A stretch of DNA of 64,000 nucleotides from Deltaproteobacteria bacterium (GCA_019311105.1 JAFDDA010000011.1:1-64000), one strand, 5' to 3'; positions 1 through 64,000 are shown, counted from the stretch's first letter. A program made the numbers and translations. The notes: generated from the letters alone by a model not told the origin.

Positions 1-207
1 GCGAAGCCACTTGGCGAGCCCGAGTCGAAGGCGCTTGTGCGCCGCGCGAACCTCCGTTTCGAAGCGGACCCTGCGATTGGAAATCTGGTAGAGGACCTGG
101 TCCTCCCTTCTGTGGAGTTCTTCTTCGAGTTCCTTCTCGAGCTCGGCCATTCGCGAGAGAATCGCACGAACACGGTCTTTGACTTCGTGTGTATCCGAAC
201 GCTCCAT
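1..207 (-). CDS. Conserved hypothetical protein, N-terminal part only (runs off the window start); charged coiled-coil-like N-terminus MERSDTHEVKDRVRAILSRMAELEKELEEELHRREDQVLYQISNRRVRFE...
   Basis: Manual reverse-complement reading from ATG at 207 stays open to the window edge; heptad-like E/L/K pattern. Confidence 0.6.
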   Translation of the reverse strand, partial: MERSDTHEVKDRVRAILSRMAELEKELEEELHRREDQVLYQISNRRVRFETEVRAAHKRLRLGLAKWLR

Positions 208-210
208 GCG

Positions 211-466
211 TTAGGCCTCTACCGTGGCGCCGCTCGCCTGGACGACCTTGGCATCGAGTGTGACTGGAACCACGAGAGAGTTCGTCACCAGGCAGGTCTT
301 TTCCGCCTTTCCGAGCCGGCGAAGTGCCTTTTCGTCGTCCGTGCCAGGTTCCTCGACCGCGAGCGTTGCGTGCAAAGTGATCTCCGTGAAGCGTGTGGTG
401 CGCTCGACCCGTGAGAGCACACCATCAACCGTTGCCTGGATACTCTTCCAAGGGAGGTTCGACGCC
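211..466 (-). pseudogene. OsmC family protein, C-terminal fragment (5' end missing)
   Basis: Reads ...SNLPWKSIQATVDGVLSRVERTTRFTEITLHATLAVEEPGTDDEKALRRLGKAEKTCLVTNSLVVPVTLDAKV, an OsmC C-terminal half with the conserved ...AEK-C-L..NSL motif; N-terminal half absent, next sequence is another truncated gene. Confidence 0.6.
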
Positions 467-1100
467 CGTCCTTCTGATCCTCCTCTCGATCCTCGTCAAC
501 GTCCGCGATCGACGCAGGTTGATTCTGATCGCGGGGACGTTCGTAGTGGTGAGCGGGCTCACGTACTTCGCCTTCATGGCGGTGTGGCTGAATATCTTCC
601 TGTTGATCGGCTGGTCGCGGGCAACCCAGATCGTTCTCGGGTGCGTGGCGATCGGCGTCGGCGCGATCCACGTGAAGGATCTCGTCGCATGGGGGCGTGG
701 GCCGAGCCTCTCGATCCCGGACGCAGCGAAGCCCGGGATCTACCGGCGCGTGCGTGCGATCCTCCAGGCTCCGAGTCTCCCTGCGGCTGTCCTCGGCGCG
801 ACGGTGCTCGCGATGATCGTGAACCTCGTGGAGCTGTTGTGCACCGCTGGCCTTCCAGCCGTCTACACGCAGGTCCTCAGCTTGCAGCCGATGCCCTCGC
901 GTGCTTACTACGGCTACCTCGCCCTCTACAACTTGGCCTACATGTTCGATGACGCACTGATGGTAACCATCGTCGTCGTGACGCTCGAACGCCTCAAGCT
1001 CCAAGAACGCGCCGGGCGTTGGCTCAAGGGTCTGAGCGGCGCGGTGCTGCTCGGCCTTGGCCTCGTGCTCCTCTTTCGCCCGGACTGGCTCATGATCTGA
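466..1100 (+). pseudogene. Integral membrane protein (multi-TM, VELLCTAGLPALYTQ-type), N-terminally truncated
   Basis: ORF 393-1100; recognisable protein begins at ~466 (PVLLILLSILVNVRDRRRLILIAGTFVVVSGLTYFAFM...LVELLCTAGLPAVYTQVLSL) without the N-terminal region expected for the family. Confidence 0.55.
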
Positions 1101-1121
1101 CGGGGCCTCGACGTTGGGGCG

Positions 1122-1883
1122 TCAGCCTTCTCGGGAAACCGCGTCCCACCAAGGTTCCACGAGCCGCAATAGATCCAGGTCGTGGTTGATCAAGCAGATG
1201 TGCCCGTAGCCTTCGAGAATCCGCAGCGTTGCGTTCGGCAGTCGCTCGGCCATGAAACGGGCCCATTCGACCGACGGAACCAACCGGTCGAGGTCGCCGG
1301 CGAGAAGCAGGCTGGGTGCCTGGATCTCGTGAAGCCGGTTTCGGATATCGTAGTCCTTCAGGATCTCGAGACGCCGGACGTAGCCCTTGCGCCCGATCCG
1401 TTTCGAGCGCTCGTGGAATTCGGCCAGATCCTCTGCCAGCGCGTGAGGGCTGTGGAGTCGCGTTTCCGTGAACCGCCTCACCGCCGGCATGGCCGCCCAG
1501 GGAAACACCCGCAGCAGGCGCGGTGCGATACGCAGCTTCATCCGCTCGCGGACCCAGGGAAAGGAATTCACGATCACGAGCCCGCGAACGAACTCCGGAT
1601 GCTTCAGGGCGAAGCTCATGGAGAGGGCGCCGCCAAAAGATTCGCCGCAGAGGATCACGCCCTCTGGCGAGACCTCGGCGACGAGCTGTCGGAGATCCTC
1701 CACGAGATCGGACATGGATCGGCGACCGTCATCGGGAAGCGGGAATGCGACGACGTCGAAGCGACGCTCGAGCAGCGGAATCTGCCGATAGAAGAGGAGC
1801 CCCGTGCCGTCGAGCCCCGGCACCAGCACGAAGGTGGGCCCTGGCCGGTTGCCCACCCTGCCCCTCAGGGCATTCCGGATCAC
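1122..1883 (-). CDS. Alpha/beta hydrolase
   Basis: GTG start; FVLVPGLDGTGLLFY oxyanion region, nucleophile elbow CGESFGG, C-terminal D..V and GYGH; 4-nt overlap with the upstream gene. Confidence 0.8.
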   Translation of the reverse strand: MIRNALRGRVGNRPGPTFVLVPGLDGTGLLFYRQIPLLERRFDVVAFPLPDDGRRSMSDLVEDLRQLVAEVSPEGVILCGESFGGALSMSFALKHPEFVRGLVIVNSFPWVRERMKLRIAPRLLRVFPWAAMPAVRRFTETRLHSPHALAEDLAEFHERSKRIGRKGYVRRLEILKDYDIRNRLHEIQAPSLLLAGDLDRLVPSVEWARFMAERLPNATLRILEGYGHICLINHDLDLLRLVEPWWDAVSREG

Positions 1884-2644
1884 GGCGCCTCGCGTGGGGC
1901 CCGGCGGTTCCCGTCGAGCTTGCGGACCGGACAGCCGACCCAGGTGGCGTCTCCCTCGAGCCGCGAGAACTTCGTGACCACCGAGAGCGAACCGATCTGG
2001 CAGCGGGGACCCGTCTCGACGCCGATCTCCACGTGCGATCCCACGCCCACGGTGGTGCCGCTCCCAAGCTTGACCGGCGCGGTTCGTACCACGCCACGCT
2101 CCACCGTGTGGCCGGAAAGGTGGACTCCTGCGCCGATCACCACATCGTCGCCGATCACGAGCAGACAGTCGTCGCGAACGTCGAGGCTGTTGACCCACAC
2201 GTGGCGACCGATGCGCGCACCGTTCAGGCGCATGTACCAGACCCAAACGGGTGTGCTGCGAAGCAGCCCTCCCGCGAAGATCCGGACGACGTGGCTCGAG
2301 ATCCCGTAGCGAGCCCAATTGATCAAGGGCCAGTCGAGATCTGCGATCCGCATCTCGGCGTTCTCGGGAGGACGCCATCCGAGCATGCGCATGGCGAATG
2401 CGGAGAGCGCCATGAGCCCGACGGAAAAGACGAAATAGGTCGGGACCAAGGACATCGTCAACAAGAACACACGCACCGAGTGCGGAGCAACGGACCAGCC
2501 GAGATGCCACTGCCAGAAAAGCACTGCCGGCAACGCGGCAAGCCCAAAGACGGCGCTCTCGACGAGGAAGATCGAGGCCACGCCCCAGCCGAAGCGCAGG
2601 ACGGCCGGTCGAGTCCACACATCACGTGTCGTAGCCTCGGGCAT
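1880..2644 (-). CDS. Left-handed beta-helix (hexapeptide-repeat) acyltransferase-like membrane protein
   Basis: TM segments followed by hexapeptide-type repeats (IGRHVWVNSLDVRDDCLLVIGDDVVIGAGVHLSGHTVERGVVRTAPVKLGSGTTVGVGSHVEIGVETG). Confidence 0.7.
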   Translation of the reverse strand: MPEATTRDVWTRPAVLRFGWGVASIFLVESAVFGLAALPAVLFWQWHLGWSVAPHSVRVFLLTMSLVPTYFVFSVGLMALSAFAMRMLGWRPPENAEMRIADLDWPLINWARYGISSHVVRIFAGGLLRSTPVWVWYMRLNGARIGRHVWVNSLDVRDDCLLVIGDDVVIGAGVHLSGHTVERGVVRTAPVKLGSGTTVGVGSHVEIGVETGPRCQIGSLSVVTKFSRLEGDATWVGCPVRKLDGNRRAPREAP

Positions 2645-2741
2645 CCCGGTCACCCCCACCGCTTCCTGAGGATAGCGGGACTCGAACCCACGAGGCCCAG
2701 CCCGACCCTCGGGCGCTCCGGGACCCGCAACCCTGCGGCTC

Positions 2742-3131
2742 ATGCAGCGAAGGAACCGGTTCGTTGGAGGCTGGCCCAATACAACCCTTGTCGTGGCGTG
2801 TGTCGCTCTGGTCGCGCTGGGTTGTACCCGTTTCGATCGCAGGAGCGACGACGACCCGGCTGGCGCTGCCGTCTTCGGAGTCTACTGCGCTTCCTGTCAC
2901 GGCGTGGAAGGCCGTGGCGATGGCCCCGTCGCCGAGGCTCTCCACCAGCGGCCGGCCGACCTGACCCGGATCGCCTCCTCCGAAGGCTGGTTCCCCAATT
3001 CGCTGATCCTGATGATCATCGATGGCCGCTACGCTTCTCACGGCGGTCGTGAGATGCCTGTCTGGGGAGCGCAACTCTCGAGAGAAGAGTTACGCGCCGT
3101 GACGGATTTCCTCGAGCAGATCCAAGAGTAG
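2742..3131 (+). CDS. Class I c-type cytochrome, predicted lipoprotein
   Basis: Lipobox-like VALGC and haem motif CASCH in a 129-aa ORF. Confidence 0.85.
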   Translation: MQRRNRFVGGWPNTTLVVACVALVALGCTRFDRRSDDDPAGAAVFGVYCASCHGVEGRGDGPVAEALHQRPADLTRIASSEGWFPNSLILMIIDGRYASHGGREMPVWGAQLSREELRAVTDFLEQIQE

Positions 3132-3240
3132 ATCGCGTCGCAACGGAGCGCCGTCCGAGCCTTGGACCGTTCGCTCGGTAATCGGACTGCTGGTGTCCCA
3201 CTCGCGAACCCCTTCAGAACATCACTCGCGAGAGGTGAGC

Positions 3241-5937
3241 ATGTCGGTTCCGGCCGTACCCGCACACATTTGGGCGTTTCCTGGCGATGCCGTGTTGGAA
3301 GCTCTCGGCGTGGATCGCTTGCAGGGTCTCTCCCCGGCCGAGGTTCAGCGTCGTCTGCACCGCTACGGGCCCAACCGCCTTCGAGAACGGCGACGGCGGA
3401 ACGCGTGGTGGATGCTTTGGGATCAGCTGTCGAGTCCCATCGTCGCGCTGTCGTTCGATGAGCGACTCGAGGCCACCGCGATCGCTGCCGTACTCGTCAT
3501 CAATACGGCGATCGGATTCTGGACCGAGCGGCGCGCCGTACGATCGATGGAGGCGCTGAGGGAACTCGGTCGGGTCCACGCAACGGTCCGGCGAGTCGGC
3601 GTGACGCGTGTCGTTCCCGCTGAAGAACTCGTGCCCGGGGACATCGTCCTGCTCGACGCAGGCGACGTCCTCACGGCCGATCTGCGCCTCGTGCTCACGT
3701 CCCGTCTCCAGGTCGATCAAGCGATCCTGACGGGCGAATCGCTTCCTATCGACAAGGACGTTGCCGAATGCCCCGCACATGCGGTCGTGTCCGAGCAACA
3801 CTCGATGGCCTTCAAGGGCACCGCCGTGACCCGCGGAACTGCCGAAGGGGTCGTGGTGGCCACCGGGATGGAGACGGAGCTCGGCAAAATCTCCAAGTTG
3901 GTGGGCGAAGCCGAGCCCGAAGTCACGCCGCTCGAGGCCCGCCTCGATCGACTCGGCCACCGGCTGATTCTCTTGACCCTCGCCACTGCTGCACTGGTGG
4001 CCCTCGCGAGTGTGCTTGGTGGCCGAAGCATCTATCTGTCCATCGAGCTTGGGCTCGCGCTCGCGGTGGCAGCCGTTCCCGAAGGCCTTCCGATCGTCGC
4101 TACGGTCGCCCTCGCTCGCGGCATGTGGCGCATGGCCAAGCGGAATGCACTCGTCGAGCAGCTCTCGGCCGTGGAGACGCTGGGATCGACGACCATCCTT
4201 CTGGCGGATAAGACCGGGACTCTCACCGAGAATCGGATGGTGGTTGCGGAGCTAGCTCTAGCGGATGGCTCGGCCGTGACCTTCGATCCGAACGCCGACG
4301 AAGGGATCTTTCGGGGGGACGAGGGGCCCATCGAACTTTCGAACAGGCCACTGCTCACCGCTGCGTTGCGAACAGCCGCGCTCTGCAACAATGCAGAACT
4401 CTCCACCGACGGGTCCGAAGCCCGCCAAGGAGACCCGACGGAGGTCGCCTTGCTGATTGCCGCCAGGAGCGCAGGCCTCGGGCGAGAGAGCCTTCTCGAA
4501 ACCAGTCCTGAAATTCGCGAGGTGGCTTTCGACTCGGATGCAAGGCGCATGGCGACGCTCCACCAGATCGAAGACGGTGTGATGGCCGCCGTGAAGGGAG
4601 CGCCAGAGTCCATTCTCGCCACCTGCACCCGATCGGCGGTGGGCGAGGGTCCGGCTCGCCCGCTCGACCCGGCGAGCCGAGAAGCCTTCCTCGACAGGGC
4701 CGATGAGATGGCTTCCCAGGGCCAGCGCGTTCTCGCTCTGGCGACTCGAACCCTCGGAGATCCCGACCACTTTGCCTACGAGGACATGACCTTCCTCGGC
4801 CTGGTGGGTTTGCTCGACCCCCCGCGAGCCGACGCCCAGGAAGCGATCCGTGCTTGCCGAGCCGCGGGCATCCGCGTCGTGATGGTGACGGGCGACCACG
4901 GTGGGACGGCGTGGCGCGTCGCATTGGCTACGGGGCTGGCTTCCTCGGCCGAAGAGCGTCCGGCGTCGCTCGTCGATGCCCGAACCTCGCCTCGGCTCGA
5001 TGACCTGCCGGACGACGAGGCACAACGCATCGTCGGGGCGACCGTCATCGCGCGGGCCACACCCCGGCAGAAGCTCGAGCTCATCTCTCTCTTCCAGCGC
5101 CACGGGGCCGTCGTCGCCATGACGGGCGACGGAGTCAACGACGCTCCTGCACTGCGGAAAGCCGACATCGGAGTCGCAATGGGCTTGCGCGGGACGCAGG
5201 TGGCGCGCGAGGCGGCCGACATGGTTCTGCAGGACGATCGGCTGGAGACGATCGTCGCAGCCGTGGCCCAGGGCCGTGCCATCTTTGCCAACATCCGAAA
5301 GTTCGCGGTCTACCTGCTGTCGTGCAACGTCAGCGAAGTTCTGGCCGTTGCGGTCGGATCACTGGCGCAAGGGCCGCTTCCCCTCCTGCCGCTGCAGATT
5401 CTCTTCCTGAATCTCGTAACCGACGTCTTCCCGGCCCTGGCGCTCGGCGTCGGAGAGGGATCGACCTCACTCATGCGGGAGCCTCCCCGGAGCTCACGGG
5501 AAGCCCTGATTTCGCGCCGCCATTGGCTTCGCATCCTCGGCATGGGAACGGTGATCGCGTCGGCCGTTCTCGTCGCACTCGCGTGTGCAACGACGATGCT
5601 GGGAAAATCTATGCAACAAGCGACGACGATCTCGTTTCTCACGCTCGCGCTGGCTCAGCTCTGGCATGTCTTCAGCATGCGCGCAAGCACGTCCAATAGA
5701 TGGCGCAACGAGATCACCCGAAACCCGTGGATCTGGGCGGCCCTGGCCCTCTGCCTCGTACTCATCGGCCTAGCCGTCCGCTACCCGCCCCTGGCGACGG
5801 TTCTCTCCATGACCGATCCGGGCCGCGATGGCTTCGGGTTGGCACTGGTGATGAGCCTGGTTCCCCTCGTCGCGGGCCAGCTCGGCTTGGCCCGGCGAGC
5901 CAAGAAAGAATCGGCCGGGGAGACACAGCGAGCCTGA
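3241..5937 (+). CDS. Cation-transporting P-type ATPase (P2-type)
   Basis: DKTGTLT phosphorylation motif, TGES, MTGDGVNDAPALRKADIGVAMG hinge; start most likely ATG 3241 within ORF 3193-5937. Confidence 0.93.
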   Translation: MSVPAVPAHIWAFPGDAVLEALGVDRLQGLSPAEVQRRLHRYGPNRLRERRRRNAWWMLWDQLSSPIVALSFDERLEATAIAAVLVINTAIGFWTERRAVRSMEALRELGRVHATVRRVGVTRVVPAEELVPGDIVLLDAGDVLTADLRLVLTSRLQVDQAILTGESLPIDKDVAECPAHAVVSEQHSMAFKGTAVTRGTAEGVVVATGMETELGKISKLVGEAEPEVTPLEARLDRLGHRLILLTLATAALVALASVLGGRSIYLSIELGLALAVAAVPEGLPIVATVALARGMWRMAKRNALVEQLSAVETLGSTTILLADKTGTLTENRMVVAELALADGSAVTFDPNADEGIFRGDEGPIELSNRPLLTAALRTAALCNNAELSTDGSEARQGDPTEVALLIAARSAGLGRESLLETSPEIREVAFDSDARRMATLHQIEDGVMAAVKGAPESILATCTRSAVGEGPARPLDPASREAFLDRADEMASQGQRVLALATRTLGDPDHFAYEDMTFLGLVGLLDPPRADAQEAIRACRAAGIRVVMVTGDHGGTAWRVALATGLASSAEERPASLVDARTSPRLDDLPDDEAQRIVGATVIARATPRQKLELISLFQRHGAVVAMTGDGVNDAPALRKADIGVAMGLRGTQVAREAADMVLQDDRLETIVAAVAQGRAIFANIRKFAVYLLSCNVSEVLAVAVGSLAQGPLPLLPLQILFLNLVTDVFPALALGVGEGSTSLMREPPRSSREALISRRHWLRILGMGTVIASAVLVALACATTMLGKSMQQATTISFLTLALAQLWHVFSMRASTSNRWRNEITRNPWIWAALALCLVLIGLAVRYPPLATVLSMTDPGRDGFGLALVMSLVPLVAGQLGLARRAKKESAGETQRA

Positions 5938-6137
5938 CTGCAGCGAGACTCCGCGGGCTGTGGCTTCCGCCCCCTCCTCGCATCGTTGCCGGGAGGCACC
6001 GGTCGAAGACCCTAAGAGGCTTGGCGGTGGGTCCTGCTGCCACCTCGCCGACGCTTCCCGCAACGCCTGCAGGACGGCGCGCGTCCCGCCATCGACGCAC
6101 GCCGCGCCCACGCCCATCGGCAGCCGTTCGCGAGTCG

Positions 6138-6383
6138 TCAGTTCCCCCCGCGTCGGACCTCGTGCGGGGCGGCCCCGTACGACTCGTCGGGCAAGCCCGT
6201 GAGATCCGGCGCGACGACCCACGTCTCGCGATCTCCGTCGTAGCGACCACCGCGCGCCGTTGCACAGCCCCCACACAGCACGTTCTCGGTTCCGAACTCG
6301 AACACACGCCCCGAGCCTTCGGGCACGGGCTCGCCACACTGGCTGCACACCGCGGACTCGCCCCGATCTTCAGGATTCATCAT
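6138..6383 (-). CDS. Small zinc-ribbon protein (2x CxxC)
   Basis: 81 aa, CSQCGEPV...CGGC. Confidence 0.65.
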   Translation of the reverse strand: MMNPEDRGESAVCSQCGEPVPEGSGRVFEFGTENVLCGGCATARGGRYDGDRETWVVAPDLTGLPDESYGAAPHEVRRGGN

Positions 6384-6470
6384 GAGACTTCCCCTCTCGC
6401 CGGTTGATCGTTTCCGTTCTCCACACCGGGGCGCACATTCCAGGCCAGGGACCCCGAGAAAGCCGACGAG

Positions 6471-6872
6471 CTACGCCAACGCCACGCGCTCGTTCCTCCC
6501 GCGGATCCAACTCTCGGCCTCCGGAAGACTTCGGAAGATCCTGATGTCGAGCGGGAAGTCGTCCTCAGTCATCGTCTGCCACATCCTCGCCAGGCCGTAA
6601 TCGACGGTCCGGGCGGTCACCACGGCGCAGCAGCCGGTCCCCAGGTCGGCTCCGAAGGCTCTGAAGACATCGGAGATCTCTCGGATCTCGGCCGCGTCCA
6701 GACGATCCGTCTCGAGACCGGCGAGATCGAGCAGCACGCAAAACTCCGGCGACCAGCCGGGCTGGGAGATGATCTCCGTCAGCAGGAGCCGGGTTTTGTC
6801 GACGGACGCGGGGCCGACGGCCTTGGCCTCGACATAGGCCTCCTCCTCGTGGACGGTGATTTCGTGGTTCAT
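6471..6872 (-). CDS. STAS/SpoIIAA-like domain protein
   Basis: 133 aa from ATG 6872; CVLLDLAGLETDRLDAAEIREISDVFRAFGADLGTGCCAVVTARTVDYGLARMWQT typical of SpoIIAA-like proteins. Confidence 0.6.
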   Translation of the reverse strand: MNHEITVHEEEAYVEAKAVGPASVDKTRLLLTEIISQPGWSPEFCVLLDLAGLETDRLDAAEIREISDVFRAFGADLGTGCCAVVTARTVDYGLARMWQTMTEDDFPLDIRIFRSLPEAESWIRGRNERVALA

Positions 6873-7154
6873 GGGCCTCCATGAGCAACGGGCCAACCCA
6901 CGTCTGCATGTTGCAACCGTCGTGCCGTGCCGAGCCTCCGCGGCCCAGGGGTCAGCCCGCCCTCCAGACCCGGGATCCTTGTGGCCTGCCGCCTCGCACC
7001 GAGACCTGCGGCCTCGTCTCGAGCCGATCCGGCCATGCGCCCGGTTCTCGGAAGGCACCACGATGGTATGTGGATTGCAGTCTCAAGTGTTCGATTTCGA
7101 GCGCCCATCGGATCACGAGGGGCCGGGTCGTCGGCAACCGCGAGTGAGGGCTTC

Positions 7155-7646
7155 ATGCCGCGAGACAAGCTTCCCCCGCCCAAAAGGCGCGATCGCCTCG
7201 TCCACGAACGAGAGCATGACCCGTACAAGGTGCGGGCGAAGCTCCCCGATCCGACATCCTGCCCGGATTGTGGGGCCATGTACCGGAAGGGGCGTTGGCG
7301 TTGGGGAGCGCCACCCGCCGATGCCCACCACGAGCGTTGCCCCGCATGCCAACGCACGCGGGATGGCTATCCGGCGGGGATCCTCACCATCCGCGGGACG
7401 TTCTCGCGCGAGCACAGGAGCGAAATCATCGGGCTCGCCCGGAACGTCGAGGAACGAGAGAAGGCGGAGCACGCGCTCAAGCGGATCATGGCGATCACGG
7501 ACGAACAGGAGGAGACCGTGATCACCACGACCGACTCCGGCCTCGCTCGCAACATCGGTGATGCCCTGCACAGCGCGTACGAAGGAAAGCTGACCTACCA
7601 CTACGTCGACGAAACGAACTTGCTTCGCGTGAGCTGGAGACGCTGA
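7155..7646 (+). CDS. BCAM0308-family zinc-binding protein (NMD3-like)
   Basis: MPRDK start; CPDCGAMYRKGRW...HHERCPACQRTRDGYPAG...LRVSWRR family pattern. Confidence 0.7.
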   Translation: MPRDKLPPPKRRDRLVHEREHDPYKVRAKLPDPTSCPDCGAMYRKGRWRWGAPPADAHHERCPACQRTRDGYPAGILTIRGTFSREHRSEIIGLARNVEEREKAEHALKRIMAITDEQEETVITTTDSGLARNIGDALHSAYEGKLTYHYVDETNLLRVSWRR

Positions 7647-7681
7647 GAGCGTACATCCGCGCCTCGTGAGGGGACAGCCGA

Positions 7682-8836
7682 ATGGATCGATGGGACCAGG
7701 CGCGGGAGTTGATGCTGGAGTTTTCCCTCCGAACCGGCCTTTCCCCTGCTGGCCAGTCGGTCCAGAGGTACCTCTGGACCGATGCCTTCGCCGTCTGCAA
7801 CTTCCTGGGTATATCCGTGGAGATGGGTGACGGCCTCCTCCGGAAGCTGGCATTGGATCTGGTTGCGCAGGTGCATCAGACGCTCGGCCGCCACAGGGCT
7901 GACGACGATCGTACCGGTTGGATCAGCGGGCTCTCGGAGCGCGAGGGCGAACTGCACCCGACGCAGGGCGGCATGCGGATCGGAAAGCCGCTTCCCGAGC
8001 GCACGCCGACCGAGCCCTTCGACGAAGCGAGCGAGTGGAACCGCGACGGGCAGTACTTCCACTACCTGACCCAATGGATGCGGGCACTCGAGAGCGCGAG
8101 CCGAGTCGTCGAGGAACCCCGCTACCACCGCTGGGCGGTCGAACTGGCCAAGACCGCCCACTCCGGGTTTACATCCCTTCCCGGCCAGCACCCCCCGACC
8201 AGGATGCGGTGGAAGATGAGCATCGACCTCCGATATCCGCTCGTCGACACCATGGGCCATCACGATCCGATCACGGGCTTCGTTGCGTACACGGAGCTGC
8301 AGGCCACCGCCCGCAGTGATCCCACACTCGATCTGTCCCGGGAACTGAGCGACCTAGCGGCCATCTGTGAGGGCCAGGATCTCGTGACCTCCGACCCTCT
8401 CGGGATCGGCGGCCTGCTGTCGGACGCTTGCAGGTTCGCCCAGCTACGGACCGGCGGGGCTGAAGGACCGGACTCGTTGATCCCTCGCCTCCTGGAGTCC
8501 GCGCTCCTCGGCCTGCCGGCCTGTACGGCTTCGGCTTGGTGGCTCCGGCCTGCGGTGGATCGCCTGGCCTTTCGCGAGTTCGGCCTCTCGATCGGTCTGC
8601 ACGGCATGAGACGCCTCACACGGGTGCTCCAGAAGCACCCGCTCTCGGGGATTCGTCAGCAAGAGACGGCCCGCCTTCTCGACGACTTGGCGGAGTATCG
8701 ACACCTCTCAGAAGAAATCGAGACGTTCTGGCTCTCGCCTTCGAATCGCAACGCGGAAAGCTGGAGAGCGCATCGCGACATCAACGACGTCATGCTCGCA
8801 ACGAGCCTCGCGCCCGCGGGCTATCTCAGTGCCTAG
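7682..8836 (+). CDS. Uncharacterised 384-aa protein, helix-rich
   Basis: Long uninterrupted ORF in the same orientation as flanking genes; WNRDGQYFHYLTQWMRAL motif reminiscent of six-hairpin/alpha-alpha barrels. Confidence 0.75.
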   Translation: MDRWDQARELMLEFSLRTGLSPAGQSVQRYLWTDAFAVCNFLGISVEMGDGLLRKLALDLVAQVHQTLGRHRADDDRTGWISGLSEREGELHPTQGGMRIGKPLPERTPTEPFDEASEWNRDGQYFHYLTQWMRALESASRVVEEPRYHRWAVELAKTAHSGFTSLPGQHPPTRMRWKMSIDLRYPLVDTMGHHDPITGFVAYTELQATARSDPTLDLSRELSDLAAICEGQDLVTSDPLGIGGLLSDACRFAQLRTGGAEGPDSLIPRLLESALLGLPACTASAWWLRPAVDRLAFREFGLSIGLHGMRRLTRVLQKHPLSGIRQQETARLLDDLAEYRHLSEEIETFWLSPSNRNAESWRAHRDINDVMLATSLAPAGYLSA

Positions 8837-8877
8837 CTGAGGACCGCGGACGCAGACGGCAACGGAGAACCCACACC

Positions 8878-10887
8878 ATGCCCACCATGCAAGAGCAGCG
8901 CGACACGATGGTCGATCAGCAGATCGTGTCCAGAGGGGTTCGCGACTCGGCAGTCCTATCGGCGATGCGCACGGTTCCGAGAGAGATCTTCGTCGAGGAT
9001 CGGCTCCTGGAGTTTGCGTACGACGATGCGCCCTTGCCGATCGAGGAGGGCCAGACGATCTCGCAGCCGCTGATCGTTGCGCTGATGGCCGAGTCGCTAG
9101 AGCTGTCCGCGAACGATCGAGTCCTCGAGATCGGCGCCGGCTCGGGGTATGCCGCCGCGGTCCTCAGTCGAATCGCCGGCTCCGTCTACGCGGTCGAGCG
9201 CCACGAAACCCTCGCCAAGCTCGCCCGGCAGAGAGCCTCGAGACTCGGCTACGACAACATCGAGGTCCTTCACGGAGACGGTAGCCTGGGATGGAGCGAG
9301 CATGCGCCATACGATGCCATCCTCGTATCCGCCGGCGGACCGGACATCCCCCAGAGCCTGCTCGAGCAGCTCACGGTCGGTGGGCGGCTCGTGATGCCCG
9401 TAGGCGACGAGCCTCGCAGCCAGGAGCTCCTCCGGGTTCTGCGCACGGCGGCTCATGAATACGACCAGACCTCGCTCGGAAGGGTCCAGTTCGTCCCGTT
9501 GATCGGAAGTGAAGGCTGGTCGCTCGATGGCACGCCGCTGCCGTCGCACCGGGCCCGCGAGCCGCTTCGGATCACAGTGCCAGGGCGGACCCACCTGAGC
9601 GGCCTCATTGCCCAGGCTTGCGAACCGTTCGACGCTCTCGATGAGGCCCCGCTCGACCCGCTCCTGGAGAGAATCGGAGACTCGCGTCTGGTCCTGATTG
9701 GGGAAGCGACTCACGGCACCTCGGAGTTCTACCGGATGCGCGCCCGGATCACGCAGGCACTCGTGACCCAGCGAGGGTTCAACGTCCTCGCGATCGAGGG
9801 GGACTGGCCCGATACCTCCACGATCGATCAATACGTGCGAGGCTGGAAGGGCGAAACGCTTCGAACACCTCCCTTCTCACGCTTTCCGACGTGGATGTGG
9901 CGCAACCGCGAGATGCAGGCCTTCATCGATTGGCTTGCCGAACACAACGGCCAACAGAGCCGATCGAATGGCCAGGTGAGCATCCACGGCCTCGATCTCT
10001 ACAGCCTGTACAACTCCATCGGCGTCGTCCTCGACTACCTCGATCGGGTCGATCCCGATGCCGCGCGGGCGGCACGCGTTCGGTACGGATGCTTCTCGCC
10101 CTGGGAGATGGACCCAGCCACCTACGGACGCGCTGCCGCAACGGGTCGGACCGAGGACTGCGAGAAGGAGGTCGTCGCTACCCTGAACAGCCTCCTCGAG
10201 CAGCGCACACCCTATCGAAACCAAGACGGCGACTCCTTCTTCGACGCGGAACGAAACGCCACGGTCGTCCGGAACGCGGAGCGCTACTACCGCGCCATGT
10301 ACCGCGGGTCTCGTGAGTCGTGGAACCTCCGAGATCAGCACATGTTCGATACGCTACGGGCCGTACTCGAACATCGAGGGGCAGACGCCAAGGCCGTCGT
10401 ATGGGCTCACAACTCCCACGTGGGCAACGCCGCCGCAACCGAGATGGGAGTCCGTGGCGAGTTCAACATCGGCCAGCTCGCACGCGAGGAGCTGGGCCGT
10501 TCGGTCTACTCCATCGGGTTCGGGACCCACACCGGAACGGTTGCCGCCGCCTCGAACTGGGAGGAGCCCGTGCAGTTCATGGGGGTGCGCCCTTCCCATG
10601 AAGACAGCTACGAGCGCCTATGTCACGAGACGGGGCTCCCCGCGTTCTTCCTTCCTCTGCGTGGCGGCGACGAACACGGCTTGCGCGAGGCGCTTCTGTC
10701 GCCGCATCTCGAGCGCGCGATCGGGGTGATCTACCGCCCCGACACGGAGCTCTTGAGCCACTACTTTCAGGCCGCCCTGCCCGCACAGTTCGACGAGTTC
10801 ATCTGGTTCGACCAGTCTTCGGCACTGCAACCGCTGGAGGTCCGCGAGATGGCCGGGTTCCCGGACACGTATCCTTTCGGGCTCTAG
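8878..10887 (+). CDS. Fusion protein: protein-L-isoaspartate O-methyltransferase (PCMT) domain + erythromycin-esterase-like domain
   Basis: N-term MVDQQIVSRGVRDSAVLSAMRTVPRE...VLEIGAGSGYAAAVLSRIAGSVYAVER (PCMT); C-term LVLIGEATHGTSEFYRMRARITQALV...AIEGDWPD...WAHNSHVGNA (Ere family). Confidence 0.88.
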   Translation: MPTMQEQRDTMVDQQIVSRGVRDSAVLSAMRTVPREIFVEDRLLEFAYDDAPLPIEEGQTISQPLIVALMAESLELSANDRVLEIGAGSGYAAAVLSRIAGSVYAVERHETLAKLARQRASRLGYDNIEVLHGDGSLGWSEHAPYDAILVSAGGPDIPQSLLEQLTVGGRLVMPVGDEPRSQELLRVLRTAAHEYDQTSLGRVQFVPLIGSEGWSLDGTPLPSHRAREPLRITVPGRTHLSGLIAQACEPFDALDEAPLDPLLERIGDSRLVLIGEATHGTSEFYRMRARITQALVTQRGFNVLAIEGDWPDTSTIDQYVRGWKGETLRTPPFSRFPTWMWRNREMQAFIDWLAEHNGQQSRSNGQVSIHGLDLYSLYNSIGVVLDYLDRVDPDAARAARVRYGCFSPWEMDPATYGRAAATGRTEDCEKEVVATLNSLLEQRTPYRNQDGDSFFDAERNATVVRNAERYYRAMYRGSRESWNLRDQHMFDTLRAVLEHRGADAKAVVWAHNSHVGNAAATEMGVRGEFNIGQLAREELGRSVYSIGFGTHTGTVAAASNWEEPVQFMGVRPSHEDSYERLCHETGLPAFFLPLRGGDEHGLREALLSPHLERAIGVIYRPDTELLSHYFQAALPAQFDEFIWFDQSSALQPLEVREMAGFPDTYPFGL

Positions 10888-10941
10888 ACCCTTCGCGGCC
10901 GCTCCTTGGGAGTCTCGGTCCCAGCAAGGATCGAGGACGCA

Positions 10942-12300
10942 TCAAGCGAGCTCGACCTCTTCCCGATACTCCGGGACCGTCGCAGGATAGTGGTGTTTCT
11001 CCTGGATCTTGCGCCGGAGGACGTCGGCTGGGACCGCTTCACCGTGGGTCACGAACACGTGCTTTGGCGGGCGCTCGCAGGCACCCACCCATCCCAACAG
11101 ACCCGGCTGGTCCGCATGCGCCGAGAGAATGTCCTGCTGGATGACCTCCGCCCGGATCGGGACGTAATCACCGTGGATCTTCACCACCTCCGCGCCAGAC
11201 ACGATTGCGTGCCCTCGAGTTCCGGGCGCCTGAAAGCCCGGCAAGAGAATCGCATTGCGAGGGTCTGGTGCAAGGCCTTTGAGATGGTGAAGGACGCGAC
11301 CGCCGGTGGCCATGCCGCTGGCAGAGATGATCACGGCCGGGATCCGTCCTCGCCGCGTCAGCTCCCGCGACTCCTCGACCGAACGGACGAAGTGGGCGAG
11401 ACCGCAGACCGCTGCACAGCGGTCGTCTGACAAGCGATGATATTCGCTGAACCGTTGATAGAGCTCGGTCACGCTCGTCGCCATCGGGCTGTTCATGTAG
11501 ACGGGGACTTCGGGCGCCAACCCGCGGCGGAAGACCTCGTGAAGGCAGAAGAGAATGCACTGCGCGCGTGCTACGGCGAAGGCCGGGATCAACAGCGTCC
11601 CACCCCGCTCCAGCGTCCGGGCAAGTATCTGACCGATCTCGGCTATGGGATCAGCCTCCGGATGGATTCGGTCGCCATAGGTCGATTCCATCACCACCCA
11701 GTCCGGTGCCTCGGGGCGGACGGGCGGACGCATCAGCAGGTCGTCGTCTCTCCCCAGGTCTCCGGAGAACAACAGCGCGCCTTCGGGTCCGCGCACCTCG
11801 ACGCTGCCCGCCCCCAGGATGTGCCCCGCCGGCTGGATAGACAGCCCGAGGCCTCCAACGTCCGCACGCTCGCCGAACTCGAGCGGAGACAAATACTCCA
11901 ACGCACGCAGCGCATTGCTCTCGGTATAGAGCGGAACTGCTGGATGGTGGCGTGAGAAGCCCTTGCGATTCGCGTACGCCGCATCCTCCTCGTGGATGTG
12001 GCCGGAGTCCGGGAGAAGAACCTGGCAGAGCGATTTCGTCGGGGGGGTGCAGTACACCGGCCCCGTGAATCCATCTCTTACGAGCGCCGGGAGATAGCCC
12101 GCGTGGTCGATGTGCGCGTGGGTGAGGATGACCGCATCGAGATCCTCGAGGTTGGTGGGTGGCCGCTTCCAGTTCCGGAGTCGCAGCTGCTTCACCCCTT
12201 GATAGAGCCCACAGTCAACGAGAACCTTCGCGCCCTGGGTCTCCACCAGGTACTTCGAGCCCGTCACGGTCCCGGCCCCTCCCAGGAAACTGAGCTTCAT
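10942..12300 (-). CDS. MBL-fold / beta-CASP RNA metallo-hydrolase
   Basis: HAHIDHAGYLPALV motif, GAGSVEVRGPEGALLFSGDLGR, HAHADQPGLLGW, C-terminal FVTHGEAVPADVLRRKI. Confidence 0.9.
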   Translation of the reverse strand: MKLSFLGGAGTVTGSKYLVETQGAKVLVDCGLYQGVKQLRLRNWKRPPTNLEDLDAVILTHAHIDHAGYLPALVRDGFTGPVYCTPPTKSLCQVLLPDSGHIHEEDAAYANRKGFSRHHPAVPLYTESNALRALEYLSPLEFGERADVGGLGLSIQPAGHILGAGSVEVRGPEGALLFSGDLGRDDDLLMRPPVRPEAPDWVVMESTYGDRIHPEADPIAEIGQILARTLERGGTLLIPAFAVARAQCILFCLHEVFRRGLAPEVPVYMNSPMATSVTELYQRFSEYHRLSDDRCAAVCGLAHFVRSVEESRELTRRGRIPAVIISASGMATGGRVLHHLKGLAPDPRNAILLPGFQAPGTRGHAIVSGAEVVKIHGDYVPIRAEVIQQDILSAHADQPGLLGWVGACERPPKHVFVTHGEAVPADVLRRKIQEKHHYPATVPEYREEVELA

Positions 12301-12329
12301 CCCGGCCTCTCCTCTCGTTTCGACTCCGG

Positions 12330-13838
12330 CTAGAACCCGTAGCGATAGATCTCGTCACTCTCGGCTGCGTAGTCGCGTGCGAATGCCAGCTGTGCCGCAC
12401 TCTGCGCGTGGATCTCGAAGAGCGGCTCGCCCCGTTCAACGACGGAGTTCACGCCTCGCAGTAACTTGAGACCTGCGGACACGTTGGCCGGCGAACCAGC
12501 CAGCTTTGCGATCCGACTGATCTCGAGAGAATCGATCTCGCGGATCCGGCCATCTCGGCGCGCCACTACGACATGCCGGAACACTGCGGGATCGGGGAGC
12601 GACCTTCGGCCCTGCGCATCGACCATCTCCTCGAACTTCGCTTCCGCCCGGCCGGAGTCGAGGGCCCCATGAGCCAAACGATATCCTTCCGCGTCCGGCG
12701 CAAACCCGGTTCGTTCCAGGAGGCGGGCCGCCAGGTAGAGCGACTTCTCGCGCAAGCCGCGAGGCGCGTCCGGCTCACGACGCAACACGGATAGTACGTC
12801 GAGGGCTTCGAGGCGCGGGCCCACACCGCTTCCGATCGGTCCGCGCGCTTCGGTGACTACGATATCCACCTCAAGCTCCACGGCCTGCGCGACGAGCCGA
12901 AAGAGTGCGGCCAGATCTTCGGCTTCCGCCTGTGACCGAACCTTGGCACTCGAACCAACGGGAATGTCGATCAGGGCGTGGGTCGCCCCGGCAGTCTTCT
13001 TCTTGGCAAGGATCGAGGCGACCATTTGCGCCTCCGTATCGATCTGCATCGGACGCTCGACCGTGATCAGCACGTCGTCGGCCGGAGCGAGATCGAGCGC
13101 ACCTCCCCAAACGATGCAGCCGCCGACGCGCTCGACAACGTCGTAGATCTCGGACGCTTGAAGCTCCACGTTCGCGAGCACGCCCATCGTATCCGCGGTC
13201 CCTGAGGGGCTCGTGATGGCGCGCGAGGAGGTCTTGGGGATCGTGACCCCGAGCGACGCGAGGATGGGGACCACGATCATGGTGGTTCGGTTCCCAGGAA
13301 TCCCGCCGATGCAGTGCTTGTCGGCCACAATCGCGGAGTCGAACCGAAGACTCGACCCGCAATCGACCATCGCTCCGGTGAAATCAATGAGCTCCTGGGT
13401 ATCGAGATTGCGGAGAGCGCACGCCAGCACGAACATCGCGAGTTCGGGCTTCGAGTAGCGCCGCGCCACGACGTCTTCCAGGATCCGGTCGAAGTCGGCG
13501 CGCGTCATGCGGTGACCTCGAAGCTTCTCGCGTACGCAAGCGATGCTGGTGGGGGCACGCGCCAGTGTGGCCCCGACCTGAGCGCCCTCGGAGAGAGCCA
13601 TGTCGGCAAAGGCCACTTCGGAAAGACCGATCTCGTCCTTCTCGAGGAGCGAATCGTGGCAGAAGTTGAGGATCCCCGTGATCCCGCCCTGCCCTTCCGC
13701 TTCCGAATCGACCCCGAATACGCGCACGCGATCTAGAGGGTTGAATCCCAGCGAGCCCTCGCACACCGCCCGCTCGTTGATGAAAACGACGTGCTCGCTC
13801 TGGGTATCGATCTCGAGGCGCTTCAGCCGAAACATCAA
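12330..13838 (-). CDS. Thymidine phosphorylase / AMP (NMP) phosphorylase family, archaeal-type long form
   Basis: KHCIGGIPGNRTTMIVVPILASLG, KTSSRAITSPSGTADTMGVLA; long N-terminal extension typical of archaeal-type family. Confidence 0.85.
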   Translation of the reverse strand: MMFRLKRLEIDTQSEHVVFINERAVCEGSLGFNPLDRVRVFGVDSEAEGQGGITGILNFCHDSLLEKDEIGLSEVAFADMALSEGAQVGATLARAPTSIACVREKLRGHRMTRADFDRILEDVVARRYSKPELAMFVLACALRNLDTQELIDFTGAMVDCGSSLRFDSAIVADKHCIGGIPGNRTTMIVVPILASLGVTIPKTSSRAITSPSGTADTMGVLANVELQASEIYDVVERVGGCIVWGGALDLAPADDVLITVERPMQIDTEAQMVASILAKKKTAGATHALIDIPVGSSAKVRSQAEAEDLAALFRLVAQAVELEVDIVVTEARGPIGSGVGPRLEALDVLSVLRREPDAPRGLREKSLYLAARLLERTGFAPDAEGYRLAHGALDSGRAEAKFEEMVDAQGRRSLPDPAVFRHVVVARRDGRIREIDSLEISRIAKLAGSPANVSAGLKLLRGVNSVVERGEPLFEIHAQSAAQLAFARDYAAESDEIYRYGF

Positions 13839-14779
13839 TGGCCCCCCGCGGCGCTGAAAAGATCCGCAACGCCCTTCGCCAGGAGACCGGCCGTCCCAAG
13901 CTGGTTGGTCGAGTGCGGCACGGTGTCAGTGGAATAGAGCCCTCCGAGCCCAGCCTCCCGGAGGCGCCGTTCTGTCGCCTCGTCAAAGAGGGCGTGCACG
14001 ACTACGGCTTCGACGCGATCGACTCCCCTCGAACGCAGGCCACGAGTCGCGGCGGCCAGTGTCGCGCCCGAGCTGGCTACGTCATCCACCAAGAGCGCAG
14101 ACTGCACCCCGCCGGGTAGACGCGGGACCTCCACTTCGACGTCCCGGTCGCCACTGCGGGCCTTGTGACAGACCGTCCAGCGAAGCCCTGCTGCTTCAGC
14201 CGCGACGCGAACCCATGGTTCAGACTCATCGTCGGGGCCGACCACGATGTCGCACCGGCCGCGCGACCGACACCATTCGCCGATGAGTGGCGCCGCCGAA
14301 ACCGACCGAGCCTGGCACGGGAAGACCTCGACCAGCTTCTGGATGCGATGGAGGTGGGCCTCCACGGTGAGCAGACGGTCGAAGGCAGTGCCGAGCAACA
14401 TTCCGACGACCCGCTGGGAAACGGCTTCGCCGGCGTGAAACGCGCGATCCTGGCGCATGTAGCCCAGGTATGGCGCAACCAATACGAGCTCCTCGACTCC
14501 CGCTCTCCGAAGCGCATCTGCAGCGAAGAGGATCTCGACGATCTTCACATTGGGCTGATCGAGAGAGCGCACCAAGACGGCCCGCCTCGGGCCGTCACTA
14601 CAGACGCGAACCAGGGACTCCCCGTCGGGAAACCGGTGGACATCGACGCCGCGACAGACGACTGCCAGACACCTTGCCACGCCCTCGGCGAGCGGCCGGG
14701 CTTCTGCGAACGCGTGGACTTCCAGTTCACTCGACACGGTCGACAGCCTCTCACCCCGCGTCGGAATCACGTGCAACAT
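13835..14779 (-). CDS. Ribose-phosphate pyrophosphokinase-like protein
   Basis: FPDGE, PYLGYMRQDRAFHAGEAVS, PRPP loop VDDVASSGATL; 4-nt overlap with the downstream phosphorylase. Confidence 0.85.
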   Translation of the reverse strand: MLHVIPTRGERLSTVSSELEVHAFAEARPLAEGVARCLAVVCRGVDVHRFPDGESLVRVCSDGPRRAVLVRSLDQPNVKIVEILFAADALRRAGVEELVLVAPYLGYMRQDRAFHAGEAVSQRVVGMLLGTAFDRLLTVEAHLHRIQKLVEVFPCQARSVSAAPLIGEWCRSRGRCDIVVGPDDESEPWVRVAAEAAGLRWTVCHKARSGDRDVEVEVPRLPGGVQSALLVDDVASSGATLAAATRGLRSRGVDRVEAVVVHALFDEATERRLREAGLGGLYSTDTVPHSTNQLGTAGLLAKGVADLFSAAGGH

Positions 14780-15011
14780 CCCCTACGAGTGCCCCGGGAT
14801 CGAAGACCCGACGGCGCACCACACGCCCGACCCGCGAGGTCAAAACCGCTACGGGCGCGCCCTACCCGCCCCCCGCAGGAGCCCCTCGTACGGTACCGGA
14901 ATGCCTCGGCATCGCCCGGCGCATTCCCACGGAAACACCCGGCCTCCGAGCGAAGCGTTTCGCCCCATCCTCGACCGCCGAATGCGCGCCGCCAGCCGAC
15001 CGGGCGTTCCG

Positions 15012-16247
15012 TCAGCCCATCGCGGCCCCTGAAGCTGGGGTGTGCCTGTCCGTGGCGAACCAATCCTGCGTTCTCAGACAGAACCGGACCAGGCCAAGCA
15101 TGAGCGGCACTTCGATCAGAACGCCGACCACCGTGGCCAGGGCGGCGCCGGAGGAGAGGCCGAAAAGCATCACCGCGGTGGCGATCGCCACTTCGAAGTG
15201 GTTGCTGGCGCCAATCATGGCCGTTGGAGCCGCATCTGCGTATCGGAGGCCGAACACCCTCGCGAGAGCATACGCGAGGCTGAAAATGAGCAGCGTCTGG
15301 ACCGTCAGCGGAACTGCAATCCAGAGGATGGTGAGTGTGTTCTCGAGAATCACCTCTCCTTTGAACGAGAACAGCAGGACGAGCGTGAGCAGCAGCGCAC
15401 CAATCGTGATCGGCGTGAGGAGATGGAGGAAGGTCTTCTCGAACCATTCCTTTCCTCGGGCTGCGATGATCCACCGGCGCGAGAAAGATCCAGCGACGAG
15501 TGGCAGAGCGACGTAGACGCCGATGGACAGCAAGAGCGCCTGCCAGGGCACAGGCAGCCGACCGATGCCCAACAGAAAGCCCCCAAGCACTCCGTACAGA
15601 ACGATCATGGTGAGCGAATTGATCGCGACCATGACGAGCGTATGGCCGTCACTTCCGCGCGCCAGATATCCCCAGACGAGGACCATGGCGGTGCACGATG
15701 CGACGCCCAGAAGGATGCAGCCCGCGAGGTAGCTTCTCCACAGCGGAACCTCGAGAAGCTTGACTCCGTCTTGGACGACCACGTGTCCCGAGCCATATGG
15801 GGATCCCTCGGCCAAGTCGAGACCGAAGGGAAGTTTCACCAGGTCTGTGGCTTCAGGGCCGATGAAGCCCAGGAACAGCGTACCGAGGAAAAGGTTGGCG
15901 ACGGCCAACATGGTGAAAGGCTTTGCACACCAGTTTACGAATAGCGTCAGCAGAAACGGGGCGAACGCTCCTGCCTGCCGCGACGACCTCGCCAAAATCG
16001 ATCTTCACCATGATGGGATACATCATGAAGAAGAGGCAGACGGCAATCGGTGCCGACACCACCGGCGCTCCCCCGACATCGAGCGTCATGCCGTCGAGAC
16101 TGCGAGCAAACCCCGGTGCCACTCTACCCAGAGCGATCCCGGCGACCATGCAGAGAAATACCCAGACCGGCAGGAAGCGCTCGAATCCGTGTATTTGACG
16201 ATCTGTCGTTGATTGGTCTGCTCGCCAGACGGTGTTCCGGGATCCAT
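15012..16247 (-). pseudogene. ACR3-family arsenite efflux transporter, frameshifted
   Basis: C-terminal ~310 aa in ORF 15012-15995 ([16 protein letters not shown]...[14 protein letters not shown]); N-terminal part in a second frame ([22 protein letters not shown]...[13 protein letters not shown]); likely start [20 protein letters not shown] in a third frame. Confidence 0.8.
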
Positions 16248-16524
16248 CAGCCCTCCTCTCGGACTAGAGTGTCGATGTGGCAATTTCGTCGACGCGCACC
16301 TGGCGGCGCAGAACGCCGGGTGCCCCTGCAGCAGGGCTGTAGAACCAGTCGATCTTCCGCTCCGGCTTCATGAAGGTGCACCAGAAGACGCTGCGCTGCG
16401 CCCGGATCGCTCGAGCCGCCAACCAAGACGAAGCTCTCCGATTCGGATGGCCTCAAGTAGGTGGCTCGGTCTTCTAGCCCAGAGACTGTCGTGTTCCGCT
16501 GCTCCCCGGCGACCGCCGGGAGGC

Positions 16525-16888
16525 CTAGAGTTCGAGGGGTAGCGCGAGTGCGGTCGTTGCGGGGAGGTCGCAGTCATCCTGGCAGGCGCGTTCATCGACG
16601 TCCATCGTTCTCGGGTAGGCCCGGTAGGATTGGGGCCCCGTCCCTCCGACACGGGGCATCCCACTCACGAGACCGGCGAGCTGGATCACCTCGTGAGCGG
16701 CAACGCTCAGACTGAAGGCGAACACGTTTCTGCGGCCGTATCTCTCGCGGTCGGCGTGACTCAGGCCCGCGAGGTAGTCGGGATCGTCGAGCCTGCCGTC
16801 TCGGTCGAGCGCGACATCGCTTCTTCGAAGAGCGTCCAGGCAATAGAGACATGCGAACCCCGAGCCGACGCTGCCGAACTGGGCTTCT
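16525..16888 (-). pseudogene. ThiF/E1-like protein, C-terminal remnant
   Basis: GFACLYCLDALRRSDVALDRDGRL...RYGRRNVFAFSLSVAAHEVIQLAGLVSG...ACQDDCDL; no 5' portion, abuts the integrase stop codon. Confidence 0.45.
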
Positions 16889-17777
16889 AGGGGTCTAGGC
16901 TCTCCACGGCCTCGCGCTTCTCCTCATCGTAGGCCGATACGTACCGCTTGACGACGTTCAGGTCGTCCCACCCGCCCAGCTCGCGAACGGTCTCGAGGCT
17001 CGCCCCATTTCGGTGCATCTGACTGGCCCAGGTCCGGCGCAGCTGATGCAGACCCGGCTTCCGCGTGTCACGAAGCCCTGCCCGCTCCCAGATCTTCTTC
17101 ATCGCCTTGTCCATCGCGGAGGTCACCGGCTGATGGGGGTCACGCCGCTTCGGGAAGAGCCACGCGCCTCGAAGAGTTGCGATGTGGTCTTTGAGTCGGA
17201 GTGACAACTGCTCCGCAAAGGGAACGCTCCGGCACTCCCAGTCCTTGGGCTCCCAGGCGACCCCGTGGCGCTCGGAGGTTTTGGACCGGACCTCGATCAT
17301 CCGGTGGTCGAAATCCACGTCTTCGACTCTCAACATCATGATCTCCTCCCGCCTCAAGCCTGCCTTCATCGCCAGGAGAAGCGCCACGTCCCAGGAGGCC
17401 GCGGCCGCTTCGAAGAGGCGATGGACCTGCGCGTCGGAAAGCTTGTCCGGGAGGCCCTTGCGCTGCTTGAGTTCCTTGATCTCGACGAGGTCGGGATGCC
17501 CACGGAGCGGCCCGCCCTTTCGGGCCGCGTGATGCATCGCCGCCTTCAGCACCCGGAAGTCGCCGTTGATCGTGCCGTTCTCCACTCCGTCCCGACGGCG
17601 TCGGATGCGGGCATGAGTCCCGAGATCCTTGTCCGTCATCCGAGACACGTCGAAATCGGCCCCGAAGACCGATTCCAGCATTCGCTGCTTCGATTCGGCA
17701 CTGCGGTGGCTGTTGCCCTTCGTCGTACGGTCCCTCAGACCGTCGACGTAGGCGTCGAGGATCACGCGAAGAGACAC
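16887..17777 (-). CDS. Tyrosine-type site-specific recombinase/integrase
   Basis: Catalytic pattern: GLRREEI (R), HQLRRTWASQMHRNG (HxxR), GGWDDLNVVKRYVSA (W, Y). Confidence 0.88.
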   Translation of the reverse strand: MSLRVILDAYVDGLRDRTTKGNSHRSAESKQRMLESVFGADFDVSRMTDKDLGTHARIRRRRDGVENGTINGDFRVLKAAMHHAARKGGPLRGHPDLVEIKELKQRKGLPDKLSDAQVHRLFEAAAASWDVALLLAMKAGLRREEIMMLRVEDVDFDHRMIEVRSKTSERHGVAWEPKDWECRSVPFAEQLSLRLKDHIATLRGAWLFPKRRDPHQPVTSAMDKAMKKIWERAGLRDTRKPGLHQLRRTWASQMHRNGASLETVRELGGWDDLNVVKRYVSAYDEEKREAVESLDP

Positions 17778-18279
17778 GTGAGGCCAAGGCGCCGACCATG
17801 AATGCGATCGGCTCGGAGAGCCCGATCTGAGCGGCCTGGACCGGAGATGGACTCGTGACCCCTAGTCCCACGCGGATGATGCCGCGGATCCGCTGGCGCT
17901 CCCCTTCGGCTCGATCTCGCGCAACCTCGAGCTCGCCGGTCTGAAGCGAAGCGTTGCCACGAGCCGATCCGCCAAAGAGGTACCGGACCTCTTCCCGGAC
18001 ACGCCACCGGAGCTAGTAGCTCGTGCCGCTCTTGGGCAGGTCCAACGACCCGAACGGCTCCGCGAGAATTCGCTCGACGGCGCGAGATAGGGGGCGACTG
18101 ATGCCCACTCCTGGGCACCAGTGATGCCCAGAACTCGACGAGCCGACATTCCGGGAACTGATGGCTCGGGGCGCTAGATGGGGGGCGTCTTGGGACTTCC
18201 TAGTGAAGCGTCGCACGGTTACCTCCGTGGTACTTCACTTCCCTTTAGTCTAGTTGGCGTTTTGGATAAGGATTCGGCG

Positions 18280-18321
18280 AAGGATTTGCAGTCCTCTGCC
18301 TTACCACTTGGCTACGGCGCC
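18280..18321 (-). pseudogene. tRNA-Cys (GCA anticodon) 5' portion; 3' half degenerate
   Basis: Reverse complement GGCGCCGTAGCCAAGTGGTAAGGCAGAGGACTGCAAATCCTT matches acceptor 5' strand, D-arm and anticodon arm of bacterial tRNA-Cys; no intact T-arm or 3' acceptor strand follows. Confidence 0.7.
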
Positions 18322-18445
18322 GCGGGGCGGAGTGTCCCGAAGAATGATGCAGCGTCAAGGTGTTGCACCAACGGACTCGGAGGGGACCGGCTTGCGCAGC
18401 GCAACCGCGCGAGCCCGAGATCACCCCGGCGGCGTCCGACCTCGT

Positions 18446-19363
18446 TCAGTCAGGGTCGCGCGGCAGCTTGGACGTCACGGTCATCACCGAACACGGCGCC
18501 GCGCGCAGGGTTCGCTCGGCCACGCTCCCGATCAGGAGACGGGAGACGCCGGTGTTCCCACGTGTGCCCATCACGATCAGCTGGCAGCCGATCTCCTTCG
18601 CCACCTCGGCGATCACCTCCGGCGGCTGCCCGGGCCGCCCATGGAGGGTGGCGACGAGCCCCCCGTCTGCGACCTGGCGCTTCGCGCCCTCGAGCAGCTC
18701 GCTTCCGCAGTCTCGCATCCGCTGCTCGATCTCGACCCCGAGCGCAGACGCATAGACCGAGGGAAGGAAGGCTCGCGGCATCTCGATCGCGTGAACCAGA
18801 TCCACCGCGGCATCCAGGCGCCCTGCCAACGCCGTGGCGGCATCGACCGCTCGATCGGAGTCGGCAGAGGAGTCGACGGCGACGAGGATCCGTCGGATCG
18901 CTTCGGCCGCAGCCTTGGCGGGCTCCTTGACGACGATGACCGGGCAGTAGATCGACCGGACCGCGTCCGCGGCCGTGCTGCCGAAGAAAGCCTTCCGGAC
19001 CTTGCCCTGACCCTGGGTCCCCATCACCACCAGATCGGCATGATTGGCGTCCACCGCCTCTCGAATCGCTTTGGTCACATCGGAGACATCGACCACGCTA
19101 CCGGTCACCGAGGCGATGCCGTCCGCCTCCAGGTTCTTGCGCGCCTCCTCCAGCCGCTCCTCAGCGGCCTGCTGAACGGCCTCCCAGACCGCGCCGGGAA
19201 CGGAGACCTCGTACGGGACGAAGAGCTTCGGAACCGAGATGGCGTGCACCAGGTGGATGGCAGCTCCGTCGGGCCGCGCCAGGACGGCTGCCCGCGCCAT
19301 CGCCGCTCGTGCCGAAGCCGAGAAGTCGGTGGGCACCACGATGTTTCGGATCGGATTCAACAT
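18446..19363 (-). CDS. Universal stress protein, two tandem UspA domains
   Basis: MLNPIRNIVVPTDFSASARAAM...VVMGTQGQGKVRKAFFGSTAADAVR; second domain ILVAVDSSADSDRAVD...VMGTRGNTGVSRLLIGSVAERTLRAAPC. Confidence 0.92.
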   Translation of the reverse strand: MLNPIRNIVVPTDFSASARAAMARAAVLARPDGAAIHLVHAISVPKLFVPYEVSVPGAVWEAVQQAAEERLEEARKNLEADGIASVTGSVVDVSDVTKAIREAVDANHADLVVMGTQGQGKVRKAFFGSTAADAVRSIYCPVIVVKEPAKAAAEAIRRILVAVDSSADSDRAVDAATALAGRLDAAVDLVHAIEMPRAFLPSVYASALGVEIEQRMRDCGSELLEGAKRQVADGGLVATLHGRPGQPPEVIAEVAKEIGCQLIVMGTRGNTGVSRLLIGSVAERTLRAAPCSVMTVTSKLPRDPD

Positions 19364-19418
19364 GAGAAATCCCCCCTGGGCGACCTGTGCCGACTCTCGT
19401 TCGAACGGATCGGTCGGC

Positions 19419-19847
19419 TCAACCCTTGCCGATCTCGATGCTTCGCCCTCGCGCCGCACGGCCCGAGCGCTTCGGAATCTTGAGCCTCAACACGCCGTTC
19501 TTGAAGCGCGCATCGATGGCGTCGGGATCGGCGTCGGTCGGGAGCGAAAGAACGCGCTGGGCGAGACCATAGGAGCGTTCGACCCAGTGGTAGCCCTCCT
19601 CGCTCTCCTCCTCCTCGCGCCGCTTCTCGGCCCGAATCACCAACGTGTGTCCCTTCACGTCGAGAGACACGTCACTGCGTTCCACCCCGGGGAGCTCTGC
19701 ACGAACCGAGTAGGCCTTCTTGCTCTCCGAGATGTCCAAGCTCGGACGAACCAGTTCCTGGCCGACGGGCCCGCGGTCCGGCACGCCGGCCGCGGCCGGG
19801 TCTTCTTCCTTGAACCAATTCCAGGGCGCGATCTTGTTCCAATCCAT
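19419..19847 (-). CDS. Hsp20/alpha-crystallin small heat-shock protein
   Basis: VRAELPGVERSDVSLDVKGHTLVIRAEKR...YGLAQRVLSLPTDADPDAIDARFKNGVLRLKIPK. Confidence 0.92.
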   Translation of the reverse strand: MDWNKIAPWNWFKEEDPAAAGVPDRGPVGQELVRPSLDISESKKAYSVRAELPGVERSDVSLDVKGHTLVIRAEKRREEEESEEGYHWVERSYGLAQRVLSLPTDADPDAIDARFKNGVLRLKIPKRSGRAARGRSIEIGKG

Positions 19848-20185
19848 GCTCGGCTCTCCCCTTAGACCTTGGATGCGTCTCATTGGTTCGCAAGCTCCGT
19901 GCCAGCGCGTGAGACGTTCGATCGGCTCCGTCGAGGTCTGCGGGGCATGCTGTCACCAACCGAGGCGCTGCGCCTCGAACCTGGCGGTTCCGACCTCCCG
20001 TTCACCCTTCGGGGTTTGTGGCTGCCGAACTGCACGAACATCCCGGGCAGGCCAGCTGATCCGACGGGACGTACCGCGAGAGTCGTCACAGCCCCCAAGA
20101 GCACGGAGTCCGGCCTCCGAGATCCGGCGCCTCGCGGTGAGCCCCTACTTGGAACGGCGCTTGCACTCGACCGGAGTCAGAACAG

Positions 20186-20620
20186 ATGCCTTCCAAACCG
20201 GAGGACCGAACCATGGCCGCCCAGAAGAAGACGCCCCGCCGAGCTGCCCAGAGTCGAAAGACCAAGACATCCAAACGAAAGACGAAGGGGGTGCTCGCTC
20301 GGCTCGAGGACGACTTCCCGAAGACCCTGAAAGCCTACTCCCAGCGTTTCCGTAAGGGCCTCACACGGCTCGAGCGTGACCTCGTGAAGCAGGAGCTCAG
20401 CGCCCGGCGCAAGGCAGCTCGCCTGTTGCGCGAAGCGAGCCATCAGCTCGGTCGGCTCGAGGCTCGGGGCGAGCGTGAGTTCAAGCGACGAGCGACTCGA
20501 GCCCGAAAGGACGCCGATCGCGTGCTGACAAGGCTCGAACGCGCAATCGACCCGACGCCGCCTCGACGAAAGAAGAAGGCCGTGCGTGCCACCGCGAAGC
20601 GAGCGAGCTCGAGCGCCTGA
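20186..20620 (+). CDS. Lys/Arg-rich histone-H1-like or phasin-like coiled-coil protein
   Basis: Very basic 144-aa ORF, KKTPRRAAQSRKTKTSKRKTK...PRRKKKAVRATAKRASSSA. Confidence 0.55.
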   Translation: MPSKPEDRTMAAQKKTPRRAAQSRKTKTSKRKTKGVLARLEDDFPKTLKAYSQRFRKGLTRLERDLVKQELSARRKAARLLREASHQLGRLEARGEREFKRRATRARKDADRVLTRLERAIDPTPPRRKKKAVRATAKRASSSA

Positions 20621-20908
20621 GCCGCTGGGCCCTCGCCGAAGGCCGATTCGATCGGATCACTGACTCGACCGCCGGTGTCGGCTCGAATCGGGTTCCGGTC
20701 GGACGGCCTCGGATCGGTTCCGGTCGACCCGTCGGACGGTGTCGTTCTCAGTGAGCCGACCCCCATCGTGGGTGCCTTTCGGGGCGGGCCTTCAGAGCCT
20801 CCAACTAGTCGTCGGGGACGACCCCGAGGGAAAGAGAGGCCCGCCAGGCCGTGGCGGATCGCCGGCCCGCCTGGACGGGACCCATCCGCAGCGTACCCTC
20901 CTCGATCG

Positions 20909-21571
20909 ATGGCCCAACGACACCCTCACCTTCCCGTCGGAGTTCCGTTTCACGAGAACCGCTCCCTGCAGGTGGCGACCGGGGCCTACGGCGCATTCTG
21001 GGCGGCGATGGCGATGGCTCCCGTCTCGCGCGAGACGTGGCTGCTCGAGAACCTGCTGGTCTTCTTCCTTGTCGGTGCGCTCGTGGCGACCCACCGGCGC
21101 TTCGTCTTTTCGAACGTCTCCTACGCGTCGATCCTCGCCTTCCTGGTTCTCCACGCGATCGGTTCCCACTACACCTACTCGGCCGTGCCCGCGGGCCAGT
21201 GGCTGCAGGAAGCGCTCGGTCTCGGACGCAACCACTACGATCGCGTGGTCCACTTCGCCTTCGGGTTGCTGCTCGGCTATCCGCTGCGCGAGATGACCCT
21301 GCGCGTCACCCACGTCCACGGCGGCTGGAGCTTCGTGATCCCGGTGATCGCGATCCTCGCCCTCAGCTCCTTCTACGAGATCATCGAGTCCTGGGCGGCC
21401 CGCACGGTCGACCCGGACCTCGGGCTCGCCTTCGTCGGAGCCCAGGGCGACCTGTGGGACGGCCAGAAGGACATGACTCTCGCGCTGGTCGGGTGCTTGT
21501 TCGCATTGGCGGCGGGCGCGGCGCACCGGCGCCGAAGCGGGCACGAGGCCTACGTCGGCCCGGAGGCGTAG
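20909..21571 (+). CDS. DUF2238 (YjdF-like) integral membrane protein
   Basis: HYTYSAVPAGQWLQEALGLGRNHYDRVVHFAFGLLLGYPLREM...QGDLWDGQKDM family signature. Confidence 0.85.
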   Translation: MAQRHPHLPVGVPFHENRSLQVATGAYGAFWAAMAMAPVSRETWLLENLLVFFLVGALVATHRRFVFSNVSYASILAFLVLHAIGSHYTYSAVPAGQWLQEALGLGRNHYDRVVHFAFGLLLGYPLREMTLRVTHVHGGWSFVIPVIAILALSSFYEIIESWAARTVDPDLGLAFVGAQGDLWDGQKDMTLALVGCLFALAAGAAHRRRSGHEAYVGPEA

Positions 21572-21630
21572 GACCAGGCCGGCGTCATCGCGCTTGCATG
21601 CTGCGCCCCCCGTTCGTTAGACCGGAGGCC

Positions 21631-22002
21631 ATGCAGTGGCTGTTGCTCTTCGTCGGAGGCGGGCTCGGCGCCGTCGCCCGCTTCGGGCTCGGCTCGTGGG
21701 TTCTGACCCGCGTGGGCGAGGGCTTTCCGTGGGGAACCCTTTGCGTGAACTGGCTCGGCTGTGCCGCGATCGGTGTTGCCGCAGCAGCTCTCGCCGGCGG
21801 AGCCCAAGGGCCGTCCGTCCGCCTCTTCTTTGTGACCGGCCTGCTCGGCGGCTTCACCACCTTCTCGGCTTTCGGGCTCGAGACCTTCGAGCTGCTTGCA
21901 GATGGCGAGGCCAGCCGAGCCTTCCTCTACGTGGCGGGGAGCGTGGCCGGCGGCCTCGCGGCCGTGGCGCTTGGCTTCACGCTGGCGCGGGCAGCAGGCT
22001 AG
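21631..22002 (+). CDS. crcB: Fluoride channel CrcB/Fluc
   Basis: GGGLGAVARFGLGSWV, PWGTLCVNWLGC, GLLGGFTTFSAFGLE. Confidence 0.92.
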   Translation: MQWLLLFVGGGLGAVARFGLGSWVLTRVGEGFPWGTLCVNWLGCAAIGVAAAALAGGAQGPSVRLFFVTGLLGGFTTFSAFGLETFELLADGEASRAFLYVAGSVAGGLAAVALGFTLARAAG

Positions 22003-22465
22003 TCGAGGCCCTCGGCCAGGGGGTGGAACTCCGTTTCCCAGACGGCGCCGAATCGGCCGTCTCGTTCTTCAACACAGGCAAGAAGTTCTGCATGAGCCGC
22101 TCGCTCGAAACGCGCCGACAGACCGCCCGGCACCAGCTCCGTTTTCACGGAGCAGAGCCACGCGCCGTCGATCGGCGAGTTTCGCAGCGTCGACGGATCG
22201 AGGGTCTCGCGCGTTCCGTCCGAGAGCTCGATCTCACCCGTGCGGGCGTCGAAACCCAGCGCGAAGAACGCCGCCTCCTCCACCTCGATCTGCCCGCGGA
22301 AGTGTCGCACGAAAACGACGTACTCTTCTTCGTCGGGCAGGTAGCAAACGTGGCGATCGAAGTGCTCGCGCATCTTGCGATGGCGGATGGGCTCGCCCCC
22401 GTGGGTCCAGGATCCGTCGTGGTGGAGAACGAGGCCGAAGGGCCGAAGCGGAGGCGAGCCGGGCA
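21999..22465 (-). CDS. DUF1285-like protein
   Basis: GTG start; HHDGSWTHGGEPIRHRKM...RGQIEVEEAAF pattern; 6 nt after the preceding small ORF. Confidence 0.6.
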
Positions 22466-22471
22466 CGGCCC

Positions 22472-22714
22472 CTACTCGGGGAGGCTCTCCGGCGTGGCCT
22501 CGCCATCGGGCGAGACGCGGAAGACGCCCAGCAGGTCGTAGCGGTTCCAGAGCACCACGCGATCGACGGCTTCGCCGGCCTCGCCGCGGTAGATCCACTT
22601 CTCGTTCCAGCGCACGCCGTGCTCCTCGGTGGTGCGCGGGTCGTTGGCGCTGCCCACCTGATCCGTGGGCTCGCCGAAGTGCTTCCAGACATCCTTGCGG
22701 GTCGGGTTCGCCAC
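22472..22714 (-). CDS. Small 80-aa hypothetical protein
   Basis: GTG start overlapping the nuoD stop (TAGTG); reads VANPTRKDVWKHFGEPTDQVGSANDPRTTEEHGVRWNEKWIYRGEAGEAVDRVVLWNRYDLLGVFRVSPDG. Confidence 0.6.
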   Translation of the reverse strand: MANPTRKDVWKHFGEPTDQVGSANDPRTTEEHGVRWNEKWIYRGEAGEAVDRVVLWNRYDLLGVFRVSPDGEATPESLPE

Positions 22715-23961
22715 TAGCGGTCGCACTCCCCGCCGATCATGTTGACGAAGTCGAAGGTCGGGATGATGTCCGCCAGAAGCGCACCGCGCACCATCAGCGG
22801 GAGCGGCGCGAGGTTGATGAGGCTCGGCGGGCGGCAGCGGACCTTCCAGGGCACGGCGGAGCCGTCGGAGACGAGGTAGAAGCCGAGTTCGCCGTTCGCC
22901 GACTCGATCGCCAGGTAGCCCTCGCCGGCCGGGACGCGCGGCCCTTCGGTCACGGCCTTGAACTGCTGGATCAGCTCTTCCATGTGGTTGAAGACACGCC
23001 CCTTGGCGGGCCAACGCACGCGCGGGTCGTCGACGTTCACCGGGCCATCGCCCAGGTCTTCGAGGCGCTCGAGGCACTGCTCGACGATCCGCAGGCTCTG
23101 ATGCATTTCCTCGACGCACACGAGGTAGCGGTCGTAGTTGTCGCCGACCTCTCCGATGGGGACGTCGAAATCGATCTGGTCGTACACCAGGTAGGGCTCG
23201 GCCTTCCTCACGTCGAGGGGCACACCGGCTGCGCGCAGCAGCGGCCCGGTGACGGCGTAGCGGATGCACTCCTCCTTCGAGAGGATGCCCGTGCCCTTCA
23301 GCCGGTCGACGAAGATGCGGTTCCGGGTGACGACCTTGTCGAAGTCCGCGAGCAGCGTGCGGATCGTCGCGATGTTGGCGCGAGCCGTGCGCGCGAAATC
23401 CTTCGGCATGCCGTGCTTCACGCCGCCGATGCGGATGTAGTTCGAGGTGAGACGCGCGCCGCACAGCATCTCGCACAGATCCCAGACGAGTTCGCGGGCC
23501 TCGATGCCATAGATGAAAGGCGTCATGGCCTGCATCTCGAGGCAGGCGGCGCCGCAGCGGGTCAGGTGGTCGGCCACCCGCGACAACTCCGACGACATGA
23601 CCCGCAGCCACTGGCAGCGTTCGGGCGTCTCGAGCCCGAGCAGCTTCTCGACCGCCATGCAGTAGCCGAGGTTCGACAGGATCGAGGAGTTGTAGTTGAG
23701 GCGGTCGGTGTAGGGGATCGCCTGATACCAGGTGCCCGCCTCGCATTCCTTCTCGAAACCGCGGTGCAGGTAGCCCACCGCCACGTCCAAATCGACGACC
23801 GTCTCGCCATCGAGCTCCACCGTGAACTTCACCGTCCCGTGGGTCGCCGGATGCGACGGCCCCATGTTCAGGATCTGGTGTTCGGTGTGGAGGTCGCGCT
23901 CGAGGTCGTCTTCCGGGCCTTCGCGCGGGCGCTCGGTCAAGAATGTGGGTTCGGAGGACAT
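22714..23961 (-). CDS. nuoD: NADH-quinone oxidoreductase subunit D
   Basis: NMGPSHPATHGTVKFTVELDGE, YLHRGFEK, RLNYNSS; C-term FDFVNMIGGECDR. Confidence 0.96.
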   Translation of the reverse strand: MSSEPTFLTERPREGPEDDLERDLHTEHQILNMGPSHPATHGTVKFTVELDGETVVDLDVAVGYLHRGFEKECEAGTWYQAIPYTDRLNYNSSILSNLGYCMAVEKLLGLETPERCQWLRVMSSELSRVADHLTRCGAACLEMQAMTPFIYGIEARELVWDLCEMLCGARLTSNYIRIGGVKHGMPKDFARTARANIATIRTLLADFDKVVTRNRIFVDRLKGTGILSKEECIRYAVTGPLLRAAGVPLDVRKAEPYLVYDQIDFDVPIGEVGDNYDRYLVCVEEMHQSLRIVEQCLERLEDLGDGPVNVDDPRVRWPAKGRVFNHMEELIQQFKAVTEGPRVPAGEGYLAIESANGELGFYLVSDGSAVPWKVRCRPPSLINLAPLPLMVRGALLADIIPTFDFVNMIGGECDR

Positions 23962-24449
23962 CAGTTCCTCGGCCCGACGAGGGGCTGACGCCGCTCCTTC
24001 GGGTAGTCCTTGCGAAGGGGGTGCCCTTCGAAGTCTTCGTAGAGGAGGAGCCGCTTCAACTCGGGGTGGCCCGTGAAGCGGATGCCGTAGAGGTCCCAGA
24101 CCTCGCGCTCCATCCAGTTCGCCGACGGCCACAGGTCGCACGCCGTCGCGATCTCGCACGGGTCTTCTGCAACCCGTGCTTTGACCCGCAGGCGGTGGTT
24201 CTTCGTGACGGAGTAGAGGTGATAGACGACTTCGAAACGCGGCGTCTCCCCGAGATAGTCGACGGCACACAGGTCCGTCAGCATCTCGAACTCGCAGTCC
24301 GCGTCGTCCCGCAGGAAGCGCAGCACCTCGACCACGGCAGCGGGATCGACGAGCGCCGTGGCATCGCCAAGGTCGGCGTGCGTGGCTTGAATCGCTTCGG
24401 GCATGGCCGCGAGGAGGCGGCCGAGGGCGGCGGAACCGTGGTCTTCCAT
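23961..24449 (-). CDS. nuoC: NADH-quinone oxidoreductase subunit C
   Basis: W..ANWMEREVWDLYGIRFTGHPELKRLLLYEDFEGHPLRKDYP. Confidence 0.95.
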   Translation of the reverse strand: MEDHGSAALGRLLAAMPEAIQATHADLGDATALVDPAAVVEVLRFLRDDADCEFEMLTDLCAVDYLGETPRFEVVYHLYSVTKNHRLRVKARVAEDPCEIATACDLWPSANWMEREVWDLYGIRFTGHPELKRLLLYEDFEGHPLRKDYPKERRQPLVGPRN

Positions 24450-25036
24450 CAGGCGTCGTCCGTGGCGTCGGATGGCGTGGGAGGCGCGTGCTCCCGGTCG
24501 TACTCCGAACGCAGAAAGTCGAGGCGTCGCTTCAGCTTGCTCTCGGGCACGAGCAGCGCCTTCTTTTCATAGATCAACTCACCGCGGGTGAACTTGCCGA
24601 GTTCGACTTCGCGGCTCATGACGATCGCTTCCTCGGGGCAGGCTTCCTCGCAGAGACCGCAGAACATGCAGCGCGACATGTCGATGTCGAAGGCCACCGG
24701 GTAGCGCTCGATGCCATGGCCCTCGAGCTCGCCGGGGACGATGCTGATGCAATCCGTGGGGCACGCGAACTCACACAGGCCGCACGCCACGCAGCGGGGC
24801 TGCCCGTTGTCGAGCTGGACGAGCACGGGCTGGCCCCGGAAGGAGTCGGGGAAGTCGAGCTGCTGCTCGGGGTACTGGACCACGAAGGTCGTCCGGTTGC
24901 CCGTGATGAAGCCGCGCAGGTTCCGAAAGAAGTGGCGAGCCGTCACCGCCAGGCCGGCGATGATCATCGGCAGGTAGGTGCGTTCGAGCCACCCGAGATT
25001 CTCTCGACGTTTGACTTTGATGACTCGGCCAGGCAT
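24449..25036 (-). CDS. nuoI: NADH-quinone oxidoreductase subunit I
   Basis: Two 4Fe-4S motifs CVACGLCEFACP and CMFCGLCEEACP. Confidence 0.95.
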   Translation of the reverse strand: MPGRVIKVKRRENLGWLERTYLPMIIAGLAVTARHFFRNLRGFITGNRTTFVVQYPEQQLDFPDSFRGQPVLVQLDNGQPRCVACGLCEFACPTDCISIVPGELEGHGIERYPVAFDIDMSRCMFCGLCEEACPEEAIVMSREVELGKFTRGELIYEKKALLVPESKLKRRLDFLRSEYDREHAPPTPSDATDDA

Positions 25037-25048
25037 GGCGCGAGCAAT

Positions 25049-25798
25049 CTAGCCGATGGTCGGCCCCCCGGCGAGGTGCCGACACGCCGATTCGGCCACG
25101 GAATCGCGGGCCTGCACCCAGAGCGTCGCCGCGTCAACGCGTCCGCTCCCCTCGGCCTCGGCGGGCCCGTCAGCCCTCCCCCGCTCGGCCTCGATGGAGG
25201 TCATCTCGACGCCGTGCAGGCCGCACGGGACGATGTTTGCGAAGCCCTCCGGGCCGTTGCAGACGTTGAGGGCGAAGCCGTGCAGCGTCGTCCAGCCCCG
25301 CAGGCCCACCCCGATCGACGCGATCTTGCGGGGCGGCGCGGAGGGCTCGACGAAGACGCCGGTCATCCCGTCGCGCCGGCCCGCCGCAACGCCGGCCTCG
25401 ACCAGCGCCTCGATCAGGATCGCCTCGATCCGGCGAAGGTGGGCGTGGACGTCGGGCTCGCCGCGGGCCTCGAGGTCGAGGATCAGGTAGCCGACCAGCT
25501 GGCCGGGCCCATGCCAGGTCACGTCGCCCCCGCGTGCAACGTCGTGGACCTCGATACCCTGGGCGGCCAGCGCGTCGCGCCCGACGCGGAGGTTCTCGGG
25601 CCGAGCGCTGCGGCCGAGGGTCACCACGGAGGGGTGTTCGAGCAGGAGCAGCACGTCCCCGCACTCCCCGGCACGACGGGCCGCGACCCGCTCGTATTGG
25701 AGCGTCAGAGCCTCGGCGAAGGGGACGCGGCCGAGCCACTCGACCGCGAGGGGCGCCGGCGGCACTGCGATCGGGTGAACCTCGGACGCCATGGCCAT
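25049..25798 (-). CDS. lipB: Octanoyl-[ACP]:protein N-octanoyltransferase LipB
   Basis: LLLEHPSVVTLGRSA, RGGDVTWHGPGQLVGYLILDL, IASIGVGLRGWTTLHGFALNV. Confidence 0.95.
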   Translation of the reverse strand: MAMASEVHPIAVPPAPLAVEWLGRVPFAEALTLQYERVAARRAGECGDVLLLLEHPSVVTLGRSARPENLRVGRDALAAQGIEVHDVARGGDVTWHGPGQLVGYLILDLEARGEPDVHAHLRRIEAILIEALVEAGVAAGRRDGMTGVFVEPSAPPRKIASIGVGLRGWTTLHGFALNVCNGPEGFANIVPCGLHGVEMTSIEAERGRADGPAEAEGSGRVDAATLWVQARDSVAESACRHLAGGPTIG

Positions 25799-25805
25799 TC
25801 TCGTT

Positions 25806-27059
25806 CTAGAGGTCGAAGTCGGCTTCTTCGAGCAGCTCTCGCACACGGAACAGGAACCCGTTCGCCGGCGAGCCATCCACGGCGCGATGATCGTACGAGA
25901 GCGCCAGATGCATCATGGGCCGGACCACGATGGCCTCGGCGCCGTCGAGGTCGCGCACGACGGGCCGTTTCACGATCTCGCCCATGCGCAGGATGCCCAC
26001 CTGGGGCTGGTTGATGATCGCGAAGCCGTAGAGGTTTCCCTGACGCCCCGGGTTCGAGATGGTGAAGCTGCCACCACGCAGCTCGTCGGGCAGGATCTTG
26101 CGGTTGCGGGCGCGGCTCGAGAGGTCTTCGATCGCCGCGGCCAGGCCGGTGAGCGAGAACCGGTCGGCATTGCGGACCACCGGGACCACGAGGCCCTTCT
26201 CGGTCTCGACCGCGACGCCCACGTTCACGTCACGCTTCTCGATGATGGAGTCCTCGACCACCGAGGCGTTGAGTGCCGGGAACTCGCGCAGCGCCTTCAC
26301 CGTGGCGGCCACGATGAAGGGCAGGAACGTCAGCGAGTAGCCGTTCTGCTTCTTGAACCCACCCTTGTGGGCGTCGCGCAGGCTCGCGACGGCACCCATG
26401 TCGATCTCGGCCACCGTGCCGACGTGGGGGCTGGTGCGCTTCGAGAGCACCATGTGCTCGGCGACGATGCGCCGCAGGGGCGACATCGGGACGACCTTGT
26501 CGCCCTCCTGCAACGCGTAGGTCATGTAGGGCGGCAGCGCGCCGCCCGCGGGCCGGGTCGCGGAAGGCCGGGGGGCCGGGGGCGCCGGTGCTGCGGCGGG
26601 AGGCTGCGGGGCGGCGCCGTGGCGCGCCACGTCCTGCTTGGTCACACGTCCGGCGTCGCCGCTGCCCTGCACGCTGGCGAGATCGACCCCCTGCTCTTCA
26701 GCCATCTTGCGCGCCACGGGCGTCGCCCGAGGCGCATCGGCTGCGGCGTTGGAGGCGGGCTTAGCGGGCTCGGCTTCCGGCTTGGCTGCGGCAGCCGTCG
26801 GCGTCGACGCCCCGGCCGAGGCCCCTTCCGCGATGCGCGCCACGACGGTGCCCACCGTCACGGTCGCGCCCTCCGCCGCGAGGATCTTCTCCACCACGCC
26901 GGCCACCGGCGAGGGCAGCTCGGCGTCGGCCTTGTCGGTGGTGACTTCGACGAGAGGCTGATCGACTTCGACGCGATCGCCTTCCTTCACGAGCCACACC
27001 CCGATGGTGGCTTCGACGACACTCTCACCCAGGGAGGGCAGTTCGACGTCCGTGGCCAT
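25806..27059 (-). CDS. 2-oxo acid dehydrogenase E2 (dihydrolipoamide acyltransferase)
   Basis: Lipoyl domain VEVTTDKADAELPSPVAG, catalytic SYDHRAVDG. Confidence 0.93.
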   Translation of the reverse strand: MATDVELPSLGESVVEATIGVWLVKEGDRVEVDQPLVEVTTDKADAELPSPVAGVVEKILAAEGATVTVGTVVARIAEGASAGASTPTAAAAKPEAEPAKPASNAAADAPRATPVARKMAEEQGVDLASVQGSGDAGRVTKQDVARHGAAPQPPAAAPAPPAPRPSATRPAGGALPPYMTYALQEGDKVVPMSPLRRIVAEHMVLSKRTSPHVGTVAEIDMGAVASLRDAHKGGFKKQNGYSLTFLPFIVAATVKALREFPALNASVVEDSIIEKRDVNVGVAVETEKGLVVPVVRNADRFSLTGLAAAIEDLSSRARNRKILPDELRGGSFTISNPGRQGNLYGFAIINQPQVGILRMGEIVKRPVVRDLDGAEAIVVRPMMHLALSYDHRAVDGSPANGFLFRVRELLEEADFDL

Positions 27060-27070
27060 CTTTCTCCTCG

Positions 27071-28471
27071 CTAGAAGTTGATCGAGCGACCCTCGGCGGA
27101 CAGGGCCGCCTCGAGGATCGCCTCCGACAGGGTCGGATGGGCATGGGACGTGGCCGCGACTTCGGCCGTCGTCGCTTCGAGCGTCATCGCCAGGCCCATC
27201 TCCGCCACGAGCTCGGTGGCGCCGTAGCCGATGATGTGGGCGCCGACGATCTCGTTGTAGCGGGGCTCGGCGATGATCTTCACGAAGCCCGCGGTGTGGC
27301 CCGTGGCGATGGCCTTGCCCGAGGCCGTGAAGGGGAACTTGCCCACGCGGATCTCGTCGCCGAACTCCTGGCGTGCCTGGGCTTCGGTGCGGCCGATCCA
27401 CGCGACCTGGGGCTGGCAGTAGATGCAGCCCGGGATCTTGAAGTGGTCGAGCGGCGGGCGGGAGACCTCGGCCAGGAACTCCATGGCGGCCACGCCCTCT
27501 TCGGACGCCTTGTGGGCCAACAGCGGCGGGCCCGCCACGTCGCCGATGGCCGAGATCGTCGACACCGTGGTGCGCAGCTTCTCGTTCACCGGGATGAAGC
27601 CGCGCCGGTCGAGCTCGATGCCGGCCTCTTCGAGGCCCAGCCCTGCGGAGTTCGGCGTGCGCCCGATGGCGACGAGCACGTGATCGGCGTCGATCTCCGC
27701 GGATTCCTCGCCGCGCGTGACGTCGATCTTCACGCCACCGTTCACCTTCTTCACACGCTCGAAGCGCGTGCCGAGCTGGACGTCGATCTTCTTGCGTCGG
27801 AATTCGCGCTGGAGCGCCTGGGCCACGTCCGGGTCGGCGCCCGGCAGCATCTGGTCCGCCATCTCGAGCATCGTGACCTGCGAGCCATAGTTCGCGTAGA
27901 CGTACGCGAACTCCACGCCGACGGCGCCCGCCCCGATGATCACGAGCCGCTCGGGGACCCGCTTGGATTCGAGCGCCTCGCGAGAGGTCGAGATCGCATC
28001 GCCGTCGACTTCGAGCCCAGGCAGGATGAGTTCACCCGAACCCGTCGCCACCACGATGTGGGCGGCTTCGAGCGTGCGCGGCGCCGCGCCCTCGACCTCC
28101 ACCGTCGTCTTGCCGGCGACGCGGCCGCGACCGGCGATGAATTCGATCTGGTTCTTCTTGAGCAGGCCCTGGACGCCCTTGCCCAGGCGGTCGGCGCACT
28201 TGCGGCTGTGGTCGATGACCTTGCCATAGTCGAGTTCGAGCTTCCCGGCGCGAACGCCGAAGGTCTCGCCCTTCTGGCGCAGGGTCTCAATCAGCTCCGC
28301 GCCGGTCAGCAGGGCCTTGGAGGGGATGCAGCCCCAGTTGAGGCACACGCCGCCGGGGCGGTCCGCCTCGATGACGGCGGCCTTCATGCCGAGCTGGGCC
28401 GCACGGATGGCGCTGACGTAACCGCCCGGGCCGGAGCCGATCACCACGACGTCGAATCGTTCCGCAGCCAC
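27071..28471 (-). CDS. lpdA: Dihydrolipoamide dehydrogenase (E3)
   Basis: VVIGSGPGGYVSAIRAAQLG, GGVCLNWGCIPSKALL, C-term HAHPTLSEAILEAAL; GTG start at 28471. Confidence 0.95.
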   Translation of the reverse strand: MAAERFDVVVIGSGPGGYVSAIRAAQLGMKAAVIEADRPGGVCLNWGCIPSKALLTGAELIETLRQKGETFGVRAGKLELDYGKVIDHSRKCADRLGKGVQGLLKKNQIEFIAGRGRVAGKTTVEVEGAAPRTLEAAHIVVATGSGELILPGLEVDGDAISTSREALESKRVPERLVIIGAGAVGVEFAYVYANYGSQVTMLEMADQMLPGADPDVAQALQREFRRKKIDVQLGTRFERVKKVNGGVKIDVTRGEESAEIDADHVLVAIGRTPNSAGLGLEEAGIELDRRGFIPVNEKLRTTVSTISAIGDVAGPPLLAHKASEEGVAAMEFLAEVSRPPLDHFKIPGCIYCQPQVAWIGRTEAQARQEFGDEIRVGKFPFTASGKAIATGHTAGFVKIIAEPRYNEIVGAHIIGYGATELVAEMGLAMTLEATTAEVAATSHAHPTLSEAILEAALSAEGRSINF

Positions 28472-28526
28472 GGGCCCCCTCTGGCCTGGATGCCCCGCGT
28501 CCCTCACGGGTTCGCGGTGGGGTCGG

Positions 28527-29099
28527 TCAGGCGACCGGCTTCTCGGGTTGGGCGAGTTCGAGGTCCGCGATCTCGCGGTGGCGCCCGTCTGCGGGGACGC
28601 GCTCGAGTTGGACGCGATCCTGGAGCTTCATCAAGCCGTCGAGCACCGCCTCGGGCCGCGGCGGGCAACCCGGGATGTAGAGATCGACGGGAATGATCGT
28701 ATCGATGCCCTGGACGGTCGAGTAGTTGTTGTAGGGGCCGCCCGAAGTCGTGCAGGCTCCGAAGGCAATGACCCACTTGGGCTCGGTCATCTGGTCGTAG
28801 ACCTTCTTCAAGATGGGAGCCTGGCGATGGCTGATGGTCCCGACGACCCAGAGGAGGTCGGCCTGGCGCGGCGAGAAGCGCGGGAGCGCACAACCGAAGC
28901 GGTCGAGGTCGTAGCGCGGCCCGGCCACGGACATGAACTCCATGCCGCAACAGGCGGTCACGAAGGGGTACATGAACATCGAGTACTTGCGAGCCCAGGC
29001 CAGCGCGTCTTCCAGGCGGGTCGTCTGGAAGGTTTCCCCGCCCTGGCGGAGGAACTCGTGAGCTTCGCGGCGATGTCGGGTCTCGGGCTGGATCGGCAT
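28527..29099 (-). CDS. nuoB: NADH-quinone oxidoreductase subunit B
   Basis: MYPFVTACCGMEFM, GACTTSGGPYNNYSTVQGID, PVDLYIPGCPPRPEA. Confidence 0.95.
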   Translation of the reverse strand: MPIQPETRHRREAHEFLRQGGETFQTTRLEDALAWARKYSMFMYPFVTACCGMEFMSVAGPRYDLDRFGCALPRFSPRQADLLWVVGTISHRQAPILKKVYDQMTEPKWVIAFGACTTSGGPYNNYSTVQGIDTIIPVDLYIPGCPPRPEAVLDGLMKLQDRVQLERVPADGRHREIADLELAQPEKPVA

Positions 29100-29140
29100 G
29101 GGAATCGCCAATATAGCGGCTGGGGTAGGATTGGCACCGG

Positions 29141-29902
29141 ATGACCGGCCCCGAGACCGACGCAGCTCCGGCGGAAACCGCCGAGACAGCCCGCCCGGAG
29201 CGCCAACAGCTGGCCGCGGCGTGGAGCGTCCACCTCTTCACCGCAACGGGTGCCGTCGTCGGGACCATGGCGCTGCTCGCCATCTTCGCCGGCGACTATC
29301 ACCGCGCCGCCCTGCTGATGCTCGTAGCCCTGGCGATCGATTCGGTGGACGGCACGCTGGCCCGCCGCGCGCGCGTCTCCGAGGTGATCCCCGGCTTCGA
29401 CGGGCGCCGCCTCGACGACATGGTCGACTTCTTCAACTACGTCCTGGTCCCCATGGTCTTCGTGGTAACGGCCGGCCTGGTGGGCTCGTGGGTTTGGATC
29501 GTGCCGCCGATCCTCGCCAGCGCGTACGGGTTCTCGCAGTCCAACGCCAAGACCGAGGACGACTTCTTCCTCGGCTTCCCCTCCTATTGGAACGTGGTGG
29601 CGCTCTACCTGTGGATCTTCGAAGTCGCCGCCTGGACGGGCGCTGCGGTCCTCCTCGCCCTGGCCATCGCCGTCTTCGTCCCGCTGAAATACGTCTATCC
29701 CAGCAAGGCGCCGCGCCTGAGGCGCACGACCAACACCCTGGGAACGATCTGGGTCATCGTGTTCGCGGTAGCGGTGGCGTTCCGCGAGGCGACCGCGTCC
29801 TTCCACCTGGCGGAACTCACCCTCGCCTTCCCCGCCTACTACGTTGCGATCTCCGCATGGCTCGGAGGCTGGCGGCGAACCCGCCCCCTGCAGCGCCACT
29901 AG
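29141..29902 (+). CDS. pcs: Phosphatidylcholine synthase (CDP-diacylglycerol:choline transferase)
   Basis: CDP-alcohol phosphotransferase motif DSVDGTLARRARVSEVIPGFDGRRLDDMVDF; Pcs-like GFSQSNAKTEDDFFLGFPSYWNVVALYLW. Confidence 0.87.
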   Translation: MTGPETDAAPAETAETARPERQQLAAAWSVHLFTATGAVVGTMALLAIFAGDYHRAALLMLVALAIDSVDGTLARRARVSEVIPGFDGRRLDDMVDFFNYVLVPMVFVVTAGLVGSWVWIVPPILASAYGFSQSNAKTEDDFFLGFPSYWNVVALYLWIFEVAAWTGAAVLLALAIAVFVPLKYVYPSKAPRLRRTTNTLGTIWVIVFAVAVAFREATASFHLAELTLAFPAYYVAISAWLGGWRRTRPLQRH

Positions 29903-30062
29903 AACCCGTCTCACAAACCCCTCGGTCGCCAGACACTCGCCTTCGCCCCGATCTCCGCGTTCCGAAATCTCGCCGTGGCTGGCCAGGACTGCGATTTCGC
30001 GCCTTGATCTCGGGCCGAACTGGAGCGTCTGGCTCGGTCGGAGTTTGCGAGATGGGTTCTAG
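29899..30062. repeat. ~164-bp imperfect palindrome bounded by CTAGAACCC...GGGTTCTAG (MITE-like)
   Basis: Left end CTAGAACCCGTCTCACAAAC vs reverse complement of right end CTAGAACCCATCTCGCAAAC (18/20); partial complementarity continues toward the centre at ~TGGCTGGCCAG. Confidence 0.75.
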
Positions 30063-30112
30063 CGCCGCCGCCCCCCATCGCCACGCCCCACGCGTGTGGC
30101 ATGCTCCGCTCC

Positions 30113-31141
30113 ATGCCCGATGGCCGAACCGGCGTGCTGCTCATCAACCTCGGAACGCCCGACTCCCCGTCGACGCGCGACGTGCGGCGCTACCTGCGAG
30201 AGTTCCTCTCGGACCCGCGCGTGATCGACAGCGCCGCGGTGCCGCGTTGGCTGCTGGTCAATCTGGTGATTGCGCCGTTCCGTCCACGCAAGGCCGCGGC
30301 GGCCTACCGCAAGATCTGGGGCCCGGGGGGCTCGCCGCTGTGGGTGCATGGGATCGCGCTGCGCGATGCCGTCGCGAAGACCCTTGGTGACGCCTACGTC
30401 GTCGAGCTCGCGATGCGCTACCGGAGCCCGTCGATCCCCGAAGCCCTCGAGCGGCTCGTCGCGGCGGACGTCGACCACGTGGTGGCGTTGCCGCTCTTCC
30501 CGCAGTGGGCCGACTCGTCGACGGGGTCCGCGGTGGCCTGCCTGGAGGACGCGGCGGATACCCTCGCCCATGCGCCGCCGGTCGAGACCCTGCCGGCCTT
30601 CTTCGACGACCCGGGCTTCCTCGAAGCCTTCGAGCAGGTCGCGCGGCCCGTGCTTGCCGAGGCCCGACCCGACCACGTGCTCTTCAGCTATCACGGCCTG
30701 CCGGAGCGGCAAATCCGCGCGGCCGACCCGACCGCGAGCCATTGCCTCTCCCGGGACGATTGCTGCGAGGCACCCGGCCCTTCGCTCGCGCGCTGCTACC
30801 GCGCCCAGTGCTATGCGACGACCTCGAGCCTGGCGGGCGCCCTCGGGCTCGGGCCCGACGACCACTCGATCGCGTTCCAATCGCGCCTCGGCCGGACGCC
30901 CTGGATCCGCCCCTACACCGACCACGCGCTGCCGGAGCTCGCGGCGCGCGGGGTGCGCCGCATCGTGATCTTCTGCCCCTCCTTCGTGGCGGACTGTCTC
31001 GAGACCCTCGAGGAGATCGGGATCCGCGCCCGCGAGCAATGGCTCGGCCTCGGCGGTGAAGCGCTCACGCTCGTCCCGTCCTTGAACACACACCCGCGGT
31101 GGGTCGAGGCCGTCGCAGGGATGGTTCGGAGAGCGCTCTAA
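30113..31141 (+). CDS. hemH: Ferrochelatase
   Basis: GVLLINLGTPDSPSTRDVRRYLREFLSDPRVID, FSYHGLPERQIR, FCPSFVADCLETLEEI. Confidence 0.94.
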   Translation: MPDGRTGVLLINLGTPDSPSTRDVRRYLREFLSDPRVIDSAAVPRWLLVNLVIAPFRPRKAAAAYRKIWGPGGSPLWVHGIALRDAVAKTLGDAYVVELAMRYRSPSIPEALERLVAADVDHVVALPLFPQWADSSTGSAVACLEDAADTLAHAPPVETLPAFFDDPGFLEAFEQVARPVLAEARPDHVLFSYHGLPERQIRAADPTASHCLSRDDCCEAPGPSLARCYRAQCYATTSSLAGALGLGPDDHSIAFQSRLGRTPWIRPYTDHALPELAARGVRRIVIFCPSFVADCLETLEEIGIRAREQWLGLGGEALTLVPSLNTHPRWVEAVAGMVRRAL

Positions 31142-31145
31142 CGCG

Positions 31146-32441
31146 TCAGGCCTGAAGCAGGCCTCGGGCAGCCGCGACACCCGAGGCCAACGTGTCGGCA
31201 ACCGACACGCCGCGCACCCACGAACCCGCGACCGAAAGGCCACGGTCCGCGAGCCGCGCCTCCACGCCGGCTACGCGCCGTGGGTGATCCGGGCCGGGCT
31301 GGGGCACGGCGCGCGCCCAGCGCAGGGTGCGCAGGATCTCGGGCGGGTCGCTCGGGCCGAGGGTCACATCGAGGTCTGCGTAGAGGCGCTCGCGAAGAAC
31401 GTCGTCAGGTACGTCCACCACTTCGGGCCAGCGCACACCGCCGATCATGCAGGTCAGCAGGGCGCGACCTTCCGGGGCGCGACCCGGGAAGAGGTTCGAG
31501 AGGAACAAGCAGCCGAGGAGTCCGAGGCCGGCAGCGCGCGGAACGAGGAAGCCGAAGCCTTCGACGGGCTCGCTCGCGCGCGTGGGGTCGATGCCGAGGT
31601 GGCACACGGCCAACGGCGCGTACTCGATGCCGGCCAGGGCGGTGCTCGCCTCGGCGTCGAGCGCGCGGACGAGCCCCGCCGCCACGTAGGCCGGCACGGC
31701 GAGGACGACGCGATCCGACCACAGTGCCTCGTTGCCGCGTGAAGTCTCGACGCGCAGCCCGGCGCCGTCCCGTGCGATGGAGGAAACCTCCGTCCCGAGC
31801 GCCACGGCTTCACCGAGGTCCGCCGCAAGCCGCGCCGGCAAGTCGCCGAGCCCTCCCGCGCAGGAATGGATGCCCGGCAATGCGGCCGCGCCCGCAGAGT
31901 TCCGTGCGGCAAACATCCCGCGCACGATGGAGCCGCTGCGCCGCTCGGCTTCGACGAGGCTCGGGAAGACCGCTTCCGCGCCGAGACGGCGCTCGTCGCC
32001 GCCGTAGACGCCGGTCAGGAAGGGCCCGACCAGTCGCTCGACCGCCTCCGCGCCGAGACGGCGGCCGATGAACTCCGCCACGGTCTCGTCGGTGGGGTCG
32101 CCGCGCCGCACGAACGGTTCGGACAGGATACGCAGCTTGCCCTTGGCCGATACCAGTGGCGTCCGCGCCGCCGAGCCCGGGCCCAGGGGGAACGGGACGA
32201 TCCGACCGTCGTGAAAGACGCCGCGCAGCCGATTCGCCGGCGCCGCGGGGACGAGCTGCGACTCGAGCTCCAGGTCCGAGAAGGCTGCGCGCGCCGGGCC
32301 GGGGACACGCAACGTGTTCGGGAGCACACGGACGTCGAGCCCAGCCCGTCGCAGAGTCGCGGCCGCCGCCAGGCCCGCGATCCCCGCACCGATGACCAGC
32401 GCATCGACACGGGTAGCAGCGGACGGAGCCACCGCGCTCAT
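31146..32441 (-). CDS. hemG: Protoporphyrinogen oxidase (FAD-dependent), apparently internally deleted near the N-terminus
   Basis: VIGAGIAGLAAAATLRRAGLDVRVL dinucleotide motif, C-term SVAGSWVRGVSVADTLASGVAAA; expected E....GG.....G.....G segment missing. Confidence 0.82.
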   Translation of the reverse strand: MSAVAPSAATRVDALVIGAGIAGLAAAATLRRAGLDVRVLPNTLRVPGPARAAFSDLELESQLVPAAPANRLRGVFHDGRIVPFPLGPGSAARTPLVSAKGKLRILSEPFVRRGDPTDETVAEFIGRRLGAEAVERLVGPFLTGVYGGDERRLGAEAVFPSLVEAERRSGSIVRGMFAARNSAGAAALPGIHSCAGGLGDLPARLAADLGEAVALGTEVSSIARDGAGLRVETSRGNEALWSDRVVLAVPAYVAAGLVRALDAEASTALAGIEYAPLAVCHLGIDPTRASEPVEGFGFLVPRAAGLGLLGCLFLSNLFPGRAPEGRALLTCMIGGVRWPEVVDVPDDVLRERLYADLDVTLGPSDPPEILRTLRWARAVPQPGPDHPRRVAGVEARLADRGLSVAGSWVRGVSVADTLASGVAAARGLLQA

Positions 32442-33478
32442 CCGGCCGAAGTGTCGGCCAGGGCTCGGGCCGCGTCGGTGAAGGCCTGCACGCCTTCCAC
32501 CGGTGTGTCGGGGTGGCAGCCGTGGCCGAGGTTCAGGATATGGCCGCGCGCGCCCTGCCCTGCCTCGGCGATGTCGCGGACGCGCCGGAAGATCTCCTCG
32601 CGCGGTGCGTGCAGGGCCGTCGGGTCGAGATTGCCCTGGATGCTGACACGCGAGCCCGCGCGCCGGGCCACGTCCGCCAGGTCGAGACGCCAGTCGAGGG
32701 AAACGACGTCGGGGCCCGCCTCGATCATGGAGTCGACCACGTGCCCCCCGTCGGTCACGTAGAGGATCAGAGGCGCCCGAGCGCGATCGAGAGACTCCGC
32801 AATCCGCTGATGAACGGGCAGCACCCACTCACGGTAGTCCTCGGGCGAGAGCAGCCCTGCCCACGTGTCGAAGAGTTGGACGGCCTGGGCGCCCGCTTCG
32901 ATCTGTGCGTTCAGGTAGGCCACGGTCATCTCGGTCAAGCGTCCGAGCAGCTCACGCAGGACGGCGGGCTCGCGGTGCATCATGCGCTTCAGGGTGCTGA
33001 AGTGGCGCGAGCCCTGGCCCTCGACCAGGTAGCAGGCGAGGGTGAATGGCGCGCCGGCGAAGCCGAGCAGCGGAACGTTGCGGGTTTCGAGCTCGGCGCG
33101 CAGGGTGCGCAGGATTTCGAAGACGTAGGGCACGGAGTCGCGCGGGTCGGGGTTCGCGAGTTTCTCGACGGCCTCGAGGCTGCGCAGTGGCTCCGCCACG
33201 ACGGGGCCGGGCTGGAAGTCGAGCTCGACGCCCATGCCGGAGACCGGCACGAAGATGTCGGAGAAGAAGATCACGGCCTCGCTGCCGACCAGATCGAGGG
33301 GTTGGAGCGAAACCGCGACGGCGCGGTCGACGTCGCGACACATGTCGAGGAACGCCACGCCTTTGCGCAAGGCGCGGTACTCGGGCAGGTAGCGCCCGGC
33401 CTGGCGCATCAGCCACACGGGGGGCCGGTCCACCGGCTCACCGCGGCACGCGGCCAACAACCGCTCGCTGCAGTTCAT
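32438..33478 (-). CDS. hemE: Uroporphyrinogen decarboxylase
   Basis: PPVWLMRQAGRYLPEYR, GFAGAPFTLACYLVEG, GHGCHPDTPVE. Confidence 0.96.
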   Translation of the reverse strand: MNCSERLLAACRGEPVDRPPVWLMRQAGRYLPEYRALRKGVAFLDMCRDVDRAVAVSLQPLDLVGSEAVIFFSDIFVPVSGMGVELDFQPGPVVAEPLRSLEAVEKLANPDPRDSVPYVFEILRTLRAELETRNVPLLGFAGAPFTLACYLVEGQGSRHFSTLKRMMHREPAVLRELLGRLTEMTVAYLNAQIEAGAQAVQLFDTWAGLLSPEDYREWVLPVHQRIAESLDRARAPLILYVTDGGHVVDSMIEAGPDVVSLDWRLDLADVARRAGSRVSIQGNLDPTALHAPREEIFRRVRDIAEAGQGARGHILNLGHGCHPDTPVEGVQAFTDAARALADTSAG

Positions 33479-33500
33479 TCGCGGGCCCGAGGCTGCTGCA

Positions 33501-34641
33501 TCAGTAGCCCTGGCACTCCGCCCAGCGCCGCCGGTGGAAGGCAGCGTCCCCGAGGCTCAGCTCGGCGGCACGGGCGCGCTTCAGGTAGAAGCCGATGTCG
33601 TGCTCGTCTGACGCCGATCCCGCCGTGCATCTGCACGGATTCGTTCGCCACTAGGATCGCGGCTTCGGAGCACTGGGCCTTGGCGAGCGAAACCAGCGCC
33701 GCCGCCTCGTCGTCGGCGGCGTCGATGGCGCGGGCAGCTGCCATGACGGCCGTGCGCGAGAGCTCGATGGCGATGAACTCGCGGGCTGCGCGGTGCTTGA
33801 GCGCCTGGAAGCTACCGATCGGCACCTCGAACTGTTTGCGCTGGCGCATGTAGTCGAGCGTCCGATCGAAGGCCTCCTGCATCGAGCCGACCATCTCGGC
33901 ACAAAGACCGACGGTCGCCCGGGCGGCGGCGGCTTCGAGAATCGGGGCGCCCTCGCCAACGGCACCGATGACATCGGCGGCGGCAACCTCCACGCCGTCG
34001 AGACGCACCAGCGCTGCATTGCGCGAATCGATGCGGTTCTGACGCACGATCGTCACCCCCGCAGCGTCGGGTCGCACGGCGAAGATCGTGACCCCTGCGG
34101 CGTCGTCCACGGCGCCGGAGGTCCGCGCCGACACGAGCAGCAGGTCGGCCACGTGGCCGTCGAGCACCTGGATCTTCTCACCCGTCAGTCGATAGCCGTC
34201 CCCCTCGGCATCGGCGCGCGTTTCCACATGGCAGAGGTTCCAGCGGCTGCGCGCTTCGTCGGAGGCAAGCGCGACGATCGCATCGCCCTCGACGATCTTC
34301 GGCGTCCATTCGGCCTGCAGGGCTTCGCTCCCCCCGAGCGCGAGCGTCTGCCCGGCGAGCAGCACCGTGGAGAGGAACGGTTCGGGTGCGAGCGTGCGGC
34401 CGAGCGCTTCCATCACCACCGCCAGCTCCGCCATGCCCATCTCGGCGCCGCCGTGGATCTCGGCAAAGGGGATGCCGACCCAGCCGAGCTCGGCCATCTC
34501 CTTCCAGAGCGCCTTCGAGAAGCCGGTGGCGTCGTTCGAGTCGCGCAGCGCGCGCATGCGAGCGACCGGCGATTTCTCCGCCACGAAATCGCGGGCAGTC
34601 TTGGCGAGGAGTTCTTGATCTTCGGTGAGGACGAGCTGCAT
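33501..34641 (-). pseudogene. Acyl-CoA dehydrogenase with C-terminal frameshift
   Basis: ORF from ATG 34641 intact to VQMHGGIGV; the expected DEHDIGFYLKRARAAELSLGDAAFHRRRWAECQGY* continues in another frame from ~33610 to stop at 33501. Confidence 0.85.
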
Positions 34642-34655
34642 CGTTTGTCTCCGCC

Positions 34656-35855
34656 CTAGTCCGGGAGGCCGAGCACATGCTTGGCGATGATGTTGAGCTG
34701 GATCTCGGACGTGCCGCCCTCGATGGAGTTGCCGCGGGAGCGCAGCCAATCGCGGGTGCGGGCCAGCTCGTCTTCGTCGAAGCCGTCGCCCTCCCAGCCG
34801 AGGCCCTGGGGCCCGGCCAGTCGGACCATCAGCTCGCTGCGACGCATGTTCAGCTCGGTGCCATGGATCTTGAAGAAGGACGTCTCGGCGCCGGGCTGAT
34901 GGCCGGCCTTGGCGGCGTCGCGGGTGCGCTGGAGGGTCAGCAGGAAGGCCCGCGTGTCCATCTCCATGTGGGCGACCTCGTCGCGCAGCAACGGGTCGGC
35001 GACCTCGCCGTCGCCACCGAGGTAGTCGCGCGCCAGGTCCGAGAGCCCCTTGCGCTTCTTGCTCGTCCCACTGGCGCCGCCGCCGAACGCGTCGGCGATC
35101 ATCGTCCGCTCGTGCCCGAGCAGAGCCTTGGCCACCGTCCAGCCCGCGTTGATTTTGGAGATCACGTTCTTCACGGGGACGCGAACGTCATCGAACGTGG
35201 TCTCGCAGAAGGGTGAGGAGCCGCTGATCAGCTTGATCGGTGCAATGCTGACGCCGGGAGAAGCCATGTCGATCAGCAGGAACGTGATGCCCTCCTGCTT
35301 CTTGGCCTCGGGGTCCGTGCGAACGAGCGCGAAGATCCAGTCGGCCTCGTCTGCGTAGGAAGTCCAGACCTTGTGACCGTTGATGATGAAGTCGTCGCCG
35401 TCCCGGACGGCACGCGTCTGGACCGAAGCCAGGTCCGAGCCGGAGCCGGGCTCCGAGTAGCCCTGACACCAGCGGATCTCGCCGCGACAGATCTTCGGCA
35501 GGTGTTCGAGCTTCTGCTCTTCCGTGCCGTATTGGAGGAGGGTCGGCCCGATCATCGTGAGCCCGAACCCGATCAGGGGCGGCGGGACGCGGAGCTTGCC
35601 CATCTCCTGGCCGAGCGCCTTGGCTTCTGCAGCCGAGAGACCGCCGCCGCCGTACTCCTTGGGCCAGGTCGGCGCGGTGTAGCCCTGCTCGACGCACCGT
35701 TCGAGCCAGAGCTTCGCGTCGGGGTTCGCGTAGACCCACTTCTTCCCGCCCCACACGCCCTCGAGCGCGCTGGCGCCCCGGCCGCGCAGGGACTCGGGGG
35801 CATTGGTTTCGAGCCAGGCCGCTACGTCGCTGCGGAACGAGTCGAGATCGGACAC
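34656..35855 (-). CDS. Acyl-CoA dehydrogenase
   Basis: PTWPKEYGGGGLSAAEAKALGQEM, WCQGYSEPGSGSDLASVQTRA, C-term GNSIEGGTSEIQLNIIAKHVLGLP. Confidence 0.93.
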   Translation of the reverse strand: MSDLDSFRSDVAAWLETNAPESLRGRGASALEGVWGGKKWVYANPDAKLWLERCVEQGYTAPTWPKEYGGGGLSAAEAKALGQEMGKLRVPPPLIGFGLTMIGPTLLQYGTEEQKLEHLPKICRGEIRWCQGYSEPGSGSDLASVQTRAVRDGDDFIINGHKVWTSYADEADWIFALVRTDPEAKKQEGITFLLIDMASPGVSIAPIKLISGSSPFCETTFDDVRVPVKNVISKINAGWTVAKALLGHERTMIADAFGGGASGTSKKRKGLSDLARDYLGGDGEVADPLLRDEVAHMEMDTRAFLLTLQRTRDAAKAGHQPGAETSFFKIHGTELNMRRSELMVRLAGPQGLGWEGDGFDEDELARTRDWLRSRGNSIEGGTSEIQLNIIAKHVLGLPD

Positions 35856-35998
35856 GGGGGTTCCTCGATGGGGTGAGGTTGGGGGGCGCGTGCCGGCCGC
35901 GAGCCGGACGGGCGTCAGTGTAGCAGGGAGCCGGGCCGTGGCGGCTCTGGCGACCCCGCGCGATCCACAGTACGAATGGTCGGGCAGGAGGTTGTACC

Positions 35999-36442
35999 GT
36001 GGGTTTCCCCTACAAGAAGGTGTTGGTGGCCATCGACTTCTCGCCGGCTTCGCGCCGTGCGCTGCGTGAGGCCAGCCGACTTGCCGGGTCGGAGGCGGAA
36101 CTCGAACTGATCCACGTGACCCAGAAGCTCAAGCCATCGATCCCGTGGTCGTCGGTCAATCGCAAGATCGTGACGAAGCTCGGGCGCAATGCCGTGACCG
36201 ACGCGCGCGCTGCGCTCGTCGAGCTGGCCGAGGGGCTGCGCAACGCGCGGGTACGAACGCAGGTCCGGATCGGCGTCCCTCACGAGGCGATCCTCGCCGA
36301 GGCGAAGCGACGCAAGGCCGATGTGATCGTCGTCGGATCGCGGGGCCACACCCTGTCGGAGCGCCTCGCCATGGGTTCGACCACCGAACGCCTCGTGCGC
36401 AAGGCTTCGGTCCCGGTGCTCGTGGTCCCGGCCAGGCGCTAG
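35999..36442 (+). CDS. Universal stress protein (single domain)
   Basis: GTG start; KKVLVAIDFSPASRRALREA...DVIVVGSRGHTLSERLAMGSTTERLVRKASVPVLVV. Confidence 0.92.
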   Translation: MGFPYKKVLVAIDFSPASRRALREASRLAGSEAELELIHVTQKLKPSIPWSSVNRKIVTKLGRNAVTDARAALVELAEGLRNARVRTQVRIGVPHEAILAEAKRRKADVIVVGSRGHTLSERLAMGSTTERLVRKASVPVLVVPARR

Positions 36443-36505
36443 CCCGGCCGGTGCTTCGGGCCCGGCCGCCGCGTCCGGCGAGGCTCTGTTACCTTCCGAC
36501 TTCCC

Positions 36506-37453
36506 ATGGAAGTCGTTCTCGCCAGCCCGCGTGGCTTTTGCGCGGGTGTAGACCGCGCCATCGAAACCGTCGAGCTGGCCCTCGAACGCTACGGCCCGCC
36601 CGTCTACGTGCGCCACGAAATCGTCCACAACCGCCACGTGGTCGAGTCGCTGCGCGCAAAGGGTGCGGTCTTCATCGAAGACCCCTCCGACGCACCCGAG
36701 GGCGCCCACCTCGTCTTCAGCGCCCATGGGGTCTCGCCCGCCGTGCGCAACGCCGCGAGCAAACGCGGGCTGCGCGCCCTCGACGCCACCTGCCCGCTCG
36801 TCACCAAGGTCCACGTGGAGGCACAGCGCTTCGACCGGAAAGGCCACGAGATCGTGCTCGTCGGCCACGCCGGCCACGTCGAGGTCGAGGGCACCATGGG
36901 GCACGCGCCCGAGCGCATGCACCTCGTCGAATCGGTGGCGGACGTGGCGAAGCTCGAAGTCGAAGACCCGACGCGGCTCGCGTGCTTGACCCAGACCACG
37001 CTGTCCGTAGACGACACCGCGGAGATCATGGCCGCGCTTCACGAGCGCTTCCCAGAGATCGCGCTGCCCCGCAAGGACGACATCTGTTATGCGACCCAGA
37101 ATCGCCAGAACGCGGTGAAGGATCTCTCGCGCGGGGCCGAGGTCGTGCTCGTAGTGGGAGCGCCGACCTCGAGCAACAGCAACCGGCTGGTCGAGCTGGC
37201 CGAAAAGTGTGGCGCCCGGGGCTACCTGGTCGAGACGGCCGAGGACATCCAACCCGACTGGATCGAAGGCGTCGCCTGCGTCGGCCTGACGGCCGGAGCG
37301 TCGGCCCCCGAGATCCTGGTCGAACAGGTGATCGAACGGTTGCGCGCCCTCGCTCCGGATGGCTTCGTGCTGGACACCCTGCCCCGGGTCGATGAAGGCG
37401 TGGTCTTCCAACTACCGGCCGAACTGCGACACGCGCGACACGCCGGCGAGTAG
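36506..37453 (+). CDS. ispH: 4-hydroxy-3-methylbut-2-enyl diphosphate reductase (IspH/LytB)
   Basis: [52 protein letters not shown]. Confidence 0.96.
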
Positions 37454-38992
37454 ATGGACGACGGAAAGCCCGACGAGAGCTACAGCGACGAAGCCGTCGA
37501 AGCCGCGGCCGACGAAGTCCTCGAAGACGTCGCCGAACTCGGCGATCCCGAGGGCGCGCCGGCCCTGCCCTCCGCCGCGCTCGCCGCCGCCGCCGCTGCC
37601 GCCGCCACCGCCACCGGGCCGGACGCCGCGACCGACGAGCCGGCGGTCGTCAGCACGCAACCCGAACGCGAGATCTGGGGCCTGGCCTGGCCCGTGATCC
37701 TCTCGCAGGTCCTGGCAAGCGCCGTCTCGTTGGTGGACATCGCGATGGTCGGCCGCCTCACCCGCGAGGCCGTCGCGGCGGTCGGCTACACGACCCAATA
37801 CGTCTGGCTCACCCAGTCCGTGATCTTCTCGATCGGCATCGCCTGCGTGGCGATGATGTCTCGGGCGGTGGGAGCCGGGGAGCCCGACCGCGCCCGCAGC
37901 GCCTTTGCCGCCACGCTGGTCGTCGCCCTGACGATCGCCCTCGCGATCACGGGCGTAGCCTTTGCGGCGCCGGAATTCCTGCTCGGGCTGCTCGATGCCC
38001 AGCCCGAGATCGTGGAACTGGCCGTGCCCTACCTGCTGCTCGTGGTCGGCACGACGCCGCTGCTGGCCGTCTCCCTCACCATCGAGAGCGCCATGCGGGC
38101 CGTCAAGGACACCCGCACGCCGATGATCATCGCCGCGAGCATCACCGTCGTGAAGACCGTGCTGAACGGCTTGCTGATCTTCGGCCTGTTCGGCTTCCCG
38201 CGGCTCGAGCTCGTCGGCGCCGGCATCGCGACCGTCGTATCTCTCGTCCTGGGCCTCGTTCTGTTCGTGGCCGCCGTGCTGCGGAAAGGAACCGACCCCG
38301 TGCTGCGGCTGCGGCCGCGCCACTTCATCGCCGCGCGCGCCGTGTTGCCCCAGGTCGTGCGCATCTCGCTCCCTGCGGTGGGTGAACGCGTGCTGATGAA
38401 CTCGGCGATGATGACCTACTTCACCTTGCTCGGGACGTACGGCAGCGCGGCGATCGCGGCCTACACCATCGGGATCCGGATCCTCTCCTTCACCTGGATC
38501 CCCGGCGTCGGCTTCTCGGTCGCGTCCTCGACCCTGGTGGGTCAGTCCCTCGGCGCGAGCCGTCCCGAAGACGCCGCACGGGCGGGCTGGCGCGCCGTAC
38601 GCATGGCCGTGCAGGTTTCGATCGTGCTGGGTGTCATCTTCGCCATCGGCCGCGAGCCGCTGGCACGCGCCTTCAGCGTAGACGAAGGCGTCATCACAGA
38701 ACTCATCCCGTTCATGCTGCTGCTCGCCCTGTCGCAGCCGCTGCTCGGCCTGCACTTCACCCTGGCGGGCGCCTTGCGCGGTGCCGGCGACACGATGACG
38801 CCGCTCATCGCCGCCGGCATCGGCAACTGGGTCTTCCGCGTCCCCCTGGCCTATCTCGTGACCCGAGTCTTCGAGCTGCCGGTGATCTGGGTCTGGTGGT
38901 GCCTCGTCTTCGACCACGTAGCCCGCGGCACAATCCTGGCCATCGTCTTCCGCCGCGGCCGCTGGAAAGAACGCCTAGGCGCCGAGGTCTAG
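37454..38992 (+). CDS. MATE family efflux transporter with acidic/Ala-rich N-terminal extension
   Basis: Starts directly after the ispH stop; WGLAWPVILSQVLASAVSLVDIAMVGRL core, 12-TM pattern. Confidence 0.9.
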   Translation: MDDGKPDESYSDEAVEAAADEVLEDVAELGDPEGAPALPSAALAAAAAAAATATGPDAATDEPAVVSTQPEREIWGLAWPVILSQVLASAVSLVDIAMVGRLTREAVAAVGYTTQYVWLTQSVIFSIGIACVAMMSRAVGAGEPDRARSAFAATLVVALTIALAITGVAFAAPEFLLGLLDAQPEIVELAVPYLLLVVGTTPLLAVSLTIESAMRAVKDTRTPMIIAASITVVKTVLNGLLIFGLFGFPRLELVGAGIATVVSLVLGLVLFVAAVLRKGTDPVLRLRPRHFIAARAVLPQVVRISLPAVGERVLMNSAMMTYFTLLGTYGSAAIAAYTIGIRILSFTWIPGVGFSVASSTLVGQSLGASRPEDAARAGWRAVRMAVQVSIVLGVIFAIGREPLARAFSVDEGVITELIPFMLLLALSQPLLGLHFTLAGALRGAGDTMTPLIAAGIGNWVFRVPLAYLVTRVFELPVIWVWWCLVFDHVARGTILAIVFRRGRWKERLGAEV

Positions 38993-41318
38993 CCGCTGAC
39001 GAAGGGGACGGTTCTCTTTGATGACGAAACCACCAAGACGCTGGCGTCCTGACACAGGCCCTGGTTTCGTCATCAAAGCGGAAGAGGAGGCGGTCGCCGT
39101 CGCAGTCGACGGTCACGGAACTGCCCTTGTCGAGGTCTCCGAAGAGGATCTCGTCGGCGAGGCGGTCTTCGAGCTCGGTCTGGATCACGCGATCGAGGGG
39201 ACGGGCGCCGAAGTCGGGGTCATAGCCCTTCTCTACGAGGAAACCGCGCGCCGCGTCGGTGAGCTCGAGCGAGATGCCCTTCTCCGCGAGCCGCCCCTCC
39301 ACCTGCTTCACGAACTTCTCGACCACGTGGCCCATGACCTCGGGCGTGAGCGCCTCGAACTGCACCACGGCGTCGAGGCGGTTGCGGAACTCCGGGCTGA
39401 ACATGCGCTCGAAGGCCGTGCCCTCGCCGCCCTTCCGGCCGCCGGAGAAGCCGATGGCCCGGCGCGAGGCGTCGCGCGCACCGACGTTGCTCGTCATGAT
39501 GAGCGTCACGTGCCGGAAGTCGGCGGCGCGGCCCATGTTGTCGGTCAGGGTCGCGTGATCCATGACCTGGAGCAGCACGTCGAAGACCTCCGAGTGGGCC
39601 TTCTCGATCTCGTCGAGTAGCAACACCGTGTAGGGGTTCTTGCGGATCCCCTCCACGAGTTGGCCGCCCTGGTCGTAGCCGACGTAGCCCGGGGGCGCGC
39701 CGATCAGCCGCGCCACGGAGTGCCGCTCGGTGTACTCGCTCATGTCGAAACGCAGGAACGGCACGCCCATGGTCTTGGCGAGTTGCTTCGAGAGCTCGGT
39801 CTTGCCGACGCCCGTCGGCCCGGTGAACAGGAACGAACCGATCGGATGTTCGGGGTTCCCGAGGCCGGCACGCGCCCGCTTCACTGCACGCGCCACGGTG
39901 TGGATCGCAGCATCCTGACCGAAGACGACCTTCTGCAGATCGGGCTCGAGATTTTCGAGGCGAATCTTGTCCTGGGTCGAAACCTGGGCCACGGGAACGC
40001 CGGCGATGCGCGCGACCGTCTGCTCCATGTCCGGCACGCCGACGCTCTTGCGCTTCTTCGTGCCGAGCCGAATCGCAGCACCCGCCTCGTCCATGACGTC
40101 GATGGCCTTGTCGGGCAGGAAGCGATCCTGGATGTGCTTCACCGAGAGGTTCACCGCCGCCTCGAGCGCCGGCTTGGTGAACTTCACGCCGTGATGTTCT
40201 TCGTACTTCGGGGCGAGGCCCTTCAGGATCTGCACCGTCTCGTCGCTCGAGGGCTCGTGGACGTCGATGCGCTGGAAGCGGCGCGAGAGCGCACGGTCGC
40301 GTTCGAAGTGGCGGAACTCGGCGTAGGTCGTGCTGCCCATGCAGCGCAGCTCGCCCGAGGCCAGCAGCGGCTTCAGCATGCTCGAAGCGTCCACCGCCCC
40401 ACCCTGGGCCGCCCCCGCGCCGAGGATCGAGTGGATCTCGTCGATGAAGACGATCGGGTTGTCGCGCTCGAGCACGGCGGCGATCAGCGCCTTGAAGCGC
40501 GCTTCGAAGTCGCCGCGATAGCGCGTGCCCGCGACGAGCGCGCCCACGTCGAGGCTGAAGATCTCGGCCGTCTGCATGTCCGCGGGGACGCGTCCCTCGA
40601 AAATTCGGAGCGCGAGCCCTTCGGCCAGCGCCGTCTTCCCCACGCCCGTCTCGCCCACGAGGATCGGGTTGTTCTTCCGGCGGCGTGCCAGCACGTGGAC
40701 CATCCGCTCGAGTTCGTTCTCTCGGCCCACGAGAGGGTCGAGCTTTCCCGCCGAGGCGCGCTCGGTCAGGTTGGTCGCGAAGAGTTCGAGCGGGTCGGTG
40801 ATCTCCTCGCCTTCTTCGTCGAAGCCTTCGAGCCCCGGACCGCCGGGGGAGATTTCCTCTTCGTTGCCATCCAGGCCCGGCACCTTCGCAATGCCGTGGG
40901 AAACGAACTTCAACACGTCGAGGCGCGACACGCCCTGCTGACGCAGCAAGGTCACGGCGTGGGAATCGGGCTCCTGGAAGATCGCCGCGAGAAGGTCGTC
41001 CACCTCGACCTCTTCCTTCTCAGCGGACTCGACGTGGGCGATGGCGCTCTGCACGACGCGGTGGAAGGCCAGGGTCTGGCGCGCTTCCCCGGGGACGGCC
41101 TCGGTGTCGACCTCCACGTCTTCGGCGAAGAAACGCTGCAAGGCCGTCTTCAGGGCGGCGACATCGGCACCGCAGGCGGACAGCACCTGGACACCCCGCT
41201 CGTCGTGGAGCAACGCGTAGAGAAGATGCTCGACGGTGACGTAGGCGTGGCGGCGCACCGCCGCTTCTCGCAACGCCACCTGAAGGGTCAGCTGTAGCTC
41301 TCGCCCGAGGCTTGCCAT
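38805..41318 (-). CDS. clpA: ATP-dependent Clp protease ATP-binding subunit ClpA; ORF as given extends past the expected C-terminus into the repeat and antisense to MATE
   Basis: Clp N domain; Walker A GETGVGKTALAEG and GPTGVGKTELSKQ; D2 domain; expected C-terminus near ...VTVDCDGDRLLFRF (~39080). Confidence 0.9.
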   Translation of the reverse strand: MASLGRELQLTLQVALREAAVRRHAYVTVEHLLYALLHDERGVQVLSACGADVAALKTALQRFFAEDVEVDTEAVPGEARQTLAFHRVVQSAIAHVESAEKEEVEVDDLLAAIFQEPDSHAVTLLRQQGVSRLDVLKFVSHGIAKVPGLDGNEEEISPGGPGLEGFDEEGEEITDPLELFATNLTERASAGKLDPLVGRENELERMVHVLARRRKNNPILVGETGVGKTALAEGLALRIFEGRVPADMQTAEIFSLDVGALVAGTRYRGDFEARFKALIAAVLERDNPIVFIDEIHSILGAGAAQGGAVDASSMLKPLLASGELRCMGSTTYAEFRHFERDRALSRRFQRIDVHEPSSDETVQILKGLAPKYEEHHGVKFTKPALEAAVNLSVKHIQDRFLPDKAIDVMDEAGAAIRLGTKKRKSVGVPDMEQTVARIAGVPVAQVSTQDKIRLENLEPDLQKVVFGQDAAIHTVARAVKRARAGLGNPEHPIGSFLFTGPTGVGKTELSKQLAKTMGVPFLRFDMSEYTERHSVARLIGAPPGYVGYDQGGQLVEGIRKNPYTVLLLDEIEKAHSEVFDVLLQVMDHATLTDNMGRAADFRHVTLIMTSNVGARDASRRAIGFSGGRKGGEGTAFERMFSPEFRNRLDAVVQFEALTPEVMGHVVEKFVKQVEGRLAEKGISLELTDAARGFLVEKGYDPDFGARPLDRVIQTELEDRLADEILFGDLDKGSSVTVDCDGDRLLFRFDDETRACVRTPASWWFRHQREPSPSSAARPRRLGVLSSGRGGRRWPGLCRGLRGRRRGTTRPRSPAARRLGSRDRPGGRGRPSCRCRRR
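38997..39078. repeat. REP-like element: TGACGAAGGGGACGGTTCTCTTTGATGACGAAACCA with 17-bp inverted repeat (39016-39032 / 39062-39078)
   Basis: CTTTGATGACGAAACCA ... TGGTTTCGTCATCAAAG perfect IR; 33-nt head repeated in inverse orientation at 47665-47697 with one mismatch. Confidence 0.85.
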
Positions 41319-41669
41319 CTATTCCTGCTCCACGCCCGCCCGCAGCGGGTATCCCATCTTCTCGGCCGCCTGATGCACGGCCACGAGCTTGGTCTCCGCG
41401 ACCTCCAGAACGTACACACCCGCGATCCCGAAGCCGTTCTTATGGATCCCGAGCATCAGCTGGGTCGCCTCCGCAGGCCCCTTCTGGAATATCTGCTCCA
41501 GGATCTGGACGACGAACTCCATGGGGGTGAAATCGTCGTTGTAGAGGATGACCTTGAATTTCGGCGGGCGCCGCACCTTGGGGCGCGTCTGGGTCAGGAC
41601 GCTGCGACCCCGGCCCGGGTCCACGGGGGCCGGCTTCTTGGGAGGGTCTTCAGCGCACCAAGCCAGCAT
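41319..41669 (-). CDS. clpS: ATP-dependent Clp protease adaptor ClpS
   Basis: FKVILYNDDFTPMEFVVQIL...GVYVLEVAETKLVAVHQAAEKMGYPL. Confidence 0.95.
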   Translation of the reverse strand: MLAWCAEDPPKKPAPVDPGRGRSVLTQTRPKVRRPPKFKVILYNDDFTPMEFVVQILEQIFQKGPAEATQLMLGIHKNGFGIAGVYVLEVAETKLVAVHQAAEKMGYPLRAGVEQE

Positions 41670-41713
41670 GGGGACACGATAGCTCAGCGTTCGGCCCCGC
41701 TAGACTGCGGGCC

Positions 41714-42877
41714 ATGGCCGAGGTGCGGGTTGGTGAGGCGGTGGCAGAGCTTCCGCGGGATGCGTGGAACGCCCTCGTCGCAGACGGCTCGCCCTTCCTG
41801 GAATGGGACTTCCTGGCCTCGCTCGAAGAGTCCGGTTGCCTCGGCCGCGAGTCGGGCTGGCTGCCGCGGCCCGTCACACTCCACGACGATGCGGGCCGGA
41901 TGGTCGGCGCCGCGCCGCTCTACCTGAAGGGGCACAGCGAGGGCGAGTTCGTGTTCGACTGGGGTTGGGCGGACGCCGCCGAGCGCGCGGGCATCCGCTA
42001 CTACCCGAAGCTGCTGGTCGGTGTCCCGTTCTCGCCGGTGAGCGGTGCACGCTTCCTGACCGCCCCCGAGTTCAGCCGCAAGGAACGCAAAGAGGCGATC
42101 GCAACGCTCGGCGAGGCCCTGGTGAGCCTCTGCCGCGAGAACGAACTCTCCGGCGTCCACGTCAACTTCTGCCAGCCCGACGAGCTGGGCGTGCTCCAGA
42201 AGTCGGAGTTCGTGGCGCGGGTGGGCATGCAATACCACTGGGTCAACGAGGGCTACGCCGACTTCGACGCCTACCTCGCGCGCTTCCGCAGCAAGCGCCG
42301 CAACCAGATCCGCCGCGAGTTGCGCGGTGTGGCCGAGGCCGGCATCGAGGTGCGGGTCGCCGTGGGCGACGAGATCGACGAGGCCTGGTTCGAGCCCATG
42401 TTCGAGTTCTATCGCGCCAACGTCGACCGCCACCATTGGGGCCGGCGCTACCTGAACCGCGAATTTTTCGAACTCCTGCGGCAGCGCTTCCGGGATCGGC
42501 TCTGCTTCGCCGTAGCACTCGAGAACGGCGAGCCCATCGCCGGCGCCCTCAATGTCCAGAAGGGAGACGCGCTCTACGGACGCTATTGGGGCTGCACGCG
42601 CGAGGTCCGCTACCTGCACTTCGTCGTCTGCTACTACGAGGCGATCCGGCACTGCATCGACCACGGGATCTCGCGCTTCGAGCCAGGCGCCGGTGGCGAC
42701 TACAAGCAACTGCGTGGGTTCGATGCCACGCCGACCCTATCGGCCCACTTCCTTGCCGACGCGCGCCTCGCCGAAGCGGTAGGCCGCTACCTGGACCAGG
42801 AACGTCACGAGTACGCCGATGCCGTGCGTCACCTGCGACGCAACTCGGCGCTGAAGCCGGGAAACCCGGGGCCCTAG
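41714..42877 (+). CDS. FemAB/GNAT-fold N-acyltransferase (COG3146/DUF482-like)
   Basis: SPFLEWDFLASLEESGC...VHVNFCQPDE...FEPGAGGDYKQLRGFDATPT. Confidence 0.87.
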   Translation: MAEVRVGEAVAELPRDAWNALVADGSPFLEWDFLASLEESGCLGRESGWLPRPVTLHDDAGRMVGAAPLYLKGHSEGEFVFDWGWADAAERAGIRYYPKLLVGVPFSPVSGARFLTAPEFSRKERKEAIATLGEALVSLCRENELSGVHVNFCQPDELGVLQKSEFVARVGMQYHWVNEGYADFDAYLARFRSKRRNQIRRELRGVAEAGIEVRVAVGDEIDEAWFEPMFEFYRANVDRHHWGRRYLNREFFELLRQRFRDRLCFAVALENGEPIAGALNVQKGDALYGRYWGCTREVRYLHFVVCYYEAIRHCIDHGISRFEPGAGGDYKQLRGFDATPTLSAHFLADARLAEAVGRYLDQERHEYADAVRHLRRNSALKPGNPGP

Positions 42878-43833
42878 GCGTCGGGGCCCGGGCCCGCGAG
42901 CGCGCGGGCGATCACCTGACGCACGTCCGGGTGGCTCAGCAAGCCGAGCGTGTCGTTGGCGTAGACCATCTCCTGGACTTCCGGGTCCAGGGTGAGGCGC
43001 TCCATGGCCGGGTCCTGCTTCACGGCTTGGATCCGCGGGCCGACCGCGGCCAGGGCCTCGGCCGAGGCGTCGCGGAAGGCGCGCGAGCTGGCGGCGGCCT
43101 CCTCCGAGATCAACCCGAGGTCCGCGAGTTCGCGACGGGTCGTGCCGTCGTAGGCCAGGGCGAGGAAGCTCGAACGCTCCACCGCCGTGCGGTAGCGCCC
43201 GTTCTCCACCTGCTGCCAGAACTGACGGTCGTCCCGGAGCGATTCGAGGTGGGGGTTCCCGAGCAGGCGCTCCAGGCGTTCGAGAGCTTCGGCGGGGTCG
43301 CTGGCAGCGCGCGCCACGGCCGCACCGGTCGGGCCCTGGTCGGCGAGCACCCACTCTCCGAGGTTCCGGATCGTCGAACGCGCGATCGGTGCGAAACGCG
43401 AGCCCTCGGTGGAGGGCAACGCTTCGTTCCCGGTCTGGGTGCGCAGCACATCCAACGTGATTCCGAACCACCCGATGAGCACCGCGAAGGCCGCGCCGGC
43501 GACGGCGCCGACCAAGGCACCGCCGAGGCGGTCGGGTGCGGTTCGCGGCTGCCCGCCACGGCGCTTCCGATCAAAGGCTTTGACCACCGCGGCAAGAATC
43601 TCGACGGAGAGGAGCAACACGAAGAAGGCCGCGAGCCCCCCGGCGGCCACGGCCAACATGCCGGACAGACCTCGCGCTTCGAACAGGGGAGCCACCTGAG
43701 GCGCGAGCCACCATGCACCGACGTAGGCGCCGACCGCGCCGCCGAGCCGGACCGACGAGACGAGCAGGCCCCGCACCAGGCCGATGGCCGCGGCGGAAAC
43801 GAGAATTGCGAGAGCTGCAAGGTCGAGCCACAT
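42874..43833 (-). CDS. CvpA family protein
   Basis: WLDLAALAILVSAAAIGLVRGLLVSSVRLGGAVGAYVGAWW, RLGGALVGAVAGAAFAVLIGW. Confidence 0.82.
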   Translation of the reverse strand: MWLDLAALAILVSAAAIGLVRGLLVSSVRLGGAVGAYVGAWWLAPQVAPLFEARGLSGMLAVAAGGLAAFFVLLLSVEILAAVVKAFDRKRRGGQPRTAPDRLGGALVGAVAGAAFAVLIGWFGITLDVLRTQTGNEALPSTEGSRFAPIARSTIRNLGEWVLADQGPTGAAVARAASDPAEALERLERLLGNPHLESLRDDRQFWQQVENGRYRTAVERSSFLALAYDGTTRRELADLGLISEEAAASSRAFRDASAEALAAVGPRIQAVKQDPAMERLTLDPEVQEMVYANDTLGLLSHPDVRQVIARALAGPGPDA

Positions 43834-43897
43834 GAGCCACGAATCGGCGCCCCGGCCTCCACCCTGTAGAGGGCTCCGGCTATGCTGGCCGGACGGC

Positions 43898-44374
43898 ATG
43901 CCGATGTCCCGAACCCTCGTCTTCGCTTACGGCTCGAACATGCACCCCGAGCGCATGCTCGCGCGGGTGCCTGCCGCGCTGCCCCGAGGCCGGGCCCGGC
44001 TGGCGGGACACCGCCTGGTGTTCAACAAGCGCGGTCGGGATGGCTCCGCGAAGGCCAACCTCGCGGCCGACCCCGACCCCGAGGCCGGGGTCTGGGGCGT
44101 GGTCTGGGAACTCGCCGCTGAGGCGCTCGCGCAGCTCGATCCCTACGAAGGCGGCTACGCGCGGGTCGGCGTCTCGGTTGTGGCCGAAGACGGTGCGCGG
44201 TTCGAGGCCGAGGCCTACGTCTCGGAGCGTCTCACCGACGACCCCGTGCCCTACGACTGGTATCTCAACCACGTCCTGCGCGGCGCGCGCGCTCACGAAT
44301 TGCCCGCAGAGTACGTGGCCTGGCTCGAGGGGGTCATCAGCCGGCCGGACGAAACCGGCGGAGAGTCATCTTGA
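43898..44374 (+). CDS. Gamma-glutamylcyclotransferase family protein
   Basis: FAYGSNMHPERM...LAGHRLVFNKRGRDGSAKANL...DPYEGGYARVGV...PYDWYLNHVLRGA. Confidence 0.9.
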   Translation: MPMSRTLVFAYGSNMHPERMLARVPAALPRGRARLAGHRLVFNKRGRDGSAKANLAADPDPEAGVWGVVWELAAEALAQLDPYEGGYARVGVSVVAEDGARFEAEAYVSERLTDDPVPYDWYLNHVLRGARAHELPAEYVAWLEGVISRPDETGGESS

Positions 44375-44811
44375 AGGTTCGCGCTGAACTCGCTGCCATC
44401 GCTCTGTTTGTAGCCTTCGGGCTGTGCGTCGAGATCGTCTTCACCGGTCTGTCCGAGGGCGCCGGCGGGAGTTTTTGCGGCCAGGTCTCGCTGTTGATGG
44501 TGCCCGTCTACACCGTGGCATGGTTGCTGCTCGGGCCCGGGCTCGCTCTGCTGCGAACGCTGAGCCTCGACGGGTTTCTCGTTCGCCTCCCGCTCACGGT
44601 CCTCGTGGTCTACGGCATCGAGTGGGCGTTCGGAGCGTTCTACTGGGAGATGGGGCTGCGTCCTTGGCACTACCAGCACGGCTGGGCGAGCGACCTCAGC
44701 GGAGGCCACATCACGCTGCTCTACGCGCCGTTCTGGTTCGTGTTCGCCGCGCTGCTGCCGCCGGTCCACCGGGCGATCCGCGCGGCAGCGCCGCGGTTGG
44801 TGAGCGCCTAG
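44371..44811 (+). CDS. Hypothetical integral membrane protein (146 aa)
   Basis: TTG start overlapping the previous stop region; 4-5 hydrophobic segments. Confidence 0.65.
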
Positions 44812-45728
44812 GCCGTCGCCGCCTGCAGCTCACGCGCGGCGCGCAGGCGCCGGAAGTCGTCGCCCGCATGGTACGACGAACGTGTCAGGGGCGACGACGC
44901 CACGAGCAGAAAACCCCGGGCATCCCCCGCGCGCTTGAACGCTGCGAAGTCCTCTGGGGTCACGTAGCGATCGACGCCGATGTGCCCCAGGGTCGGCTGG
45001 AGATATTGGCCGACCGTCAGGAAGTCGACGTCCGAGGCGCGCAGGTCCTCCATCACGCCGAGCACTTCGTCTTCGCTCTCGCCGAGGCCGACCATGATCC
45101 CCGACTTGGTGAAGATGCTCGGGTCGAGGCGGCGCACGCGAGCGAGCAGCGCCATCGAGTGGCGGTAGTCGGCAGCGGGTCGCACCTCGTGATAGAGGCG
45201 CGGGACGGTTTCGACGTTGTGGTTGTAGACGTCGGGCCGTGCGGCGACGACGGTCTCGAGGGCGCCGTCCTTGCGCAGGAAGTCGGGCGTGAGCACTTCG
45301 ACGGTGGTCTTCGGCGTCGCAGCACGCAGGGCTTCGATGCAGCGCGCGAACTGGCCTGCGCCCCCGTCGGGCAGATCGTCGCGATCGACGGACGTAATCA
45401 CCACGTGTTCGAGGCCGAGCTCTGCCACCGCTTCAGCCAGACGTTCCGGCTCCCCGGCGTCGACGGAACGAGGCTTCCCCGTGGCAATGTTGCAGAACGA
45501 GCAGGTCCGGGTGCACACGTCGCCCAGGATCATCACCGTGGCGTGACGCTTGGCCCAGCACTCCCGGACGTTCGGGCAGTTCGCCTCTTCGCAGACGGTG
45601 TTTAGCTTGTGGCGGCGCACGATGGCGCGCGTCTCGTCGTAGATGGGGGAAGGCGAAACGCGCACGCGCAGCCAGGGCGGCTTGCGTTCGCGCGGGCGCT
45701 CGACCTGCGGATAGCGGGCACGGCCCAT
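44808..45728 (-). CDS. lipA: Lipoyl synthase
   Basis: [13 protein letters not shown] and radical [20 protein letters not shown]. Confidence 0.96.
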
Positions 45729-45860
45729 TTCGGATCCCCCTGGGTCCCGGATCGGACTTTCGGGCATCCGACCGGGGTCGGCAATCCGAAGCGGGCCTGC
45801 CCTCGCGGTAGATGAGGTGCCCTGCTCGCCCTACTCTGCGGGCTCACCGGAGGGATCGCC

Positions 45861-46970
45861 TTGGACGTTCGCGCCGCCGTCGCCTGGGAGGCCGGCAAGC
45901 CTCTCGCCATCGAGACCGTGCAGCTGGAGGGCCCGAAGGCGGGCGAGGTCTTGGTGGAGGTGAAGGCCACGGGCCTCTGCCACACCGACGCCTACACCCT
46001 GTCGGGCAGGGACCCCGAAGGCTTGTTCCCCTCGATCATGGGCCACGAAGGTGCCGGGGTCGTCCTGGAGGTCGGCGCGGGCGTCAGCTCCGTCGCGCCT
46101 GGGGACCACGTGATCCCGCTCTACATCCCGGAGTGTCGGCAGTGCAAGGCGTGCCTGTCAGGCAAGACGAACCTCTGCATCGCCATCCGCGCGACCCAGG
46201 GCCAGGGCCTGATGCCGGACGGAACGAGCCGCTTCTCGCTCGGCGGCGACGTGCTGCACCACTACATGGGGACCTCGACCTTCGCGAGCCACACGGTGCT
46301 GCCGGAGATCTCCGTGGCAAAGGTTCGCCCGGACGCCCCCTTCGACAAGATTTGTTACATCGGCTGCGGCGTGACCACCGGCATCGGCGCAGTGATCAAC
46401 ACCGCGAAGGTAGAGCCCGGCGCGAACGTGGTGGTCTTCGGGCTCGGCGGGATCGGCCTGAACGTCCTGCAGGGCGCGCGCATGGCGGGCGCCGACAAGA
46501 TCGTGGGCGTCGACACGAACCCGGCCAAGCGCGAGCTCGCCGAGCAGTTCGGGATGACCCACTTCGTCAATCCGAAAGAGGTCGAGGGAGACCTCGTCGC
46601 CTACCTCATCGACCTCACGGATGGCGGTGCCGACTACAGCTTCGAGTGCATCGGGCGCACGGACACCATGCGCCAGGCTCTCGAGTGCTGTCACCGGGGT
46701 TGGGGCGAGAGCGTCATCGTTGGCGTGGCCGGCGCCGGAGAAGAAATCTCCACGAGGCCGTTCCAGCTCGTGACGGGCCGCGTCTGGAAGGGCACGGCCT
46801 TCGGCGGCGCGCGTAGCCGCACGCAGGTGCCGAAGATCGTCGACTGGTACATGGAGGGGAAGATCGAGATCGACTCCCTCATCACGCACAAGTTGCCGCT
46901 CGAACGCATCAACCACGGCTTCGACCTGATGCACGAGGGCAAGTCGATCCGCACGGTGGTGGAGTTCTAG
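45861..46970 (+). CDS. adhC: S-(hydroxymethyl)glutathione dehydrogenase / class III alcohol dehydrogenase
   Basis: [61 protein letters not shown]. Confidence 0.95.
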
Positions 46971-46994
46971 CGGCCGACGGCCGATACGGGCCCC

Positions 46995-47483
46995 ATGCTG
47001 CGCTGGTTCTACATCGGTCTCGGCTGTCTCGTGGTGGCCTCGATGATCTACCTCGAATCGGTCCGCCGGACGGGCCAGGAGCCGGGTGCCCTCGTCGGGA
47101 TGCCCGAGCTCGCCCTGCCGGAACTGCGAGTCATCACCGGCGGCGCACCGGTGCTCGTCTTCCACGTGGGCAACCCGGAGGCAGTGGCCCGAGTGCGCGC
47201 CGCCGTGTCCCCGGAGCGAATCGTGGCCGAGACGCCGAGCGGCTTCGCGCTCCGAGAGGGCCGAGTCGTCTCCGCGGGCCACGACGCCACCGCCACATTG
47301 CTGACCGAGGCCGGCTGGACCGACCGCCCCCTCGCAATCCACCGCGCAGAACCCCGCCTCCCCGACTACCGCGGCGGCATCGCCCGCGCCGGCGCACGGG
47401 GAGGCAAGGCGTCCAACGCGTTGGCCCACAAGAGCCATCTCACGCAGCGAGAGGCGATGGCGGTAATCGAATCGCTCGACTGA
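46995..47483 (+). CDS. Hypothetical membrane-anchored protein (162 aa)
   Basis: Single N-terminal TM, uninterrupted ORF. Confidence 0.55.
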   Translation: MLRWFYIGLGCLVVASMIYLESVRRTGQEPGALVGMPELALPELRVITGGAPVLVFHVGNPEAVARVRAAVSPERIVAETPSGFALREGRVVSAGHDATATLLTEAGWTDRPLAIHRAEPRLPDYRGGIARAGARGGKASNALAHKSHLTQREAMAVIESLD

Positions 47484-47507
47484 TTGAACCGCAAGCGCCC
47501 ACCCCAA

Positions 47508-47655
47508 GGGACTTCGACGTGGGGGAGCCTGGGGCGAAATAAAGCGCAGCCACCGCCCCAAAAGACTCAGAGCCCCTGACGACCCCAACCGCCGCGCACC
47601 CTCCAACCCGTGCGAAGCGAGCCATTCGCCGCAGGCTCCCCCACGTCGAAGTCCC
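47508..47655. repeat. ~148-bp element with 24-bp perfect (31 with 1 mismatch) terminal inverted repeats
   Basis: GGGACTTCGACGTGGGGGAGCCTG (47508-47531) is the exact reverse complement of CAGGCTCCCCCACGTCGAAGTCCC (47632-47655); the match extends inward by GGCGAA after one mismatch. Confidence 0.85.
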
Positions 47656-47664
47656 GCCCCACCC

Positions 47665-47697
47665 TTTCGTCATCAAACAGAACCGTCCCCTTCGTCA
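47665..47697 (-). repeat. Second copy of the REP-like sequence TGACGAAGGGGACGGTTCTGTTTGATGACGAAA
   Basis: 32/33 identity to 38997-39029, opposite orientation. Confidence 0.85.
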
Positions 47698-47725
47698 GGG
47701 GTGGGGGTCGGGCTAGGCTTGGGGC

Positions 47726-48802
47726 ATGGGCGAGCTCGAGTTCCGCGACCACCGTGCTGACCCCGACGCTTGGGCTCGCGAGCTCGGCATCTCGCGGGAG
47801 GCGGTGGAGGTCTACCTGGCGAGCGACGTGCTCGACCTCCACCTCGACACCTTCATCTGGAATCGCGTGTTCGGCTACGACCTGCGGCGCCGCCACGAGC
47901 GCGGGCTCCTCGGTCGGCACTTCTACGGGCAGGTGGACTTCCCGCGCATCCTCGAGGCCCAGATCACGGGCGGCACCTGGGTCATCACGACCAACCCGCT
48001 CCGACCCCGGGGCGGCCGACCCGAGACCTTCGTCGCCAACCTCGCCCGGCTCCGCAAGCTGTTCGCGACCGTCTCGGACCAGTTCGCCGTGGTGCGAAAC
48101 GTCGCCGAATACCGAGCCGCACGGGCCGCCGGGAAACACGGCGCCTTCATCGGAATCCAGGGCGGCAATGCCCTCGACCGCGAACTCGAGAGCCTCGATC
48201 TGATCGCAGACGATTGCGTCCTGCGCATCACGCTCGTCCACCTTTCCTCCTCTACCCTGGGGGTCACCAGCTCGCCGGCTGCCGGGCGCCGCAAGGACGA
48301 GGGCCTCTCGGACCTCGGGCGCGACTACGTCCGGCGCCTCAACGAGAAGAAGATCTTCCTCGACCTGGCCCACATCAATCGCGCCGGGTTCTTCGATGCG
48401 CTCTCCGTCCACGACAAGAGCCAGCCGGTGCTCGTCACCCATACCGGCGTCACAGGTGTCCACCCGCATTGGCGAAACCTCGACGATGAGCAGCTGCGCG
48501 CCGTCGCCGACCTCGGCGGCACCATCGGCGTCATGTACCAGGAGAGCTTCCTCGGGAAGCCGCCCTGCACCACCGAGACCGTGGTGGATCATGTCGAACA
48601 CATCGTGAACACCGTGGGCGAAGATCACGCGTCCCTGGGTAGCGACTGGGACGGAGCGATCAGCCCCCCGCGCGACCTCACGACGTGCCTCGATCTCCCT
48701 CGCGTGGCGGACCGGATGCTCCAGCGCGGCTGGTCGCCGGAGCGGGTGCAGAAGATCCTCGGTGGCAATTTCCTGCGCACCGTGGAAATGCTCCGCGGGT
48801 GA
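47726..48802 (+). CDS. Membrane dipeptidase (peptidase M19)
   Basis: DVLDLHLDTFIWNR, GIQGGNAL, VLVTHTGVTGVHPHWRN, DHASLGSDWDG, ILGGNFLRTVEML. Confidence 0.92.
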   Translation: MGELEFRDHRADPDAWARELGISREAVEVYLASDVLDLHLDTFIWNRVFGYDLRRRHERGLLGRHFYGQVDFPRILEAQITGGTWVITTNPLRPRGGRPETFVANLARLRKLFATVSDQFAVVRNVAEYRAARAAGKHGAFIGIQGGNALDRELESLDLIADDCVLRITLVHLSSSTLGVTSSPAAGRRKDEGLSDLGRDYVRRLNEKKIFLDLAHINRAGFFDALSVHDKSQPVLVTHTGVTGVHPHWRNLDDEQLRAVADLGGTIGVMYQESFLGKPPCTTETVVDHVEHIVNTVGEDHASLGSDWDGAISPPRDLTTCLDLPRVADRMLQRGWSPERVQKILGGNFLRTVEMLRG

Positions 48803-48877
48803 AACCCTCGCTGGCGAGAATCCACAGGTGTTGACGCCCTCGCTGGTGAGAATCCACACGTGTTGAAACCCTCAGGG
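48800..48877 (+). repeat. 32-bp tandem repeat, ~2.4 copies
   Basis: TGAAACCCTCGCTGGCGAGAATCCACAGGTGT / TGACGCCCTCGCTGGTGAGAATCCACACGTGT / TGAAACCCTCAGGG. Confidence 0.85.
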
Positions 48878-48897
48878 CCGGCCGACGTCCAACCCCC

Positions 48898-49662
48898 ATG
48901 AACCGAACGGCCCTCCTCCTTGCCGCGGTCGTCGCCGGGTCGAGCCCAGCGATGGCCTTCGACGTCGAGACCTACGCCGAACAGCTGACCCGCCATACCC
49001 GGGCCGTCGAAGACACCGCAGGCACGCGCATCGACTACGCGGGCCTGCGCAGCGACCCCGACTGGCGCCGAGTCGTCGCGAGCCTCGAGACTTCCAACCC
49101 GTCGCCCCTCGAAGGCGCCCGGGCCCTCGCCTTCTGGATCAACGCCTACAACGTCCTGGCCCTCGATTGGATCGTGCGCGAGGGCCCGGTCGAGAGCATC
49201 CGCGACCTCGGGAACCTGTGGCGACCCGTGTGGAAGAAGTCGGCAGGCCGGGTCGGCGGCCACGAGGTCACCCTCGACGAGATCGAGCATCGGATCCTGC
49301 GCCCCATGGGAGAGCCCCGCATCCACTTCGCCATCGTCTGCGCTTCGACCTCATGCCCGTCGCTGCGCCGCGAACCGTTCCGTGCCACCGAACTCCATCG
49401 CCAGCTCGACGAGCAGACACGCGAGTTCCTGGCCGACGCCAGGAAGGGCATGGCCATCGCGCGCGCGCCCGAGAACGTCCGGCTCTCGAAGATCTTCGAC
49501 TGGTTCGCGGAGGATTTCGGCAAGGCACAAGGCGTGGTCGCCTTCGTCACCGAGCACGCGCCCGAGGCCGACCGAGCGTGGCTCCTCGAATACGCGGACC
49601 GAATGGACCTCGTCTACCTCCCCTACGACTGGCGCGTGAACGCCCTCCCCAGCCGCCCATGA
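48898..49662 (+). CDS. DUF547 domain-containing protein
   Basis: ARALAFWINAYNVLALDWIVREGPVESIRDLGN...HRILRPMGEPRIHFAIVCASTSCPSLRREPF. Confidence 0.9.
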   Translation: MNRTALLLAAVVAGSSPAMAFDVETYAEQLTRHTRAVEDTAGTRIDYAGLRSDPDWRRVVASLETSNPSPLEGARALAFWINAYNVLALDWIVREGPVESIRDLGNLWRPVWKKSAGRVGGHEVTLDEIEHRILRPMGEPRIHFAIVCASTSCPSLRREPFRATELHRQLDEQTREFLADARKGMAIARAPENVRLSKIFDWFAEDFGKAQGVVAFVTEHAPEADRAWLLEYADRMDLVYLPYDWRVNALPSRP

Positions 49663-50555
49663 TCCGGCCGAGCCACGTTGCCGCGCTGCTGCTGCTGCTC
49701 GGGCTCTCGGGCTGCGCGAGCACGATCCACCCGCTCCAGCTGCCGAACCCTCGGGCCCTGCCGCCCACCGAGTTCTCCCACGCGGGTCTCGACCGCGTGC
49801 TCGAACGCTTCGTCGACGAAGACGGGCTCGTCGACTACGCCGCGCTCGGCCGCGAGCCCTTCGTGCTCGGCACCTATCTGGGCCAGCTCGCGGCCTACAG
49901 CCCCGTCAGCCACCCGGCGCTCTTCGCCAACTCAAACGCGCGGCTCGCCTACTGGCTCAATGCCTACAACGCCGTGGCGCTTCGCCTCGTCCTCGAGCAC
50001 TACCCGATCACCAGTGTCCGGGACATCGAGGCCTGGTGGACGGCGGCGCTGCCCGAGGGCGCCGGCTTCTTCTACGGCTACCGCTTCCCGCTTGGCGGCC
50101 GGTCGACGAGCCTCTACACGCTCGAGAACCGGATCGTCCGACGCGGCTTCCCCGACCCCCGCATCCACTTTGCGCTGAACTGCGCGTCTCTCGGCTGCCC
50201 GGTGCTCCCGCGCCAGGCCTTCGACCCGGCTCGGCTCGACGAGCAACTCGCCCACGAGACCCGGCGCTTCCTCTCCGCAGCGCGGAACTTCCGCCTCGAT
50301 GAGGCGACCCGGACGGCGTGGCTCTCGGCGATCTTCGATGGGTACGAGGGCGACTTCACGAAGTGGCAGAGCCGCCGGGGTGGCGATGCATCGCTGCTCG
50401 CCTTCGTCGCCGACCACGCCGGGCCCGAAGCCGCCGCAGCCGCCGCGCGGGCTGCAACCGAAGGGTTCACCGTCCGCTTCCACGAGCACGACTGGCGCTT
50501 GAACGACCAGGCCCTCGGCCCGCGCCCCGCTTCGGAGGCCTCTCTCCGGCCTTGA
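49659..50555 (+). CDS. DUF547 domain-containing lipoprotein (tandem paralogue)
   Basis: Lipobox LGLSGC; ARLAYWLNAYNAVALRLVLEHYPITSVRDIE...RIHFALNCASLGCPVL; ATGA overlap with the preceding gene. Confidence 0.9.
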   Translation: MIRPSHVAALLLLLGLSGCASTIHPLQLPNPRALPPTEFSHAGLDRVLERFVDEDGLVDYAALGREPFVLGTYLGQLAAYSPVSHPALFANSNARLAYWLNAYNAVALRLVLEHYPITSVRDIEAWWTAALPEGAGFFYGYRFPLGGRSTSLYTLENRIVRRGFPDPRIHFALNCASLGCPVLPRQAFDPARLDEQLAHETRRFLSAARNFRLDEATRTAWLSAIFDGYEGDFTKWQSRRGGDASLLAFVADHAGPEAAAAAARAATEGFTVRFHEHDWRLNDQALGPRPASEASLRP

Positions 50556-50662
50556 CCTCCGTGGCGGTTCCGCGCACCATGCTCGGCGTTGACTCCAGAA
50601 TCAACGGGTGCCGAAGGCGCCCGAGACCGCGCCGCTCGCGCGCCCCGAAAGTGAGGACCCCC

Positions 50663-51088
50663 ATGGCGGAGGAGGCTCAGCCGCTCCCGGTCGTTTCCTA
50701 CCTGAAGCTCCCCGAGAACGGCGACCCCTATCTCGAGGGTCAGAAGTGCGGGAGCTGCGGCTCCATCTTCCTGGGAGAGCGCGAGGTCTGCTCCAAGTGC
50801 GGCACGCGCGGCTCCTTCGACGCCGTGAAGCTCTCGAACCAGGGCAAGCTCTACGTCTACTCGATCGTCCACCGCTCGTTCCCGGGCATCGAGGTCCCCT
50901 ACGTCTCGGCGATCGTCGACCTCGACGGCGGCGGCACGGTGAAGGGCAACCTGATCGGCATCGACCCGGACCCGGAGAAGATCCAGTTCGGGATGCCCGT
51001 CGAGGTCGTCTACCAGGATGCGCTCGGCCGCAAGGACCGCGAGGGCAACTCCTACATCTCCTACTTCTTCCAGCCGGCCAACGGCTGA
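50663..51088 (+). CDS. Zn-ribbon/OB-fold (DUF35) acyl-CoA-associated protein
   Basis: GQKCGSCGSIFLGEREVCSKCG rubredoxin-like Zn ribbon then OB-fold. Confidence 0.9.
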   Translation: MAEEAQPLPVVSYLKLPENGDPYLEGQKCGSCGSIFLGEREVCSKCGTRGSFDAVKLSNQGKLYVYSIVHRSFPGIEVPYVSAIVDLDGGGTVKGNLIGIDPDPEKIQFGMPVEVVYQDALGRKDREGNSYISYFFQPANG

Positions 51089-51104
51089 ACCCGAGGGATA
51101 AACC

Positions 51105-52250
51105 ATGAGCGAAGACGTCTACGTCGTCGGAATCGACATGATCAAGTTCGGCCGCTTCCCGGAGCGCTCGGTCCCGAACCTCGCCGCGGAGTCGGCGCTG
51201 CTGGCCCTCGACGATGCGGGCCTCAAGATCCAGGACATCCAGGCCCTGTGGAGCGGCAACCTCGGCCAAGCCGGTGCGATGGTCGGCCAGCGGATGCTCC
51301 AGGAGATCGGCCAGACCGGCATCCCCGTCGTGAACGTGGCCAACGCGTGCGCCACCGGCGCCACCGCGTTCCGCGACGCGTGGATGAGCGTGAAGGCCGG
51401 CGTCTACGACCTCGTCATGGCCGTCGGCGCCGAGCAGATGGGCAAGGGCCTGCTCGGTGGTGGTGGCGGCGGCAAGGGCATCCCGAAGGAGGGCCTGCTC
51501 GGCTCCGGCCTGATGCCGGCCGTGTTCGCCGAGGCGGGCCACGAGCACAGCGCGAAGTACGGCACGACCTTCGAGCAGTTCGCCAAGGTGTCGGTGAAGA
51601 ACCACCACCACTCGACGCTGAACCCGAAGGCCATGTACCAGAAGGAGACGCCTCTCGAGATGGTGATGGGCTCCGAGATGATCGCCTACCCGAACACGAA
51701 GCTGATGTGCTCGGTGAACGTCGACGGCTCGGCCGCCGCGGTGATCGCCTCCGAGAAGAAGGCGAAGGAGCTCGGCCTGATGGACCGCGCGGTCCGCATC
51801 AAGGCCTCGGCGCTGGCGAGCGACCCCTGGCAGGAGCGCGACCTCGTCATGCCCGACGTCAACACCTGCACCCGCATCGCGGTCAAGAGCGCCTACGAGC
51901 AGGCGGGCTGCGGCCCCGACGACATCGACCTCGTCGAGCTGCACGACTGCTTCGCGACCGCGGAGATCCTCCACTACGAGAACCTCGGCCTGTGCGGCGA
52001 CGGCGAGGCCGGGAAGATGATCGACGAGGGCGCCACCGCGCTCGGCGGCAAGACTCCGGTGAACGTCTCGGGTGGGCTGCTCTCGAAGGGCCACCCCCTC
52101 GGCGCCACCGGCATCGCGAACATCTACGAGGTCTCGACCCATCTGCGTGGCGAAGCCGGGAAGCGCCAGGTCGAGGGCGCCCGTATGGGCATGACCCACG
52201 TGATCGGCCTCGGGTCGGCTTGTGCGATTCATATCTTGGAAAAAGTCTGA
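51105..52250 (+). CDS. Thiolase family protein (SCP2-type acetyl-CoA acyltransferase)
   Basis: NACATGATAFRDAW, LVELHDCFATAE, SGGLLSKGHPLGATGIANI. Confidence 0.93.
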   Translation: MSEDVYVVGIDMIKFGRFPERSVPNLAAESALLALDDAGLKIQDIQALWSGNLGQAGAMVGQRMLQEIGQTGIPVVNVANACATGATAFRDAWMSVKAGVYDLVMAVGAEQMGKGLLGGGGGGKGIPKEGLLGSGLMPAVFAEAGHEHSAKYGTTFEQFAKVSVKNHHHSTLNPKAMYQKETPLEMVMGSEMIAYPNTKLMCSVNVDGSAAAVIASEKKAKELGLMDRAVRIKASALASDPWQERDLVMPDVNTCTRIAVKSAYEQAGCGPDDIDLVELHDCFATAEILHYENLGLCGDGEAGKMIDEGATALGGKTPVNVSGGLLSKGHPLGATGIANIYEVSTHLRGEAGKRQVEGARMGMTHVIGLGSACAIHILEKV

Positions 52251-52272
52251 TCTGCCCTCAGGGCAGATCAGA
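52246..52272. repeat. 27-nt near-perfect palindrome TCTGATCTGCCCT-C-AGGGCAGATCAGA overlapping the thiolase stop codon
   Basis: 13-bp arms perfectly complementary around one central base; no T-tract follows. Confidence 0.85.
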
Positions 52273-52366
52273 AGCCAAGAAGTCTGGCCTGACACTCCAG
52301 AATCCGAACAGCTTGGCCTGACCATCTAGCCGCTTGGCTCCAGCCCAGCTCCCAGAGAGGATTCCC

Positions 52367-53512
52367 ATGCCCGGCCCCCTACAAGGCATCCGCGTCATCG
52401 AAATCGCAGGCATCGGCCCCGGCCCGTTCGCCGCCATGATGCTCGCCGACATGGGCGCAGACGTGCTGCGCATCGATCGCGCCGGCAACGTGAAAGACGA
52501 GATCCCCACCGGCCCGAGCTCCGACCTGCTGGCGCGCGGGCGCCGCAGCGTTGGCATCGACCTGAAACACCCCGAAGGCGTCGAGGCCGTGCTCCGCTTG
52601 GTCGAGCAGGCCGATGTCCTTCAAGAAGGGTTCCGCCCCGGCGTGATGGAGCGGCTCGGCCTCGGGCCCGACGTCGCCCTCGCCCGCAACCCGCGGCTCG
52701 TCTATGGCCGCATGACGGGCTGGGGCCAGGAGGGCCCCCTCTCCCAGGCAGCGGGCCACGACATCAACTACATCGCGCAGTCCGGCGCGCTCGGCATGAT
52801 CGGCCGCAAGGGCGAGCCGCCGCTGCCGCCCCTCAACCTCGTCGGCGACTTCGGCGGCGGTGGGATGTACCTGATCTTCGGCATCGTCTGCGCGCTGCTC
52901 GAACGCGAGCGCTCGGGCCAGGGCCAGGTGGTGGACGCCGCCATGGTGGACGGCGCCGCTTCGCTGACGACCATGTTCTACATGTTCCAAAACATGGGCG
53001 TGTGGAACCCGGAGCGCGGCACCAACGTGCTCGACACCGGGGCCCACTTCTACGAGGTCTATGAGACGAGCGACGGCGAGTACGTGTCGATCGGCTCCAT
53101 CGAGCCCCAGTTCTACCGTGAGCTGCTCGAAAAGACCGGCCTCGCCGACGCCGATCTGCCCCACCAGATGGACCGCACGAACTGGGAGCCCCTGAAGGAT
53201 CGCCTGCGCGCGATCTTCAAGAGCAAGACCCGCGACCAGTGGTGCGAAATCATGGAAGGCAGCGACGTCTGTTTCGCACCCGTGCTCTCCCCCGCCGAGG
53301 CGGTGAAGCACCCGGCCAACACGGCTCGCGACGTCTTCGTCGAGATCGAAGGGATCCACCAGCCGGGCCCAGCGCCGCGCTACAGCCGCACGAAGGCCGA
53401 GATCCAGCGCCCGCCGCCCCACACCGGCGAGCACACCGACGTGGCCCTGGCCGACTGGGGCTTCTCGGGCGAAGAGCTCGGAAAGCTTCGCGAGTCGGGC
53501 GCCATCAAGTAG
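52367..53512 (+). CDS. CoA transferase family III (CaiB/BaiF; alpha-methylacyl-CoA racemase-like)
   Basis: [65 protein letters not shown]. Confidence 0.94.
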
Positions 53513-53656
53513 CCGCGGCCGGGCCTGCCGCCCCAAGAGCGCGCGTTGCGCCCCTGCTGCGGGCCCGTTGCGCACGGCTGACGGAACCTTCCGCTCGAGG
53601 GGCCTCGGTCCGACAGCCTCACTCAAGGGCATCCCCGCCGCGCCGATGGGCTCTTC

Positions 53657-55114
53657 ATGCCCTCCCCTCGACGGCAAAGGCTCGATCTGCGCGCGCTGCT
53701 CCGCCTGCGCGCGACGCGCATGGTGCTGCTCGGCGGCGTCCTCGTCGGCATCGCCCTGGCGATCTCGGCTGCGCTCACGCTCTCCCATGCCCTTTCGCCG
53801 GAGGCCTTTGCCGCCATGGCGGGCGAAGGCTTCGAGCGCGAGATCCACGTCGAGCGCGTCCAACTCGAGCTCGGGCGCACGGTGCGGCTCCGCATCGAGG
53901 GGATCCAGATCGAGGGCCTCGGCAGCGCCGCCGCCGCCGAGATCGAGTTGCGCCGACGTCCCTTGATTCACGGCAAGCTGCGCGCCCGGGTCGTGCGTTT
54001 CGAAGACCCGAAGATCGTGCTGCACCGGGGCCCAGGGGGCGAGTTCCTTCCCGTCTTCCAACCGGGCGAGGGGGGCAACCTCTCGGACCTCCCGGCCTTC
54101 GAGGCCGGCGGAGGCGAGATCCGCATCGTCCAGGGCGCGAAGCTCACCGCCGTCGTACGTTTGAAGACCCTGACCCTCGGCCGATTCGACGCCGACCACT
54201 CGGCGCCACTCGTCCTCTCGGGCAACGCCACCGGCGGCGACGGCCGCTGGCATACCCACCCCCTGCAAGTCCGCGGGCGGCTCGTCCAGACGCCGGAACG
54301 AATCGAACTGTTGGATGGCTTCGCGCGTGCGCGCCGCGTCGGCGCGGTCTGGTGGTCGGGCCGCGACGCCCGCGCGCGCTTCATCTACCGCGATGGCCGT
54401 CTTGAGATCGCGTCGCTCGACGTGCGCGGTTTCGGGGGCAACTGGCACGTGAGCGGCGTCGCCTGGCTGCGGGGTGGCATGCGGCTCGACCTGGCGACCC
54501 GGGTCGACGGCGTCGACTTCGCCTCCTTGCTCTCGGCGCTCGACGGCCGCGGGCCCGAGACCGACGCCGACCTCGGAACGTTGCGCATGCGTTGGGATCC
54601 CTTGCGGGTCCCCTGGCGCGGAGGCCCGCGCTTCGAAGAAGGGAACGGGGTCGGTCACCTGCGCGTCACCGGGGGGAGGTTGCCCGGGACGTCGCTCCTC
54701 GGGTCGTGGGTCGGGCTCGAACCGGAGCCGACGCCGGTGGAATCCTTCTCGGCACTCACACAGCTGCACGACGCTCGCCTTCACAGCGATGCACTCCGGC
54801 TCGTGACAGGCGACTACACCCTCGAAGCCCAGGGGAGCGTGGGGCTCGATCGCACGGTGGCCCTGGAGGGCCGCCTGGATCTGGCGGGGGATCTTCTGCT
54901 CCCGAAGGGGGCCACGTTGTTGCCCACCGTCCCGGTCACGATCGGCGGGCTGCTTCCTCACCCAGACATCGATGCACACGTCTCGCGCCTGCCGGGCGGC
55001 GCCGTCACCGGTGCGGTTCAGAAGGTCGGCGGTGTGATTGGGGCGGCGGGCAGAAAAGTCGGGGGTGGCCTGGGCGCCGCGGGCCAGAAGATCGGCGACG
55101 CGCTCGGGCGCTAG
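53657..55114 (+). CDS. AsmA/TamB-like membrane-anchored protein
   Basis: N-terminal TM, beta-rich repeated architecture, C-terminal Gly/Ala-rich amphipathic tail. Confidence 0.55.
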   Translation: MPSPRRQRLDLRALLRLRATRMVLLGGVLVGIALAISAALTLSHALSPEAFAAMAGEGFEREIHVERVQLELGRTVRLRIEGIQIEGLGSAAAAEIELRRRPLIHGKLRARVVRFEDPKIVLHRGPGGEFLPVFQPGEGGNLSDLPAFEAGGGEIRIVQGAKLTAVVRLKTLTLGRFDADHSAPLVLSGNATGGDGRWHTHPLQVRGRLVQTPERIELLDGFARARRVGAVWWSGRDARARFIYRDGRLEIASLDVRGFGGNWHVSGVAWLRGGMRLDLATRVDGVDFASLLSALDGRGPETDADLGTLRMRWDPLRVPWRGGPRFEEGNGVGHLRVTGGRLPGTSLLGSWVGLEPEPTPVESFSALTQLHDARLHSDALRLVTGDYTLEAQGSVGLDRTVALEGRLDLAGDLLLPKGATLLPTVPVTIGGLLPHPDIDAHVSRLPGGAVTGAVQKVGGVIGAAGRKVGGGLGAAGQKIGDALGR

Positions 55115-55134
55115 TCGCCCGGGATCCCGCGCGA

Positions 55135-55782
55135 CTAGCGGCGACGCAGAGCGAGGAACGCCGGGAGGCTCGCTGCGAACAGCAGTGCCACGCCGGGTGC
55201 CGGAACGAGCGCGAAGTCGCTGCCGGCGCCGTCCGCGAAGTCGCTGCCGGCGCCGTCCGGGATCGCCTGGAAGCGAACCCCGAAATCGCTGGGCCCGCTG
55301 GCGCCATCTTCCAACTCGCCGAGGAAGTCGTCCGCGGTCAGCCCGCCGAGCGTCCCGGTGAAAGTGAACGTGAACGTCGCGGTGGTACCAATCGCGAATC
55401 CATCATTCGGGGAGCCCCCCGCGATGTTGGGGCCCGTGCCCGCACCGATTTCGAACAGGTAGCCGCCCGGGGCGTTGCCCGGCGGAAGCAGGAAGGCCCA
55501 GGCGGAGTCGTCGAGGGTGCCCGAGGCGCTGAAGCCTGAGACGCCGGTCACCTCATCGGGAAGGTTGAAGGCGAAGCCCGTCACCACGGCCGCGGTCACG
55601 GCGACCGCATTCGCGGTGTTCTCGATCGTAATGGTCAGGGTGTCGCTGCCGTTCCAGAGGAGGTCGACCTCTGCGCTGACGTCGGCGCCGTAATTCTGGC
55701 CCGTCACGGTCAGAGCCGAGGCCGGGCTCGCGAATGCGAGAGTGACCACGAGGGCAGCGAAGAAGCGATGTGCGAAGAACAC
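55135..55782 (-). CDS. Secreted protein with PEP-CTERM-like (VPAPG) C-terminal sorting signal
   Basis: N-terminal signal peptide; C-term LVPAPGVALLFAASLPAFLALRRR; internal DGAGSDFADGAGSDFA. Confidence 0.75.
   Translation of the reverse strand: MFFAHRFFAALVVTLAFASPASALTVTGQNYGADVSAEVDLLWNGSDTLTITIENTANAVAVTAAVVTGFAFNLPDEVTGVSGFSASGTLDDSAWAFLLPPGNAPGGYLFEIGAGTGPNIAGGSPNDGFAIGTTATFTFTFTGTLGGLTADDFLGELEDGASGPSDFGVRFQAIPDGAGSDFADGAGSDFALVPAPGVALLFAASLPAFLALRRR
55211..55258. repeat. 24-bp perfect tandem duplication (2 copies) within the PEP-CTERM-like gene
   Basis: GCGAAGTCGCTGCCGGCGCCGTCC x2. Confidence 0.95.
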
Positions 55783-55893
55783 GGGGAGCTCCAGTGAGAC
55801 TCCCCTTCCCGAGGATGAGTAACCGCTGACCCCCCAAAAGTGTCATCGCGATCGAATAGATGGCCCGCTAAAAGGTTCGAAATTTCGTAGGGT

Positions 55894-57255
55894 TTACGCC
55901 ACGATGGGCTGTGCTTCCGCGAGGCTGCTCGGGCCGCGGGTCCGGATCCAGAGCACCAGCGCACTGGCCACCACGGCCAGGCCGAGGAAGAGGCCCCACC
56001 AGATTCCGGCCAAGCCCCAGCCCTGCCGCAGGGCGAGCCAGGTGCCGAGCGGGAGGCCGAGCCCCCAGTAGGCCACGAGGTTGAACCAAGCCACCGGGCG
56101 CGTGCGGCCCATGCCGCGCAGGACCCCGCAGCCCACAACCTGGACGCCGTCGAAGATCTGGAAGGCCGCCGCGATCGGGAAGATCGAGGCGGACAGCGCC
56201 ACCACCTCGAGATCGGTCGTCAGGACCTTCGGCAGCTCGTTGCGGAACGCGATGAAGAGGATTGCTGCGACACTCATCACGCCCGCCCCCATGGCGAAGG
56301 CGAGCCAGGCGGCGCGTTGCGCGCGGTCGGGCTCGCGCGCGCCCAGCAGGTTGCCCACCCGGGTGGCTGCGGCCTGGGAGATGCCGAGCGGCATCATGAA
56401 CGAGAGGGCCGCGAAGTTGAGCGTGACCTGGTGGGCCGCGATGGCCGTGGCGCCGATCCAGCCCGCCACCAGGGTGGAGCCCGAGAAGGCGAGGATCTCG
56501 AGCGCCATCTGCAGCGACACGGGCCAGCCGAGGTGGAGGATCTGCCGCAAGCCCCGGCCCTCGATCGCCTCCCACGACCACGGCACCCATGCCCCTTCGA
56601 GGAGGTCGGCGGCGCGCACGAACCAGACCAGCAGGCCAAGCATCACGGCGCGGTTCAGGGCGGTGGCGATCCCCGCGCCTTCGAGGCCGAGGGCGGGCGC
56701 GCCGAGGTGGCCGAAGATCAGCACCCAGTTCAAGAACACGTTGCTGACGTTCGCGATCAGGGTGGCCCACATGGCCGGCCGCATGATCTCGCGCCCTTGA
56801 AGCTGTTGGCGCAATGCCGTGAAGCAGAGGAAGAAGATGATGCTCGGGATCTGGACGCGGACGTAGCCGCGAGCCGCTTCCACGAGCCGAGGCTCCTGGC
56901 GCAGCTGTTCGAGCACCGGACCGACGGCAGCCCAGACGGCGCCCACGACGAGTGACATCAGGACCGCGAGTACGAGCCCCCGCTGGAGCGCGATGCCGGC
57001 GGTGCGCCCATCGCCGCGGCCGTGGGCGTGGCTGACGATCGGGTCCATTCCCATGAGCAGGCCGTTGGTCGACAGCAACGTGAAGTAGACGAACGCGTTG
57101 CCGATGGAGGCTGCAGCGAGAGCATCGACGCTGACACGCCCGACCATCGCCGTGTCGACCATCCCCATCATCATGGTGCCGACCTGTGCGGCGGCAACGG
57201 GCAAGGAAAGACGCACGAGGGTGCGGGCCTCGTCTCGGAGGGGCGGTGCGTCCAT
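55894..57255 (-). CDS. MATE family efflux transporter
   Basis: LVRLSLPVAAAQVGTMMMGMVDTAMVGRVS...VLNWVLIFGHLGAPALGLEGAGIAT. Confidence 0.93.
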   Translation of the reverse strand: MDAPPLRDEARTLVRLSLPVAAAQVGTMMMGMVDTAMVGRVSVDALAAASIGNAFVYFTLLSTNGLLMGMDPIVSHAHGRGDGRTAGIALQRGLVLAVLMSLVVGAVWAAVGPVLEQLRQEPRLVEAARGYVRVQIPSIIFFLCFTALRQQLQGREIMRPAMWATLIANVSNVFLNWVLIFGHLGAPALGLEGAGIATALNRAVMLGLLVWFVRAADLLEGAWVPWSWEAIEGRGLRQILHLGWPVSLQMALEILAFSGSTLVAGWIGATAIAAHQVTLNFAALSFMMPLGISQAAATRVGNLLGAREPDRAQRAAWLAFAMGAGVMSVAAILFIAFRNELPKVLTTDLEVVALSASIFPIAAAFQIFDGVQVVGCGVLRGMGRTRPVAWFNLVAYWGLGLPLGTWLALRQGWGLAGIWWGLFLGLAVVASALVLWIRTRGPSSLAEAQPIVA

Positions 57256-57542
57256 GCGGGTCCTCGGGCGGGCTCGCCACTGTAGGGCAGCATCCGTGTG
57301 ATAGGCGTGCTTCGCCAAAGACCGGCGAACGTGGAGTGCGACCCCCTGCGCGGGTTCGGATGGAAAGTCTAGCTGGGACAACGGCCACATTTCTCAGGCC
57401 GCCGCGTTGAGCGGCCTGGCCGAGAGCCCGCCAACCTGCATGGAAGACGAACCCGCAGCCGCGCGCTGCTGTGCGGACGCACGTTGAAAGCGTGCGTGTG
57501 CCAGATGATGTGTTCGGCCACTTCGGATAGGATCGGAGCCCC

Positions 57543-58874
57543 ATGACCGCCGAAGTCACCTCCTCCGCCCTCCGCGAGATCCCTCGCGGCAGCCTCCTCG
57601 AAGCCCTCGGGCGGATGCGCCGCATGCGAAGCCGCACGCTCGAAGTCTGTCGCCAGAGCCACGAACGCTACGGCACGGCCGTGATGCAGAGCGCGGGCGC
57701 ATTCAAGATCATCAACCTGTTCGGCCCGGACGCGAACCACTTCGTGATGGTCGACCGCGAGGGCAACCTCTCGGCCAAACGTGCCTGGGACGGCATCATG
57801 GGCCGCGTCTTCGGCGGTGGCTTGCTCTTGCGCGACGGAGACGAGCACAAACACCACCGACGGATCATGCAGAACGCATTCCGCAAGAGCGCGATCCGTG
57901 GCTACTCCGAGCTCATGGGCCCACGCATCGCCGAAGGGCTCGATGCCTGGGAGCCCGGCCGGATGGACGCCTTCCCTGCGTTCAAGCGCCTCACCCTCGA
58001 CCTTGCCTGCTCGGTCTTCCTCGGCCTCGAACTGTCGAGAGAAGAGGCCGAGCGGGTCCAGGGCGCCTTCGAAGCGGCGGTCGCCGCCTCGATGTCGGTC
58101 GTGCGTCTGCCGATTCCCGGGCTCGAGTTCCAGCGCGGCCTGCGCGGGCGCGCCTACCTCGAACGCTTCTTCCGCGAGCTGCTGCCTGAGAAGCGCGACT
58201 CGAGCGCCCATGACATGTTCTCCGCCCTGTGCCGCGCCGAGAACGAAGAGGGCGAGCGACTCTCGGACCGCGAGATCGTCGATCACATGATCTTCCTCCT
58301 GATGGCCGCCCACGACACGACGACCAGCGCGCTCACCTCGCTCGTCTATGAGTTGGCGGCCCACCCGGAGTGGCAGGGGCGGATCCGCGATGAGTGCCAG
58401 GCCCTCGATGGCCCGCATCTCGACTACGGAGACCTCGGTCGCGTCCCCAACATTGCCTTGGCCATGCACGAGACACTGCGCCGATACCCCCCGCTGTCGA
58501 CGGTCCCGCGCATGGCCGAGCGCGACTGCAGTTTCGATGGGTACGCGATCCCGAAGGGCGCCCTCGTCGTGTGCTTCCCGATCCACACGCATCACATGGA
58601 AGAGTGGTGGGACGAACCCTTCCGTTGGGACCCGGATCGCTTCAGCGAGCCCCGCCTCGAACAGCGGCGCCACACCCACTCCTACGTGCCCTTCAGCGGC
58701 GGCGCCCATGTCTGCATGGGCCTTCGCTTCGCGGAGATGCAGGTGCGCAGCGTCCTCTTCCAACTCGTGCGGCGTTTCCGTTGGAGCGTGCCCGACGGCT
58801 ACGAGATGCCGGTGCAGCAGGCCCCAATCTCGAAGCCGATGGACGGCCTCCCCATCCAGCTCGATCACGTCTGA
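57543..58874 (+). CDS. Cytochrome P450
   Basis: I-helix AAHDTTTSALTS, ETLRRYPP, haem-binding FSGGAHVCMGLRFAEMQ. Confidence 0.95.
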   Translation: MTAEVTSSALREIPRGSLLEALGRMRRMRSRTLEVCRQSHERYGTAVMQSAGAFKIINLFGPDANHFVMVDREGNLSAKRAWDGIMGRVFGGGLLLRDGDEHKHHRRIMQNAFRKSAIRGYSELMGPRIAEGLDAWEPGRMDAFPAFKRLTLDLACSVFLGLELSREEAERVQGAFEAAVAASMSVVRLPIPGLEFQRGLRGRAYLERFFRELLPEKRDSSAHDMFSALCRAENEEGERLSDREIVDHMIFLLMAAHDTTTSALTSLVYELAAHPEWQGRIRDECQALDGPHLDYGDLGRVPNIALAMHETLRRYPPLSTVPRMAERDCSFDGYAIPKGALVVCFPIHTHHMEEWWDEPFRWDPDRFSEPRLEQRRHTHSYVPFSGGAHVCMGLRFAEMQVRSVLFQLVRRFRWSVPDGYEMPVQQAPISKPMDGLPIQLDHV

Positions 58875-59081
58875 AGCCGGGCTCGTCGCTCGCGCTGCCT
58901 CGATGATGCGTGCGCCCCGCGCTCAGGCTGCCGATGGCCTGCGCATTCCCGACACGAGCCCCTCGACGCGCGTCACCTCGCCGACCTCGAGCACGACTCA
59001 CACCCGGAGCCTTGTCTTCCCAGGGGGCCCGGGTGGAACGCGGATTCGGAACGACGATCGTGGGTCGAGGCCCGCTGCCGA

Positions 59082-62000
59082 TGGGCATGCGCTGGCCCCA
59101 CCCTGGACGTCCGCTCCTCGTCGTGTTGGGCCTGCTGCTCCTTGCCACCGCCGTTCGCACCGAGATCCGCACGAGCCGCGTGCAGGCCACCATCGCGGCG
59201 AGCCTCGCCGAGCGCGTCGACTTCGAGGTCCTGGGCGGCAAGAACCCCGCCGGGCCTCCGCCCGCCCTCGGCCCCTTCGACGAGCGCCTCGGGTACACGC
59301 GGCTCGCGGAAAGCATCTCGCGCCTGGAATCCGCCGGCTACCGGGTGACGGCACAGGCACGGCCCACGGCGCGCGCCGAACGTCTCGCAGCCCTCGGCAT
59401 CCCGGCCGTCTTCCACGAGAAGACCCGCGCGGGGCTGCGCGTCGTGGATCGGAACGGAGCGATGCTCTCCCAGGCGCTCCACCCGAGCCGGGCCTTCGCG
59501 AGCTTCGACGACATCCCGCGGACGATGGTGGACACGCTTCTCTTCATCGAGAACCGCGAACTGCTGGCGCCGGGCTTTCGTCATCGGAGCCCCGTGATCG
59601 AATGGCCGCGCCTCGCCCACGCGGCCTGGCTCCAACTGCTGCCGCGGGGCGATGCCCGCCGGCCGGGCGGGAGCACCCTGGCCGTCCAGCTCGAGAAATA
59701 TCGCCACTCACCCGGCGGGATGACGACGTCGGCCGGCGAGAAGCTCCGGCAGATCGCAGCGGCGACGTTGCGCAGCTATCACGATGGCCCGGACACGGTG
59801 AAGGTGCGGCGGCGGATCGTGGCCGACTACATCAACACCGTGCCCCTCGCCGCGCGCGCGGGTTTCGGGGAGGTCCACGGCATCCCCGATGGTCTCGCCG
59901 CCTGGTTCGGCGTGGGCTTCGAAGCCACCGCCCGCGCCCTCGAGGAAGGCCCGCCCGAGGCGCGTGCGCTGGCGTTCCGGCGCACGCTGGCCCTCTTCCT
60001 CGCACAGCGCAGGCCCTCGCACTATCTGCGCGCCGGCCGCGACGACCTCGAAGCACTCGTCGACTCCTACCTCCCACGCCTTGCCGATGCCGGCGTCATC
60101 GGCCCGGATCTGCACCGAGCGGCAGCCGACACCCGCGTCGGTTTCCTCGATGGAAAACCCGGGATGGGGCGAGGTGGTTTCGTCGAGCACAAGGCGGTGG
60201 ATGCGGCCCGCAACGAGCTCGTCAGGCAACTCGGTCTCTCGGGAACCTACGACCTCGACCGCATGGATCTGACGGTCGCGACGACCCTCGATGCGGAAGC
60301 CCAGGCGCGGGTGAATGCGGTCCTCGCCGACCTGCGCGACCCGGCTGGCCTCGGCGCACGCCTCCGCCAGCCTCGGCTCGTCGAATTCGGCGACCCCGCC
60401 GAGGTCGTCTACTCCTTCCTCCTCTATGAACGCCGGGGCAACGCGAACCTGCTCCGCGTCCAGGCCGACACGCTCGAGCAGCCCTTCAATGTGAACGAGG
60501 GGATGAAGCTCGACCTCGGTTCGACCGCGAAGCTTCGAACGCTGGTCCACTACCTCGAACTCGTATCCGATGCCTTCGACACGCACGCCGGCAAGACGCG
60601 CGCGGAGCTCGCCGCAACGGCGGTCCACCCCCGCGACGGGCTCTCGCTCTTCGTCGTCCAGGCCCTTCGAGCCCAGCCCCACCTCGATCTCGACGATTTG
60701 ATCGATCTCGCCCTCGACCGGCCCATCTCGGCGCGGCCGAGCCGCTTCTACACGGGCGGCGGCTCCCACCGCTTCGGAAACTACGAGCCGGACTTCGATG
60801 CCTCCTTCGTCTCGCTGCGGACGGCCCTGCGCCACTCGGTGAACCTCCCGTTCGTGCGGCTGATGCGGGAGATCGTCGGCCACCTTTCCTTCCGCCCGGG
60901 CGGCCCAGGCGGCCAGAGCCTCGACGACCGCAGCGACCCGCGCCGCAAGCCGCTGCTCGAGCGCTTCGCCGAGCGCGAGAGCCTGCAATTCCTGAACGGC
61001 TTCGTGCCGCGCTACCGCGACCGCTCCCCCGCCGAGCGCGAGGCAGAGCTGGCGCGGCGCTCGCGCCCCGGCCCCTTCCGTCTCTCGGTCGTCTATCGCT
61101 GGCTCCATCCGGACGGCGAGACGGCCGACTTGCATCGATTCTTGTCCCGGCAGCTGCCCGGAAAGCGCTTCGAAGGGGACGACGTTCGACGCTGGCACCG
61201 TCAGGCGGGGCCGCGGCTACGACTTGCGGATCGGGCCTTCCTGACGGGGCTCCACCCGATCGAGCTGTGGCTCGTGCGCCACTGGAACGCCCACCCCGGC
61301 GCCGACGCCCGCGAACTCGAGGTGGCGAGCGCGCCCACGCGGCGCGACGCCTACGCATGGCTCTTCCGAGGGCGACGACGCGCCCAGGATCTCCGCATCC
61401 GAGCCGAACTCGAACGCGATGCGTTCGCCGAGATCCATGCCGCCTGGGCCCGCACGGGATACCCCTTCGAGACACTCGTCCCCTCCCTGGCCACGGCGAT
61501 CGGTTCTTCCGCCGACCGGCCGGCCGCCTTGGCCCAGCTCCTTGGCATCCTCCAGAACGATGGCCTTCGGCTCGCATCTCGGCGGATCGACGAGATCCGG
61601 CTCGCAGCCGACACCCCCTATGAAGCCCGGCTCGAAGCGCAAGATGCGAAGCCCGAGCGCGTGCTGCGCAGCGAGGTGGCGCGGGCAGTTCGCGCCGCCC
61701 TGGTCGACGTCGTCGAAAACGGGACCGCGCGGCGGGCCCGCGGCGCGCTGCGAGCGCCCAACGGCGAGCCCTTCTCGATCGGCGCCAAGACCGGGACCGG
61801 GGACGACCGGCGAAAGCGGTTCGCGAGCGACGGTCGGCTCCTTTCCGCTGAAGTCGTGAGCCGGTCTGCGACCCTCGCCTTCCTCGTGGGCGATCGACAC
61901 TTCGGCGTGTTGACGGCCTACGTCGAAGGCCCCGCTGCGGAAGGCTACGGGTTCACGAGCAGCCTACCGGCCCAGGCCCTCCGCTACCTGGCACCGGCCA

Positions 62001-62107
62001 TCGAGCCGCTGCTCCAGCCGATTCCGAAGCGAGGGATGCAGGCCCTGCGTAAGCCTGCCGCGCCGAGCCCACCGCCGCAGCCGACCCACGTGGCCTCCCT
62101 GCCCTAG
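59082..62107 (+). CDS. Bifunctional glycosyltransferase/transpeptidase-type penicillin-binding protein (atypical)
   Basis: GT51-like FIENRELL...GGSTLAVQLEKYRHSPGG; transpeptidase motifs GSTAKLRTL (SxxK), HSVN (SxN), GAKTGTG (KTG); start within ORF 58910-62107 uncertain. Confidence 0.8.
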
Positions 62108-62243
62108 CGAGCCGTCCCACGCGCGACGAGTCCGGCGCAATTTCGCACGGTCTGCCGAGCTGGCTGTTCGCCGGACCGCCCACAGCAGGCGACAACCTGC
62201 GGCCGGCGGTAGACTCGGCTCCGTGCCCACACCGGAGGAGCCC

Positions 62244-63644
62244 ATGTCCGAGCCCGCCTCGACCTTCCCCCAGACCGACGTCGAACTGATCCCGGACACG
62301 GTGGCCCGCCTGCGCGCCAGCTTCGATGCGGGCCGTACGCGCCCGCTCGAGTGGCGCCGCGAGCAGCTCGAGCGGCTGATCGCACTCCTCGGCGACCACG
62401 GCAGCGAGATCGTCGAAGCGCTCCAGGCGGATCTGAAGAAGCCCGAGCTCGAGGCCTGGGGCGCAGACATCGGCGCCGTGCGTTCGGAGGCCAGGGCCGC
62501 ACTGAAGAAGCTGAAGCGCTGGACGCGCCCCGAACGCGTGGGCGGAATGCCCTTCCTCGGCCGCTCCTCCATCGTTCGCGAGCCCCTCGGCGTCGTGCTC
62601 ATCATCTCGCCGTGGAACTACCCCGTGCAGCTGCTCTTCTGCCCGCTGGTCGGCGCCCTCGCCGCGGGCAACGCCGCGGTGCTGAAGCCCTCGGAGGTGA
62701 CCCCGCACACGTCGGCCGTGCTCGCGCGCCACGTCCCCGACTATCTCGACACCGAGGCGGTGGCCCTCATCGAAGGGGCCGTCGACGAGACGACGGCGCT
62801 TCTCGCCGAACGCTTCGACCACATCTTCTACACGGGGAACGGCAGCGTGGGTCGGGTCGTGATGGAGGCCGCGGCCAAGAACTTGACCCCGGTCACCCTC
62901 GAGCTCGGCGGCAAGACGCCCTGCATCGTCGACGACGACGTGGACGTCGAGATCACGGCTCGCCGCATCGCCTGGGGCAAGTTCATGAACGCAGGCCAGA
63001 CCTGCATCGCCCCCGACTACGTCCTGGTCCACGAGGATCGTGAAGAAGAGCTCGTCGCCGCACTCGACCGGACGATCCACGACTTCTACGGCGACGACCC
63101 GAAGGCCACGCCCGACTACGCGCGCATCGTCAACGGCCGCCACCACCAGCGCGTGGCTCGCCTCATCAAGGACGGGGACGTCGTGGCCGGAGGCCAGACC
63201 GACGAGACCCAGAACTACATCGCTCCGACGCTGCTGCGGAACGTCTCCCCGGACTCGGATGCCATGCGCGAGGAGATTTTCGGGCCTGTGCTGCCGATCT
63301 TGAAGGTGAAGGACATCGCCGAAGCCATCCGCTTCGTCGGTGAGCGCGAAAAGCCGCTCGCGCTCTATATCTTTTCGAATGACGAACGCGTGCAGCAGGA
63401 CGTGCTCGACCGCACCAGCTCCGGCGGCGTCTGCGTGAACGGAACGATCCTGCACCTCGCGAACTCGAAGCTGCCCTTCGGCGGCGTCGGGCCCGCAGGC
63501 ATGGGTGCCTACCACGGCCGTCACAGCTTCGAGACCTTCAGCCACCGCAAGTCCGTGCTGCGCCGCAAGCTGAAGCGCGACCCGAAATTCATGTACCCGC
63601 CCTACGGGAGCTTCAAGACCCGCATGGCGAAGCGTTTCTCCTAG
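62244..63644 (+). CDS. Aldehyde dehydrogenase family protein
   Basis: SPWNYPVQLLFCPLVGALAAGNAAVLKPSE, TLELGGKTP, NAGQTCIAPDYVL, PFGGVGPAGMGAYHG. Confidence 0.95.
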   Translation: MSEPASTFPQTDVELIPDTVARLRASFDAGRTRPLEWRREQLERLIALLGDHGSEIVEALQADLKKPELEAWGADIGAVRSEARAALKKLKRWTRPERVGGMPFLGRSSIVREPLGVVLIISPWNYPVQLLFCPLVGALAAGNAAVLKPSEVTPHTSAVLARHVPDYLDTEAVALIEGAVDETTALLAERFDHIFYTGNGSVGRVVMEAAAKNLTPVTLELGGKTPCIVDDDVDVEITARRIAWGKFMNAGQTCIAPDYVLVHEDREEELVAALDRTIHDFYGDDPKATPDYARIVNGRHHQRVARLIKDGDVVAGGQTDETQNYIAPTLLRNVSPDSDAMREEIFGPVLPILKVKDIAEAIRFVGEREKPLALYIFSNDERVQQDVLDRTSSGGVCVNGTILHLANSKLPFGGVGPAGMGAYHGRHSFETFSHRKSVLRRKLKRDPKFMYPPYGSFKTRMAKRFS

Positions 63645-63655
63645 GGCGGCCGAGG

Positions 63656-64000
63656 TCAGCCGATGGGCTCGGGCTCCCCGGCTTCCGTCACGCGCGCGTC
63701 GTGTTCGGCCTTCGCTTCGGCCAGGGCCGGAATCACCTGGTCGAGTTCTTCGAGGGTCCACAGGTGATCGTTCGAGAACGACTTGATCACGGCGGGCTGC
63801 TGCATGATGCCGACGGTCCCGCGCATGACGTTGATGATCTGGCCCGTGATCTCCTGCGCGGCGGGTGACGCGAGCCAGGTGCAGACCGGCGCGATCTGGG
63901 CGGGGCCGCGCGTCGGATCTTCGACGTCCACCGTCTCACCGCGACCCTCCGCCAAGGGGAGGGTCAATCGCGTGGCGGCGCCGGGCGAGATCGTGTTCAC
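63656..64000 (-). CDS. Short-chain dehydrogenase/reductase, C-terminal part (truncated by window end)
   Basis: NTISPGAATRLT...VCTWLASPAAQEITGQIINVMRG. Confidence 0.75.
   Translation of the reverse strand: MNTISPGAATRLTLPLAEGRGETVDVEDPTRGPAQIAPVCTWLASPAAQEITGQIINVMRGTVGIMQQPAVIKSFSNDHLWTLEELDQVIPALAEAKAEHDARVTEAGEPEPIG

Follow-up and report, generated by a model that had tools for sequence, protein, structure and literature searches.

A conserved bacterial gene pair of an archaeal-type NMP phosphorylase and a PRPP-synthetase homologue, and a possible Rubisco-less route from NMPs to PRPP

A packed gene unit in a deltaproteobacterial genome

Archaeal NMP phosphorylases convert a nucleoside-5'-monophosphate (NMP) and phosphate into a free base and ribose-1,5-bisphosphate (R15P). 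What would an enzyme of this kind do in a bacterium, and where would its R15P go? The question is raised by a 64,000-nucleotide stretch from a Deltaproteobacteria bacterium (GCA_019311105.1, JAFDDA010000011.1:1-64000; henceforth the window), in which a phosphorylase homologue (NMPP) is encoded between a PRPP-synthetase homologue (PRS2) and a metallo-hydrolase (MBL). In the literature that we found, no role is stated for bacterial archaeal-type NMP phosphorylases, which are annotated as "thymidine phosphorylase". The window is part of an 85-kb contig, and the host metagenome-assembled genome (MAG; G000) comprises 4.76 Mb and is about 90% complete. The locus contains the following features.

10942-12300, minus strand: MBL, 452 aa, beta-CASP metallo-hydrolase of the RNase TTHA0252/CPSF73 kind; accessory member
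12330-13838, minus strand: NMPP, 502 aa, nucleoside-5'-monophosphate phosphorylase homologue (TIGR02645/PRK04350)
13835-14779, minus strand: PRS2, 314 aa, PRK07199-type class I PRPP synthetase homologue; first gene of the unit
14780-15011, minus strand: intergenic stretch 5' of the unit, presumed promoter region, without an FNR/FixK box

In the direction of transcription the order is PRS2 (14779-13835), NMPP (13838-12330) and MBL (12300-10942). The initial annotation had described three packed minus-strand genes forming a single unit, and the open reading frames agree with it to the nucleotide. The 4-nt overlap that it gave for PRS2 and NMPP takes the TTG at 13838 as the NMPP start; with the ATG at 13835 as the start, the two genes share 1 nt (TGATG). 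Its gap of about 30 nt before MBL is 29 nt, and the stretch GAGAGGAGAGG precedes the MBL ATG. Because the nearest upstream gene on the same strand ends about 230 nt away, PRS2-NMPP-MBL is presumed from the sequence to be a single transcription unit.

The phosphorylase belongs to the archaeal NMP phosphorylase family

In profile searches, NMPP scored above the cut-offs of PRK04350 (591.5 bits, cut-off 434) and TIGR02645 (524.6 bits, cut-off 434.6) and below that of the AMP phosphorylase equivalog TIGR03327 (AMP_phos; 454.5 bits, cut-off 535). The nearest solved structures, 4ga5 and 4ga4 (E 3e-89), are titled putative thymidine phosphorylase and represent the archaeal AMP phosphorylase. The alignment with 4ga5 begins at residue 18 and takes in an N-terminal extension of about 90 residues, unlike nucleoside phosphorylases.

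NMPP was compared in one alignment to 86 bacterial sequences and two members fused to PhnN, together with a haloarchaeal AMP phosphorylase and E. coli DeoA. The catalytic positions of thymidine phosphorylase are mostly retained. The signature KTSSRAITS is present in NMPP and in the haloarchaeal enzyme and missing from DeoA, from which NMPP differs at K202, T203, S205, T209 and S210. The longer stretch KTSSRAITSPxGTAD is common to the NMP-type enzymes, whether archaeal, PhnN-fused or PRS2-linked, and does not occur in DeoA. The genome loci were retrieved with the patterns DKHC[IV]GG[ILV]P and [IMV]PKTSSRAI, so that conservation of those positions in loci L037-L116 is partly built in. A separate alignment of 15 sequences, whose members were obtained by profile or tblastn, has the same residues and is free of this pattern-search bias. 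The assignment to the archaeal-type NMP phosphorylase family is thus upheld by the TIGR02645 and PRK04350 scores and by the shared signature residues, and an NMP as the likely substrate is well supported by homology.

PRS2 and the phosphorylase form a widely shared module

We surveyed 85 loci, comprising the best 80 by score of at least 588 genome matches and 5 plasmids. In 75 out of 85 loci (72 out of the 80 genome loci), PRS2 is a same-strand neighbour of NMPP at a distance of no more than 200 bp. The hosts of linked loci belong to the Pseudomonadota (Alpha-, Beta- and Gammaproteobacteria), Bacteroidota, Myxococcota and Planctomycetota, and a Chlamydiota plasmid (Criblamydia) bears an MBL-NMPP-PRS2 trio. 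The gene-neighbourhood check set beforehand therefore found linkage well past close relatives, across several phyla.

Co-occurrence follows the same pattern. Within the class of the window genome, PRS2 was present in 8 out of 10 NMPP-positive genomes and in none of the 81 NMPP-negative ones (Fisher p 5e-10), with profile scores of 295-431 bits for PRS2 versus under 160 for canonical PRPP synthetases. In one NMPP-positive exception (G048), a truncated PRS2 adjoins NMPP. The distance matrices of NMPP and PRS2 were correlated (Mantel r 0.90, n=75), as were those of NMPP and MBL (r 0.70, n=24); shared species history contributes to both values.

Gene order varies within the NMPP clade of the window. 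It is PRS2-NMPP-MBL in the window, G085 and G038, MBL-PRS2-NMPP in G026, and PRS2-MBL-NMPP in G090, where PRS2 is apparently split across two contigs; G013 has NMPP-PRS2 with a divergent MBL. That linkage is kept despite this reshuffling argues for a functional tie within the gene set. At least three distinct NMPP lineages occur in the class and numerous NMPP copies are plasmid-borne; the module thus spreads horizontally.

MBL was found within 3 kb of NMPP in 22 out of 85 loci. The conserved core is NMPP plus PRS2, and MBL is an optional third member; the three-gene set initially described is therefore retained for its core, but not for MBL as a fixed component. With this adjustment, NMPP-PRS2(-MBL) is a real, widely shared bacterial module. 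The window MBL contains Lactamase_B, Beta-Casp and RMMBL domains (Pfam), its alignment shows HxHxDH plus the remaining metal motifs, and its nearest PDB entry is RNase TTHA0252 (E 3e-72). It is the sole copy in G000 at the sensitivity used. Although it shares domain make-up and metal motifs with the Thermus thermophilus beta-CASP enzyme, it differs in being operon-linked to nucleotide genes, and its RNase role is a prediction.

A PCMT-erythromycin esterase neighbour was considered as a further part of the module and rejected, being absent near NMPP in 93 loci. Separately, two viral matches to PRS2 were seen at 35-41% identity, the others being distant, and a phage collection contained one unannotated faecal "phage" contig with an NMPP-like gene.

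PRS2 keeps the catalytic residues but has an altered ribose/metal site

PRS2 scored above the PRK07199/NF005537 cut-off in a profile search (337.7 bits, cut-off 322). The best PDB matches of its AlphaFold2 model (pLDDT 94.3) were exclusively PRPP synthetases (TM 0.76-0.84 on the query). The genome also encodes a canonical PRPP synthetase at a separate site (G000:C5, 399.9 bits). PRS2 shares its fold and its catalytic and metal residues with class I PRPP synthetases such as E. coli Prs and M. jannaschii PRS: it retains the Mg and catalytic-loop residues H142, D183, K206, R208, R109-D111 and D232-D233, and the equivalents of E. coli R96-D98, H131, D170, K194, D220, D221 and T228 are invariant across 72 PRS2 sequences.

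It departs from these enzymes at the ribose/metal site. All 72 sequences have LHR where E. coli has A132-Q134, and E, W and S in place of its G172, R176 and D224. These family-specific changes correspond to E133H, Q134R, G172E, R176W and D224S in E. coli numbering, and leave HLHR, E185, W189 and S236 invariant in PRS2 numbering. PRS2 lacks the canonical ribose-phosphate/PRPP loop motifs DDxxDTGGT and PDxGG and has DDVASSGAT instead. The initial annotation had regarded the active-site loop as non-canonical, and the motifs on which it relied, VEAHLHR and VDDVASSGATL, are present; the deviation is, however, not peculiar to this genome. Being invariant in the PRS2 family, the loop is a fixed family trait rather than a sign of decay, and since the loci were not picked by PRS sequence, the conservation is no search artefact. 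The site is thus altered, with its catalytic residues intact.

The fate of R15P

The archaeal NMP shunt, or pentose bisphosphate pathway (T. kodakarensis TK0352, R15P isomerase and form III RuBisCO), involves the same phosphorylase family, with the same signature and the same expected R15P. In contrast, the bacterial NMPP is paired with a PRPP-synthetase homologue, often together with a beta-CASP protein, and the window genome has neither R15P isomerase nor RuBisCO above cut-off. Across the MAG, which is roughly 90% complete, the top score for R15P isomerase (TIGR00511) was 146.9 bits, below the cut-off of 314.1, and RuBisCO gave no match. For PhnN the highest score was 38 bits (cut-off 156), the level expected of related P-loop kinases, e.g. 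guanylate kinase. With all three below cut-off in G000, R15P isomerase, PhnN and RuBisCO were ruled out as local fates of R15P. Nothing above the TIGR00511 cut-off was found in the 10 NMPP-positive genomes, and one other NMPP-positive genome has a partial RuBisCO match above cut-off. The absence of R15P isomerase and RuBisCO, first noticed in the window, extends to the whole assembled genome, and so does the expectation of a product fate unlike that of the archaeal pathway.

A second line of evidence comes from gene fusions. PhnN (E. coli ribose 1,5-bisphosphokinase) converts R15P to PRPP, and NadC consumes PRPP. Variovorax sp. SRS16 and Pacificitalea manganoxidans each encode, directly after nadC, one annotated protein that joins PhnN to NMPP; both halves of the Variovorax fusion exceed curated cut-offs (179.7/156 and 445.5/434.6 bits). 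A single unannotated open reading frame covers PhnN and NMPP in Paraburkholderia sp. 22B1P, behind a nadC-like one. Natural PhnN-NMPP fusions adjoining nadC make the earlier suggestion of a link to PRPP plausible. PhnN is the proposed R15P consumer in the fusions; the partner in the window is PRS2, of another fold. By gene context, PhnN and PRS2 are alternative partner types of NMPP, and because both are of PRPP-forming types, we infer that PRS2 carries the NMPP ribose to PRPP. The placement of phnN beside nadC in Variovorax was reported in 2024 (PMC11452294), in a text that does not contain the word "phosphorylase".

Low-oxygen control in relatives

We searched 5' of 85 NMPP operons for the motif TTGAN6TCAA, which was perfect in 5 and carried no more than one mismatch in 27. 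Eleven permuted control motifs in the same upstream DNA gave 0-1 perfect sites and 3-11 with at most one mismatch. FNR/FixK boxes are thus enriched upstream of NMPP relatives.

The Bradyrhizobium diazoefficiens genes bll3117-bll3116-bll3115 encode the same three products as the window, and are taken as orthologues of the window trio on the basis of shared product names and gene set. All three proteins count among the core microoxic proteome, at log2 changes of 2.1, 4.4 and 2.9, and their transcripts are raised in microoxia (PMC6515984). In a fixK2 mutant, bll3117 drops (-6.6 fold) and so does bll3115 (-30.6 fold); the three genes are a predicted operon with a FixK2-like site at -74 (PMC9104804). 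Where these two papers list the genes, they propose no pathway for them. The Bradyrhizobium operon differs from that of the window in its order, NMPP-PRS-MBL, and in its FixK2 box. A B. septentrionale plasmid has the same order, and its NMPP is 44% identical to that of the window.

Box enrichment in relatives, together with the FixK2 data for Bradyrhizobium, indicates that low-oxygen control is recurrent in the NMPP family; for the window operon it is unproven, as no TTGAN6TCAA-like site at up to two mismatches occurs upstream of it. The stress induction suggested for the locus is accordingly supported indirectly, by the microoxia-induced, FixK2-dependent Bradyrhizobium orthologues, and no such box precedes the unit in the window.

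A candidate salvage route and its alternatives

On the best reading, which we hold to be about as likely as not, the module performs Rubisco-less salvage from NMPs through R15P to PRPP, with the MBL step optional. In this scheme, MBL would, where present, cut RNA into 5'-NMPs or fragments. NMPP would then convert NMP and phosphate into base and R15P, as its family and conserved signature suggest. PRS2 would pass the ribose on to PRPP, the most likely reaction being one that consumes R15P with ATP; this step is proposed because R15P isomerase and RuBisCO are lacking, and PRS2 would occupy the slot held by PhnN in the natural fusions. Many hosts would turn the module on at low oxygen via FNR/FixK regulators, which is not demonstrable for the host of the window. 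The RNA-to-PRPP route initially suggested is partly supported: the unit, the family, the linkage and a product fate unlike the archaeal one stand and a link to PRPP is plausible, but the three-gene core and the peculiarity of the loop do not hold. Against the salvage reading, NMPP is under the AMP_phos equivalog cut-off, MBL is missing from most loci and the window has no FNR box.

The most interesting point of the module is what PRS2 catalyses. It is possible, though less likely than not, that PRS2 is a new kind of PRPP-forming enzyme, a PRPP-synthetase fold re-tooled for partner-made R15P, giving many bacteria a direct route from RNA-derived NMPs to PRPP without RuBisCO, R15P isomerase or PhnN, commonly at low oxygen. 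We know of no precedent for a PRS fold that catalyses the formation of PRPP from R15P and ATP, and PRS2 could use R5P instead. The module matters in that it is common and frequently low-oxygen-linked. If the salvage reading is true, a widespread, often plasmid-borne gene set linked to low oxygen serves nucleotide salvage. For R15P outside archaea and phosphonate metabolism, both the conserved PRS2 and the natural fusions to PhnN suggest PRPP as a possible fate.

A catabolic role is unlikely. Here NMPP would yield R15P and the PRS2 reaction would release the ribose as R5P and conserve phosphoryl energy (PRPP and AMP giving R5P and ATP, or an R15P equivalent), feeding ATP formation by phosphoketolase and acetate kinase at low oxygen. 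On the Criblamydia plasmid, MBL-NMPP-PRS2 is flanked by genes for phosphoketolase, a glucan phosphorylase and acetate kinase. On a Pseudorhizobium plasmid, a PRS gene and a "xylulose 5-phosphate 3-epimerase" that matches the phosphoketolase query precede MBL-NMPP. The phosphoketolase-acetate kinase pair bll2518-bll2517 belongs to the same FixK2 regulon as the Bradyrhizobium trio (PMC9104804). However, phosphoketolase or acetate kinase lies near NMPP in just 3 out of 93 loci, by which count they were ruled out as general partners of the module, and PRPP synthetases usually run toward PRPP.

It is rather improbable that PRS2 is an ordinary R5P-using PRPP synthetase, with NMPP clearing its AMP by-product or tuning adenine and R15P pools. 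The class I fold and catalytic residues would suit this reading, but the genome already has a canonical enzyme, the ribose/metal site carries invariant family-specific changes, and no PRS2 occurred without NMPP in the class sampled.

We consider anabolic base salvage very unlikely. PRS2 would then make R15P as a 1-kinase acting on R5P, and NMPP would run in reverse, from base and R15P to NMP and phosphate. Phosphorylase equilibria frequently lie on the synthesis side, which favours this reading. The archaeal enzyme has moreover been proposed to run in both directions (PMC9700705). Such a role leaves the RNase partner and the R15P-consuming PhnN fusions unexplained.

That NMPP is a thymidine/pyrimidine nucleoside phosphorylase as annotated, with unrelated neighbours carried along on mobile stress islands, accords with the database names and the numerous plasmid-borne copies but is hardly credible given the conserved linkage, the co-occurrence, the persistence through order shuffling, the NMP-phosphorylase signature and the N-terminal extension.

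Gene neighbours and fusions at other phosphorylase loci

Natural fusions of PhnN, which converts ribose-1,5-bisphosphate to PRPP, to the nucleoside-5'-monophosphate phosphorylase (NMPP) were found at three loci that span two proteobacterial classes. Each of them adjoins nadC, whose product uses PRPP, or a nadC-like ORF. In the one paper found on them, these proteins have apparently not been recognised as phosphorylase fusions (PMC11452294).

L132:8341-10494, PhnN-NMPP fusion
L150:5965-8091, PhnN-NMPP fusion
L151:5830-7824, PhnN-NMPP fusion

Residue C176 of the window NMPP (13311-13313) is the equivalent of S86 in E. coli DeoA, a thymidine-phosphorylase position. In the alignment, this position is Ser in the archaeal and PhnN-fused NMPPs and Cys in nearly all NMPPs linked to PRS2, the PRPP-synthetase homologue. 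The use of DKHC as a search pattern introduces some bias into this distribution.

A plasmid of Criblamydia (Chlamydiota) carries a row of genes (L133:634-10659) encoding a phosphoketolase, a glucan phosphorylase, an ATP-cone/nuclease-like protein, the beta-CASP metallo-hydrolase, NMPP, PRS2 and acetate kinase. A DUF1614 membrane protein lies alongside NMPP-PRS2 at ten loci, mostly gammaproteobacterial (L056, L057, L061, L063, L071, L073, L075, L078, L081 and L099).

Flanking features in the window

8536-10887 (+), single ORF with protein-L-isoaspartate methyltransferase (PCMT) and erythromycin-esterase domains
15012-16149 (-), Acr3 arsenite-efflux ORF and the neighbouring ORF 15853-16149
16887-17777 (-), phage-type integrase
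18206-18321 (-), partial tRNA-Cys(GCA)

A PCMT is also included in the microoxic set of Bradyrhizobium (PMC6515984). The Acr3 ORF covers only positions 75-327 of the profile; because ORF 15853-16149 looks like the absent N-terminus in another frame, this locus may contain a frameshift or an assembly error. The tRNA-Cys lacks its 3' half, and its first 42 nt exactly match an intact copy elsewhere in the same genome (G000:C195). The phage-type integrase lies at a distance of 0.4 kb, and the arrangement resembles the boundary of an integrated element.
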